Source of the DNA: Actinomycetes bacterium
GTDB lineage: Bacteria; Actinomycetota; Acidimicrobiia; Acidimicrobiales; SZUA-35
Reading direction: 5' to 3'
Length of the DNA: 42,444 nucleotides
NCBI GenBank assembly: GCA_024280015.1
Contig: JAJRQY010000007.1
Span: forward strand, 1-42,444
Shown piece after piece: positions 1 through 42,444 of the stretch (position 1 is the first letter of the stretch; each line of letters starts with the position of its first letter). The position numbers were made by a program, and so were the translations under genes. Under the pieces are notes generated by a model. It worked only from the letters and a program-made list of their open reading frames with translations. It had not been told where the DNA came from and ran no database searches.

Positions 1-2
1 CC

Positions 3-2939
3 ACCGTTGCGCCCACCTCTGCAGTAGCCACCACGGCTGTAGCCACCACCGCTGAGACAACGGTTCAGCCGACAGCCCCGACAACTTCCGAACCGGCAAC
101 CACATCTGAGCCGACGACAACTGAGCCGACGACAACTGAGCCGACGACAACTGAGCCAACAACGACGACTGAGGCACAACCGGCAACGGTGAAGGTTAGT
201 GGTCAGGCTGGGCTGCGGTTGGGTGCGAGCGTTGTCCCCGGACCCAATCTCTTGCGACTGAACTTCTTCAATCAGGAAACAGACGAGCGCGCACTATCCA
301 TTGTCTACACCGGTCTCACCAATACCGGTGACTACAGTGCCGACCTTCGGACCGACATCACCTACCGAGTTGACGTCGTTGTTTGCTGCAATGCGCCAAC
401 GGTCACCCTGAGCTTCCGGGATTTGCGTTTCGACCAGGCCACCTCCCTCGACCTGACCGTTCCCGCGGTTGAAGTTGTCTTCGAAGTGATTAGCGAGGCC
501 GGAGAACCGGTTTCTGACGCCATCATCGTCGTTCCAACGGCCAGCGGAAGCAACGCCAAAGCAACGTGGTCGGCCCGGGTCTATGCCTCACCAACAAATG
601 AGAATGGGGAGACTCGAACCGTTCTACCGATCGGAACGTCTTCGAGCGAAGTTCGCCTGCCAACACTACAGCTAGCAGATGGCGTGAAGACCACCTTCCA
701 GTTCGAAGTTCTTGGCGGGGCGGGGCAAGATGATGGCGGCCCATCTGACCCGGTACCAACTACAACGATCCCAACTACAACGATCCTGACCACGACAGTT
801 CCTACCGGAAATCCGACCGGTAGCACCACGACCGGCAGCACCACGACCGTCCCAACTAGCGGGCCCAGTACGACCACATCGACTCTTACGACAACAGTTA
901 CTGAGCCAACGACTGCTGTACCGACATCAACAGAGTCATCAGTACCCGAGTCAATCCAGGCCGCGACTTCGACAACTTCGACATTGTTGGAGACCACGAC
1001 CACCGAGTCAACCCCCCTGGTGCTTCTCGAAGGTGACCTGGACGGAGACACCGAACCCACATTGGCTGGGCCCACTCCTCTCACAACAATCGCCGACGAT
1101 CAACCAACGACGACTCAGCTCGAATCTCCAACCACAGCCGGACCCACCACCACTGACCAAGGCACCACCACCATTGCTCCTGACACGACCTCTCCTGGCA
1201 CGACCGGCCCTGACACCACCTCTCCTGACACGACCGGCCCTGACACCACCTCTCCTGGCACCACCGATAGTCCGTCTGATCCCGATCCCATTGCTCCGAC
1301 GCCCGACGGCACAAACACTGTCCGCATCACCTTGGTGGCACCGACCAGCGTCAAGCTCTCAGGGAAAGCCGGTCTAGAGATTCTCGGTGAGCTGTCTCCG
1401 GGATCACACTCGCTCCGCATCAACTTCTATCGATCCGGTACAGACGAATTGGGGGCCCAGGTCACCTACACCGGCGAGGATAATGATGGGACTTATGAGA
1501 CCAACCTCATTGCTGGTGCCGCCTATCGCGTCGAAGTGATCGAGTGCTGCGAGGGACCAACCGTTCGTTTGGTCTACGAGGATCTGGTCTTCGCCGAGTC
1601 CACGGTCCGGGACTTCCTCGTCCCCGCGGCCCAATTCGAGGTCAAGGTCCTCGATCACGAAGACGGCGCTGTCGATAACGCCACCATCGTCTTTGATCAA
1701 CTCGTCGGAGCCACCAGCGACGATACGACTCCGTGGTACGCATCGGGTCGACCCAAGTACGACTCAGACTCCTCCAGCTTCCACGTCGTGCTGCCCATTG
1801 GTTCAATCGCCTCGACTGACCTGGTGGAGGAAGAAGTTGGACCGACCTCACTAACCATTGATGAGGGCCATCCTCTCTCGTTCACCGTTCCGGCCATCAC
1901 CTTCAATATCAACAGCCTCGTCATCAAGCTCAACGAAGATGCGGACTCAACTGTCACTGAACCCGCCCACACTCGGCCATGGGTGACACCGACCTTGTCG
2001 GCTGAGACAAACGAAGCTGGCTGGATCAACACGGAGTCAGAAATCATTTGGACAGTGTCGGACCCCGAACCACAAGTCGGGCTAGAGGAAACCAGCCTCG
2101 CTCCGACCCCTGTCGACAAGGAAGGCACCCACACCTATTGGTCCGACGAAGCATGCGATCTTGAGGAGAACTGCTCAAAGGGAAGCCTTGAAGTCTCATT
2201 CGACAGCGAGGGGCCATCGGTTGGGATCCACGGATTCGTCAAGGGTGCTTTCCGAACGACCGAACCAACACCGACCTGTACAGCCGAGGACTCTGGCTCC
2301 GGCTTGCTCCTCATCACCATCGACGATAACGATGAACAAGACTCAGATGAGAACGATGACGGTGAGTCAGACTCGGTTGAGCTAGCCGACTGCAGCCTGG
2401 AGACGAAGGTGCGGAGCAGTGTGCTGATCACTGCTGACGATGCCGGGGACAGTGACGGAGGAACCGAAGAAACAGCCGGAGGAACCGAAGAAACAGCCGG
2501 AGGAACCGAAGAAACAGCCGGAGGAACCGAAGAAACAGCCGGAGGAACCGAGCCTGATACTTCGGAGCCGACGCTCTTCCTCACCACCTATGAGGTGACA
2601 GCGACGGCCACCGACATCGCAGGCAACGTCACTACCGAGGTCGAGACGTATCAGATGGAGACCGAGGAGCAGATCGAGGTCACCGCAACGGTGCCCGAGC
2701 CGGACACACCAACTACGGTCCCAGAAACAACGGTGCCACCAACTACGGAGCCACCAATCTCTCTCCCGGAAACAACGGTGCCACCAACCACGGTGCCACC
2801 AACCACGGTCCCAGAAACAACCACGGTTCCGGAGACGACAACCACCGAGGCCGCACCTCCCGACACCGAGCCAGAGGCAGAAGAGACATCGGCAACTCCC
2901 GCTGCCGCATTGCGAGCCCGACTGGTCCGGTTGCGCTAG
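3..2939 (+). CDS. Thr/Pro-rich secreted surface protein with duplicated CC-motif domain, 5' partial
   Basis: The reading frame is open from base 3, so the N terminus and any signal peptide lie outside the window. The GTG at 189 is only an internal valine. The visible 978 residues alternate globular parts with Thr/Pro/Ser/Glu linkers of the TTTVP or TTTEP type, expected for an extracellular, possibly glycosylated, wall-spanning protein. Two copies of one domain of about 115 residues start at 189 and 1350. Each begins VK-x-SG-x-AGL, contains RxNF/RINF and Y-T-G, and has an adjacent Cys pair (384-389 and 1545-1550). A later Ig-like region (about 1970-2670) includes WTVSDPE, GPSVGI and ATDIAGNVT, typical of adhesin or Ig-like repeats. 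A (GGTEETA)4 tract lies inside it. The C terminus is Arg-rich, with no LPXTG motif or membrane anchor. The stop overlaps the stop of the convergent copC-like gene (shared CTAG). Exact role unknown; adhesion or envelope structure is an inference. Confidence 0.8.
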   Translation, partial: TVAPTSAVATTAVATTAETTVQPTAPTTSEPATTSEPTTTEPTTTEPTTTEPTTTTEAQPATVKVSGQAGLRLGASVVPGPNLLRLNFFNQETDERALSIVYTGLTNTGDYSADLRTDITYRVDVVVCCNAPTVTLSFRDLRFDQATSLDLTVPAVEVVFEVISEAGEPVSDAIIVVPTASGSNAKATWSARVYASPTNENGETRTVLPIGTSSSEVRLPTLQLADGVKTTFQFEVLGGAGQDDGGPSDPVPTTTIPTTTILTTTVPTGNPTGSTTTGSTTTVPTSGPSTTTSTLTTTVTEPTTAVPTSTESSVPESIQAATSTTSTLLETTTTESTPLVLLEGDLDGDTEPTLAGPTPLTTIADDQPTTTQLESPTTAGPTTTDQGTTTIAPDTTSPGTTGPDTTSPDTTGPDTTSPGTTDSPSDPDPIAPTPDGTNTVRITLVAPTSVKLSGKAGLEILGELSPGSHSLRINFYRSGTDELGAQVTYTGEDNDGTYETNLIAGAAYRVEVIECCEGPTVRLVYEDLVFAESTVRDFLVPAAQFEVKVLDHEDGAVDNATIVFDQLVGATSDDTTPWYASGRPKYDSDSSSFHVVLPIGSIASTDLVEEEVGPTSLTIDEGHPLSFTVPAITFNINSLVIKLNEDADSTVTEPAHTRPWVTPTLSAETNEAGWINTESEIIWTVSDPEPQVGLEETSLAPTPVDKEGTHTYWSDEACDLEENCSKGSLEVSFDSEGPSVGIHGFVKGAFRTTEPTPTCTAEDSGSGLLLITIDDNDEQDSDENDDGESDSVELADCSLETKVRSSVLITADDAGDSDGGTEETAGGTEETAGGTEETAGGTEETAGGTEPDTSEPTLFLTTYEVTATATDIAGNVTTEVETYQMETEEQIEVTATVPEPDTPTTVPETTVPPTTEPPISLPETTVPPTTVPPTTVPETTTVPETTTTEAAPPDTEPEAEETSATPAAALRARLVRLR
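1187..1263 (+). repeat. imperfect 30-bp coding repeats in Thr/Pro linker
   Basis: Alternating TTSP-GTTGPD and TTSP-DTTGPD units are encoded by near-identical DNA segments built from CCTGACACCACCTCT and CACGACCGG blocks. They lie in the linker between the two CC-motif domains. This is likely a slippage or recombination-prone tract that changes linker length. Confidence 0.6.
2457..2550 (+). repeat. 21-bp tandem repeat, four full copies plus a partial
   Basis: The unit GGAGGAACCGAAGAAACAGC+C repeats exactly at 2457, 2478, 2499 and 2520, with a partial fifth copy at 2541. It encodes GGTEETA four times. Perfect identity between copies suggests recent expansion. The unit length is a multiple of three, so copy-number change keeps the frame. 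Confidence 0.9.
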
Positions 2940-3466
2940 CTGTACTGGTGAAGGGCTCGCCGAGACCGAACGAACCGCCACCCGAGAGTGGCAACGACAA
3001 GCACTAACCCACCAACAACGATCCAAGCAAAGCCACCGTCCTTAGCTTCGGACACCACCGAAGCCACGACGGGCGATGCGGGGTCCGCCCCGTTCTCATA
3101 GGCGAAGTCAAGCCTCAGGGAGAGTGGATCCTCATCGACAGAGACCAGTTGGTAGTCAACTCGGTAGCTGCCCTCGATTTCCAGCGGAGCAGCAAGGGTA
3201 ATCCTCAAATGGTTCGGGCTCGGCTGGTCCACCACAGCATCCACCAGGAGACCCGCCGGACCAGTGACGATCACCCCAGGCGCGTTGACAGCCTCATTGA
3301 AGACCAGATCAATCTGCTCCATCAAGCCGCCAACGGATTGGCCATCAGCAGGCGAAGATGCCACCAAACCGGCATGGGCTGATGCCATCGACACCAGCGG
3401 ACCAACGAGCAGAAGCCCGGCTATGGCCAGAAAGAGCCGCCACAAGGCTCGTGGCAGAAATGTCAA
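2936..3466 (-). CDS. CopC-domain protein, membrane-anchored, altered copper site
   Basis: CopC-domain proteins are exported and bind Cu(II) through the mature N-terminal His plus an Asp and a His in a DGHP motif. Here a signal peptide (about residues 1-30, hydrophobic core LFLAIAGLLLVGPLV) precedes HAGLVASSPADG, the classical CopC start, so His31 is kept. The usual DGHPVSG segment reads DEDPLSL (residues 111-117), so the second His is missing. A C-terminal membrane helix (about 148-167) followed by RSRR would anchor the domain outside the cell, as in other actinobacterial CopC-like proteins. The start is TTG, overlapping the VOC gene's TGA stop as TTGA, which implies translational coupling. 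No CopD partner is nearby. Family call is firm; real copper binding is doubtful. Confidence 0.82.
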   Translation of the reverse strand: MTFLPRALWRLFLAIAGLLLVGPLVSMASAHAGLVASSPADGQSVGGLMEQIDLVFNEAVNAPGVIVTGPAGLLVDAVVDQPSPNHLRITLAAPLEIEGSYRVDYQLVSVDEDPLSLRLDFAYENGADPASPVVASVVSEAKDGGFAWIVVGGLVLVVATLGWRFVRSRRALHQYS

Positions 3467-4086
3467 AGCCGGAGGTCCCCACCCGGCCCGCGCAACGTCA
3501 CCGACATCGTTGGAGGTCCGGTAGCGATGGTGATTGCTCCCTCGGCGATGGCAGCGATTGCTGCTTTGATGGGTTGGGGGTTCTCATGACTCAGGGTCAG
3601 GTCGACAATCTCCAAGTCGGGAGACAAGGACCCAGCAGGGTGTGGCGTTTCCGCGCCCCAGTCGATCGAGAACGGCATCACTCCCCCAAGGTCTGGTGAT
3701 GGTGGCACCGCCAGATGCCAACTCAGCTTCACACCATCAGGCCGAACCCGAGACATTGGCAAGGATTGGCCTGGGTCAATGCCAGCAGCAACAACTCCCG
3801 CAAGCGCGGCGTCAATGTCCGATACCGCAACCGCCCACGTCACCAGGGTTGGCTCGGTCAGCTCATTGATTCCGAACGGGCGCAGTCCTTGGTGGTCCGG
3901 TTGCTTTGGGTCCGGACCAATGAGCTCGACATAGGTTGAGGGCCCAACACCGATCAGTTCGTTGGTCGTACCAAGGCCAAGATGTGGGCCACCGGGGACG
4001 GAACGAACGCCAGTCGATTCCTCAACCAGCCGAACCAGCTCAGCCAGGTTCGGTCCAGCAATCACCAGATGGTCGAAATCGATCAT
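3463..4086 (-). CDS. VOC / glyoxalase-like domain protein
   Basis: A 207-residue protein starting FDHLVIAGPNLAELV, the usual beta-alpha start of the vicinal-oxygen-chelate fold (glyoxalase-like type). GGPHLGLGTTNELIGVG and TYVELIGPDP follow, as in actinobacterial VOC proteins of this length. A second half begins near TWAVAVSDIDAAL. His6 and Glu in YVELIG are candidate metal ligands. Proteins of this family perform isomerisation, epimerisation, dioxygenation or resistance reactions; the substrate cannot be read from sequence. ATG start at 4086; the stop overlaps the copC-like start, so the two are probably co-translated. A cytosolic location is likely because no signal peptide is visible. Confidence 0.75.
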   Translation of the reverse strand: MIDFDHLVIAGPNLAELVRLVEESTGVRSVPGGPHLGLGTTNELIGVGPSTYVELIGPDPKQPDHQGLRPFGINELTEPTLVTWAVAVSDIDAALAGVVAAGIDPGQSLPMSRVRPDGVKLSWHLAVPPSPDLGGVMPFSIDWGAETPHPAGSLSPDLEIVDLTLSHENPQPIKAAIAAIAEGAITIATGPPTMSVTLRGPGGDLRL

Positions 4087-4170
4087 GAACCCAGACTACC
4101 CACACTCGCGCCTGCGCCGAACTCCGCACAACCTGATGCCGGGATCCGGCTCAACCATTACTGGGAGGCG

Positions 4171-4219
4171 AACTATGCGGGCTTGGCGACCCTCTCCTGG
4201 TCGCGGAGCCCGCATAGTT
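4171..4219. terminator. strong hairpin between antiporter and VOC genes
   Basis: A 13-bp perfect stem (AACTATGCGGGCT with its complement, 4171-4183/4207-4219) continues after a 2x2 internal loop into GCGACC/GGTCGC with a 7-base loop. It lies just past the antiporter stop on the minus strand and upstream of the VOC gene. No U-run follows, so a terminator or RNA-processing role is an inference. Confidence 0.5.
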
Positions 4220-4260
4220 GCGTTCCCCAAGTCCCGCAGACCCTCAACCCGGTAGGCCGG

Positions 4261-5208
4261 CTAGGTCGTGAGGGATGAAAGGATCAGGAAGCCGACAAAA
4301 ACCCCTAACAGCACACTTCCGTCCAGCCGTTTCATGGCCTTGCGTCCGATCATGGCAAGAAAGACCCCGATGCAGACAACAAGCATGATGAGCACACCCT
4401 GGCCGGTGAGCGAGTTGTCTGGAGCTGCCCCATCGCCCAGGAGACCAATCACCGCACCAACAGCCAACGAGTTGAACAAGTTGCTGCCAAGCAGATTGCC
4501 GATGATCAGTTCATCGTGTCCCCGCCGTGCAGCAGTAACTGCGGTCACCAGCTCGGGCAGCGAGGTTCCTAGTGCCACCAGGGTCAGGCCAACAAACCCG
4601 CTATTGACGCCAAGCTGATCAGCAATGTCAGTTGCTCCCCAGACCAGAATCCAGGCTCCCCCAACCGTTCCGCCCAAACCAAGCAGCGTCCGGATCCCTA
4701 AGGATCTGGTCGTCCCCTCGGAGCCATCGAGATCTTCTTCGACCTCAATCTCTAAGGCAACGTCAGGCCCGGGGGAACTCAGTAAGAGGTACAGCACTCC
4801 AATCATCAGGGCCAGCAGTACACCACCCTCCCAAGCCTGTATTCCTCCCTGCACGGCGACGGCGAAGGCGATCGCCGCTGCAGTGGCCAGCGGAGCCTCG
4901 CGTCGCAATACGGCTGAGTCAATCTTGATGGTGATGAGAAGGACGGCCGCACCCAGGATCAGCGAGAGGTTGGCGATATTGGAGCCAATGACATTGCCAA
5001 CACCAAGGTCACTTTCCCCTTGAACGGCGGCCAGCCCTGAGACCAGCATCTCCGGAGCACTGGTTCCAAAACCGACGACAACAGCGCCGATTACCAAAGG
5101 CGGAACCGCCAATATCTTGGCCAGTCCAGCCGCGCCATCGACAAATTCATCGGCCGCCTTCCACAACAGAACAATGCCGCCTAGAACGGCCAACAGCCCG
5201 ATGACCAT
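4261..5208 (-). CDS. calcium/sodium antiporter, CaCA superfamily (YrbG-like)
   Basis: An integral membrane exchanger of 315 residues with about ten hydrophobic helices, the usual size for the YrbG branch of Ca2+/cation antiporters. The two inverted alpha-repeats are clear. The first has GFGTSAPE (residues 46-53) and GNVIGSNIANLSL (71-83); the second has ALGTSLPELVTAV and GNLLGSNLFNSL. The acidic residues in these motifs are the ion ligands known in the family. A polar central loop with an acidic run (EIEVEEDLDGSEG) separates the halves. The protein likely exports Ca2+ against Na+ or H+; ion choice is not decided by sequence. The ATG lies 26 bases after the ftsK stop with a GGAAGTGAG-like ribosome site, so it may be read through from ftsK. 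Confidence 0.9.
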   Translation of the reverse strand: MVIGLLAVLGGIVLLWKAADEFVDGAAGLAKILAVPPLVIGAVVVGFGTSAPEMLVSGLAAVQGESDLGVGNVIGSNIANLSLILGAAVLLITIKIDSAVLRREAPLATAAAIAFAVAVQGGIQAWEGGVLLALMIGVLYLLLSSPGPDVALEIEVEEDLDGSEGTTRSLGIRTLLGLGGTVGGAWILVWGATDIADQLGVNSGFVGLTLVALGTSLPELVTAVTAARRGHDELIIGNLLGSNLFNSLAVGAVIGLLGDGAAPDNSLTGQGVLIMLVVCIGVFLAMIGRKAMKRLDGSVLLGVFVGFLILSSLTT

Positions 5209-5234
5209 ACTGCTTAGCTCACTTCCAGTTCTGC

Positions 5235-8072
5235 TTAGTCAGGGAAGCGATAGCCGGGAGGCGGTGCCAGAGCCGGATCAATGTCGCCAGTGGCGAACTC
5301 GTCATCCTCAATCACAAGCTGTTGTCCGTCGGGATCATCGGTGAGCTCTTCCGGCCTTGGGGAAAGCGTTGTGGTGAGTTCCGCCGACGGTGACGCGCCG
5401 AGTGTCGCGAGCGCGGGAGTCGTTTTCTTGCGAGGAGGTTCGGACTGGGTGCTCACAACCGGAGCGGGGACGGGCTTGGTCGGTGAGGTGCTGGAACCAC
5501 CGTTTGCGACGGGTACCTGCTCTGGAGTTGTGACTGGGCTTGGGGCGGGGGTTGGAGCGGGAGCCGGGGTTGGAGCGGGAGCACCAGCACGCATGGCGGC
5601 TGGCCAGCGGCCATTGTCCAAATCCTCCGAAGTCATAAGGACCTCACGAGCCTTCGAACCATGCGATACCCCGACCACACCTCGCTCTTCGAGAATGTCC
5701 ATCAGTCGACCGGCACGAGCAAACCCGACTCGCAGCTTGCGCTGCAACATCGAGGTCGAACCAAGCTGGGAGCGCACGATAAGTTCCATGGCTTGCATGA
5801 CGAGTTCATCGTCACCCTCATCACCGGTCGTACCACCAGGCAGAGCCAGCGCCGCTTCGGTCTGCTCTTCGCCCTGCACTCGGCTGTCGAAGACAACTTC
5901 GGGGGCTTGGGCCTTCCAATGAGCAACAAGTGTTGCTACTTCCTTCTCGGTCACCCATGCACCCTGGAACCGGGTCGGGGTGCTGGTGGTGCCGTCCAGC
6001 AGTAGGCCATCACCGCGGCCGACCAGACTCTCCGCACCCTTCTGGTCAAGCACAACACGAGAGTCGGTCAGGCTGGAAACCGCGAAGGCCAGGCGAGCAG
6101 GCACGTTGGCCTTGATCAAGCCGGTAATCACATTGGTGGATGGCCGCTGGGTTGCTATCACCAGGTGGATGCCAACGGCGCGAGCCTTCTGGGCGATACG
6201 ACAGATGGACTCTTCGACGTCACGAGCAGCCACCATCATCAGGTCAGCCAGCTCGTCAAGAATGATGACGATATAGCTGAGTTTCTCTCGCTCGGTCGAC
6301 CCACCGTCCGGGCTGGGAATCGGGTCAAGACGACCCTCGGCTACCCCTGCGTTGTAGCCATCAATGTCACGGACATGCACCTCGGAGAGCAGGTCATAGC
6401 GACGCTCCATCTCGCGTACACCCCAAGCCAGCGCATTGGCTGCCTTCTTGGGATCAGTGACAACCTCGGTCAAGAGGTGAGGCAGGCCTTCATATTGGGT
6501 CATCTCAACCCGCTTGGGGTCAACCAGGATGAGACGAACATCATCAGGCGTACAGCGGGTCAGCAAGGCCGTCAGCATGGTGTTGATACAGCTGGACTTG
6601 CCCGAACCCGTCTGACCAGCAACCAGAAGGTGAGGCATCTTTGCCAAGTTAGCGATGACCGTCTTGCCAGTGATGTCTCGTCCAAGGGTGACCTCCAACG
6701 GATGGGTGGCGGCTTGGGCTTCTTCAGAAACCAACAGGTCGCCGACCGTAATCATTTGACGCTTCAGATTGGGGACCTCAACACCAATGGCTTGTTTGCC
6801 GGGAATAGGGGCCAAGATACGAACATCGGGAGTAGCCATGGCGTAAGCGATATCCCGATTGAGACTGGTGACACGAGCCACCTTTACTCCGGGTCCAAGC
6901 TCAAGTTCGAAGCGACTAACCGTTGGGCCGACAACGACTCCGATCAGGCGGGTTTCGACCCCGTGCTCAGCTAGCGCGTGTTCAAGCTCGCGACCACGTT
7001 TCTCAACACTGGCTCGGTCGACGTCCTGGCCCGTGCTCAGATCAAGGAAGTCAATGGAGGGAAGCTGCCAATCGCCCTTTGTCGGCTGCGGCTTAGCCAG
7101 AGCCATCGAGCCAACGGGAGCACTGGCTGGCACCTCGATGACCGGTTCTGGCGCGGCGCTGGCCCAGCCGCCATCATCAGGAGCAAGTGGAGGCTGTGAG
7201 CCTTCCCCGCCGTGGTCATATGGCTCGTCGGACTTCCAACCCGAATCTCCGGCTCGCAGGTCGATATAGGTTTCGGAGTTGTCGTCGCCTAGATCTTGAG
7301 GATCAAGACTCGGGTCATCGAATGGAGCGGGCTGTTTCGCCCGAGGAGCGGCACTTGTTCCGTCGGAGTTGGCGCCGCCGCCAAAGAGACGCTGCCAGGG
7401 CCATACTCGACCGGCTTCTTCTGCCTCCTCAGCATTGGCAACCAGGCGGTCGGCCAGGTTGTCGCGCACTCGTCCACTCTTCTCGGCCACAATGTCGGCC
7501 GCCGAACCAGCCGAAAGGCTGGTCAGCAAGACAAGAGCAATGAGGAACATGGTGACGGTAAGGATGATTTCGCCCCAACTCCCGAAATAGCGTTCCAAGG
7601 TTCCACCGGTGAACACTCCGAACCAACCACCAGCACGGGCTAGGTCTCCGAAGGGAGCATTGCGTGGGGGCCTGCCACCAACAAGGTCGAGGAAGCTAAA
7701 GATGGATACAGCAAGCAGGGTCCATGCAAGGAGTTCCCCCGATGACCTCCCGTCCTTCTTCTTCGTCCGTGCCTTTGGCGGGTCCGTTCGCAGCAGATGC
7801 CAGCCAATGACCAGGAGCACCAGCGGGAGGAGGAACCGGGACAAACCAATAAAGGCGCCCGTGAGGTCAGCGAGGAATCGTCCGACGATTCCGGTTGCTC
7901 CGGTGTAAAGGGCAAGGCCAAGGACGAGGCCAAGTGCAATCAAGGTAAGACCGCGGACCTCCCTCTGCTTCTGCGCGCGGCGCTTTGCCTCGGCCGCACG
8001 GGATGTGCGACGAGTTGGTCGTCCGCCCGCAGCCCCGCGACCGGATGTTGAAGTCCGTTTCGATGTAGCCAC
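5235..8072 (-). CDS. ftsK: DNA translocase FtsK/SpoIIIE
   Basis: A septal DNA pump that moves chromosome termini into daughter cells. N-terminal membrane domain (about residues 40-190, four helices), then an acidic/Pro-rich linker (about 200-330), an alpha-beta motor with Walker A GQTGSGKS (486-493) and Walker B VIILDELADL (602-611), ATQRPSTNVITG, and a C-terminal winged-helix gamma domain (about 752-816, with MLQRKLRVGFARAGRLMDILEERG split over its helices) that reads polar DNA motifs. Unlike most homologues it continues for about 120 residues after gamma as a Pro/Ala/Thr-rich tail (825-945) ending PPPGYRFPD. GTG start at 8072. It follows the RNase J gene by about 60 bases, an arrangement common in Actinomycetota. 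Confidence 0.96.
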   Translation of the reverse strand: MATSKRTSTSGRGAAGGRPTRRTSRAAEAKRRAQKQREVRGLTLIALGLVLGLALYTGATGIVGRFLADLTGAFIGLSRFLLPLVLLVIGWHLLRTDPPKARTKKKDGRSSGELLAWTLLAVSIFSFLDLVGGRPPRNAPFGDLARAGGWFGVFTGGTLERYFGSWGEIILTVTMFLIALVLLTSLSAGSAADIVAEKSGRVRDNLADRLVANAEEAEEAGRVWPWQRLFGGGANSDGTSAAPRAKQPAPFDDPSLDPQDLGDDNSETYIDLRAGDSGWKSDEPYDHGGEGSQPPLAPDDGGWASAAPEPVIEVPASAPVGSMALAKPQPTKGDWQLPSIDFLDLSTGQDVDRASVEKRGRELEHALAEHGVETRLIGVVVGPTVSRFELELGPGVKVARVTSLNRDIAYAMATPDVRILAPIPGKQAIGVEVPNLKRQMITVGDLLVSEEAQAATHPLEVTLGRDITGKTVIANLAKMPHLLVAGQTGSGKSSCINTMLTALLTRCTPDDVRLILVDPKRVEMTQYEGLPHLLTEVVTDPKKAANALAWGVREMERRYDLLSEVHVRDIDGYNAGVAEGRLDPIPSPDGGSTEREKLSYIVIILDELADLMMVAARDVEESICRIAQKARAVGIHLVIATQRPSTNVITGLIKANVPARLAFAVSSLTDSRVVLDQKGAESLVGRGDGLLLDGTTSTPTRFQGAWVTEKEVATLVAHWKAQAPEVVFDSRVQGEEQTEAALALPGGTTGDEGDDELVMQAMELIVRSQLGSTSMLQRKLRVGFARAGRLMDILEERGVVGVSHGSKAREVLMTSEDLDNGRWPAAMRAGAPAPTPAPAPTPAPSPVTTPEQVPVANGGSSTSPTKPVPAPVVSTQSEPPRKKTTPALATLGASPSAELTTTLSPRPEELTDDPDGQQLVIEDDEFATGDIDPALAPPPGYRFPD

Positions 8073-8131
8073 AGTGTGATCACCCTAGCGGGTTGGCTCG
8101 CCACTGTGAGGGAGCCCTTGCCGATGGCGCC

Positions 8132-9883
8132 TTACCTTTTCTTCTTCGACTTCTCCGCGCCCTCGTGGGCACCCAGAATTACCGGAACGATCATGGGCCG
8201 CAGACGGGTCCGCTGATTCACGAATCGGCCAAGAGCACGGCGCACAATCCGCTCCAACTCTTGACGCGTTCGCTTACCATCCTTCAAGGCGTTCTCGACC
8301 GCGGTCCGCACGATGTGCATGGCTTCCTTACGGATCTGGTCTCCCTCATCCCCGTGCACCCAGCCTCGGCTGGCAATTTCAGGCTCGCCGAGCATCTCGA
8401 CGTTTGGTCCGACGATGGAAAGCGAGATGATGGCGGAAACGAAGCCATCAGTTCCAAGAACTCGACGCTCGGTGATAACGGTCGGATCCATATCGTCCAG
8501 CTTGCCCTGCACGAAGATGTACTCGGCGGGAACATCATCACCCCGACGCAGGCCATCGTCACTAAGCACGACCGACTGTCCGTCTTGGCAAATCAGCACC
8601 CTGTCCGCACTCATCCCCATCTGGGTGGCCAGGTGCGCATGCTCGGTCATATGCCGGTATTCGCCGTGAACGGGAATGAACCATTCCGGTTGCACGATGG
8701 AGTGCATGACCTTGAGCTCCTCAGCCTTGGCGTGCCCGGTGGCGTGAACCCGGTGGGTGCTGGAGTCAATGACTTCGGCTCCCTTACGAAGGAGTCCATC
8801 AATCACTCTGGTCACGCTGGATTCGTTGCCAGGAATGGGGTGAGACGACAAGATCACACAATCGTTCTCGTGCAACGTCAGCCAGCGGTTGTCACCGGTT
8901 GCCATCCGGGCCAGGGCCGACATTGGCTCACCCTGTGAACCGGTTGAGATGATGCACAGGTTGGCGTCGTCGATGTCTTCGATGTCTTCAATCTTGCGCA
9001 AATGGGTGTCAGGGATCTTGAGCAAACCCATTTGGCGGGCCAAATGCACGTTCTTGTTCATGGAACGGCCGAGGGTGGCCACGATTCGACCGTTAGCAAT
9101 GGCTGCATCTGCTACCTGCTGTACCCGGTGGATGTGACTGGCGAAGCAGGCAACGATGATGCGCTGGCCTTCTTTTGATCGGAACAGATCGTGGATGGAC
9201 TGCCCGATCGAGGTCTCCGATTCGGAGAATCCTTGATTGGTAGCATTGGTCGAGTCACACAAAAACAGTCGGACACCATCGTCCTTGGCCATGTGGCCGA
9301 TTCCGGCCAGGTCGGTGAGGCGCCCATCGACCGGCGTCATGTCCAGTTTGAAGTCGCCCGAATGCAGGATCACACCTTGTGGTGTGTGGAAGGCGGTGGC
9401 GAATCCGTGGGGCACGGAGTGCGTTACCGGAAAGAACTCCATGTCGAAGGGGCCGACCTGGATGCGGTCATTGTCACTAACCTCGATGAACGTGGCCTGC
9501 TTGAGCATGCCCCGCTCTTCGATGCGGTTGCGGGCCAAGCCAATGGTCAGCGGCGATCCAATGATCTGGAGTGGGATGTGTTCCAGCAAGAAACTGAGGG
9601 CCCCGATGTGGTCCTCGTGTCCATGGGTGGCCACCATGCCAATGACCCGGTCGGCGTTCTCTTTGAGCCAGGTGAAGTCCGGTAGGACGAGGTCGATTCC
9701 TGCCATGTCGTCTTCGGGGAACATGAGGCCAACATCGATGAGCATGATCTTGCCCTCGAGGTCGATGGCGGCACAGTTCCGGCCAATTTCGCCAAGCCCG
9801 CCAAGGAAGACAACTCGAACGTCACTGTTCTTCTTGGCTGGCTTCTTTGAGGACTGCTTCTTCGATTTTGTTTGTTGAGCCAT
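8132..9883 (-). CDS. rnj: ribonuclease J
   Basis: A metallo-beta-lactamase/beta-CASP ribonuclease, with 5'-3' exo- and endonuclease activity, acting in mRNA decay and rRNA maturation in the cytoplasm. The Lys/Ser-rich N terminus (1-20) leads into VVFLGGLGEIGRN, the zinc motif HGHEDH (87-92), THS (154-156) and HSGD (174-177). The beta-CASP region and the RNase J C-terminal domain follow, giving 583 residues; the family is usually 550-600. ATG start at 9883 shares one base with the dapA stop (TGATG), indicating coupled translation. The dapA-rnj-ftsK order is conserved in many actinobacteria. The homologue in Streptomyces and Mycobacterium is called RNase J. Confidence 0.96.
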   Translation of the reverse strand: MAQQTKSKKQSSKKPAKKNSDVRVVFLGGLGEIGRNCAAIDLEGKIMLIDVGLMFPEDDMAGIDLVLPDFTWLKENADRVIGMVATHGHEDHIGALSFLLEHIPLQIIGSPLTIGLARNRIEERGMLKQATFIEVSDNDRIQVGPFDMEFFPVTHSVPHGFATAFHTPQGVILHSGDFKLDMTPVDGRLTDLAGIGHMAKDDGVRLFLCDSTNATNQGFSESETSIGQSIHDLFRSKEGQRIIVACFASHIHRVQQVADAAIANGRIVATLGRSMNKNVHLARQMGLLKIPDTHLRKIEDIEDIDDANLCIISTGSQGEPMSALARMATGDNRWLTLHENDCVILSSHPIPGNESSVTRVIDGLLRKGAEVIDSSTHRVHATGHAKAEELKVMHSIVQPEWFIPVHGEYRHMTEHAHLATQMGMSADRVLICQDGQSVVLSDDGLRRGDDVPAEYIFVQGKLDDMDPTVITERRVLGTDGFVSAIISLSIVGPNVEMLGEPEIASRGWVHGDEGDQIRKEAMHIVRTAVENALKDGKRTRQELERIVRRALGRFVNQRTRLRPMIVPVILGAHEGAEKSKKKR

Positions 9884-10785
9884 CAGGCTTTCCGGTCCAA
9901 TCCGACTAGTACTTCTCTTGCTTGATCCACGAGATCATCGGGAGCGAATCCCATGGGTGGGCGACAGGGACCAACCGAAACACCAAGCAGGTTCATCATG
10001 ACCTTGGATGGCTCCGGGTTGGGGGCTTCATCAGATCCTTCGTAGACAAAGGACGGAATCATGCGAGCATTGAGTTCGGTTGCGACTCCAACGTCCCCCT
10101 TCTGGAAGGCGGCGATCATTTCTTGCATCTCGGCCGCTATCCAGTGGGTGGCAACGCCGATGACTCCGCAAGCACCAACTGCGAGAAGCGGCAACGTCAG
10201 ACTGTCATCACCGGAGTACCAGTCAGTGTCGTCCGGCGCCCGGGACAAGAGCTGTGCCGCTGCCGATGGGTCTCCGGCTGCATCCTTGATGCCAACAATA
10301 TTGTCCAATTCAAGCAAGCTCAGAAGGACCGCTTCAGAAACCTTGCGTCCGGTTCTTCCTGGGTGGTCATAGATAACGACTGGCAGGTCGGTGGCAGCAG
10401 CAACCGCACGGAAATGTGCCTCGATGCCTGCTTGGGAGGGCCGGTTGTAATAGGGCGTGACCGTGAGGATTCCGTCAGCACCAGCGGCGGTAGCTCGTTC
10501 GGTATTGGTGACGGCATTGCGAGTGTCGTTACTTCCCGCACCAGCAACCAGGTGGTGGTCAGGGATGGCTTCTCGAACCGCGGTGATGACTTCGATCTGT
10601 TCATCCAGAGTCAGGGTTGCTGATTCTCCGGTCGTGCCAGCAACGATGACACCATCGTTGCCGTTGGCGACCAGGTAGCGGGCCAAGTCCTGCACTCCGT
10701 CCAGGTCCAGCCCGCCATCGGCATGAAAGGGGGTGACCATGGCGGTGAGCACACGGCCAAATCGGGTGGGGCTAGGGGTATGCAT
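9883..10785 (-). CDS. dapA: 4-hydroxy-tetrahydrodipicolinate synthase
   Basis: Condenses pyruvate with aspartate semialdehyde, the first committed step to diaminopimelate and lysine, in the cytosol. It is a 300-residue TIM barrel. GTTGES (50-55) binds the pyruvate carboxylate, the PYYNRPSQ segment supplies the catalytic Tyr (about 113), HPGRTG holds the Arg at the substrate entrance (about 144), and VGIKD gives the Schiff-base Lys (167). The segment before the Arg reads YDHPGRTG rather than the common YNVPGRTG. ATG at 10785 overlaps the upstream gene's TAA by one base and its own stop overlaps rnj, so three genes are translationally linked. dapB lies separately at 22796-23593 on the same strand. 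Confidence 0.96.
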   Translation of the reverse strand: MHTPSPTRFGRVLTAMVTPFHADGGLDLDGVQDLARYLVANGNDGVIVAGTTGESATLTLDEQIEVITAVREAIPDHHLVAGAGSNDTRNAVTNTERATAAGADGILTVTPYYNRPSQAGIEAHFRAVAAATDLPVVIYDHPGRTGRKVSEAVLLSLLELDNIVGIKDAAGDPSAAAQLLSRAPDDTDWYSGDDSLTLPLLAVGACGVIGVATHWIAAEMQEMIAAFQKGDVGVATELNARMIPSFVYEGSDEAPNPEPSKVMMNLLGVSVGPCRPPMGFAPDDLVDQAREVLVGLDRKA

Positions 10786-11417
10786 TAGTGGGCTTTCTCT
10801 GTTGCTCGGTCGATCCCAAGGGTGGCGAGCAAGTCTTCATGAAGCTCAAACCAGACCGTGTGATACGACTCCTTGATTGGGGCGGCAAACCAGTCACGCT
10901 CGCCGGATTGCACCTTGGTCAGCGCCGCACTGAACCGGTTGGAATAGATGGAGAATCGATCCAGCTTGTTGGCAAGTTCAACACAAATGGGCTGCACCGC
11001 GTCATTGAGCTTTGCCAGGTCTGCGATAACGGCATTGTCATAAGCCGGGTCTTCGTGGTCGTTCAGTACTTGTGCGTCAGCATCTTTGACCTGCCAATCG
11101 GTACACACCTGAAGCATTGTGCCGTTGAGGGCCAAGAAGCGGTCATAGGCCGACTGCGTGAGCTCGCGGCAGCCAGTTTCATCAAGCTCTTCGAGTAGTA
11201 GCTGCTCGATTCTGGCTCGTCCGTTGGGCTTTAGGGCCCATCCAGTGCGACGCCCATCCCGGAAGACGGCCTGATCAGAGGCCGATGCTTCTTGCAAAAC
11301 TGCCTCAACCGCTGCTTCGCTCAGCCCAACCAAGGCCGCGACCTGCTCGGTCGGAGCGAATCCTTTGAGACGGAGCCCTAGGAGAGCCAAGATCGCGGGG
11401 GAGGATGAGTGGGGCAT
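10785..11417 (-). CDS. winged-helix-like protein, possible regulator
   Basis: A 210-residue protein not assignable to a named family. The N-terminal about 75 residues have the pattern of a winged helix-turn-helix: ILALLGLRLKGFAPTEQVA, VGLSEAAVEAVLQEA as a recognition-type helix, then FRDGRRTGWALKPNGR as the wing. The rest is helical and acidic, with the conserved-looking RFLALNGTMLQVCTDWQV and YDNAVIADLAKLNDAV. Similar proteins in actinobacteria are often labelled MarR-like or hypothetical. It overlaps dapA by one base, so it is in the dapA-rnj operon; a sensor or regulator of that operon is possible but unproven. ATG start at 11417, 11 bases after the SURF1 stop. Confidence 0.6.
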   Translation of the reverse strand: MPHSSSPAILALLGLRLKGFAPTEQVAALVGLSEAAVEAVLQEASASDQAVFRDGRRTGWALKPNGRARIEQLLLEELDETGCRELTQSAYDRFLALNGTMLQVCTDWQVKDADAQVLNDHEDPAYDNAVIADLAKLNDAVQPICVELANKLDRFSIYSNRFSAALTKVQSGERDWFAAPIKESYHTVWFELHEDLLATLGIDRATEKAH

Positions 11418-11428
11418 TGGCCCAGAGG

Positions 11429-12199
11429 CTAGTCCGACCCGGTGACTTCTAGAGATTTCTTTCTCAGGACGAGCACATAGGCCCCGCTAGTAAGCACCGT
11501 GAAGATCATCCATTGCACGGCGTAGCCGAAGTGGGGTCCGTTGTTGAGTTCGGGCAAAGGCATCGAAAGCGGATAGGTGGATACCTCCTGGTGGCGTTGT
11601 TGCACCCAAACTGGAGCAACCGTCGTGCCAATTCGTTCGGAAATTTTGTCAACATCCAGCCGGGGCACGCGCTCACTTGTTCCGTTGTCGGTGGCCCCAA
11701 AGGTTTCCTTCAGCTGAGACAGCCTGAGCCAACCTTCAATTTTTGTCGTATTGTCTTCTTCACGAGTCTCGGCCTCGCGAGGGGCAAAGCCGCGGTTGAC
11801 CAGGATGGTTTGACCATCATCAGTCTCGAACAGTCCGACCATCCAATCCCCGGCTTGACCATCAAAGGAGCGGTTGGCGACCCGAATCAGGTTGGCCTCA
11901 ACAAAGCGCCCCGAGTCAACTATCTGTACATAGTCCAGATCCTCCGTTGGCCGAGTCAGAGCCTCAGAAATGGTCAGGGCGGGTGCATCGGACCGAGAGC
12001 GGATAATTTCGTTTGTCTCCTTGCGCGCATCCCAGCGGGCAAGTTGCCAGAAGGCGGCAACAACGAAGAGGCAGAGCGCAGTCCCGACAAAGACGTGGGA
12101 GAACAGCCAGAAGGGTTTGCGAAGAAATCGCCAGTTGCGATCTACTTCATGAGAGGTGGTATCTGACACCAGCACGACGCTATCTGGCAATACTCCCAC
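11429..12199 (-). CDS. SURF1 family cytochrome oxidase assembly protein
   Basis: SURF1 proteins help insert haem a into cytochrome c oxidase at the cytoplasmic membrane. The 256 residues show the family layout: one membrane helix near the N terminus (about 33-53, ending WQLARWDARK), an extracytoplasmic domain with GRF, ILVNRGFAP and GWLRLSQ, then the signature GPHFGYAVQWMIF running into a second membrane helix and a basic end. The GTG at 12199 is the longest start. It lies head-to-head with the next gene, and downstream GTG codons at residues 9 and 11 are equally possible, with no clear ribosome site for any of them. No other cytochrome oxidase gene lies in the window. Confidence 0.88.
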   Translation of the reverse strand: MGVLPDSVVLVSDTTSHEVDRNWRFLRKPFWLFSHVFVGTALCLFVVAAFWQLARWDARKETNEIIRSRSDAPALTISEALTRPTEDLDYVQIVDSGRFVEANLIRVANRSFDGQAGDWMVGLFETDDGQTILVNRGFAPREAETREEDNTTKIEGWLRLSQLKETFGATDNGTSERVPRLDVDKISERIGTTVAPVWVQQRHQEVSTYPLSMPLPELNNGPHFGYAVQWMIFTVLTSGAYVLVLRKKSLEVTGSD

Positions 12200-12242
12200 C
12201 GAAGAACCGCCAAAGAAGCATCAGGCGGCAATACTGTCGGCA

Positions 12243-13700
12243 ATGCCAGAGTCTGCATCAAACACAACCCGATTTCCCTATGCGAAGCTTGACGCCATCA
12301 TTGTTGGCGCTGGCCCAAACGGGTTGGCTGCTGCAATCACACTGGCACGGGCTGGGCGAAGCGTTCTTGTTCTTGAGGCGTCATCAACCCCGGGGGGCGG
12401 TATGCGAACCGCCGAGCTGACCTTGCCCGGCTACCAACACGATGTTTGCTCTGCCATTCACCCCATGGCGGCGGCCTCGCCGTTCTTCCAGAGTCTCGAT
12501 CTCCAGCAGCATGGTGCCGAACTCGTTCAGCCCGAGATCCCCTTTGCTCATCCACTCGATGGTGGGAGTGCCGGGCTGGCCCATCGGTCCCTACAGGAGA
12601 CGGTCACGGGCCTTGGGAAAGATGGACGACAATGGCAGAATCTGGTTGGCTGGGTCACACAGCATTGGGACAAGCTGGCACCAGAGCTACTTGGCCCGGT
12701 TCTGCACGTTCCCAAGAGCCCGATCGCCATGGCCAGTTTCGGCGTTCGTGCTCTGCCCTCAGCCCAGATCGCCGCACGAGCATTCAAGACACAGGAAGCC
12801 AAGGGACTGTTCGCCGGTGCGGCCGCCCATTCATTTCTTCCACTAACCCGTCCCTTGACCGCATCATTTGGTTTGCTCCTGGCCAGTTTGGCCCATGTTG
12901 GTGGCTGGCCGATGATTCGAGGAGGATCAGGACGTCTGAGCGAGGCCCTGGTTTCCATCCTGGCTGATCTTGGAGGGGACATTCGCTGCGGTCGTGCCGT
13001 TCGATCCTTGGCCGATCTTCCACCGTCAAAGATCGTGCTTTTTGATCTGTCACCCGGCCAGATGCTTGGCATTGTCGGCGATGCTGTTCCCGACCGTTAC
13101 CGGAAACGACTGACCAGGTTTCGACCTGGGCCTGGGGTATTCAAGCTCGACTACGCGCTGAGTGAGCAAATTCCCTGGACGAATCCAGACGTCCGCAAGG
13201 CTGGAACCGTTCATGTTGGCGGAACCATCAACGAAATCAACGACGCTGAATCCCAGGTCAATAACGGACAACACCCGGACAAGCCATTCGTCCTGGTCGG
13301 GCAGCAAAGTGCCTTCGATCCCAGCCGGACTCCCGACAATGGCCACACACTGTGGGCCTATTGCCATGTTCCCAACGGATCAACGCTCGACATGACCGAA
13401 CAAATCGAGAACCAGATCGAACGCTTCGCCCCGGGGTTTCGCGACACCATCATCGCTCGTCACTCGGCAGGGCCGCGCTGGTATGAGGACTACAACGCCA
13501 ACAATATTGGTGGCGACATCAGCGGTGGAGCCCACACGGTTAGTCAACTTCTGGCCCGACCACTGTGGTCATTGCACGCATACCGAACCCCCAACCCCCG
13601 CTTTTTCCTGTGCTCGGCCTCCACTCCCCCCGGCGGCGGAGTTCATGGCATGAGCGGTCATCGCGCCGCTCTGGATGCTCTGGCCTCGACCCTTTGTTAA
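12243..13700 (+). CDS. phytoene-desaturase-like NAD(P)/FAD oxidoreductase
   Basis: A flavoprotein of the CrtI/PYROXD2-like amine-oxidase group. The Rossmann FAD motif VGAGPNGLAAA is followed by VLVLEAS and the TPGGGMRT stretch; the C terminus has CSASTPPGGGVHGMSGH, the second FAD signature of this group. About 485 residues, within family size. Whether it works on carotenoids is unknown; many actinobacterial members are uncharacterised. The frame also allows GTG at 12156, but that start would overlap the divergent SURF1 gene; ATG at 12243 places the Rossmann motif about 20 residues in, as usual, and is preferred. The divergent promoter region must be very short (about 12200-12242). Confidence 0.85.
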   Translation: MPESASNTTRFPYAKLDAIIVGAGPNGLAAAITLARAGRSVLVLEASSTPGGGMRTAELTLPGYQHDVCSAIHPMAAASPFFQSLDLQQHGAELVQPEIPFAHPLDGGSAGLAHRSLQETVTGLGKDGRQWQNLVGWVTQHWDKLAPELLGPVLHVPKSPIAMASFGVRALPSAQIAARAFKTQEAKGLFAGAAAHSFLPLTRPLTASFGLLLASLAHVGGWPMIRGGSGRLSEALVSILADLGGDIRCGRAVRSLADLPPSKIVLFDLSPGQMLGIVGDAVPDRYRKRLTRFRPGPGVFKLDYALSEQIPWTNPDVRKAGTVHVGGTINEINDAESQVNNGQHPDKPFVLVGQQSAFDPSRTPDNGHTLWAYCHVPNGSTLDMTEQIENQIERFAPGFRDTIIARHSAGPRWYEDYNANNIGGDISGGAHTVSQLLARPLWSLHAYRTPNPRFFLCSASTPPGGGVHGMSGHRAALDALASTLC

Positions 13701-13804
13701 CTCCGTCGGGTTTGCTTCCAATGTGCGGTTCGCGTCCACTAGCGGCACGCGAGCCTGCACACTGAACCCAGATCGACGGTGGACCAACAACGGCTCCGGT
13801 CGAG

Positions 13805-13854
13805 AATCTGGCTGACGGACGCCAGATTGGGTCACCGGGCTGCCAGACTCTGGC
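13805..13854 (+). promoter_or_regulatory. interleaved GCCAGA/TCTGGC hairpins before the VTT gene
   Basis: Four arms are present: TCTGGC 13807-13812, GCCAGA 13821-13826, GCCAGA 13842-13847 and TCTGGC 13849-13854. The first pair gives an 8-bp stem with an 8-base loop (AATCTGGC/GCCAGATT, 13805-13828). The last pair forms a tight stem ending one base before the GTG start at 13856. Outer pairings are also possible, so the structures exclude each other, as in attenuators. It could instead terminate the upstream gene. Confidence 0.4.
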
Positions 13855-13855
13855 G

Positions 13856-14638
13856 GTGGCCCTCGCTGATGCTCTCCGATCAATCAAGACGTCTGGGCCC
13901 GGCCGTCCCCCATCCAAGGGTGTCACTCGGATCTTTATCGGCCTGGCCGCCTTGTCAATGGCTACGGCCTGGGCCGGAGATCTGGTTCTTGTCACCATCG
14001 TCGAGAACCGTCCGCTGGCCCTGATCGCCCTCAACGCCCGAACACGAAACCTGGTTCTCGCCATCCCCAACACCACGGTTATCCCCTTCTTCACGGTGGC
14101 ATTCCTTCGCTTGTTGGCCACTGATCCGCTCTACTTCTTGCTGGGCTACTGGCACGGGGACAAGGCCATTGCTTGGACCGAGCGGCGTTCACGCACCTAT
14201 GGGCCACTGGTACGAGACATGGAGCGCTGGTTTGGAAAGTACGCGTACTTCTTCATTTTTGCCATGCCAAACAACATCATCTCCGCCTTGTCCGGGGCCG
14301 CAGGAATCAAAGCCAGGACATTCATGGCCCTCAATATCACGGGCACCGTGGTCAGGCTCACACTGGTTTGGAAGTTCGGCGACTTCTTCAGTCCCCAGGT
14401 CAATGGATTGGTTGAGTGGATCAGTGCCCACAAGGTCCTGGTGTTTGGCATCTCGGCTGCCGGGGTGGCCTGGACAGTTTTTGGCGAGTTTCGGGGCGAC
14501 AACGGTGAGATCGCCAGTCTCAAGGACATGACCGAAGACGAGGGAAGCAATGGCCAATCGTCGAACACGGAACCGAGTCCAGACGCCACGAGCGAGTTAG
14601 CCGACACCGGTGACGTCGACACCTCCTCCTCCGAGTGA
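13856..14638 (+). CDS. VTT/DedA-like membrane protein
   Basis: A 260-residue membrane protein. Its centre resembles the VTT/DedA (SNARE-associated) fold: FLLGYWHGDKAIAWTERR, then GPLVRDMERWFGKYAYFF, a Pro-containing AMPNNIISALSGAAGI re-entrant-like segment, and an N-x-x-G-x-x-x-R motif in NITGTVVRL. DedA proteins are linked to lipid-carrier flipping and membrane homeostasis. Hydrophobic segments also lie at about 25-45 and 145-215. The C-terminal about 40 residues are acidic and Ser/Thr-rich, likely cytosolic and disordered. GTG start; no ATG is available near the N terminus. Its end overlaps the Nudix gene by 29 bases. The family assignment is by motif resemblance and should be tested against PF09335. 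Confidence 0.6.
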   Translation: MALADALRSIKTSGPGRPPSKGVTRIFIGLAALSMATAWAGDLVLVTIVENRPLALIALNARTRNLVLAIPNTTVIPFFTVAFLRLLATDPLYFLLGYWHGDKAIAWTERRSRTYGPLVRDMERWFGKYAYFFIFAMPNNIISALSGAAGIKARTFMALNITGTVVRLTLVWKFGDFFSPQVNGLVEWISAHKVLVFGISAAGVAWTVFGEFRGDNGEIASLKDMTEDEGSNGQSSNTEPSPDATSELADTGDVDTSSSE

Positions 14639-15134
14639 GCTAATTCCTCGGCCCTCTGGTCGAGCATTGCTGACCAACTCTGCGGGTCGTGTTCTCCTTC
14701 TTCGCGGCGTCGATCCCTACAACCCCGATCATGGTGGGTTCTATTGGACACCGGGGGGCGGGATGGACAAGGGCGAGACGCCGGCCCAAGCAGTGGTGCG
14801 AGAACTCTGGGAAGAGGTCGGTCTGATCGATGCTCAAGTCGGGCCGGTGGTTCTGCTTCGGACCAGCATTTTCCCCATGAAGAAGGTGTGGTACTCCTCG
14901 GTCGAAACCTTCTTCTGGGTGCAAGCTCCTGATGAGTTCCGCGCTGTTCCTCAGAGTTTGACCGATATCGAGCAAGACGTCATCCAAGAGATGAGCTGGC
15001 ATTCCGCCGATGAGATCCGGACCATCACCGAACACGTGTATCCGGCTTGTCTGGCCGATCTGGTTGACCACATCAATCGGCACGGGCCACCAGCCGAACC
15101 GTGGATCGAGGCCCACGATCGGTCCGATGAATAG
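14610..15134 (+). CDS. Nudix hydrolase
   Basis: A pyrophosphohydrolase of 174 residues. The full Nudix box is present from about residue 49: G, five residues, E (in GMDKGE), seven residues, then REL-W-EEVGL, which binds the catalytic metal. The preceding GGFYWTPGG is the usual entry strand. The substrate class is unknown; RVLLLRGVDPYNPDHGGFYW resembles Nudix proteins of actinobacteria labelled NUDIX domain-containing. GTG start lies inside the end of the VTT-like gene (29-base overlap), implying coupling. The protein lacks a signal peptide and is cytosolic. Transcription probably ends at the hairpin at 15169-15204. Confidence 0.9.
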   Translation: MTSTPPPPSELIPRPSGRALLTNSAGRVLLLRGVDPYNPDHGGFYWTPGGGMDKGETPAQAVVRELWEEVGLIDAQVGPVVLLRTSIFPMKKVWYSSVETFFWVQAPDEFRAVPQSLTDIEQDVIQEMSWHSADEIRTITEHVYPACLADLVDHINRHGPPAEPWIEAHDRSDE

Positions 15135-15168
15135 TTGAACAGCTTCGGGAGTTTCGCCGCGAACTTTG

Positions 15169-15204
15169 TGCAGTTGGCGACCCACTATTGGGTCGCCAAC
15201 TGCA
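15169..15204. terminator. bidirectional hairpin terminator
   Basis: A perfect 16-bp stem (15169-15184/15189-15204) with loop CTAT lies between the convergent Nudix and PLP-enzyme genes. The arm TTGGCGACCC resembles the hairpin at 4171-4219. T-richness after the stem is modest on either strand, so it may act by stalling or as a processing end. Confidence 0.7.
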
Positions 15205-15314
15205 TTATCTTCGGACATGCTTGGGTCGCTGGGGCTCTTGATCTCATCCGCTGTCGCACCCTGGCCGCGGTACTTGCCCCGCAACTCAGCAATCGGACCA
15301 ATGGCGGCATCCAG

Positions 15315-16502
15315 CTAATTGGATGAAGCAACGCGGTCGAGGGCCTGGGCGAAATCGGCAACGATGTCCGCTGTTTCCTCTAGTCCGCAGGAGATGCGAA
15401 TGGTTCCGGGTGAGATGAACGAGTCGGCAAGTTGAGCCTGGTCAAGACCGGCATGGGTTGTCGAAGCCGGGTGACAGATCAATGTTTCGGGCCCACCAAG
15501 CGAGGGGGCATGAACCGCCAGATTCAACCGTTGCACCAGTGCCTCACCAGCTGGATAGCCGCCAGCAAGCTCGAAGCTCAAGATTCCCCCCGCTGACTTC
15601 AGCTGACGCTGAGCCAGCTCATATTGAGGGTGCGAAGCCAAGCCCGGATAGCGGACCTCGCCAACGGCTGGATGGCCTTCCAGTGATTCGGCCAGCGCAT
15701 GAGCAGTTGCCGTCTGTTGACGCAGACGGACCGGCAGGGTTCGGATTCCACGCAAGCCGCTGAGTGCGTCTGCTGGTGACGCACATGCACCCTGGAGCGA
15801 GGCAAAGCCTGAGATCCAGTCAACCAGGTCTGCATTTCCGGCAACAACTCCGAGTGTTGCGTCGTTGTGTCCGGCAATGGCTTTGGTTGCCGAGTGGATC
15901 ACCAGATCAACGCCATAGCTCAGCGGCTGTTGGCCCAGTGGAGTGGCGAAGGTGGCATCGACCACGGTGATCGGACCAACGATTGAGCCCAACTCATCTA
16001 GATCCACCAGATCCAGACGAGGGTTAGCTGGTGTTTCGGCAATAACCAGCACCGTCTTGCCGGGAACGACCGCTGCCTCCAAGGCCCCGGGCTTGGTCCC
16101 GTCGGCAAACGTCACATCGATCCCAAACCGCGGGCAAAAGCCTTCCAGAAGCTGACGGGTTCCTCCATAGAGCTGCTTGCTGGCCACAATATGTGCACCC
16201 TGGGTGCACAGACCAAACACAACGGAGGAGATCGCACCCATGCCCGAGGAGAAAGCTCGGGCCGACTCTGCTCCCTCCAATTCGGCAATGGCTTCTTCGA
16301 AGGCGGCAACCGTTGGATTGCCATAGCGCGAGTAGAAATGGGTCGGCCTCCTTTGGGTTGCGAACTCCTTGGCCTGGGCAAGATCTGCGGGCTCAAAGGT
16401 CGTCGTAGCCCACAACGTAGGTGCCAACGCACCATCGGCCGCACTCCGTCCAGTGGTGATGGCCTGCGTGGCCTGGCTCCAGGCTTGGAATTTAGTTGCC
16501 AT
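15315..16502 (-). CDS. trans-sulfuration PLP enzyme (cystathionine gamma-synthase / Met gamma-lyase family)
   Basis: A PLP enzyme of sulfur amino-acid metabolism in the cytosol. Family motifs: YSRYGNPT near the N terminus, the FSSGMGAIS loop, KQLYGGT, VDATFATP (Asp contacting the PLP nitrogen, about 182), and HSATKAIAGHND with the Schiff-base Lys at about 207. The 395-residue length fits. Cystathionine gamma-synthase, methionine gamma-lyase and O-acetylhomoserine sulfhydrylase share these motifs and cannot be separated here. The start is ATG 16502: an upstream in-frame TTG (16514) is part of the Shine-Dalgarno sequence GGAGG, which lies five bases before this ATG. The leader carries a SAM-type riboswitch, so expression should fall when SAM is abundant. 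This suggests a methionine-synthesis rather than a degradation role. Confidence 0.88.
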   Translation of the reverse strand: MATKFQAWSQATQAITTGRSAADGALAPTLWATTTFEPADLAQAKEFATQRRPTHFYSRYGNPTVAAFEEAIAELEGAESARAFSSGMGAISSVVFGLCTQGAHIVASKQLYGGTRQLLEGFCPRFGIDVTFADGTKPGALEAAVVPGKTVLVIAETPANPRLDLVDLDELGSIVGPITVVDATFATPLGQQPLSYGVDLVIHSATKAIAGHNDATLGVVAGNADLVDWISGFASLQGACASPADALSGLRGIRTLPVRLRQQTATAHALAESLEGHPAVGEVRYPGLASHPQYELAQRQLKSAGGILSFELAGGYPAGEALVQRLNLAVHAPSLGGPETLICHPASTTHAGLDQAQLADSFISPGTIRISCGLEETADIVADFAQALDRVASSN

Positions 16503-16507
16503 GATGT

Positions 16508-16522
16508 CCTCCAAATTGGAGG
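16508..16522 (-). promoter_or_regulatory. Shine-Dalgarno-sequestering hairpin (riboswitch platform)
   Basis: On the minus strand CCTCC-AATTT-GGAGG forms a short perfect stem in which the arm GGAGG is the ribosome site of the PLP-enzyme gene. The complementary CCTCC would mask it, a translational off-switch placed between the aptamer and the start codon. Confidence 0.6.
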
Positions 16523-16615
16523 GATGGACACCCAGGAACTCGAACCTTCGTTACACAGTCCCGCTGAACACGGCCTGTGTCACATCGCTTCCACCCAGTC
16601 GGAATGAACCGGTGA

Positions 16616-16686
16616 GTGTCAGCAGGCACCTTGGGTGTCCGTCCCAGGTTGCCGGGCCTCCACAGAGGCCACTCGAAATGCTTCAC
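16616..16686 (-). ncRNA. SAM-IV-like (SAM clan) riboswitch aptamer
   Basis: Read on the minus strand. Stem P1 is GTG-A-AGCA (from 16686) with TGCT-GA-CAC (to 16616). GAGT follows, then P2 GGCCTC-TGTG-GAGGCC, the SAM-clan core CGGCAACC, P3 CCTGGG with CCCAAGG, and GGTGCC. GAGU directly before a short P2 and CGGCAACC...GGUGCC after it fit SAM-IV, known in Actinomycetota, better than SAM-I with its long kink-turned P2. It lies 113 bases upstream of a methionine-metabolism gene. P1 is imperfect and the SAM-IV downstream pseudoknot was not traced, so the subclass is tentative. Confidence 0.7.
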
Positions 16687-16859
16687 AAGATGGTAGTCAC
16701 CTCGGGGGGCCTCATCCAACCTGGTTTCGTTCGATCGGACTTGACGTCGGCGGAGCATTCGGTTTGAGTTGAGTCATGTGACGTTGGTCTCATGACGTAA
16801 ATCCCGTCGCCGAATTCCACTTCCGCACTAACAGACCCCACAAAGTACGAGGACCTCAA
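16687..16859. promoter_or_regulatory. divergent promoter region
   Basis: This stretch must contain promoters for the riboswitch transcript (minus) and the kinase-oxygenase pair (plus). No convincing -35/-10 pair was found on either strand. A TTGACG element at 16741 could be a plus-strand -35. A ribosome-site-like GAGG lies eight bases before the ATG at 16860. Confidence 0.35.
16773..16796. promoter_or_regulatory. inverted repeat GTCATG-N12-CATGAC
   Basis: The arms 16773-16778 and 16791-16796 are exact complements in the divergent intergenic region. The CATG...ACGT pieces also form a near direct repeat. This is a candidate operator for the downstream kinase/oxygenase genes; no regulator gene is adjacent. 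Confidence 0.3.
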
Positions 16860-17951
16860 ATGACTCAATTGATCACCAGCAGTAGCCAAATCTATGCCAA
16901 CTGGCTCACCGCAGTTATGCGATCACACGGCACGTTGGATGAATCCGGCTCCATCAGCGGGGCTGATGTCGTCTCATTTGGCGATGCTGCTGGGCTGATG
17001 GGGTCACTCTTTCGGGCCACCTTGACCTATGCCGAAGGCTCGACCGGGCCAAACACCGTCATCGTCAAGCTTCCTATGGATGACCCGGCCCAGCGCGGGG
17101 TTGCCGACATGCTCCTTTTCTTCCAACGGGAATGCACGTTCTACGCCGACCGGGCTGCGACCGCTCCGTATAACACGGCCGCCATCTACGGCTCTGCCAT
17201 CGATACCGAGACATCAGATTTCGTTCTGATCATGGAAGACCTCGGCCATCTGACTCAGATTGACCAGGTTGCTGGCGCGTCGGTTGAACAGATTGACTCA
17301 GCAGTCACCGCCATCGCCAAACAGCACGCGCAATATTGGGAGCATGACGACCTTGAGGATTTGTCCAATCCTTTCATGCGAGTCAACTCCGATCTCTACC
17401 ACGCAGCCTTGCCTGCGGTGTTCGCCGGCGGCTGGGACAACGCAAAGATCCACGGGGCGGGAGTCCTTACTGATGACATCATCTCCTTCGGCGACCGCTG
17501 GGGCGAGCATGTTCCTTACATGCTCAGCCAGCTGGCCGGACCGGCAACCCTGATCCATGGTGACTTCCGTGGTGACAACCTGATGCTGGACGAAAACGGA
17601 GCACTCAGCATCATCGACTTCCAGATCACCGGCGTCGGGTCAGGGATCTACGACATTGGCTATTTCATGGCCCAATCGGTTGAGTCCGGTCTCCGCAAGG
17701 CCAACGATGAACGAGTTGTTCGACTCTACTGCGACACCCTCAAGGCTGAAGGAGTAGACATCGATTTCGACTCGATGATGGCCAAGTACCGAATGGGGTT
17801 CGCGTTTTTCACCATCTACGCCGTCACCTCCTTCCAGGCTTGGGATGCTTTTGACGGACGCCAACACGAACTCATGCTTGGGATGCTGAGCCGTTCGGTT
17901 GCCGCCATGAATGACAACGAATCCCTCAGCCTGCTCCCGGCATTGGGTTAG
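16860..17951 (+). CDS. EcKL/APH-like small-molecule kinase
   Basis: A 363-residue protein of the protein-kinase-like fold used by aminoglycoside, choline and ecdysteroid-kinase-like (EcKL) phosphotransferases. An ATP-binding Lys sits in VIVKLP (Lys70), FVLIMEDL is the hinge, the catalytic loop is HGDFRGDN (233-240) with its Asp base, and DFQ (253-255) replaces DFG/DFE, binding Mg2+. GIYDIGYFM is a typical following helix. FFQRECTFY resembles EcKL proteins, common in actinobacteria with unknown substrates (alcohols, steroids or acyl compounds). It is followed after only two bases by a carotenoid-cleavage-type oxygenase, suggesting both act on the same lipid or terpenoid compound. ATG start with GAGG upstream. 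Confidence 0.8.
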   Translation: MTQLITSSSQIYANWLTAVMRSHGTLDESGSISGADVVSFGDAAGLMGSLFRATLTYAEGSTGPNTVIVKLPMDDPAQRGVADMLLFFQRECTFYADRAATAPYNTAAIYGSAIDTETSDFVLIMEDLGHLTQIDQVAGASVEQIDSAVTAIAKQHAQYWEHDDLEDLSNPFMRVNSDLYHAALPAVFAGGWDNAKIHGAGVLTDDIISFGDRWGEHVPYMLSQLAGPATLIHGDFRGDNLMLDENGALSIIDFQITGVGSGIYDIGYFMAQSVESGLRKANDERVVRLYCDTLKAEGVDIDFDSMMAKYRMGFAFFTIYAVTSFQAWDAFDGRQHELMLGMLSRSVAAMNDNESLSLLPALG

Positions 17952-17953
17952 GC

Positions 17954-19363
17954 ATGTCCAGCACCACTGACGCCACTACTCAAGATGCAACATCCCATGA
18001 GAACATCTACCTCCAGGGTGCTTGTGCCCCGGTCAGTGAAGAGGTGACCGCCTTCGACCTGCCGGTGATTGGGAAAATCCCCGAAGAACTCGAAGGGCGA
18101 TGGCTACGCAACGGCCCTAACCCGATCGGCGAGGTTGATGACCCGGCAAAGCATCATTGGTTCGTCGGCGATGGCATGGTGCATGGCCTACGGCTGCGGG
18201 GAGGCAAGGCGGAGTGGTACCGAAACCGTTGGGTCCGTGGCGATCATGTCGCCGATGCACTCGGTGAGAAACGGCCGTCTGGGCCTGACTTCGGGGATCG
18301 CTCCAGCTTGGGACCGAACACCAACGTTGCTGGCTTTGCTGGCCGTACTTGGGCCATGGTGGAAGCTGGCGGCACACCGGTCGAAATGACCTATGAGCTG
18401 CACACTATTGGTCGAAACAACTTCGACGGGACGTTACCTGGCCCGTTTACGGCTCATCCAAAGTACGACGCCAAGACAAAGGAGCTACACGCCGTAGCGT
18501 ACGCCTGGCCCGATCTAGTGGACAGCCTGCAGTACGTCGTAGTCGGTTCCGATGCCAAGGTCACCAAGACGGTCAGCATTCCGGTGCCCGACATGCCAAT
18601 GGTGCATGACATGTCCCTTACCGACCGCTACGCGGTCATTTTTGACCTCGGGGTTACGGTCAGCTTCGACCGCATGGGAGAGGGCTACAACTTCCCCTTC
18701 GCCTGGAATCCAGACCATGAGTGTCGAGTTGGGTTACTACCTCGCGACGGTGAGGCAAGCGACATCATCTGGTGCGCCGTCGACCCTTGCATTGTCTTTC
18801 ATCCCTTGAATGCCTATGACACCGCAGATGGCAAGGTCATCATCGATGTCTGTCGATATGACACCATCTTCGTCAACGATCGCAACGGCCCATTCCGAGA
18901 CACAGCACCAACCCTTGACCGCTGGGTCATCGACCCGGCTGCTCGAAGGGTTAGCGAGACCCGAATCGATGATCGGCCGCATGAGTTCCCGCGCCACAAC
19001 CCGGCCTATGGGCTGACCGAGCACCAATTCGGTTATACCGCCGAGCTTGATTTGAAGAGTCATGCGCTGCACGCCAAGACCTACAAAACAGACTTCAAGA
19101 CGGGCCTAGTCACCGCGCATGACTACGGTGCAGGCCGAGGCGGTGCCGAACCCATCTTTGTCGCCAAGGAGAACTCACAGGCCGAAGATGACGGCTGGCT
19201 CATGACCCTGGTCTATGACGGAAACAGCAAGACTTCTGAGCTTCATATTCTTGAAGCTGCCGACATGTCTGCGGCTCCAGTAGCTCAGATACAACTCCCA
19301 CAGCGTGTACCCATTGGTTTCCACGGCAATTGGGTTGCCGATAGCTCAGTCGCCCCCGACTAG
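17954..19363 (+). CDS. carotenoid cleavage / lignostilbene-type dioxygenase
   Basis: A non-haem iron oxygenase of the RPE65/carotenoid cleavage family that splits C=C bonds of carotenoids, apocarotenoids or stilbenes. All four iron-binding His are present in family context: FTAHPK (168), VHDMSLT (218), FHPLNAY (283) and GFHGNW (457). The NGPNP motif (53-57), WFVGDGMVH and FAWNPDH segments also match. Length is 469 residues, usual for bacterial members. No signal peptide. The start lies two bases after the kinase stop, so the pair is one operon. Together with the CrtI-like flavoprotein at 12243 this hints at carotenoid or terpenoid processing, but no crtB or crtE is in the window. Confidence 0.93.
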   Translation: MSSTTDATTQDATSHENIYLQGACAPVSEEVTAFDLPVIGKIPEELEGRWLRNGPNPIGEVDDPAKHHWFVGDGMVHGLRLRGGKAEWYRNRWVRGDHVADALGEKRPSGPDFGDRSSLGPNTNVAGFAGRTWAMVEAGGTPVEMTYELHTIGRNNFDGTLPGPFTAHPKYDAKTKELHAVAYAWPDLVDSLQYVVVGSDAKVTKTVSIPVPDMPMVHDMSLTDRYAVIFDLGVTVSFDRMGEGYNFPFAWNPDHECRVGLLPRDGEASDIIWCAVDPCIVFHPLNAYDTADGKVIIDVCRYDTIFVNDRNGPFRDTAPTLDRWVIDPAARRVSETRIDDRPHEFPRHNPAYGLTEHQFGYTAELDLKSHALHAKTYKTDFKTGLVTAHDYGAGRGGAEPIFVAKENSQAEDDGWLMTLVYDGNSKTSELHILEAADMSAAPVAQIQLPQRVPIGFHGNWVADSSVAPD

Positions 19364-19517
19364 TACAAACCATCATTTGGGTTCAACCTCAAGAATCAGG
19401 CTCTTCAGCAGCAAAAACGGCAAATCCTTCATCTCACAGAAAGTATGCAGCAGGGGCCTCGGACCCTATTGAGTCAGTCGACGCAGGCGTAGCGTTTTCG
19501 ATGTAAGCCTCAATCGA

Positions 19518-20900
19518 ATGATCGGACTGCCCATGAAGCGCCTTCTCGTACTCGGAGCCGGTACAGCCGGAACAATGGCTGCCAACCGCCTACATAAGGT
19601 GCTCAAGAACGAATGGCAGATTACCGTCGTCGACCTCGATACCGAGCACATCTACCAGCCGGGTCTGCTTTTCATCCCCTTCGGCACCTTGGACCGCAAG
19701 GGCGTGATCAAACCCCGCTTCAAGCAGTTCGTCAAGGGAATCAACACCGTCCTCGGCAAGATCGACCTGGTCAAACCAGAACTCAAGCAGGTCTTGTTGA
19801 TGGATGGCACGGTCCTTCCCTATGACCAGCTCATCATCGCCACCGGAACGACGGTCGCGCCGGAAGAAACCACGCGGATTTCTGGTGACTCCGATGCCAG
19901 CGAGGTGCATGAGTTCTACACCCTGAAGGGCGCCGAGGCTCTGGCGGAGACCATGAAGTCTTGGAGGGGCGGCAAACTCGTCGTTCACGTCACCGAAATG
20001 CCAATCAAGTGCCCAATCGCCCCCTTGGAATTCGTCTTCCTGGCCGATGCCTTCTTCAAGGACCACGGAGTCCGCGACCAGGTCGAACTCACCTATGTCA
20101 CTCCCCTTCCCGGGGCATTCACCAAGCCTGTTGCCGCCAAGTACCTGGGCGACATGTTGGACGACCGATCAATCGCGGTTGAGACCGACTTCTACACCGA
20201 GCACATCGACACCACTGGATCCGGTAGCGGCAAGCTTGTTTCCTTCGACGAGCGAGTCATCGACTTTGACCTCCTGGTCACCGTGCCAATCAATATGGGC
20301 TCCAAATACATCGAACGTTCTGGGCTTGGCGACGAGCTTCGCCATGTCCCCGTTGACAAGCACACACTGCTGGCCAACGACTACGACAACATCTTTGTTC
20401 TCGGTGATGCCTCCAATATCCCGACCTCAAAGGCGGGCTCAGTAGCGCACTTCGCCGTCGAAATCTTCGTCGAAAACTTCTTGCAACACATCGCAGGAAA
20501 ACCGATGACCCACAGCTTTGACGGACACGCCAATTGCTTCATCGAAACCGGCAACCAGAAGGCAACCCTGCTCGACTTCAACTACACAACCGAGCCCCTG
20601 CCCGGCACCTTCCCCGCAAGCAAGGTCGGACCTCTCTCCTTGCTCACCGAATCACGAATGAACCATCTCGGGAAACTGGCGTTTCGTTGGGCCTATTGGT
20701 ATCTGCTTCTGCCCGGCCGAAATATCTTCCTGCCCTCAGCAATGTCCATGACCGGAAAGACTCCGGCCGACCAGCTTGACCTTCGGCTGCCAACGACTGA
20801 CTCAGGCGACCCAGACCCAGGCGACTCAGACCCAGGTGACTCAGGCGACTCTGACTCCAGCAAGTCTGACACCCCCGACATTCCAATCCCCAGTTTCTAG
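19518..20900 (+). CDS. sulfide:quinone oxidoreductase-like flavoprotein
   Basis: An FAD-dependent disulfide oxidoreductase of the SQR/flavocytochrome c type. LLVLGAGTAGTMAANRL binds FAD; IYQPGLLFIPFG and IIATGTT follow as in SQRs. Two Cys fit the redox pair: Cys165 in PIKCPIAP and Cys340 in ANCFIETG; a third Cys of some SQRs is absent. IFVLGDASNIPTSKAGS is the second FAD motif. A hydrophobic or amphipathic end (about 383-408) could dock to the membrane for quinone. After about residue 428 comes an acidic Asp/Ser/Pro tail with repeated GDSDP. ATG 19518 is used; the ATG at 19533 gives the more usual MKRLLVLG start. It precedes DsrC- and DsrE2-like genes, supporting a sulfur role. Confidence 0.85.
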   Translation: MIGLPMKRLLVLGAGTAGTMAANRLHKVLKNEWQITVVDLDTEHIYQPGLLFIPFGTLDRKGVIKPRFKQFVKGINTVLGKIDLVKPELKQVLLMDGTVLPYDQLIIATGTTVAPEETTRISGDSDASEVHEFYTLKGAEALAETMKSWRGGKLVVHVTEMPIKCPIAPLEFVFLADAFFKDHGVRDQVELTYVTPLPGAFTKPVAAKYLGDMLDDRSIAVETDFYTEHIDTTGSGSGKLVSFDERVIDFDLLVTVPINMGSKYIERSGLGDELRHVPVDKHTLLANDYDNIFVLGDASNIPTSKAGSVAHFAVEIFVENFLQHIAGKPMTHSFDGHANCFIETGNQKATLLDFNYTTEPLPGTFPASKVGPLSLLTESRMNHLGKLAFRWAYWYLLLPGRNIFLPSAMSMTGKTPADQLDLRLPTTDSGDPDPGDSDPGDSGDSDSSKSDTPDIPIPSF

Positions 20901-20934
20901 ACCCGACCACCAAACGAACAAATAGGAAAACAGC

Positions 20935-21249
20935 ATGCCAACAATCACCATTGCCTCTTCATCTGTCGAGGTAAACGACGAAGGTTTCATGACCGTCTAT
21001 GACGAATGGAACGAGGAAATCGGAACCGCTCTTGCTGCCAATATTGGATTGGAGCTCACCGATGGGCACTGGGAAGTCATCCGCTTTCTCCGAGATGACT
21101 TTGCCAGCCAGGGAGAAACCGCAACCCTGCGGCGAGTCTCCAACACTGGTGGAATGCCGACAAAGAGCCTCTTTAAGCTCTTTCCAAAGAAGCCAGCCAA
21201 GAAGATGGCTTACATCGCTGGGCTGCCAAAGCCTCACGGCTGCGTCTAG
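20935..21249 (+). CDS. DsrC/TusE-family sulfur carrier-like protein, single Cys
   Basis: A 104-residue protein with the DsrC/TusE/RspA signature: VEVNDEGFM near the start, WN, ELTDGHWEVIRFLRD with typical helix pattern, and the end IAGLPKPHGCV. The C-terminal arm ends in the penultimate Cys103 (CysA), which carries sulfur or forms disulfides. The second arm Cys of true dissimilatory DsrC, 11 residues before CysA, is Ala here, so this is the TusE-like or regulatory-type variant that cannot form the trisulfide bridge of DsrC. ATG with an AGGAAAAC-type ribosome site, 34 bases after the SQR-like gene. It likely accepts persulfide sulfur made by the SQR-like or DsrE2-like partner; this is an inference. 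No dsrAB nearby. Confidence 0.88.
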   Translation: MPTITIASSSVEVNDEGFMTVYDEWNEEIGTALAANIGLELTDGHWEVIRFLRDDFASQGETATLRRVSNTGGMPTKSLFKLFPKKPAKKMAYIAGLPKPHGCV

Positions 21250-21340
21250 CAGCGGCAATCCAAAACGGTTCGGCCATACGAGCCGCAACACAGCCTGCTC
21301 TCCCAACCCTCCAACTATTCCCGAACGAAAGTGATCTGAG

Positions 21341-21853
21341 ATGACTATGACCGATCTCCAAGAAGGACTCATCCCCAACTTCGACGACGAAGAAACCGAT
21401 CGCAAGATCTGCTTCATCTGCTCCAAGGGAAACCTCGACATGGTGTATCCGGCCCTCGTGATGGCCAATGCTGCCCTGGGTGAAGGAATTGAAACCCACA
21501 TCTTCTTCACCTTCTGGGGTATGGACATCATCCACGACACGACGGTTGATCATCTCAAGTTCACGATCCTTGGCAATACGGCGTCACACATGCCACAGGC
21601 CCTTGGCGGTATGCCAGGCATGACGGCGGTGGCCACTCACAAGATGAAGAAGCAGATGGAGGATCTTGAGGTTCCCGGTGTGCGCGAGTTCATCGAACTC
21701 ATCAGCGATGCGGGTGGCAAGTTGTGGGCTTGCAAGATGTCAGCCGACATGATGCATCTGACCGAAGACGACTTGCTTGAGCATGTCGATGGAATCATCA
21801 CCGCAACCGAGTTCATCGAACTCAGTGATGGTGCACAGGTGATCTTCACCTGA
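21341..21853 (+). CDS. DsrE2-like (DsrE/DsrF/DrsH) sulfurtransferase family protein
   Basis: A 170-residue protein of the DsrE/F/H-like group related to DsrE2. KICFICSKGNLDMVYPAL (Cys24, Cys27), HIFFTFWGMD, the Met/Gly-rich MPQALGGMPGM stretch, and LWACKMSADMM with the likely sulfur-carrying Cys131. The Met/Gly stretch and the hydrophobic FFTFWGM segment suggest membrane contact, as described for DsrE2. Such proteins carry persulfide sulfur between donors and TusA or DsrC. Downstream of SQR-like and DsrC-like genes it completes a short relay. The ATG lies 91 bases after the DsrC-like stop; ATG at 21347 is an alternative. Its end lies seven bases from the stop of a convergent gene. Confidence 0.88.
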   Translation: MTMTDLQEGLIPNFDDEETDRKICFICSKGNLDMVYPALVMANAALGEGIETHIFFTFWGMDIIHDTTVDHLKFTILGNTASHMPQALGGMPGMTAVATHKMKKQMEDLEVPGVREFIELISDAGGKLWACKMSADMMHLTEDDLLEHVDGIITATEFIELSDGAQVIFT

Positions 21854-21857
21854 TCAC
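21839..21857. terminator. weak hairpin at convergent gene ends
   Basis: GTGATC/GATCAC (21839-21844/21852-21857) flank a loop containing the DsrE2-like stop codon. The convergent genes are only seven bases apart, so any terminator must overlap coding sequence. Six base pairs only; tentative. Confidence 0.3.
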
Positions 21858-21860
21858 AAA

Positions 21861-22799
21861 CTAGCGTCGCCGCCGGAGGCCGCCCAGTATTGTTGGAGGC
21901 TCTGTCTGGGTAACAATTCCGTCAATGGTCTCTTCGATCACTTCACTCATTGATTGAAGAGTGCTGGAGTGGAGTTTGCGGCTTGTCGCTACTCCCGCTC
22001 CTGCTGCCACCGGAAGAGCGAGCAGGGTGAGTGGGGCGAAAACGATCGAGAGCGCGCCAAGGGCGAATCCTCCGCCAACGGCAACCACTGCCCCTTTCGC
22101 AATCGCTCCAGAGCGCTTGTCGGCCACGTTGGCTGACAAGCCAATGGATCCGCGCTGGCCAGGAGTCCCGTGATCGAATTCGGTATCGACCGAGGACGCC
22201 GCCAGCCGGTCTGCTTCAACACTGAGATCAACAACGAACGCCTCGACCTCTTGGGCTTTGGCTAGTCCGCCGACGCCTTGCACGTCTCGAACCGTCTTGC
22301 CAACCTTGCCGAGAAGATCACGCCGACGCTTAGCAACCAATACACCATTGTGCCGCTCTCGCGGCTTGAGGCCATGACCTCGTTCTAACCACACGACAAG
22401 GCGAGCCTGGACGATTTCTTGGGACTCATCGGTTGAGCGGCGGGCCCAGACTTCTGTTGGGCCAACAAGCCGGTCGACAAGGCTGCGATGGCCAGGATCG
22501 ATCTGCAAGCGAGCCTCAACAATTGCACCGGCCAGCGCATCCAATGGGATAGCAAGCTCGTCGGCAATTTCGACCAGGCTGGCTGATCCCAAAAGGTCCA
22601 ACGGCTGATCGCCGCCAGCCGCCCCACCTGGGCCGAGCTCAGCCAGTTCTAATGCCCGCTTCAAGACCGATGCAACTTGCTCTTGGGTCTGCATCTCGCC
22701 CTCTGAATGCCCTTGGACTTGAGCCAGGGCTTGACCGGGCCGTTGATGGCGCGGCTCGGGTGCAGACTCACTTGCTGGTTGCACCGAACGAGACTTCAC
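21861..22799 (-). CDS. hypothetical protein with C-terminal Gly/Ala-rich membrane hairpin
   Basis: A 312-residue protein I do not recognise. After a polar start (1-35), residues about 38-95 resemble the small helical module often written as helix - gly-rich turn - LVEIADELAIPLDALAGAI, found in assorted actinobacterial proteins. The middle is rich in Arg and Lys (RERHNGVLVAKRRRD). Residues about 232-270 form a Gly/Ala-rich hydrophobic hairpin (AVVAVGGGFALGALSIVF and LTLLALPVAAGAGVA) that could enter a membrane. The end is basic (GGLRRRR). GTG start overlaps the dapB stop as GTGA, so it is co-translated with dapB. Membrane-associated function is an inference; nothing links it to lysine synthesis apart from position. 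Confidence 0.65.
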   Translation of the reverse strand: MKSRSVQPASESAPEPRHQRPGQALAQVQGHSEGEMQTQEQVASVLKRALELAELGPGGAAGGDQPLDLLGSASLVEIADELAIPLDALAGAIVEARLQIDPGHRSLVDRLVGPTEVWARRSTDESQEIVQARLVVWLERGHGLKPRERHNGVLVAKRRRDLLGKVGKTVRDVQGVGGLAKAQEVEAFVVDLSVEADRLAASSVDTEFDHGTPGQRGSIGLSANVADKRSGAIAKGAVVAVGGGFALGALSIVFAPLTLLALPVAAGAGVATSRKLHSSTLQSMSEVIEETIDGIVTQTEPPTILGGLRRRR

Positions 22800-23593
22800 A
22801 AGCCAAGTATCCCATCTAACCCGATACTGAGGCCAGGCACCTCAGAAATCCGCTGTGCCGCCACCAGGACACCAGGCATGAAAGATGATCGATCATTGGA
22901 GTCATGCCGGATGGTGAGGGTTTGCCCCGCGGTCCCAAGAATAATCTCTTGATGGGCGACCATTCCTCGCATCCTGACCGAGTGAATGGGAATACCTTCA
23001 GGACCTTTTGCGCCACGGGCACCGGCGATAGTTTCCTTCGTTGTTGGGTCAGGGGCCCACTGCACCGATGCTCTGGCCATACGTTCCGCCGTGGCGACAG
23101 CGGTGCCGCTGGGCGAGTCGATCTTGTTGTCGTGGTGGAACTCAAGGATTTCTGCTGTCTCAAAGAACGGTGCTGCCAGTTCGGCAAGGCGCATCATCAG
23201 CACAGCTCCGATAGCAAAGTTGGCGGCAATCACGCAATTGGAGTTAGTAAATTTGGCTCGCAGCCCCTCTTCGTCCGCCTCGGTAAACCCGGAGGTACCA
23301 ACCACAGCATGAATACTGTTCTCGGCACAGAACGCCAGGTTCTTCTGGGCCGCATCAAGGTGGGTGAAGTCGATGGCAACGTCAACGTTGGCATGGATCA
23401 AGGCCTGTAGGTCACCAGACACGGCGAACGAGCAGCCCTCTACTCCGGTTACCTCACCGACATCGATGCCGTCATAGCGTGGATCGATGGCGGCGACAAG
23501 GTCCAGGGAGGGGTCCGAGCAAACGGCACTACAAACCGTCTGGCCCATCCGGCCACCGGCTCCAAATACTCCGACTCGCACTCTTGTTCCCAT
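22796..23593 (-). CDS. dapB: 4-hydroxy-tetrahydrodipicolinate reductase
   Basis: The NAD(P)H-dependent second step after DapA in diaminopimelate/lysine synthesis. 265 residues: Rossmann motif VFGAGGRMGQ (9-18), VAIDFTH, VVGTSGF, and the DapB signature EFHHDNKIDSPSGTA (151-165) with catalytic His153/His154 and Lys157 region. The C-terminal GTAGQTLTIRHDSNDRSSF matches the tetramer domain. ATG start lies about 30 bases after the pnp terminator hairpin, so it probably has its own promoter or is read through. The downstream hypothetical gene overlaps its stop by four bases. Confidence 0.95.
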   Translation of the reverse strand: MGTRVRVGVFGAGGRMGQTVCSAVCSDPSLDLVAAIDPRYDGIDVGEVTGVEGCSFAVSGDLQALIHANVDVAIDFTHLDAAQKNLAFCAENSIHAVVGTSGFTEADEEGLRAKFTNSNCVIAANFAIGAVLMMRLAELAAPFFETAEILEFHHDNKIDSPSGTAVATAERMARASVQWAPDPTTKETIAGARGAKGPEGIPIHSVRMRGMVAHQEIILGTAGQTLTIRHDSNDRSSFMPGVLVAAQRISEVPGLSIGLDGILGL

Positions 23594-23614
23594 TCGCCAA
23601 TTCTAGGGCGGCCA

Positions 23615-23669
23615 AAAACGACTCTGGCGCCAGCACGTCGAACGAGGTTCGAGGCACCAGCGCCAGATT
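23615..23669 (-). terminator. pnp rho-independent terminator
   Basis: On the minus strand an 8-bp outer stem (TCTGGCGC/GCGCCAGA, 23623-23630/23660-23667) encloses an inner TCGAAC-CTC-GTTCGA hairpin. Four bases after the stem comes a TTTTT run (plus-strand AAAAA at 23615-23619). It stands between the pnp stop and the dapB start. Confidence 0.7.
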
Positions 23670-23713
23670 CAGATGTATTCGTTGACTAACTCTTCGCTAG
23701 CCACCGGTTTTGG

Positions 23714-26233
23714 TCAGTCGCGACGTCCACGACCACGGCCGCCGCCATTGCCCCGTCCACGACCTCGACCGCCACGATTGCTGTCGTTCTGGACTGGAGC
23801 GCCTTCGGGACCGAGGTCACCGAAACCGTCAGCGGCATCATCGCCGCCGAAACTCATCGTGGCCGACTCACGATCGGAGTCACTGTCGTTGCTTGAGCTG
23901 TCGTTGCTTGAGCTGTCGTCGTTGGAGCTGCTTCCACGATCCGAGCGACCACGACCGCCACCATCACGGCTGCCACGGTCACGACCGCCACCATCACGGC
24001 TGCCACGGTCACGACCGCCCCCCGAACCACCCCGAGAGCCGCCGCCATCGCTGGAGCCGGAATCGGAGGTGTCACCGGCCATGGAAAGGGAGACCTTGCC
24101 GTTGGGGTCGATGTCAGAAACAACAACGTCGATCTGTTGACCGAGTTCCAGCACGTCCTCGACCTTGTCAATGCGCTTACCTTGACCAATCTTGGAGATA
24201 TGGAGGAGCCCATCACGTCCGGGAAGGATGTTGACAAACGCACCGAACTTGGTGATGTTGACAACTCGGCCTGGGTAGGTGGCGCCAACGTCAGCCGTCG
24301 GAGGATCGAGGATCAAGCGAATCTGACGCTCGGCCTCATCCACGACGTCCTTGTCGGTGGCAGAAACGCTGACCAGGCCAACCATTCCGTCGTCATCAAC
24401 ACTGATGTCAGCACCAGTCTCGGCCTGGATGGCGTTGATGACCTTGCCCTTTGGTCCGATGACCTCACCGATCTTGTCGATGGGGATCTCGAAACTGATG
24501 ATCTTCGGAGCACCCTCACGTACGTCTTCACGAGGAGCCGAGATGGCTTCGTTCATGACGGCCAGGACAGCCAAGCGGGCGACCTTCGCCTGATTCAGGG
24601 CATCAGCAAGAACGTCGGTGGGAATACCATCGATCTTGGTGTCCAACTGAAGGGCAGTAATGAAGTCTGACGTTCCGGCAACCTTGAAGTCCATGTCGCC
24701 AAAGGCATCTTCGGCGCCAAGGATGTCGGTCAGGGTGGTGTACTTGCCTTCGGCGAAGACCAAGCCCATGGCGATACCGGCTACTGGGGCCTTGATTGGC
24801 ACACCGGCGTCCATGAGGGACAGGGTGGAACCACAGACCGAGGCCATGGAGGTTGAGCCGTTGGAACTCAGGGCCTCAGACACCAGACGAAGGGTGTAGG
24901 GCCACTCTTCCAGGCTGGGGATGACGGGCACCAGGGCACGCTCGGCCAGTAGGCCGTGACCGATCTCGCGGCGCTTCGGCCCACGCATGAAGCCGGTTTC
25001 TCCGGTGGAGAAGGGCGGGAAGTTGTAATGATGCATGTAGCTCTTGCGCTCGGTGGTATCAATACCATCGATCATCTGGTCCATGCGCTTCATGCCCAGA
25101 GTGGTGACGTTCAGCACCTGGGTCTCGCCCCGCTGGAACAAGCCGGAACCGTGCACCCGGGGAAGGACGCCAACCTCGGCGCTAAGAGGCCGAAGCTCAT
25201 CAGTCTTGCGACCGTCGATACGAGCACCGTCTTCGACAATGCGTCGACGAACAATGGTCTTGGAAAGCGACCGGAAGGCAGCCTTGAGCTGCTTCTCGGA
25301 ATCGGCAAAGGTGTCGGCGAGGCCAGCAAGAACTTCGTCACGAAGGGCTGACTCAGCATCGCCACGCTCAGCCTTGTCGGCAATGGACATGACCTTGGTG
25401 AGCTTGGTTTCGCCAGCCTTGGCGACGGCGGCCATCTGCTCATCGGAGTAGTCGGCCATATTGGGGTATTCCATGAACTCCTTGCGACCACCGTTGGCTT
25501 CTACCAACTGGTTCTGCAGGGCAATGGATTCCTTGATGTAGATCTCGGCCTCGAGCAAGGCGGTAGCCAGAGCGGCTTCGTCGACCTTGGGTGCGCCATT
25601 CTCGTAGTTGTTCCAAGCGGTGGCGGTTCCACCGGCCTCAACCATCATCACGGCGACAGATCCGTCATCGAGTTGACGTCCAGCAACGACGATCTCGAAT
25701 GATCCTTCATCGCCCTCTTGGTAGGTGGGGTGAGGCAGCCATTCACCATCGGTGGTGTAGCTGAGGCGGACGGCGCCGATTGGGCCGTCAAAGGGAACGT
25801 TGGAGACCATGAGTGCGGCCGAAGCAGCATTGATGGCCAGGACATCGTGAGGATTTTTTTGGTCGGCCGAAAGAACGGTGACAACCACATGAGTCTCGTT
25901 GCGGTAGTCGCTGGGGAAGGACGGACGCAGGGGCCGGTCAATCAAGCGACAGGTGAGGGTGGCAGCATCAGAAGCACGGCCTTCACGACGGAAGAACGAG
26001 CCGGGGATTTTGCCTGCGGCATAGGACCGCTCTTCAACATCCACTGTGAGTGGGAAGAAGTCAATGCCATCACGAACGTGCTTGGCGCCAGTTGCGGCCA
26101 CCAGAACGGTCGTGTCGCCCATTCGGGCTACTACCGAACCACTGGCCAATTGGGCCAGCTTTCCGGTCTCGAGGGTTAATTCGGGGCCGTCACCATTGGT
26201 GACGGATCCGCTAACGGATACAGCTTCCGACAT
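23714..26233 (-). CDS. pnp: polyribonucleotide nucleotidyltransferase (PNPase)
   Basis: A 3'-5' phosphorolytic exoribonuclease of the RNA degradation machinery. Two RNase PH-like halves (FFRREGRASD and RPLRPSFP in the first; KPLSAEVG-like RPLSAEVGVLPRVHG, FQRGETQVL and FMRGPKRREIGHG in the second), a KH domain with IGEVIGPKGKVIN, and an S1 domain with YPGRVVNITKFGAFVNILPG. About 120 residues beyond S1 (719-839) form an Arg/Gly/Ser/Asp tail with DRGSRDGGGR repeats, Ser/Asn/Asp runs, and a final RGRGRG-type stretch. Such RG tails bind RNA in other proteins. ATG start with AGGAG nine bases upstream; GGAG can pair with CTCC just before the ATG. The leader at 26234-26478 is structured. rpsO-pnp order is conserved. 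Confidence 0.97.
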   Translation of the reverse strand: MSEAVSVSGSVTNGDGPELTLETGKLAQLASGSVVARMGDTTVLVAATGAKHVRDGIDFFPLTVDVEERSYAAGKIPGSFFRREGRASDAATLTCRLIDRPLRPSFPSDYRNETHVVVTVLSADQKNPHDVLAINAASAALMVSNVPFDGPIGAVRLSYTTDGEWLPHPTYQEGDEGSFEIVVAGRQLDDGSVAVMMVEAGGTATAWNNYENGAPKVDEAALATALLEAEIYIKESIALQNQLVEANGGRKEFMEYPNMADYSDEQMAAVAKAGETKLTKVMSIADKAERGDAESALRDEVLAGLADTFADSEKQLKAAFRSLSKTIVRRRIVEDGARIDGRKTDELRPLSAEVGVLPRVHGSGLFQRGETQVLNVTTLGMKRMDQMIDGIDTTERKSYMHHYNFPPFSTGETGFMRGPKRREIGHGLLAERALVPVIPSLEEWPYTLRLVSEALSSNGSTSMASVCGSTLSLMDAGVPIKAPVAGIAMGLVFAEGKYTTLTDILGAEDAFGDMDFKVAGTSDFITALQLDTKIDGIPTDVLADALNQAKVARLAVLAVMNEAISAPREDVREGAPKIISFEIPIDKIGEVIGPKGKVINAIQAETGADISVDDDGMVGLVSVSATDKDVVDEAERQIRLILDPPTADVGATYPGRVVNITKFGAFVNILPGRDGLLHISKIGQGKRIDKVEDVLELGQQIDVVVSDIDPNGKVSLSMAGDTSDSGSSDGGGSRGGSGGGRDRGSRDGGGRDRGSRDGGGRGRSDRGSSSNDDSSSNDSSSNDSDSDRESATMSFGGDDAADGFGDLGPEGAPVQNDSNRGGRGRGRGNGGGRGRGRRD
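23951..24019 (-). repeat. 30-bp repeats encoding DRGSRDGGGR in PNPase tail
   Basis: Two exact 30-bp copies lie at 23951-23980 and 23981-24010, with a partial third at 24011. They code for the RG-rich units of the PNPase tail. A separate 18-bp repeat near 23884-23919 encodes the Ser/Asn/Asp runs. Both unit lengths keep the reading frame. Confidence 0.85.
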
Positions 26234-26478
26234 GGAGGCTCTCCTTGGGTTTTCTATTGCCAGAGCGACCTTCGCCTGGCGTGTGGCAGACCAGATCCCA
26301 GATTGCGGCCACTCACACGCGAAGACTGCCCGGTTGATGTCCAGGCCGACCTAGCAAACAGTGCTGCTTATCAAGACGGCCCGCTAGCAGATTGCTAGTG
26401 GACAAGCCGTTGAGCAATACGGTGAGGAGTCGGAAACTGGCAGCTGAGCTGCCTCGAAGCGTGCGAACGTTTCGCACG
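26234..26478 (-). promoter_or_regulatory. structured pnp leader with three hairpins
   Basis: Reading towards pnp: CGTGCGAA/TTCGCACG with a 3-base loop (26460-26478); a near-perfect palindrome GGCAGCT-N-AGCTGCC (26439-26453); and, nearer the gene, CTTCGC + GTGTG paired with CACAC + GCGAAG (26270-26324; 11 bp with a 5-base bulge). PNPase mRNA in enterobacteria is autoregulated through RNase III cleavage of a leader hairpin; a similar role here is an inference. No protein-coding gene is supported in this stretch. Confidence 0.5.
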
Positions 26479-26557
26479 TATACATCAGGCTACTACCGGG
26501 GACCGCGAACAACGCGGAGGGACCAGTTTCTCATCCAATCAGCTCATTAGGAATGCA

Positions 26558-26587
26558 GAATGCCGACCCAATACTGGATCGGCATTC
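26558..26587 (-). terminator. rpsO terminator or processing hairpin
   Basis: GAATGCCGA (26558-26566) pairs perfectly with TCGGCATTC (26579-26587), with inner CC/GG and a short loop, 44 bases after the rpsO stop. The bases after the stem on the minus strand (TGCATTCCT) are only weakly T-rich, so it may let some transcripts run into pnp. Confidence 0.6.
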
Positions 26588-26630
26588 AGAAGGAGACGTG
26601 CTGAGGAGAGCTCAGCGACAGTCGAAGGAT

Positions 26631-26909
26631 TTAGCGACGAAGACCAAGGTCAGCAATGACGGTACGGTAACGCTCGATATCAATATCCTTGAGGTAGTCA
26701 AGGAAGCGGCGACGACGCCCAACCAGCATGAGAAGGCCACGGCGGCTGTGGTGATCCTTCTTGTGGTCCTTGAGGTGAGCTGTTAGATGCTCAATTCGAT
26801 CGGTAAGCAGCGCAATCTGGACCTCGGTGGAACCAGTGTCGTTCTCGCTCTTAGCGAACTTCTTGATGGTCTCGCCCTTGGGCGGGAGATTGGCGGCTGG
26901 CTTACTCAC
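26631..26909 (-). CDS. rpsO: 30S ribosomal protein S15
   Basis: Binds 16S rRNA (central domain) early in 30S assembly and contacts the bridge to 50S. It shows the S15 core: [39 protein letters not shown], and [17 protein letters not shown]. The frame extends to 26993, but S15 is usually 88-90 residues; GTG at 26909 ([14 protein letters not shown]) gives 92 residues with GAGAG about ten bases upstream and is preferred. Precedes pnp as in most bacteria. Confidence 0.95.
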
Positions 26910-27029
26910 GATGGAATCACTCTCGATATTGATGGATGATTTGGGACCTGTGGCCCGGCCACTCACGACGCCTCGCGCAGGAGCAGCAGTCAATCAGTCT
27001 AACTTCTCTTCGCCCGCTTCCACTCAGCA

Positions 27030-27065
27030 ATTATCCTGGGATCCACCACTCTTGGACACAAAGGC
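27030..27065 (-). promoter_or_regulatory. possible rpsO promoter
   Basis: On the minus strand GATAAT (27030-27035) matches a -10 box in five of six bases. A weak TTTGTG/TTGTGT element lies about 20 bases further upstream, which is longer than ideal spacing. It would give a leader of about 115 bases before the GTG at 26909. Confidence 0.3.
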
Positions 27066-27098
27066 GTCACTCTTCGTATGTTCTCCAGGAGGCGAATC

Positions 27099-27554
27099 GT
27101 GTTTGATCTAACTGATGATGATGAGTGGTTCGAGCTCGGGCTCGCACTCTCGGGTGCGATCGCGCACCTCCCCAAGGGAACCACGCTGATCGAAGCTCTA
27201 CAGATTCCGCCGTTCCGGCTGGCCATCAGTGCCACCGGGACCGAGATGCACCCCGTCGTCACCCGTCCCGCACTAGTCAATGTGATGACACCATCAGACG
27301 CAGTCCGAGGAGCTATCGAGCTTGCCCAAGCCGAGCAGCAGGTCTCCCCCAATTCCCTTACCGTCGCCATCACCCAGACAAACGATGGGGAACACTACGC
27401 AATCGCAATCGTCGGCATCCCCGGCGAGTCAAAGTCATGGACCACCTTTGGACTCGGACCGGGTGGCCACACTATTGACGTTGGCTACCTGATCCTTGAG
27501 CAGCTGGAAGCTTGGGGACTCCGCCAGGACCGCCCCCTCCCCGCTGCCGCCTGA
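27099..27554 (+). CDS. small acidic protein of unknown function
   Basis: Not recognised. 151 residues with an acidic start (FDLTDDDEWFELG), a predicted alpha/beta mix (AISATGTEMHPVVTRPALV, VTIAITQTNDGEHYAIAIVG-like strands) and no membrane helix or signal peptide. The frame has an ATG at 27078, but AGGAGG (27087-27092) sits six bases before GTG 27099, which decides the start. It is divergent from rpsO and convergent with the oxygenase gene, ending at a shared hairpin. Likely cytosolic and expressed alone. Confidence 0.65.
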   Translation: MFDLTDDDEWFELGLALSGAIAHLPKGTTLIEALQIPPFRLAISATGTEMHPVVTRPALVNVMTPSDAVRGAIELAQAEQQVSPNSLTVAITQTNDGEHYAIAIVGIPGESKSWTTFGLGPGGHTIDVGYLILEQLEAWGLRQDRPLPAAA

Positions 27555-27564
27555 AATTCCGTTC

Positions 27565-27606
27565 TGGCACCGAGCTGATGCCGAATACGATGCGCCACCG
27601 GTGCCA
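27565..27606. terminator. hairpin between convergent genes
   Basis: TGGCACCG (27565-27572) and CGGTGCCA (27599-27606) form a perfect 8-bp stem around a 26-base loop, ten bases before the 2OG-oxygenase stop. Placement between convergent ends supports a bidirectional terminator; there is no U-run. Confidence 0.4.
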
Positions 27607-27615
27607 TGTCAGCTT

Positions 27616-28614
27616 TTAGAGTTCGGTTTTGCGAAGTTCGCGGGGGCCCATGAGTTTGGCCATGAGGTAATCACCAGCACTGATTGGTTGGTATCGAGCC
27701 GGGTTTTCCCCAGTCACACAGCTGCTGACTGGCTCAATGATCGCATCCGGATCGGCCTCGAGGAACGAGGCAACCGACCGTCGTCGAACCGGACCATCGG
27801 CCGATACTGGGGGCGGAACAACCCGATGCAAGGTCGACACCCAACGGTCGTTGGTCCATGTCGCCAACATGTCCCCAATATTGACAACAAAACTCCCGCT
27901 AGCCACTGGAACATCGATCCACTCCCCCTGGTGACGAACCTGGAGACCAGGAACATTGTCAGCCAACAAGACAGTCACGATTCCGTAGTCGGTATGTGCG
28001 CCCATTCGAGCCTGGCCAGGAAGCGGGTCAGGCGAACCCGGTCGCCTCTCATAGTTGATGGCCCGGGTAGTGGCGATAGCTCGCCGAGTCCGATCAATGA
28101 AGTATGACTCGGGCACATCCAGTGCTAGAGCAAAAACCGACAAGAGACAGTCAGACACCACGGCAATGGCCTGCTGATAGCGGATCCAAACGTCTCGCAA
28201 CGCGGCTGGCTCTTCTGGCCAGATATTGGGAGCGAAAAATGACTTGTGAGCATCGAAATAGGGTCTGTCGGCTTCGTCAACAATCTCCCGACCAGCATTG
28301 AAGGCTTCAAACAGATCTGGGGCCGTCGGCTCTTCGCCCAGACTGTAAGCCAGGGCCTCGGTCCCCTCACTGGCATACCCACGATTCTGTGTCTTGTCAG
28401 CGACGATGCAAGCCTGCTTGGCAACGAGTGGAAGGTCAAAGAATGATGCTGTTGTCGAAAGCATCTCCTCAATCAGGTCAGGCGACACGCCATGACCAAC
28501 AACCTCTAGGAAGCCTGATGTCCGATAGACACGATCGACTGTGCCTGCGACTGCAAGGCGCTGGGCTTGGCTCCCGGTTCGGAATGGCTCTAGATCAACG
28601 ACCTCAAGATTCAT
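27616..28614 (-). CDS. 2-oxoglutarate/Fe(II) dioxygenase, isopenicillin-N-synthase-like
   Basis: A non-haem iron oxygenase of 332 residues with the DIOX_N/2OG-Fe(II) layout. FLEVVGHGVSPDLIEEM at the start is the conserved N-terminal domain; the iron triad is His207 and Asp209 (GAHTDYG) plus His263 (STLHRV), and the RxS motif in RRRSVASF (278-280) binds the co-substrate carboxylate. GLQVRHQGEWIDVP and FVVNIGDML are typical. Substrate unknown; bacterial relatives hydroxylate or desaturate small molecules, and some are ethylene- or flavonol-synthase-like by name only. It starts ten bases after the ribF stop and so may be the last gene of the rimP-ribF operon, an unusual tail for it. Confidence 0.88.
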   Translation of the reverse strand: MNLEVVDLEPFRTGSQAQRLAVAGTVDRVYRTSGFLEVVGHGVSPDLIEEMLSTTASFFDLPLVAKQACIVADKTQNRGYASEGTEALAYSLGEEPTAPDLFEAFNAGREIVDEADRPYFDAHKSFFAPNIWPEEPAALRDVWIRYQQAIAVVSDCLLSVFALALDVPESYFIDRTRRAIATTRAINYERRPGSPDPLPGQARMGAHTDYGIVTVLLADNVPGLQVRHQGEWIDVPVASGSFVVNIGDMLATWTNDRWVSTLHRVVPPPVSADGPVRRRSVASFLEADPDAIIEPVSSCVTGENPARYQPISAGDYLMAKLMGPRELRKTEL

Positions 28615-28623
28615 GGCCGAATC

Positions 28624-29631
28624 CTACTCCGAAGCCTCCAGTGCCTCCGACGCCCGCTGGATGTCAATGACCAGCTGAGCCTTCAGCGACTCAATACCGT
28701 CGAAGCGTTGCTCGGAACGAAGCAGGCTCACAAACTGAACTCTGGCTACTTCGCCATAAAGGTCGCCTTCGAACCCAATGAGGTGAGCTTCAGGTAGGGA
28801 GTATTCAGCATCTTGGTAGAAGGTCGGACGCTTGCCAATATTGACTGCTGCCGGGTGCCGGGAGCCATCGGGCCGGAAGTACCAGGCGGCATAGACCGCG
28901 TCGGCGGGAACGGCAATCTCGGTTGGCACCTCAATATTTGCCGTCGGAAATCCTAAGGTCCGGCCGCGCTGGTCGCCGAGAACAACCAGGCCTCGAATCT
29001 CGTGCGGGCGTCCAAGCAGTCGTGCTGCAGTTGCTACCTCACCACCAGCTAGCGCTCGCCGGACAGCGGTAGAAGAAACCGATTCTGGACGGTCCTCCGA
29101 GCGCGGAATCAGATCGAGGCCTACCACATCAAAGCCATAGACCTGGCCAAGCGACTGCAGCAATTCGACATTGCCACCTCGGCCTTTTCCGAAGTGGAAA
29201 TCGCTACCAACAACCACTGATCGAGTCTTAAGCCCCTCAACCAGAACTCGAATCACGAAGTCTTCTGCCGTTTCCGATGCCTGCTCAGTATCGAATTGGA
29301 TGACAACAACGGTGTCAACACCGTGAGCTTCCAGGAGCTCCAGTTTCTGGTCAAGACACATGAGCAGCTTGGGGGCAGTCTCGGGTCGTACCAGGGTTGC
29401 CGGGTGGGGGTCGAAGGTGACGACAGCCATCTTCGCTCCCGCCTTATCGGCGAGGGCTTTTGTCGCCTCAATGACGGCTGCATGTCCCCGATGTACCCCA
29501 TCGAACACGCCAATGGCTACTGCGTGTTCGGCGACTGGGGACTCAGAGCCTGCCGAAGAAGGTTGTTGAAAATCTCGTATGACGTCCACGACCAAAGGAC
29601 GGTAGCGGCTGGCGGCAAGCCACTCAAACAT
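28624..29631 (-). CDS. ribF: bifunctional riboflavin kinase / FAD synthetase
   Basis: Converts riboflavin to FMN and then FAD in the cytosol. 335 residues: nucleotidyltransferase half with GVFDGVHRGH (41-50), VTFDPHP, and VVGSDFHFGKGRGG; then STAVRRAL before the flavokinase half with GRTLGFPTANI, PADAVYAAW, and AVNIGKRPTF. ATG at 29631 is kept; a GTG at residue 15 (VDVIRDFQQP) is another possible start because many RibF proteins begin close to that point. 26 bases after truB, the usual gene order. FMN/FAD supply would also serve the flavoproteins in the window. Confidence 0.95.
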   Translation of the reverse strand: MFEWLAASRYRPLVVDVIRDFQQPSSAGSESPVAEHAVAIGVFDGVHRGHAAVIEATKALADKAGAKMAVVTFDPHPATLVRPETAPKLLMCLDQKLELLEAHGVDTVVVIQFDTEQASETAEDFVIRVLVEGLKTRSVVVGSDFHFGKGRGGNVELLQSLGQVYGFDVVGLDLIPRSEDRPESVSSTAVRRALAGGEVATAARLLGRPHEIRGLVVLGDQRGRTLGFPTANIEVPTEIAVPADAVYAAWYFRPDGSRHPAAVNIGKRPTFYQDAEYSLPEAHLIGFEGDLYGEVARVQFVSLLRSEQRFDGIESLKAQLVIDIQRASEALEASE

Positions 29632-29657
29632 TACCGGGCCGTTCTCTACCCTTCCGC

Positions 29658-30530
29658 TCAGGTGGCAAGCACCTTTACCGGCCGGAGTTCTCCATCCTGG
29701 ACCGCGTACACGGCTAGCAAAGTCCGATCTGGGCCGAGAACGGCAAACTGTCCTGATCCTCCGGATGGGCCGAGCGAGCGGCCGTTACGAACCTGGGCCG
29801 CGACCACTTCGTCCACCTCAACCATTGGAAGATGGCGGAGCATGCCAAGAATAGGCAGGAGCTGTAGATCATCAAGCGAGGAGGCTTCCTCCAGCGAGAA
29901 CGGCCCAACCGACAGTCGTCGTAGGGCACGCAGGTGAGCACCACCGCCAAGCTCGGTTCCAAGATCGGCGGCCAACGTACGAACATAGGTCCCCGACGTC
30001 ACCTCAACCTCGACCCCATACACCAGCGGATCTTCCGTTTCTGACACATCGAATCGGCGTACCGTCACGGGGCGAGCCTCGCGCTCAACCTCAATCCCTT
30101 CGCGAGCAAGTTCGTGGAGTCGCTTTCCATCGATTTTGATGGCCGACACCATCGGTGGAATCTGCAAAATGTCTCCGGTTAAGGTCGCCGCTGCCTCCCT
30201 AACCGCCTCGGAAGTGAATTCCATTTCGTGACGAGCAGTCGCCTCACCGGCGGCATCAAGAGTTGAGGTCTCCACCCCAAAGGCCACCTCGCCGGCATAG
30301 GTCTTGTCAACACCAGTTACGAATTGAAGCAGCTTGGTTCCGCGACCGACTCCAAGCACAAGCACACCGGTTGCATCAGGGTCGAGGGTGCCAGCATGGC
30401 CAACCTTGCGCGTGTGCAGCGACTTGCGAACCCGGTCAACAACATCATGGCTGGTCATGCCGGCCGGCTTGTCGACAATCAGGAATCCGTCTGGCCCATT
30501 CTGATCAGACTTCCGGCCACGCCTAGCCAT
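29658..30530 (-). CDS. truB: tRNA pseudouridine(55) synthase
   Basis: Makes pseudouridine 55 in the T-loop of tRNAs. 290 residues with GFLIVDKPAGMTSHDVV, then KVGHAGTLDPDATGVL (43-58) carrying the catalytic Asp50, TKLLQF, KTYAGEVAFG, and GTYVRTLAADLG. A C-terminal RNA-binding-type stretch (VRNGRSLG) follows. The rbfA stop overlaps the truB start by eight bases, indicating coupling. Part of the conserved nusA-infB-rbfA-truB-ribF order. Confidence 0.96.
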   Translation of the reverse strand: MARRGRKSDQNGPDGFLIVDKPAGMTSHDVVDRVRKSLHTRKVGHAGTLDPDATGVLVLGVGRGTKLLQFVTGVDKTYAGEVAFGVETSTLDAAGEATARHEMEFTSEAVREAAATLTGDILQIPPMVSAIKIDGKRLHELAREGIEVEREARPVTVRRFDVSETEDPLVYGVEVEVTSGTYVRTLAADLGTELGGGAHLRALRRLSVGPFSLEEASSLDDLQLLPILGMLRHLPMVEVDEVVAAQVRNGRSLGPSGGSGQFAVLGPDRTLLAVYAVQDGELRPVKVLAT

Positions 30531-31005
30531 TGGCGGTGTCTCCGGTGAGGCCGGGCTCGGTATTCACAGCGTCAGCTGACAACTCAGTCTCCGGTAGCAA
30601 CTCGCTCTTGGGTCGTGCTGGCATCGAGGCCAAGATGGCATCAATCTTTGCTCCCGCCCGTACTGCGGGGTCGAAGGCGAAGACCACTTCAGGAGTCTTA
30701 CGCAACTTGGCTTGACGGGCAATGGCCCGCTTCACGTCCTTGCGATGCTCCTCGAGAGTCTCCAGGACCACCTCATCCCGATCGCCATCGTCTCCGAGAA
30801 TAGAGATGAATACATCGGCAACGTTCAAGTCACTGTCGACCTCAACCCCCGTAATAGTCATGAACCCAAGCTCGTCCTCGTCGACTCGCTCAAAGTAGTC
30901 AGCCACGATCTCGGTGAGCAAGGCGTTGAGTCGAGCGGTTCGGGGATAGTGCCGCGAGGTCGTCTGCTTGGGCCTCTTCTTTCGTCCAGAATTCCTTTTC
31001 GCCAT
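30523..31005 (-). CDS. rbfA: 30S ribosome-binding factor A
   Basis: Assists late 16S rRNA (5'-end helix) maturation and cold adaptation of the 30S subunit. 160 residues: a basic start (MAKRNSGRKKRPKQ), then the RbfA KH-type fold with ARLNALLTEIVADYFERV, LGFMTITGVEVDSDLNVADVF, and LRKTPEVVFAFDPAV. The N-terminal basic extension and a C-terminal acidic tail (about 130-160) lengthen it beyond the typical 110-130 residues. ATG start; the stop overlaps truB. Confidence 0.94.
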   Translation of the reverse strand: MAKRNSGRKKRPKQTTSRHYPRTARLNALLTEIVADYFERVDEDELGFMTITGVEVDSDLNVADVFISILGDDGDRDEVVLETLEEHRKDVKRAIARQAKLRKTPEVVFAFDPAVRAGAKIDAILASMPARPKSELLPETELSADAVNTEPGLTGDTANG

Positions 31006-31008
31006 CCC

Positions 31009-31296
31009 TCAGCCTTCCAACCACATCTGTTCTAGCTCCAACACTTCCGCCTGGTCCAGTGCCCAGAAAAACCGCTCAACATTCTCCATCACTTCTTGAC
31101 AATGATGCACACTTCCGCTGATCACGCAGACACCAATGGTGCTCCGCTGCCACAGCTCAACGTGATCAACTTCGGCCGCAGCAACGCCCTTCCAACCATC
31201 AAGGGTTCGCACCGCAGAAAGAATCACGGAACGCTTTGCCTTCAGAGAACGGGCCTCTCGAAGCCGAAGATCCGCTCGCAGGGTTAGTACATGCAT
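31009..31296 (-). CDS. ylxP: DUF503 (YlxP-like) protein
   Basis: A 95-residue member of the DUF503/YlxP family that sits between infB and rbfA in many Gram-positive bacteria. Shows LRLREARSLKAKRSVILSAV, which is the family core, then VAAAEVDHVELWQRSTIGV and a helical end with VERFFW. The function is unsettled; a link to ribosome assembly is inferred from position. ATG start, three bases before rbfA, so translation is likely coupled. Confidence 0.9.
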   Translation of the reverse strand: MHVLTLRADLRLREARSLKAKRSVILSAVRTLDGWKGVAAAEVDHVELWQRSTIGVCVISGSVHHCQEVMENVERFFWALDQAEVLELEQMWLEG

Positions 31297-31336
31297 GCTT
31301 TACCGTAGGTCGGATCGCCCTCACCTAGCGCAACGC

Positions 31337-34300
31337 TCAGGTTCGGGGGATCTCCTTGTCTTCGTAGGTCTCAATGATGTCGCCCTCTTTGAGATCTTGG
31401 AAGTCAGTGAGGCCAATGCCGCACTCGAAGCCGGTTGCGACTTCTTGCACATCATCCTTGAAACGGCGCAGTGATTGCACGGTGCCCTTCCAAATAATGG
31501 TCCCTTCCCGAAGGAAACGAACATTGGAACCACGGGTGATCTTGCCGCTTCGGACCATGCAACCAGCAATGGAACCAAGCTTGGGCACACGGAAGATCTC
31601 TCGAACCTCAGCTTCGCCGGTGACAATCTCTTCGTATTCGGGAGCCAGTAGACCAAGCATGGCGTTCTCGATGTCTTCAAGAAGCTTGTAGATGATCTCG
31701 TAGTTTCGGATCTCGACGTTCTCCAACTCAGCAAGCTTGCGAGCCTTGCGGTCGGGGCGAACGTTGAATCCAAGGATGGTGGCGTTCGAGGCGGCTGCCA
31801 GCTGAACATCGTTCTCCGTGATACCGCCAACGCCTCGAAGTTGGAAAGCCAACTTCACGTCATCGCGTTCCAGTTTCCGGAGCGAATCGGTGACCGCTTC
31901 CAGCGAACCGTTCATGTCGGCTTTGACGATCAGGCTGAGAGTCGCAGACTCACCAGCCTGGATCTGCTTGAAGATGTCTTCGAGCTTGGCTCCACTACTG
32001 GTGGCCGAGGCATCGCGGCCAAGACTAGACAGACGACGCCAGTGCTCGCGAGTTTCTGCCACCTTGTTGGCCAGCTTCTCATTGGGAGCAACCACGAAGC
32101 CGTCACCAGCGACGGCAACGTCGTTGAGGCCAAGAACCTGCACTGGCATCGAAGGGCCAGCTTTCTTGACACTTTCACCCTTGTCATTGATCAGAGCTCG
32201 AACTCGGCCCCATGCAGCTCCAGTGACCAGCGGGTCACCAACACAGAGCGTTCCACGCTCGACGAGCACGGTGGCAACAGGGCCACGGCCAGTATCAAGG
32301 TGAGCCTCAAGCACCGCACCGGCGGCACGGCCTTCCGGGGTTGCCCGTAGGTCTTCGACTTCGGCGATGAGGGCCAGATTCTCCAGAAGGTCATCGATGC
32401 CGTCACCGGTCATGGCAGAGAGCTGCACATACATGGTGTCGCCACCCCATGCCTCCGGGACCAGCTCACGTTCGGCGAGCTGAGACATGACCTTGTCAGG
32501 GTCCGCACCTTCGCGGTCCATCTTGTTGACGGCGACGATGATTGGGACTTCAGCCGCCTTGGCATGATCGAGCGCTTCGACGGTCTGAGGCATCACACCA
32601 TCGTCAGCGGCAACAACGAGCACAACAATATCGGTTGCTTCGGCGCCCCGGGCACGCATTGCGGTGAAGGCCGCGTGACCAGGAGTGTCGATGAAGGTGA
32701 GTGTTGAGCCGTTCTTCTCCACCTGATAAGCGCCAATGTGCTGGGTGATACCGCCAGCTTCACCCTCGACAACATTGGCCGAACGGATCTTGTCCAAGAG
32801 CAAGGTCTTGCCGTGATCGACGTGACCCATGATCGTGATGACGGGTGAGCGGAGCGGCCACTTGGCCATCAGCTCTTCGTCTTCTTCGTCCTCGAACTCG
32901 AGCACCTTGCGGAGCTCAACCTCTTGCTCCTCACCTGGATTAACCAGGCGAATCTCCGCACCAAGCTCGTCGGCGAACATATTGATGAGTTCGTCGCTCA
33001 GAGACTGGGTTGCGGTGACCATTTCGCCGTTGGTCAACAAGAAGCGAACAACATCGGCTGCGGTGCGATTGAGCTTCTCGGCCAGATCCTGGGCAGTAGA
33101 AGCGCGTTCTATTACGACAACACCATCGGGGACAGCGGCACCTTCCGCGGTGTAGGTCGGCACGTCCATCGGCACCAACTCTTCGCGGTTTCGACGGCGA
33201 CGAGTTTTGCGACGGGGGCGAGGGCGGTTTGGACCACCACGACCAGGGGGACCACCACGGCCGGGAGGACCACCACGACCGGGAGGGGAACCGGGACTGC
33301 CGCCTGGGCCGCCTCCGGGACCGCCGGGACGCGCTCCGGGACCGCCAGGTCCGCTTGGGCCGCCACCAGGACGGAAATTGCCACGGTTTGGTCCGCCACC
33401 GGTACGTCCAGTTGGGCGCGATGGTGGAGGCTTCGGCTTCCCGCCACCAGGAGGGGGCGGAATCGGCTTGCCATTTCGGCCAACAGGCGGGCCTTGTGGT
33501 GGCGGAGGAACCGGAGCTCCGGTAGGACTCTTGGGAGGCTTGGGGTGAGCGGAGGAGGAATCGTCCTTCGGAGCATCCTTGCTCGGCACTTCGGCGGGGG
33601 CCTCTGTACTCTCTTGCAGCGACTCGACTGTTTCGGTTTCGACTGGTTCAGCAGTTTTGGACTCGGCTGACTCAGCGTCGGCTGATTCAGTCGTTTCCTC
33701 AGACACGGTTTCGTCGGTAACGACTTCGGTGCCTTCTTCGGAAGCTGGCTCAGCATCCTCGGCTACGGGTTCTGCTGGGGCTACATCAGGAACATCGACG
33801 ACCTCAGGAACTTCGGCGACGGGAGCGATCTCTTCAACCGGAGCCGCTTCAGCGACTGGCACTGCTACGGGAGCAACGGCTGGCTTCAAGGTGGTCGGGG
33901 GCGGCGGGATTGGAACCGGAGGCTTTGAGGAAACAACTCCAGAAGCCTTTGCCGGTTTCGCTGGCTCGACAACGTCGGGAATGGCCTCGGGCTGAGTCTC
34001 TGCCTCGGCCTCTGACGGTTTGGCCACCGTTGCTTCTGCTACCGCCGCAGCCTCAACCTCGGCTGGAGAAGGCGGCTTGGCCGAAACCGGAGTGCGGCTG
34101 GACAACGGGGTCCGGCTCGACAGCGGCTTGCGACTGGAAAGGGGTGGTCGCTTGGACGAGGCAGCAGGGGCTGCGTCCTCGACTTCTTCGACTGGCTCTT
34201 TGGCCAAGCCGTCACGCTTCGCTTTTCGGCGCAGCCGGTCGGCCTGCGGCTCGACGATGCTGGAGGAGTGACTCTTCACTCCGATACCCAACGTACTACA

Positions 34301-34372
34301 AAGCTCAATGATGTCGGAATTTTCCAATCCCAACTCTCGTGCAAGCTCGTAAACCCGGACTTTTGTTGCCAC
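31337..34372 (-). CDS. infB: translation initiation factor IF-2
   Basis: A GTPase that places fMet-tRNA on the 30S subunit and helps subunit joining. 1011 residues: N-terminal IF2-N fold (1-55, [16 protein letters not shown]), a long Ala/Pro/Glu linker (60-290), a Pro/Gly/Arg stretch (290-400) with GRGGPP repeats and a KTRRRRNR patch, a second N-domain, then G1 GHVDHGKT (516-523), DTPGH (562-566), NKMD (616-619). Domains II-IV end with [12 protein letters not shown]. The linker makes it longer than E. coli IF-2 (890). GTG start at 34372. It follows ylxR by about 80 bases. Confidence 0.97.
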
Positions 34373-34453
34373 TAGTATTTCTCATCCTCGCGGATAGGCG
34401 AAACGTCTCCGCAAACGCGAGCACAACAAGCCCGCACGAAGCGACTGTCGAGC

Positions 34454-34750
34454 CTATCGGAGTCGAGGTGGTGACACACTGTGCGCCCCCGCAATCATCC
34501 GGTGGAGATCTACCCAGTCCTCCTCAGACACCGGATGACTGATTCGCGCTCGCAAGGTTCGGGAAAACCCACGAGTTTGCTTCGCCCGGGGAAGACAATC
34601 TTCGGCCGTGTCGCGACACAGCCAGGCACCCCGCCCAGCCATGGTTCGACTGGGGACAATATGGCCCTCGGGCGTGAGGGCTAGACGAAGCAGTGTCGAC
34701 TGCGGCCTTCGCTGGCCACAGCCGACACAAGTTCGAATCGGCTTACTCAG
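34454..34750 (-). CDS. ylxR: YlxR/RnpM-like RNA-binding protein with non-standard start
   Basis: The small conserved gene usually found between nusA and infB, missed by standard start rules. The frame reads RTCVGCGQRRPQSTLLRLA, the family's CxGC motif, then HIVPS, GRGAWLC, CLPRAK and RTLRARI, all DUF448 features. No ATG, GTG or TTG precedes the Cys motif after an in-frame stop; CTG at 34750 gives [11 protein letters not shown] and 98 residues, matching the family's start closely. ATT at 34738 is the alternative. CTG lies inside the end of nusA, eight bases overlapping, with a purine-rich GAAGAAGAAG before it, so re-initiation after NusA is likely. B. subtilis YlxR was renamed RnpM for modulating RNase P. 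Confidence 0.85.
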   Translation of the reverse strand: MSKPIRTCVGCGQRRPQSTLLRLALTPEGHIVPSRTMAGRGAWLCRDTAEDCLPRAKQTRGFSRTLRARISHPVSEEDWVDLHRMIAGAHSVSPPRLR

Positions 34751-36056
34751 TAGCTTCTTCTTCGCCTACAGGTTCCTCTGGCGCCGCCTCACCCGAAGTA
34801 TCTTCAGATGAGGCTTCTTCAGTCACGTCGTCGGAATCATCAGGGCTCTCGCCCGGGGCCGCTTCTTCATCAGCAGGCTCATCAGAGTCAGATTTGCTGG
34901 ACTCGGCCGGTGCGTCGCCACTCATGTCTTCGTCGCGGCCGCCAGCAGTCCATTCTTCTAGCGTCATGGCCTTGCTGCCGTCCGCAGGCTGCCACTTCTG
35001 TTCACCGGACTCTTCATCAACAATCCACTCACCATCGGCCCATTCCTCGGTGTTGGTGTAGTCATCCGCAGCCAGTTCTTCTTCCGCCAGCTGGGTTTCA
35101 CTCTTGATATCGATTCGCCAGCCAGTCAAGCGGTGGGCAAGACGCGCATTCTGCCCTTCCTTGCCAATGGCAAGCGAAAGCTGGAAATCGGGCACGATGA
35201 CCGTTGCGGTGCCGGTGCTCTCATCAATACGAACTTCCTTAACCTTGGCCGGAGAAAGAGCCTTGGCTACAAACTCATAGGGATCTTCGCTGAAGGAGAT
35301 GATGTCGACCTTCTCGCCATTGAGTTCGTTCACCACCATCCGGACTCGGGAGCCTCTGGCGCCAACGCAGGCTCCAACCGGGTCAACGTTCTGGTCGTGG
35401 GAGAAGACGGCAATCTTGGTTCGATGCCCAGGCTCACGGGCGCAGGCCTTCAACTCGACGATGCCATCGGCAATCTCGGGTACTTCCAGCTCAAACAAAC
35501 GTTTGACCAGACCCGGGTGAGTACGACTCACAACAATTTGAGGACCCTTGGCCGTCTTGCGAACCTCAACAATGTATGCCTTCAGGCGAGTCCCTGACTC
35601 TGGACGTGGACCAGCAGATACTTGCTCGGCCTGAGGAAGAAGGGCTTCGACCCGTCCAAGGTCGATCAGGGTGTAGCGAGAATCGGTTCGTTGCACAATG
35701 CCGGTTACGATCTCGCCTTCCTTGCCTGCGTAGTGCACATACTTCATCTCGCGTTCTTCTTCGCGAATGCCTTGCATCAGAACCTGCTTGGTGGTCTGAG
35801 CAGCAATTCGGCCGAAATTGTCCGGCGTCACGTCATATTCGGGGCCAAAGACTTCGCCGTCTTCATCAATCTCTTGGGCATAAACCCGGATGTCAAAGGT
35901 GGCCGGATCAATGGTGACCCAGGCATATTCATAGGAATCAGGCATCCGCTTGTAGGCAGATTCCAGCGCATTGGCAAGAATGCTGTACAGCTTCTCGATC
36001 GGAATTTCGCGGCTTTCAGCCAGGCCGACCAGTGCCTCGGTCATCTCATTGCTCAT
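34743..36056 (-). CDS. nusA: transcription termination/antitermination factor NusA
   Basis: Binds RNA polymerase and nascent RNA, modulating pausing, termination and antitermination. 437 residues: N-terminal polymerase-binding domain (1-120), S1 domain ([20 protein letters not shown]), KH1 and KH2 with [14 protein letters not shown] and [20 protein letters not shown]. No second acidic-repeat domain as in E. coli; instead an about 100-residue Glu/Ser/Asp tail (340-437). ATG overlaps the rimP stop as ATGA with AGGGG seven bases upstream. Its last codons overlap the ylxR start. Confidence 0.97.
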
Positions 36057-36658
36057 AGCGTTCCCCTATCTTGAGTTCTCGGGTTGGTTCTCCCCGAGCC
36101 CTGTTTGTTGGTGTTCTTGGATGTATTGGTTTTTGACTTGCTGGCGTTCTTCTTCTGCTTGCCGTTCTTGGATCCGCCCTTCTTAGGGGTCGGACCCCAA
36201 TTGAAGACAGTCCGAGCCTTGAGAACATCGCCATGGTGAATATTGCGGGTCTGTGGCTCATCGAGCTCGACCCCATCAATATCAATGACAGCAAGAGTCA
36301 GTTCAGAATCAGTGACGTCAACGAGTTTGCCCTTGACCCGACGAGTATCAGAGGTCGGAACCAGTTTGATGGTCACGATCTCACCAATGGAACGACGAAA
36401 GTGGTCCACAGTCTTGAGCTTGCGCTCGACTCCGGGGGACGAGACTTCCAGGGTGTAGCGACTGGCAATCGGATCTTGCTCGTCCAGCATTGGCGAGATT
36501 AGCCGGTTGATCTTGGCCAACGTGTCGGTCGTGACTCCACCCTCTTGATCAACAACCACCCGAAGTACGGACCCGAGGTACTCGACATCAACCAGATCAA
36601 CCCCAAGGTTAGAAACGACAGGTCCGAGCAGCTCAGACAGATTCTCTTCAATTCCCAT
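36053..36658 (-). CDS. rimP: ribosome maturation factor RimP
   Basis: Needed for efficient 30S maturation. 201 residues: N-terminal domain with LSELLGPVVSNLGVDLVDVEY, LRVVVDQEGGVTTDTLAKI, and YTLEVSSPGVERKL, the family signature; then the SH3-like domain with GKLVDVTDSELTL. The last about 50 residues form a Lys/Asn/Ser-rich basic tail (GSKNGKQKKNASKSK), rare in RimP (usual 150-160 residues) and probably RNA-binding. ATG with AGGTG upstream. First gene of the rimP-nusA-ylxR-infB operon. Confidence 0.95.
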   Translation of the reverse strand: MGIEENLSELLGPVVSNLGVDLVDVEYLGSVLRVVVDQEGGVTTDTLAKINRLISPMLDEQDPIASRYTLEVSSPGVERKLKTVDHFRRSIGEIVTIKLVPTSDTRRVKGKLVDVTDSELTLAVIDIDGVELDEPQTRNIHHGDVLKARTVFNWGPTPKKGGSKNGKQKKNASKSKTNTSKNTNKQGSGRTNPRTQDRGTL

Positions 36659-36680
36659 CGGTCACCTCATCTCCGTTTTC

Positions 36681-36703
36681 AGTAGTGGTCACAAGTAGTG
36701 GTC
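36681..36703 (-). promoter_or_regulatory. direct repeats upstream of rimP
   Basis: AGTAGTGGTC occurs at 36681-36690 and again at 36694-36703, a 13-base period, 23-45 bases before the rimP ATG (minus strand). In the transcript this gives two GACCACTACT copies. It might be a binding site for a regulator or a leader element of the nusA operon; no clear -10/-35 was found. Confidence 0.35.
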
Positions 36704-36732
36704 GCAGTATTGACCGGGATCAGCTACAGCAA

Positions 36733-36756
36733 AGGCGTGGGCAAAAGCCCACGCCT
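36733..36756 (-). terminator. ispG terminator hairpin
   Basis: A perfect 10-bp stem AGGCGTGGGC/GCCCACGCCT (36733-36742/36747-36756) with a 4-base loop; on the minus strand it is followed by TTTGCTG. It separates the cdsA-dxr-rseP-ispG operon from rimP. Confidence 0.75.
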
Positions 36757-36823
36757 CAAAATCAGCCAGAGGTTTCCCTCATCGGCCAGGCACGTTCCAC
36801 CCCAGGCTAGCAGACCCGCTGGC

Positions 36824-38074
36824 TTAGTCCGCCGCGCTGTCCCGACTCTTGTTACGCATGAGATGAACCAGTTGTTCTGAGTCGTTGGCGTCCTCGCCCC
36901 GCTCTCCCAGGTTCCGCTGTCGGTCTTCTTCTGCCGCCTTACGGGCCGCCGCCTTAGTCGACTTTGCTCGATCAAGCGCAGCCTCGATCCCTTCGGCATG
37001 GATGTACTCGGCCCACTCGACCAGCGTCGAGACCATCTCGTCCTCGGGCACCACGGCCACATTCTGGCCCTGAACAAAAAGGTGACCACGCTTGTTACCA
37101 GCAGCAATACCAAGGTCAGCATCACGGGCCTCGCCCGGCCCGTTGACAACACAGCCCATCACCGCAACCTGCAGCGGAATCTTGCGGTCCTCGAACGCAT
37201 CCTGAGCATCCTGAGCGATCTTGTAGACATCGATCTCCGCCCGACCACACGATGGGCACGCAATCAGATCGACGTTCTTGCGCTTACGCAGCCCCATGAC
37301 CTCCAAAAGCTGGCGCCCAAGCTTGGCCTCCTGCACCGGATCAGCGGTGAGCGAGTAGCGAATAGTGTCGCCAATGCCTTCGGAAAGCAGGGTTGCGATA
37401 CCAGCTGTTGCTTTGACAATGCCGCCTGGAGGTGGACCAGCTTCGGTCACCCCGAGATGGAGGGGAAAGTCGGTGACCTCAGACAACTGGCGATAGGCCT
37501 CGATCATCAGGGGCACATTGGACGCCTTAACCGAGATCTTGATCAGATCAAAGCCAATGTCCTCGAAGTAGCCAATTTCTTGCTTGGCCGACTCGACCAT
37601 GGCCTCGGCGGTGACCTGGTCACCGAACTTCTTGTAGAGGGCCGGGTCGAGGCTGCCGCCATTCACGCCGATTCGGATAGGAACATTGCGGTCCTTGGCT
37701 TCCTGGGCGACCAGCTTGATGTGTTCCGGCTTGCGGATGTTGCCGGGGTTAAGACGTAGACAGTGCACTCCGGCTTCCAGCGCTTCGAGTGCCCGCAGGT
37801 ACTGATGGTGAATATCGGCCACGATTGGAACGGGGCTGCGAGGAACAATCCGGGCCAGCCCCTCGGCTGCTTCGGGCGAATTGCACGTGCAGCGAACAAT
37901 GTCGGCACCGGCAGCGGCCAGACCATAGATCTGTTGCAGGGTTGCTTCGTGGTCATGGGTCTTGGTCGTTGTCATTGACTGGACCGTGATCGGGCTCTCA
38001 CCACCAACGGGAACCTTGCCGACCATGATCTGACGGGTCTTCTGACGTTCGAAACTAGCGGCTCCGGCTTCCAT
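36824..38074 (-). CDS. ispG: 4-hydroxy-3-methylbut-2-enyl diphosphate synthase (IspG/GcpE)
   Basis: A [4Fe-4S] enzyme of the MEP isoprenoid pathway acting after IspF; with dxr in the same operon it supplies isoprenoid precursors. The TIM-barrel half has PITVQSMTTTKTHD and LRLNPGNI; the C-terminal half carries the cluster Cys: CPSC (273 and 276) and MGCVVNGPGE (308), plus a Glu ligand (315). A polar Lys/Arg/Glu tail of about 45 residues (after EGIEAALDRAK) is lineage-specific. ATG at 38074 preferred; the TTG at 38083 adds three residues. Six bases separate rseP and the TTG codon. Confidence 0.96.
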   Translation of the reverse strand: MEAGAASFERQKTRQIMVGKVPVGGESPITVQSMTTTKTHDHEATLQQIYGLAAAGADIVRCTCNSPEAAEGLARIVPRSPVPIVADIHHQYLRALEALEAGVHCLRLNPGNIRKPEHIKLVAQEAKDRNVPIRIGVNGGSLDPALYKKFGDQVTAEAMVESAKQEIGYFEDIGFDLIKISVKASNVPLMIEAYRQLSEVTDFPLHLGVTEAGPPPGGIVKATAGIATLLSEGIGDTIRYSLTADPVQEAKLGRQLLEVMGLRKRKNVDLIACPSCGRAEIDVYKIAQDAQDAFEDRKIPLQVAVMGCVVNGPGEARDADLGIAAGNKRGHLFVQGQNVAVVPEDEMVSTLVEWAEYIHAEGIEAALDRAKSTKAAARKAAEEDRQRNLGERGEDANDSEQLVHLMRNKSRDSAAD

Positions 38075-38089
38075 AGGAGCCAAGACTAC

Positions 38090-39394
38090 TCAACCAATCG
38101 GTCGAAGGATGTCCAACCACAAGGTGGAGATGAACAAGAAACCAAGCAGACCAACAACGCCATAGGTGATGGGCAGCAGTTTGGCGAAGTCAACGTGGTG
38201 GGCTCTCCCCTTGCGAGACCGAATACGCTCATAGGTCGCTATGGCGGCATGGCCACCGTCAAGAGGCAGTACCGGCATCAGGTTGAAGATACCGACAAAG
38301 ATGTTGATGGATCCAAGGAAAAAGAGTCGACCGAACCAATCAAATTGGTCATCTCCGGCGATGCGGACAATGCCTACTAGGGAGACTGGACGTTCGGCCG
38401 CCTCGTCGCTGCTCAGGGAAACGTCTTCGCTCCCTTGGAACATGAGAGACCCCAGATTTTGGAAGCCAGACGGACTGAAGATCCGGCCCATCATCGCAAA
38501 CGAGCCGGTGAATACTTCCTTGAAGGCGCGTGCTCCGACCGTTGGACTCATCTGAACCCGCTCGTACTTGGCGCCAACCCCAAGGAACCCGGTATCAGCA
38601 CCCTGCTCATGGGGAACAGAGGCAAGGGTCGTAGCCGCCTCGAACAGCTCGCCATCGCGCTCGATACCGAGGGCGACCTCAGCGCCGGGTCGAGGCTGGA
38701 CATAACTCCGAAGATCCTCAAAAGCCAAGGTCTGTTCGCCATCAATGCTCACGATCCTGTCGCCGAGCTCAAGACCGGCAACAAGGGCCGGGGCATCAGA
38801 TCCGTCATCAAGGGTCGAGAGTTCTCGAATCGTCCACGCTCCATCGAAGTCTTCGGCACCGATCACCGAGAACATGAAAACGAAGATCAAGATTGCCTGC
38901 ATGAAGTGCATCATCGAGCCAGCAGTAATGACCAACATGCGACGCGGATACGACGCATTCTTGTAGGCCCGAGGCTCATCCTCGGGAGAAACGGGATCGA
39001 GATTGTGCATGCCGCTAATGGCGACAAAGGCACCGGCGGGAATGGCCTTGAGGCCGTATTCGGTCTCACCCCAGGTTCGAGAAATGATGGTCGGCCCCAT
39101 GCCAACAAAGAACCGTGTTGCCTTCATTCCGGTCTTTCGAGCAGTAATGAAATGTCCAAGCTCGTGAAGGAAGATCATGACGACAAGACCGAAGACAAAG
39201 AGAACCGCATTTACCCCGCCCCAGCGCCAGAGCAGGACCAGCAACCCAGTAAGAAGAGCCAAGCCGAACGGGTTGGTCACCGAAGCTGCAGGCTCGACTG
39301 GTCCCATGTCACCAAGAACAGCAGACGAAACCGCGCCCTGTTGACGCTCCGTTGGCGGCGACGCTGGAGAAAGCTGTTCGGTTGAGTTTTCCAT
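38090..39394 (-). CDS. rseP: site-2 zinc metalloprotease, RseP/Rip1 family
   Basis: An intramembrane protease that cuts anti-sigma factors and signal-peptide remnants. 434 residues: polar start (1-40), membrane helix, then zinc motif HELGH (77-81) in a second helix, an extracytoplasmic PDZ domain (with GLELGDRIVSIDGEQ), and the third zinc-ligand region LPLDGGH (376-382) near the C terminus, followed by a last helix. Lies between dxr and ispG, the common actinobacterial order (Rip1 in Mycobacterium). ATG with AGGTG upstream. A 12-bp palindrome CGATCGCGATCG lies just upstream at 39424-39435. Confidence 0.95.
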   Translation of the reverse strand: MENSTEQLSPASPPTERQQGAVSSAVLGDMGPVEPAASVTNPFGLALLTGLLVLLWRWGGVNAVLFVFGLVVMIFLHELGHFITARKTGMKATRFFVGMGPTIISRTWGETEYGLKAIPAGAFVAISGMHNLDPVSPEDEPRAYKNASYPRRMLVITAGSMMHFMQAILIFVFMFSVIGAEDFDGAWTIRELSTLDDGSDAPALVAGLELGDRIVSIDGEQTLAFEDLRSYVQPRPGAEVALGIERDGELFEAATTLASVPHEQGADTGFLGVGAKYERVQMSPTVGARAFKEVFTGSFAMMGRIFSPSGFQNLGSLMFQGSEDVSLSSDEAAERPVSLVGIVRIAGDDQFDWFGRLFFLGSINIFVGIFNLMPVLPLDGGHAAIATYERIRSRKGRAHHVDFAKLLPITYGVVGLLGFLFISTLWLDILRPIG

Positions 39395-39476
39395 TCAGGT
39401 CACCTTTGCGAGCCCTGCCACCACGATCGCGATCGACAGGTTATTCAGAGTAGATGAGCAGAACGCCGTCCGGGGA

Positions 39477-40679
39477 CTAGGAGTTCCGCATAAACGATTG
39501 TTCTTGCAGTATCTCTTCGGCCCGACGGCGGGCGAGTTGATCACCATCTAGAACACCAGCAAGGGTGTCCCCTGTTCCACCATCATGCATCGAAAGTACC
39601 GCCGAGTTGACCTCAGCTATATCGACCCAGCGGATCTTTTCCTTGAGGAAGGCCTCAACCGCAACCTCATTGGCCGCACTGAGCCAAGCCGGGGCGGTTC
39701 CACCCGTCCTGGCCGCGGCGTAGGCCAGGTCCAAACAGGGGAAGGATTCTCGGTCCGGGCCTTCGAAGTCCAAACGGCCAAGCGAAGTCCAATCGATGGC
39801 ACCATAGGCCACCGGAAAGCGGTCAGGGAAAGACAGTGCGTAGGCAATTGGCAATCGCATATCAGGCATGGAGAGTTGGGCAATGGTTGAGCCATCGCTG
39901 TAGGTCACCATGGAATGCACCACTGATTGGGGGTGAACAACGACCTCGATGTCATCGAGGGTCAGATCGAATCCTGAGTCACCAGCAGGTTTACCAAATA
40001 GCTCGTTGGCTTCGATGACTTCCAGTCCCTTGTTCATGAGGGTGGATGAATCAATGGTGATCTTTGGACCCATGGACCATGTCGGATGATTCAGCGCTTC
40101 GGCGATGGTGACCCGAGCCAGCTCTTCAGAACTCATGCCACGGAAGGGCCCGCCAGAGGCAGTGACCTGGATCTTGGACACCCGCTTGCCGACGTCGTTG
40201 GCCCTCAGGCACTGATGGATGGCGGCATGCTCGGAATCAACGGGGACCAGTTCGGCCCCCGGAGTCTTGCGCGCCTGCTGAACAACTGGTCCAGCAGCGA
40301 TAAGGGACTCCTTGTTCGCTAGGGCAAGGCGTTTGCCAGCTTCGAGGCAAGCAAGGGTCACGGGCAGACCAGCAAAGCCGACGACCCCATTGATGGTGAC
40401 ATCGGCCCGTTGAGCACACTCGATAAGTCCACCGGTTCCGCCAACGACCTCAATAGAAGATGGCAAGGCGTCTCGCACCTGACCAAGAAGTGCTTCATCG
40501 CTTATGGCAACAAGGTCGGGTTGGATGGCAAGAGCTTGACTCACCAGCTGGTCCACCGAGCGGCCCGCCGCCAGGGCGGTGACCCGATAGTTCTCTTGGT
40601 CATCGGCAATGACCTGGATCGACTGGGTTCCGACCGAGCCGGTCGAACCAACAATGGCGACACTCTTTTGCTCGCTCAT
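39477..40679 (-). CDS. dxr: 1-deoxy-D-xylulose-5-phosphate reductoisomerase
   Basis: The NADPH-dependent first committed MEP-pathway enzyme. 400 residues with SVAIVGSTGSVGTQ (NADPH site), ALANKES, VDSEHAAIHQCL (metal and substrate site), TASGGPFR, HPTWSMGPKITIDSSTLMNKGLEVIEA, and NEVAVEAFL near the end. ATG at 40679 is chosen over an in-frame TTG at 40688, because the GAGAGGT ribosome site lies about twelve bases before the ATG and only four before the TTG. 20 bases after the cdsA stop. Confidence 0.97.
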   Translation of the reverse strand: MSEQKSVAIVGSTGSVGTQSIQVIADDQENYRVTALAAGRSVDQLVSQALAIQPDLVAISDEALLGQVRDALPSSIEVVGGTGGLIECAQRADVTINGVVGFAGLPVTLACLEAGKRLALANKESLIAAGPVVQQARKTPGAELVPVDSEHAAIHQCLRANDVGKRVSKIQVTASGGPFRGMSSEELARVTIAEALNHPTWSMGPKITIDSSTLMNKGLEVIEANELFGKPAGDSGFDLTLDDIEVVVHPQSVVHSMVTYSDGSTIAQLSMPDMRLPIAYALSFPDRFPVAYGAIDWTSLGRLDFEGPDRESFPCLDLAYAAARTGGTAPAWLSAANEVAVEAFLKEKIRWVDIAEVNSAVLSMHDGGTGDTLAGVLDGDQLARRRAEEILQEQSFMRNS

Positions 40680-40699
40680 GACGTGCAACGACCTCTCGT

Positions 40700-42403
40700 C
40701 TAGAGCAGCAAGAGCGCCAGGTAATAGATGCCGGGAAGGACAAACAACAAACCATCTACCCGGTCAAGAACTCCGCCGTGGCCCGGTAGGAGGGTGCCCA
40801 TGTCTTTCACTCCGAGATCTCGCTTGATGATGGATTCGGTCAGGTCACCAAGCGGAGCCAAGACTCCTACAAGTATCCCGACTAGCAAGAAATGCCAGAG
40901 GTTCTCGCTGAAGGCAGAAATGTTCCAGAGTCCGAGCACCTGAGCCGCCGCTACCGAGGCGACCACTCCAATCAGGGTTCCCTCCCACGTCTTGTTTGGG
41001 CTGGCCGAGTGGAATGGCGTCTTGCCCGCCATTCGCCCACCAGCGTAGGCGCCAGTATCAAAGACAACGGTAACAACCACAGCTACCAGCAGGATCTTGA
41101 TGCCATCGGGGAGTCGGATGATGAGTGCAGCAAAGGATGCCAGACCGCCAACCCACATTACCCCGAGCATGGTGAGCCCCATATTGAGGGCTGGCCGGTG
41201 AGTGTCGGCCCCGACGATGTACCAGAGGGCTCCGAACACAACAAGCAAGGCGGAGACAGTCATGAATCCCGCGGGGCCCCGGTGATAGGCCGCCAGCGGC
41301 ATCGCCCCCGAGGCTACGGTCCCCAAAAGGGTCGCCGGATGTACCCCAACTTCTCGCATCTTGTTGAAGAGTTCCAACCCACCGAGTACCGCGATCAGCG
41401 TGATCAGGGCAATCGTGGTTGCCGTGCCGAAGTAGAAAGCAACAAGAGCGAGGGCAGCGACCAAGGCTCCAACCATGATGGCCTGCGGGACGTTTCTGCC
41501 CCCGCTTGTCTTGGCTGGCTGAGCCGTTGGCCGCTGTCGAGGAATCGGGGACCGCTGAGGGGCACCGGCATTGGGAAGATCGTCGTGATCGATTTCGGCG
41601 TCATCAATCAACTCCGAAGACTCCTCAGCCGGAGTGAATCCGAACACATCGGCAAGATCATCACCGGCCCACTCCGGACCCTCCCCATGCCAGCGAGGAC
41701 CAGAGAGGTCAGACCAAACCTCACCATCCTGGTCAGCGACAACGACCTTGGGGACCTGACCCGTCGCCGGCTCGGTCCAATGGGGGAGATCAGCTGGTGC
41801 TTCAACATCACTGATAATCGGAGTAGAGACCGCCTTCGGACGAGAAGCCTCATCTTCTACCGTGTCACCAAAGAGGTCGTTGAGAAGGGAACCGGCTTGT
41901 GTCTCGTCTGTGTCCGCGTCATCCGCTTCATCGCTGTCCGGGGAGTCGCCAGCTTCTTGCGAAGCCTCAGCGGCTGCTTTTGTCTGACCGTCTTCGGATG
42001 TATCGATCCTGAATGTATCGCTAATGGCGGTATCTGGACCGGAGCGGTCAACAGAATCGTCCGTGTCGGTCTCATCATCGGGCAAGGCGAAAAGCGCCGG
42101 GATCGAAGGCGTAGCTTCAGAAGTTGCGATGTCAGGTTCATCAGTGTCTCGTGGGTCAGGAACAATCGGAATAGGTCCGAAATGGTTGGGGTCAACTTCT
42201 GGTGGCGGCTCAAATGAATCGAAAATGCTGGGAGGCTTGGCTACTTCACCCTCAGCGTCTGTTTCGCCCTCACCCTCTGCTTCGATCTCACCCTCAGCTT
42301 CATCCTCATCCGCAACGCCGGCATCTAGGGCGTTCAAATCATCCGCCTCAGAAGAGGTCGCCACGATCGCTTCTTCGTCATCATCGTGCTTCTTGTCACT
42401 CAA
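40700..42403 (-). CDS. cdsA: phosphatidate cytidylyltransferase with long acidic N-terminal extension
   Basis: Makes CDP-diacylglycerol at the membrane for phospholipid synthesis. The C-terminal about 255 residues have about eight membrane helices and the family signature: SPNKTWEGTLIG, GDLTESIIKRDLGVKD, and LLPGHGGVLDRVDGL. In contrast the first about 310 residues are a hydrophilic, Asp/Glu-rich region (EGEIEAEGEGETDAEGE), absent from typical CdsA (about 270-300 residues); near its end are WTEPATGQVPKVVV and PRWHGEGPEWAGDD, which look like a short tryptophan-rich module. TTG start with GGGGA seven bases before; the frame is open to the window end, so an upstream start is not excluded. First visible gene of the dxr operon; frr may lie upstream. 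Confidence 0.93.
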   Translation of the reverse strand: MSDKKHDDDEEAIVATSSEADDLNALDAGVADEDEAEGEIEAEGEGETDAEGEVAKPPSIFDSFEPPPEVDPNHFGPIPIVPDPRDTDEPDIATSEATPSIPALFALPDDETDTDDSVDRSGPDTAISDTFRIDTSEDGQTKAAAEASQEAGDSPDSDEADDADTDETQAGSLLNDLFGDTVEDEASRPKAVSTPIISDVEAPADLPHWTEPATGQVPKVVVADQDGEVWSDLSGPRWHGEGPEWAGDDLADVFGFTPAEESSELIDDAEIDHDDLPNAGAPQRSPIPRQRPTAQPAKTSGGRNVPQAIMVGALVAALALVAFYFGTATTIALITLIAVLGGLELFNKMREVGVHPATLLGTVASGAMPLAAYHRGPAGFMTVSALLVVFGALWYIVGADTHRPALNMGLTMLGVMWVGGLASFAALIIRLPDGIKILLVAVVVTVVFDTGAYAGGRMAGKTPFHSASPNKTWEGTLIGVVASVAAAQVLGLWNISAFSENLWHFLLVGILVGVLAPLGDLTESIIKRDLGVKDMGTLLPGHGGVLDRVDGLLFVLPGIYYLALLLL

Positions 42404-42444
42404 CCTATATTCCCCAGTCTCAACCTGTACTTCGCGCGTTCTGA

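Follow-up and report, generated by a model that had tools for sequence, protein, structure and literature searches.

Three consecutive genes in a 42,444-nucleotide stretch of DNA from an Actinomycetes bacterium (hereafter the window) probably encode a quinone-reducing type III sulfide:quinone reductase (SQR) together with its own protein sulfur carriers, a DsrE2-like protein and a one-cysteine DsrC that stands where related SQRs have TusA. This reading draws on observed gene content, gene order, co-occurrence, cysteine conservation, an exchange of partner genes beside related SQRs and searches that found no dsrA. The three open reading frames lie on the plus strand as an initial annotation had claimed, the first running from 19518 to 20900 (Table 1).

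Table 1. Positions of the three genes and their principal residues in the window.
Feature	Position	Strand	Basis or remark
Type III sulfide:quinone reductase (SQR)	19533..20900	+	NF049943; alignment A1; ORF opens at 19518
SQR Cys160 codon (earlier numbering Cys165), redox pair	20010..20012	+	invariant in homologues
SQR Cys335 codon (earlier numbering Cys340), redox pair	20535..20537	+	invariant in homologues
SQR acidic low-complexity C-terminal tail, ending in IPIPSF	20760..20897	+	ORF listing, tail analysis
One-Cys DsrC/TusE-family protein, 104 aa	20935..21249	+	PF04358, TIGR03342
DsrC CysA (Cys103), penultimate residue	21241..21243	+	kept in homologues; CysB position is Ala
DsrE2-like sulfurtransferase, 170 aa	21341..21853	+	PF13686; predicted model
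IPNF motif, low-confidence N-terminal tail of DsrE2-like protein	21371..21382	+	resembles SQR tail end
DsrE2-like Cys131 codon	21731..21733	+	sole invariant Cys; structural alignments

The window SQR scores 582.7 bits in a profile scan against NF049943, above the cut-off of 525, and its translation, read by eye, contains two cysteines and an FAD fold from the first residues onward. Because homologues align from the second methionine (the ATG at 19533; alignment A1), translation probably starts there, which renumbers the redox pair of the initial annotation without otherwise altering it. Both cysteines are kept in 126/126 distinct loci, a count that is partly pre-selected since the pattern used to scan the named genomes, [FY]DGHANCF, selects for Cys335; alignment A1, a profile search made without selection on that motif, has both in 18 of 18 sequences. 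By position, not by alignment, the pair matches Cys159 and Cys339, the canonical type III pair of cable bacteria according to the accessible part of PMC13047784. The NCBI name of NF049943, SQR_III_seleno, marks a selenoprotein subtype, yet the window gene has cysteine codons at both redox sites and no UGA. A selenocysteine codon was rejected for the SQR, as no internal TGA was found in above-cut-off matches from either the 247 genomes of the host's class or 301 Chloroflexota genomes; one below-cut-off match with a TGA occurs in a Chloroflexota genome (G538). Resemblance to the NDH-2 coupling-complex flavoprotein YjlD is weak, since it spans residues 7-114 only and other flavoproteins match better. 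A promoter and terminator scan found no site on the coding strand.

The second gene matches PF04358 (DsrC) at 5.5e-31 and TIGR03342 with 77.1 bits (cut-off 53.5), and is the sole DsrC match in the host genome. Its only cysteine by eye, the penultimate Cys103, is the CysA of the DsrC arm, as annotated initially, and is conserved in 134/134 DsrC rows (duplicates included). At the CysB position, 11 residues before CysA, the same rows hold alanine (100), serine (33) or threonine (1) and never cysteine. Compared with two-Cys dissimilatory DsrC, the window protein thus has CysA but neither CysB nor a dsrAB found in its genome. Nor is it recognized as a TusE, as it reaches 62.6 bits against the equivalog NF008562 (cut-off 191) and the host genome yielded none of the TusA that a TusE would be expected to accompany. 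DsrC/TusE-family proteins do occur without dsrAB, and to our knowledge their role there is not settled outside the Tus relay.

The third protein, the one DrsE_2 protein found in the host genome, matches PF13686 (DrsE_2) at 8.8e-32 and gives 91 bits against the DsrE2 equivalog NF047629, below the cut-off of 210. By eye it has three cysteines, at positions 24, 27 and 131, all of which had been proposed as key residues. Only Cys131 retains that standing, being kept in all 121 rows that have a residue at that site, five more being gapped; Cys24 is found in 33/126 rows and Cys27 in 86/126. The predicted model (pLDDT 87.8) has 3pnx, 2qs7 and 3mc3 as its best folds and also matches DsrEFH (2hy5), and Cys131 aligns with a cysteine in each of 2qs7, 3pnx and 3mc3. 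By modelled fold and conserved cysteine, the window protein is thus a predicted DsrE-fold sulfurtransferase.

Of 132 distinct SQR loci, a count that leaves out SQR matches below 500 bits and identical SQRs, 126 show the order SQR, DsrC, DsrE2; the other six are cut by contig ends. This order extends over Actinomycetota, Chloroflexota, Trueperaceae, Bacteroidota, Calditrichota and others, including tractable soil actinomycetes such as Kribbella sindirgiensis and a Nocardioides type strain (loci L171, L102), and the three genes share a strand in 132/140 loci (duplicates included). As the named loci are the best 80 of 583 relatives, distant members are undersampled. Within the host's class, an SQR (E up to 1e-100) occurs in 66 of 247 genomes, DsrC in 66 and both in 64, the accompanying Fisher test counting genomes as independent; in the two genomes with DsrC only, SQR pieces adjoin the DsrC gene. 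Pairwise distances of the three proteins correlate (r 0.69-0.78; permutation maximum 0.18; 119/126 loci), values that include shared species phylogeny and carry no correction for it. The initial proposal that the genes form a unit, which relatives lacking this order would have weakened, is thereby borne out. Its wider interpretation, a unit for sulfide oxidation and sulfur delivery, agrees with the conserved and co-occurring genes, though not in the part assigned to Cys24 and Cys27.

Neighborhoods were read in 60 of the 66 SQR-bearing class genomes, plus the window and G230. Upstream of the unit in the window lie carotenoid oxygenase-like and EcKL-like genes, which recur in 0/60 class neighborhoods and were rejected as conserved neighbors. 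An upstream ORF cluster is present in 29 named loci (among the best 80 of 583 relatives), and the single example scanned encodes HTH and PocR sensory domains; one locus (L167) carries TusA and another DsrE2 directly upstream on the opposite strand. A search for plasmid copies gave no match at 1e-80.

Searches outside the unit covered the dsr, sHdr and TusA genes for which the initial annotation had suggested looking. No dsrA was found in the 247 class genomes, host included, at 1e-20, or in 49 named genomes, and the model used recognizes dsrA near two-Cys DsrC (positive control by hmmscan). No sHdr-like set was found in the host genome, whose three CCG-pair proteins do not belong to an hdr-like cluster within the stretches of 3 kb that were read (neighbors judged by eye); sHdr was accordingly rejected as the sulfur sink. 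The host assembly, given as 96.6% complete, has no PF01206 (TusA) match at 1e-5, and a control search with PF01206 found matches in 11/14 genomes. Hence the absence of dsrAB and TusA noted initially stands for the locus and, as searched, for the host genome. It does not extend to the group, since TusA occurs in 38/66 SQR-bearing class genomes versus 16/181 others, and in 32/49 named genomes with SQR (the 49 genomes, also those of the dsrA count, represent 50 of the 80 named loci). DsrC is therefore no genome-wide replacement for TusA, which is both present in and correlated with SQR genomes; in one genome of the class (G048) TusA adjoins the SQR.

The host genome encodes a second SQR on another contig (C12), where it adjoins a molybdopterin oxidoreductase, an Fe-S/NrfD protein and a sulfur-transporter-like protein. 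With 232 bits against NF049943, below the cut-off, and the human enzyme as its closest match, it was rejected as another SQR-DsrC-DsrE2 unit, the window's DsrC being the only DsrC match in the genome. This human-type cluster makes the initial description of the host as a non-sulfur-oxidizer unsafe.

In Chloroflexota the carrier gene changes with the SQR. All 16 sampled genomes with an above-cut-off SQR contain DsrC, which adjoins the SQR in 15/15 fetched loci and in the sixteenth, L137. Beside below-cut-off SQRs, TusA adjoins in 19/20 fetched loci and DsrC in 0/20 (20 of 27 genomes fetched; G465 was added later). These TusA-side SQRs score 338-380 bits against NF049943, a range whose lower end reflects the E limit used, and NF049943, although below its cut-off, is the best of the four NCBIfam models scanned. 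Five two-Cys DsrC genes of the phylum lie near dsrAB (four) or dsrP (one), in a survey that leaves out the second matches of G376 and G454 and the third of G384. G465 combines a below-cut-off SQR with dsrAB and a two-Cys DsrC and has no TusA in the stretch. DsrC without CysB also occurs in G416 and G559 with no SQR match at 1e-100, as does one further DsrC of G384.

A DUF1641 gene is inserted in 55/126 loci and absent from the operon in 71/126, the window included. DUF1641 is a family with solved members that couple to quinone or the membrane. By profile, the DUF1641 of the loci matches ForE1 at 1.9e-5, and ForE1 is required by its formate dehydrogenase to reduce menaquinone, according to the portion of PMC8808070 available to us. 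YjlC, the coupling protein of NDH-2, is matched weakly (0.003-0.006 over the full chain, 0.29-0.46 for the stretch that scores best on its own), with apolipoprotein A-I next at 0.012. The predicted DUF1641 model was too weak for a fold search (pTM 0.32). The host's own DUF1641 matches the membrane subunit of the hydrogenase Huc at 2.9e-16 and adjoins hydrogenase-like genes. The pattern [VILPAM]P.F ends the SQR in five DUF1641-less loci, the window included, and occurs in 87 of 140 DsrE2 N-terminal tails; 23 of the 140 tails parsed uncleanly and were kept in the total. Its frequency at the SQR tail without and with DUF1641 (5/76 versus 0/69; Fisher p 0.06) does not differ significantly, for a motif class picked after the tails had been viewed and with related loci at full weight.

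From these data we infer the substrate, the direction of transfer and the formation of a complex. Sulfide would attack at the Cys160/Cys335 site, adjacent to FAD, and two electrons would pass through FAD to the quinone pool. Sulfane sulfur would leave the SQR for Cys131 of the DsrE2-like protein and move on to Cys103 of the one-Cys DsrC, which would fill the place held by TusA beside neighboring SQRs. Without CysB and DsrAB, this DsrC could not run the cycle of intramolecular disulfide or trisulfide formation that dissimilatory DsrC uses, and it is therefore expected simply to carry a persulfide. Where present (55/126 loci), DUF1641 is probably the subunit through which the SQR is linked to membrane and quinone. 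In vitro, DsrE-Cys78 donates its sulfur to DsrC-Cys111, the penultimate residue, and DsrC-Cys100 (CysB) is dispensable; neither DsrEFH nor DsrC of Allochromatium vinosum took sulfur from thiosulfate or glutathione persulfide (both from the accessible part of PMC3397948), so direct transfer from an SQR needs proof. No downstream sulfur oxidase was identified. More tentatively, it is possible that the unit represents a widespread, unnamed complex in which SQR sulfur passes to enzyme-held DsrE2 and DsrC (for TusA) rather than to low-molecular thiols, with quinone coupling through DUF1641 in the 55 of 126 loci and a hydrophobic-P-x-F peptide docking the parts on a shared site.

The same genes could instead serve biosynthesis, with the SQR scavenging sulfide and DsrE2 and DsrC feeding thiolation or cofactor synthesis, in the way that TusE serves tRNA in E. 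coli. The Tus relay of E. coli ends in TusE and MnmA (PMC3397948, in the part available), and a host with no TusA match and one DrsE_2 protein found could use such a carrier pair. Nevertheless, the shortfall against the TusE equivalog, the patchiness of the unit (66/247) beside near-universal tRNA modification, and the oddity of a quinone-linked SQR as a first biosynthetic step make this role unlikely. That the flavoprotein has a different thiol or persulfide as its substrate, perhaps re-oxidizing or reducing DsrC-bound sulfur with the quinone pool, we consider improbable: both cysteines are kept and match Cys159/Cys339 by position (PMC13047784, accessible part), even though no characterized member of this SQR subfamily was found, its NCBI name denotes a selenoprotein subtype, and the subfamily is almost strictly co-inherited with DsrC.

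Ordinary detoxification of sulfide in which low-molecular thiols are the acceptors, leaving DsrC and DsrE2 as sulfane-sulfur buffers or sensors, would suit the sensory domains encoded upstream (one example scanned) and a host that also has a human-type SQR. It appears very improbable to us, because a gene order kept across phyla and the appearance of TusA in DsrC's place beside sister SQRs point to a shared carrier role. An SQR with dedicated protein carriers thus remains our preferred reading.

The unit was not found in the literature searched, in which subscription journals and preprints are thinly covered, and is not described in the accessible parts of PMC13047784, PMC13293266, PMC9312934, PMC8808070, PMC12976888, PMC12345210, PMC10504309, PMC4378227 or PMC3397948. 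Near-strict linkage to SQR in several phyla, together with the TusA swap, suggests a specific and testable role for this DsrC as acceptor of SQR sulfur, a job for a DsrC/TusE-family carrier usually known from other pathways. If this is correct, SQR genes in metagenomes would be read differently, as the neighboring carrier would tell which relay an SQR feeds, and a DUF1641-coupled SQR is predicted. Should the complex and its docking also hold, many DsrC homologues of dsrAB-free bacteria would gain a function.

Comparison with known systems places the unit among several partial relatives. Its SQR is like SQR_III_seleno (NF049943) in curated score, both redox cysteines and FAD fold, and differs in its cysteine codons, acidic C-terminal tail and lack of a DUF1641 neighbor. 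The DUF1641 of the loci is alike by profile to ForE of formate dehydrogenase and weakly to YjlC, while the window operon contains none; the host protein that matches the Huc membrane subunit stands at hydrogenase-like genes, outside the SQR operon. The DsrE2-TusA-SQR loci of Chloroflexota and G048 share a related SQR, sulfur carriers and often DsrE2-like pieces, but there TusA (19/20 fetched) occupies the place of DsrC; a dsrE3A-dsrE2B-tusA cluster in Metallosphaera cuprina is comparable to them (PMC4175335, accessible part). With the A. vinosum DsrEFH-DsrC relay (PMC3397948, as far as available) the unit shares a donor cysteine on a DsrE fold and a penultimate acceptor cysteine in a DsrC-family protein. 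In contrast to that relay, the window has a single DsrE2-like protein for DsrEFH, no CysB and no dsrAB found in its host, and its sulfur source appears to be the neighboring SQR.

The initial annotation had proposed three consecutive sulfur genes at 19518-21853, and all three are present on the plus strand with matches to their family profiles, namely a type III sulfide:quinone reductase (SQR), a DsrC/TusE-family protein and a DsrE2-like protein, separated by 34 (SQR/DsrC) and 91 (DsrC/DsrE2) bases. A predicted model of the DsrE2-like protein (pLDDT 87.8) matches the DsrE-fold structures 3pnx, 2qs7 and 3mc3, with DsrEFH (2hy5) lower.

Features of the window, of other contigs of its genome (G000) and of comparison loci (L numbers)
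Feature	Location	Strand	Evidence or remark
Type III SQR gene	19518-20900	+	NF049943, 582.7 bits (cut-off 525)
DsrC/TusE-family gene	20935-21249	+	PF04358, 5.5e-31
DsrE2-like gene	21341-21853	+	PF13686, 8.8e-32
Cys/Met metabolism PLP enzyme	15315-16514	-	best model methionine gamma-lyase, below cut-off (351.6 of 549.7 bits)
EcKL/APH-like kinase and carotenoid-cleavage-dioxygenase-like gene	16860-19363		upstream of SQR
Second sulfur cluster: human-type SQR, Fe-S/NrfD fusion, molybdopterin oxidoreductase (945 aa), PF04143 sulfur-transporter-like	G000 contig C12, L194 496-6884	one strand	
Huc-like DUF1641 gene	G000 contig C94, L193 2873-5708		by hypA-like, hypB-like and hydrogenase small-subunit-like genes (neighbours named by eye)
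TusA and DsrE2 upstream of SQR, DsrC, DsrE2	L167 4510-8457 (Propionicimonas)	TusA, DsrE2 opposite to the unit	
Regulator-like ORF	L098 2663-3487		directly upstream of SQR
DUF302 gene	L098 6384-6875		close to unit

NF049943 at E up to 1e-100 detects an SQR in 66 of 247 Acidimicrobiia genomes, 62 of them above the cut-off. Using profiles from alignments of SQR, DsrC and DsrE2 (A1 to A3) and four DUF1641 proteins, we annotated 140 loci, comprising 60 class neighbourhoods and 80 named loci from a species-genome scan; the latter are the best 80 of 583 relatives, so that close relatives are favoured. The order SQR, DsrC, DsrE2 on one strand is kept in 132 of the 140 (some loci belong to both sets). 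In seven of the remaining eight the contig stops less than 800 bases from the SQR, and the eighth, L090, carries a distant SQR with TusA. Counted as distinct SQRs above 500 bits, the unit is complete in 126 of 132 and cut by contig ends in the other six; the gene order is thus conserved among relatives, a point the initial annotation had put forward for checking. Complete units occur in Actinomycetota, Chloroflexota (Anaerolineae), Trueperaceae, Bacteroidota, Rhodothermales, Calditrichota and Ignavibacteriales, as annotated in source records that are often metagenome bins and may be mislabelled; an Opitutales sequence stops after DsrC.

DsrC (PF04358) is likewise found in 66 of the 247 class genomes, 64 being common to both sets (Fisher p 3e-54, genomes treated as independent). 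In the two DsrC-only genomes (G050, G052) SQR pieces adjoin DsrC; of the two with SQR alone, G160 has its locus interrupted by the end of the contig, and G048 belongs to the TusA type. Among 301 Chloroflexota genomes, SQR scores form two groups, 533-657 and 338-380 bits (the lower bound of the latter set by the E limit used), with none between. An above-cut-off SQR occurs in 16 genomes and DsrC in 23, including all 16. We fetched loci from 15 of the 16 upper and 20 of the 27 lower genomes. DsrC adjoins every upper SQR (15/15), with DsrE2 in 14/15 (the L309 sequence stops there); TusA adjoins 19/20 lower SQRs (the L317 sequence stops there), and DsrC none of these 20. The SQR partner is swapped between the two groups, DsrC versus TusA. 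Seven Chloroflexota genomes have DsrC and no above-cut-off SQR: in five the DsrC is of the two-Cys kind, with dsrAB close by in four cases and dsrP in one, and in two (G416, G559) it lacks CysB, the cysteine 11 residues before the penultimate CysA. TusA is not rare in the class (38/66 genomes with SQR versus 16/181 without), and it lies near the SQR in 2 of the 140 class and named loci, L090 and L167. In L167 both carrier types stand side by side, TusA and DsrE2 being just upstream of the unit.

The window SQR contains two cysteines, numbered here Cys160 and Cys335 by counting from the ATG at 19533, where the alignment with homologues begins (A1); each is invariant (126/126). The single cysteine of the DsrC-family protein is the penultimate CysA, invariant in 134/134, and the CysB position holds Ala (100), Ser (33) or Thr (1). 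DsrE2 Cys131 is present in 121/121, plus five gaps. Of the cysteines initially listed as key, the SQR pair, CysA and Cys131 hold up, but DsrE2 Cys24 (33/126) and Cys27 (86/126) do not. DsrC-family genes also occur on viral contigs (L197-L276, the best 80 of 162), where 92 profile matches reach the C-terminus, 28 with CysB and the others with Ala or Thr.

Profile searches find dsrA in none of the 247 class genomes and none of 49 named genomes, negatives supported by the recognition of dsrA near the Chloroflexota two-Cys DsrC. The host genome has one DrsE_2 protein and no match to dsrA or TusA, in agreement with the absence initially noted; no sHdr-like cluster surrounds its three CCG-pair proteins in the stretches read. 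Its second SQR, part of the cluster on C12, closely resembles the human protein (6mp5, 1.8e-99); the host may well, therefore, oxidise sulfur by another route too. The earlier reading of a unit in a non-sulfur-oxidiser thus survives as to the conserved unit, and its label for the host is unsafe.

Most likely, sulfide would enter at the SQR with electrons passing to quinone; Cys131 of DsrE2 would take over the sulfane sulfur and hand it to Cys103 of DsrC. The data above show the gene order, the linkage, the conserved cysteines and the partner swap, while we infer the chemistry, direction and final acceptor. Of the 126 loci, 55 have a DUF1641 gene inserted between SQR and DsrC; it encodes about 210-260 aa, and both such proteins scanned match PF07849. 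Searched as a profile, DUF1641 hits ForE1 at 1.9e-5; its similarity to YjlC, the membrane coupling protein of NDH-2, is weak (0.003-0.006, and 0.29-0.46 for the best single stretch). According to PMC8808070, the formate dehydrogenase that ForE serves requires it to reduce menaquinone, and DUF1641, where present, would couple SQR to membrane and quinone. The host DUF1641 on C94, beside hydrogenase-like genes, matches the Huc membrane subunit (2.9e-16). SQR C-terminal tails are longer without DUF1641 (median 8, n=74, versus 5, n=65; p 1e-9, kinship ignored). The pattern [VILPAM]P.F, defined after inspection of tails, ends 5 of 76 DUF1641-less SQRs, the window's included (IPIPSF), versus 0.02 expected in shuffled tails, and none of 69 SQRs with DUF1641. 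It also occurs in 87 of 140 DsrE2 N-terminal tails versus 4.4 expected (IPNF in the window). This motif is possibly a common docking peptide.

Around the unit, regulator-like ORFs directly precede the SQR in 29 of the 80 named loci (best 80 of 583); in the one example scanned, HTH_17 is combined with a PocR sensory domain. No such ORF stands at that position in the window. DUF302 genes lie close to the unit in 10 of the same 80, at a median position downstream (one example scanned). In the window, the Cys/Met PLP enzyme gene precedes the SQR by about 3 kb and is encoded on the opposite strand; the kinase-like and dioxygenase-like genes adjoin the SQR in none of the 60 class neighbourhoods.

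In the literature searched we found no description of the SQR-DsrC-DsrE2 unit or of SQR as partner of a one-Cys DsrC. A section of Stockdreher and others (PMC3397948) states that organisms without DsrAB almost always have Ala, Ser or Thr at CysB and that transfer from DsrE-Cys78 to DsrC-Cys111 is independent of CysB; on that section, a one-Cys DsrC without dsrAB is already known in general. We conclude that the unit is real and widespread, and that it is a variant of sulfur-relay modules already known.
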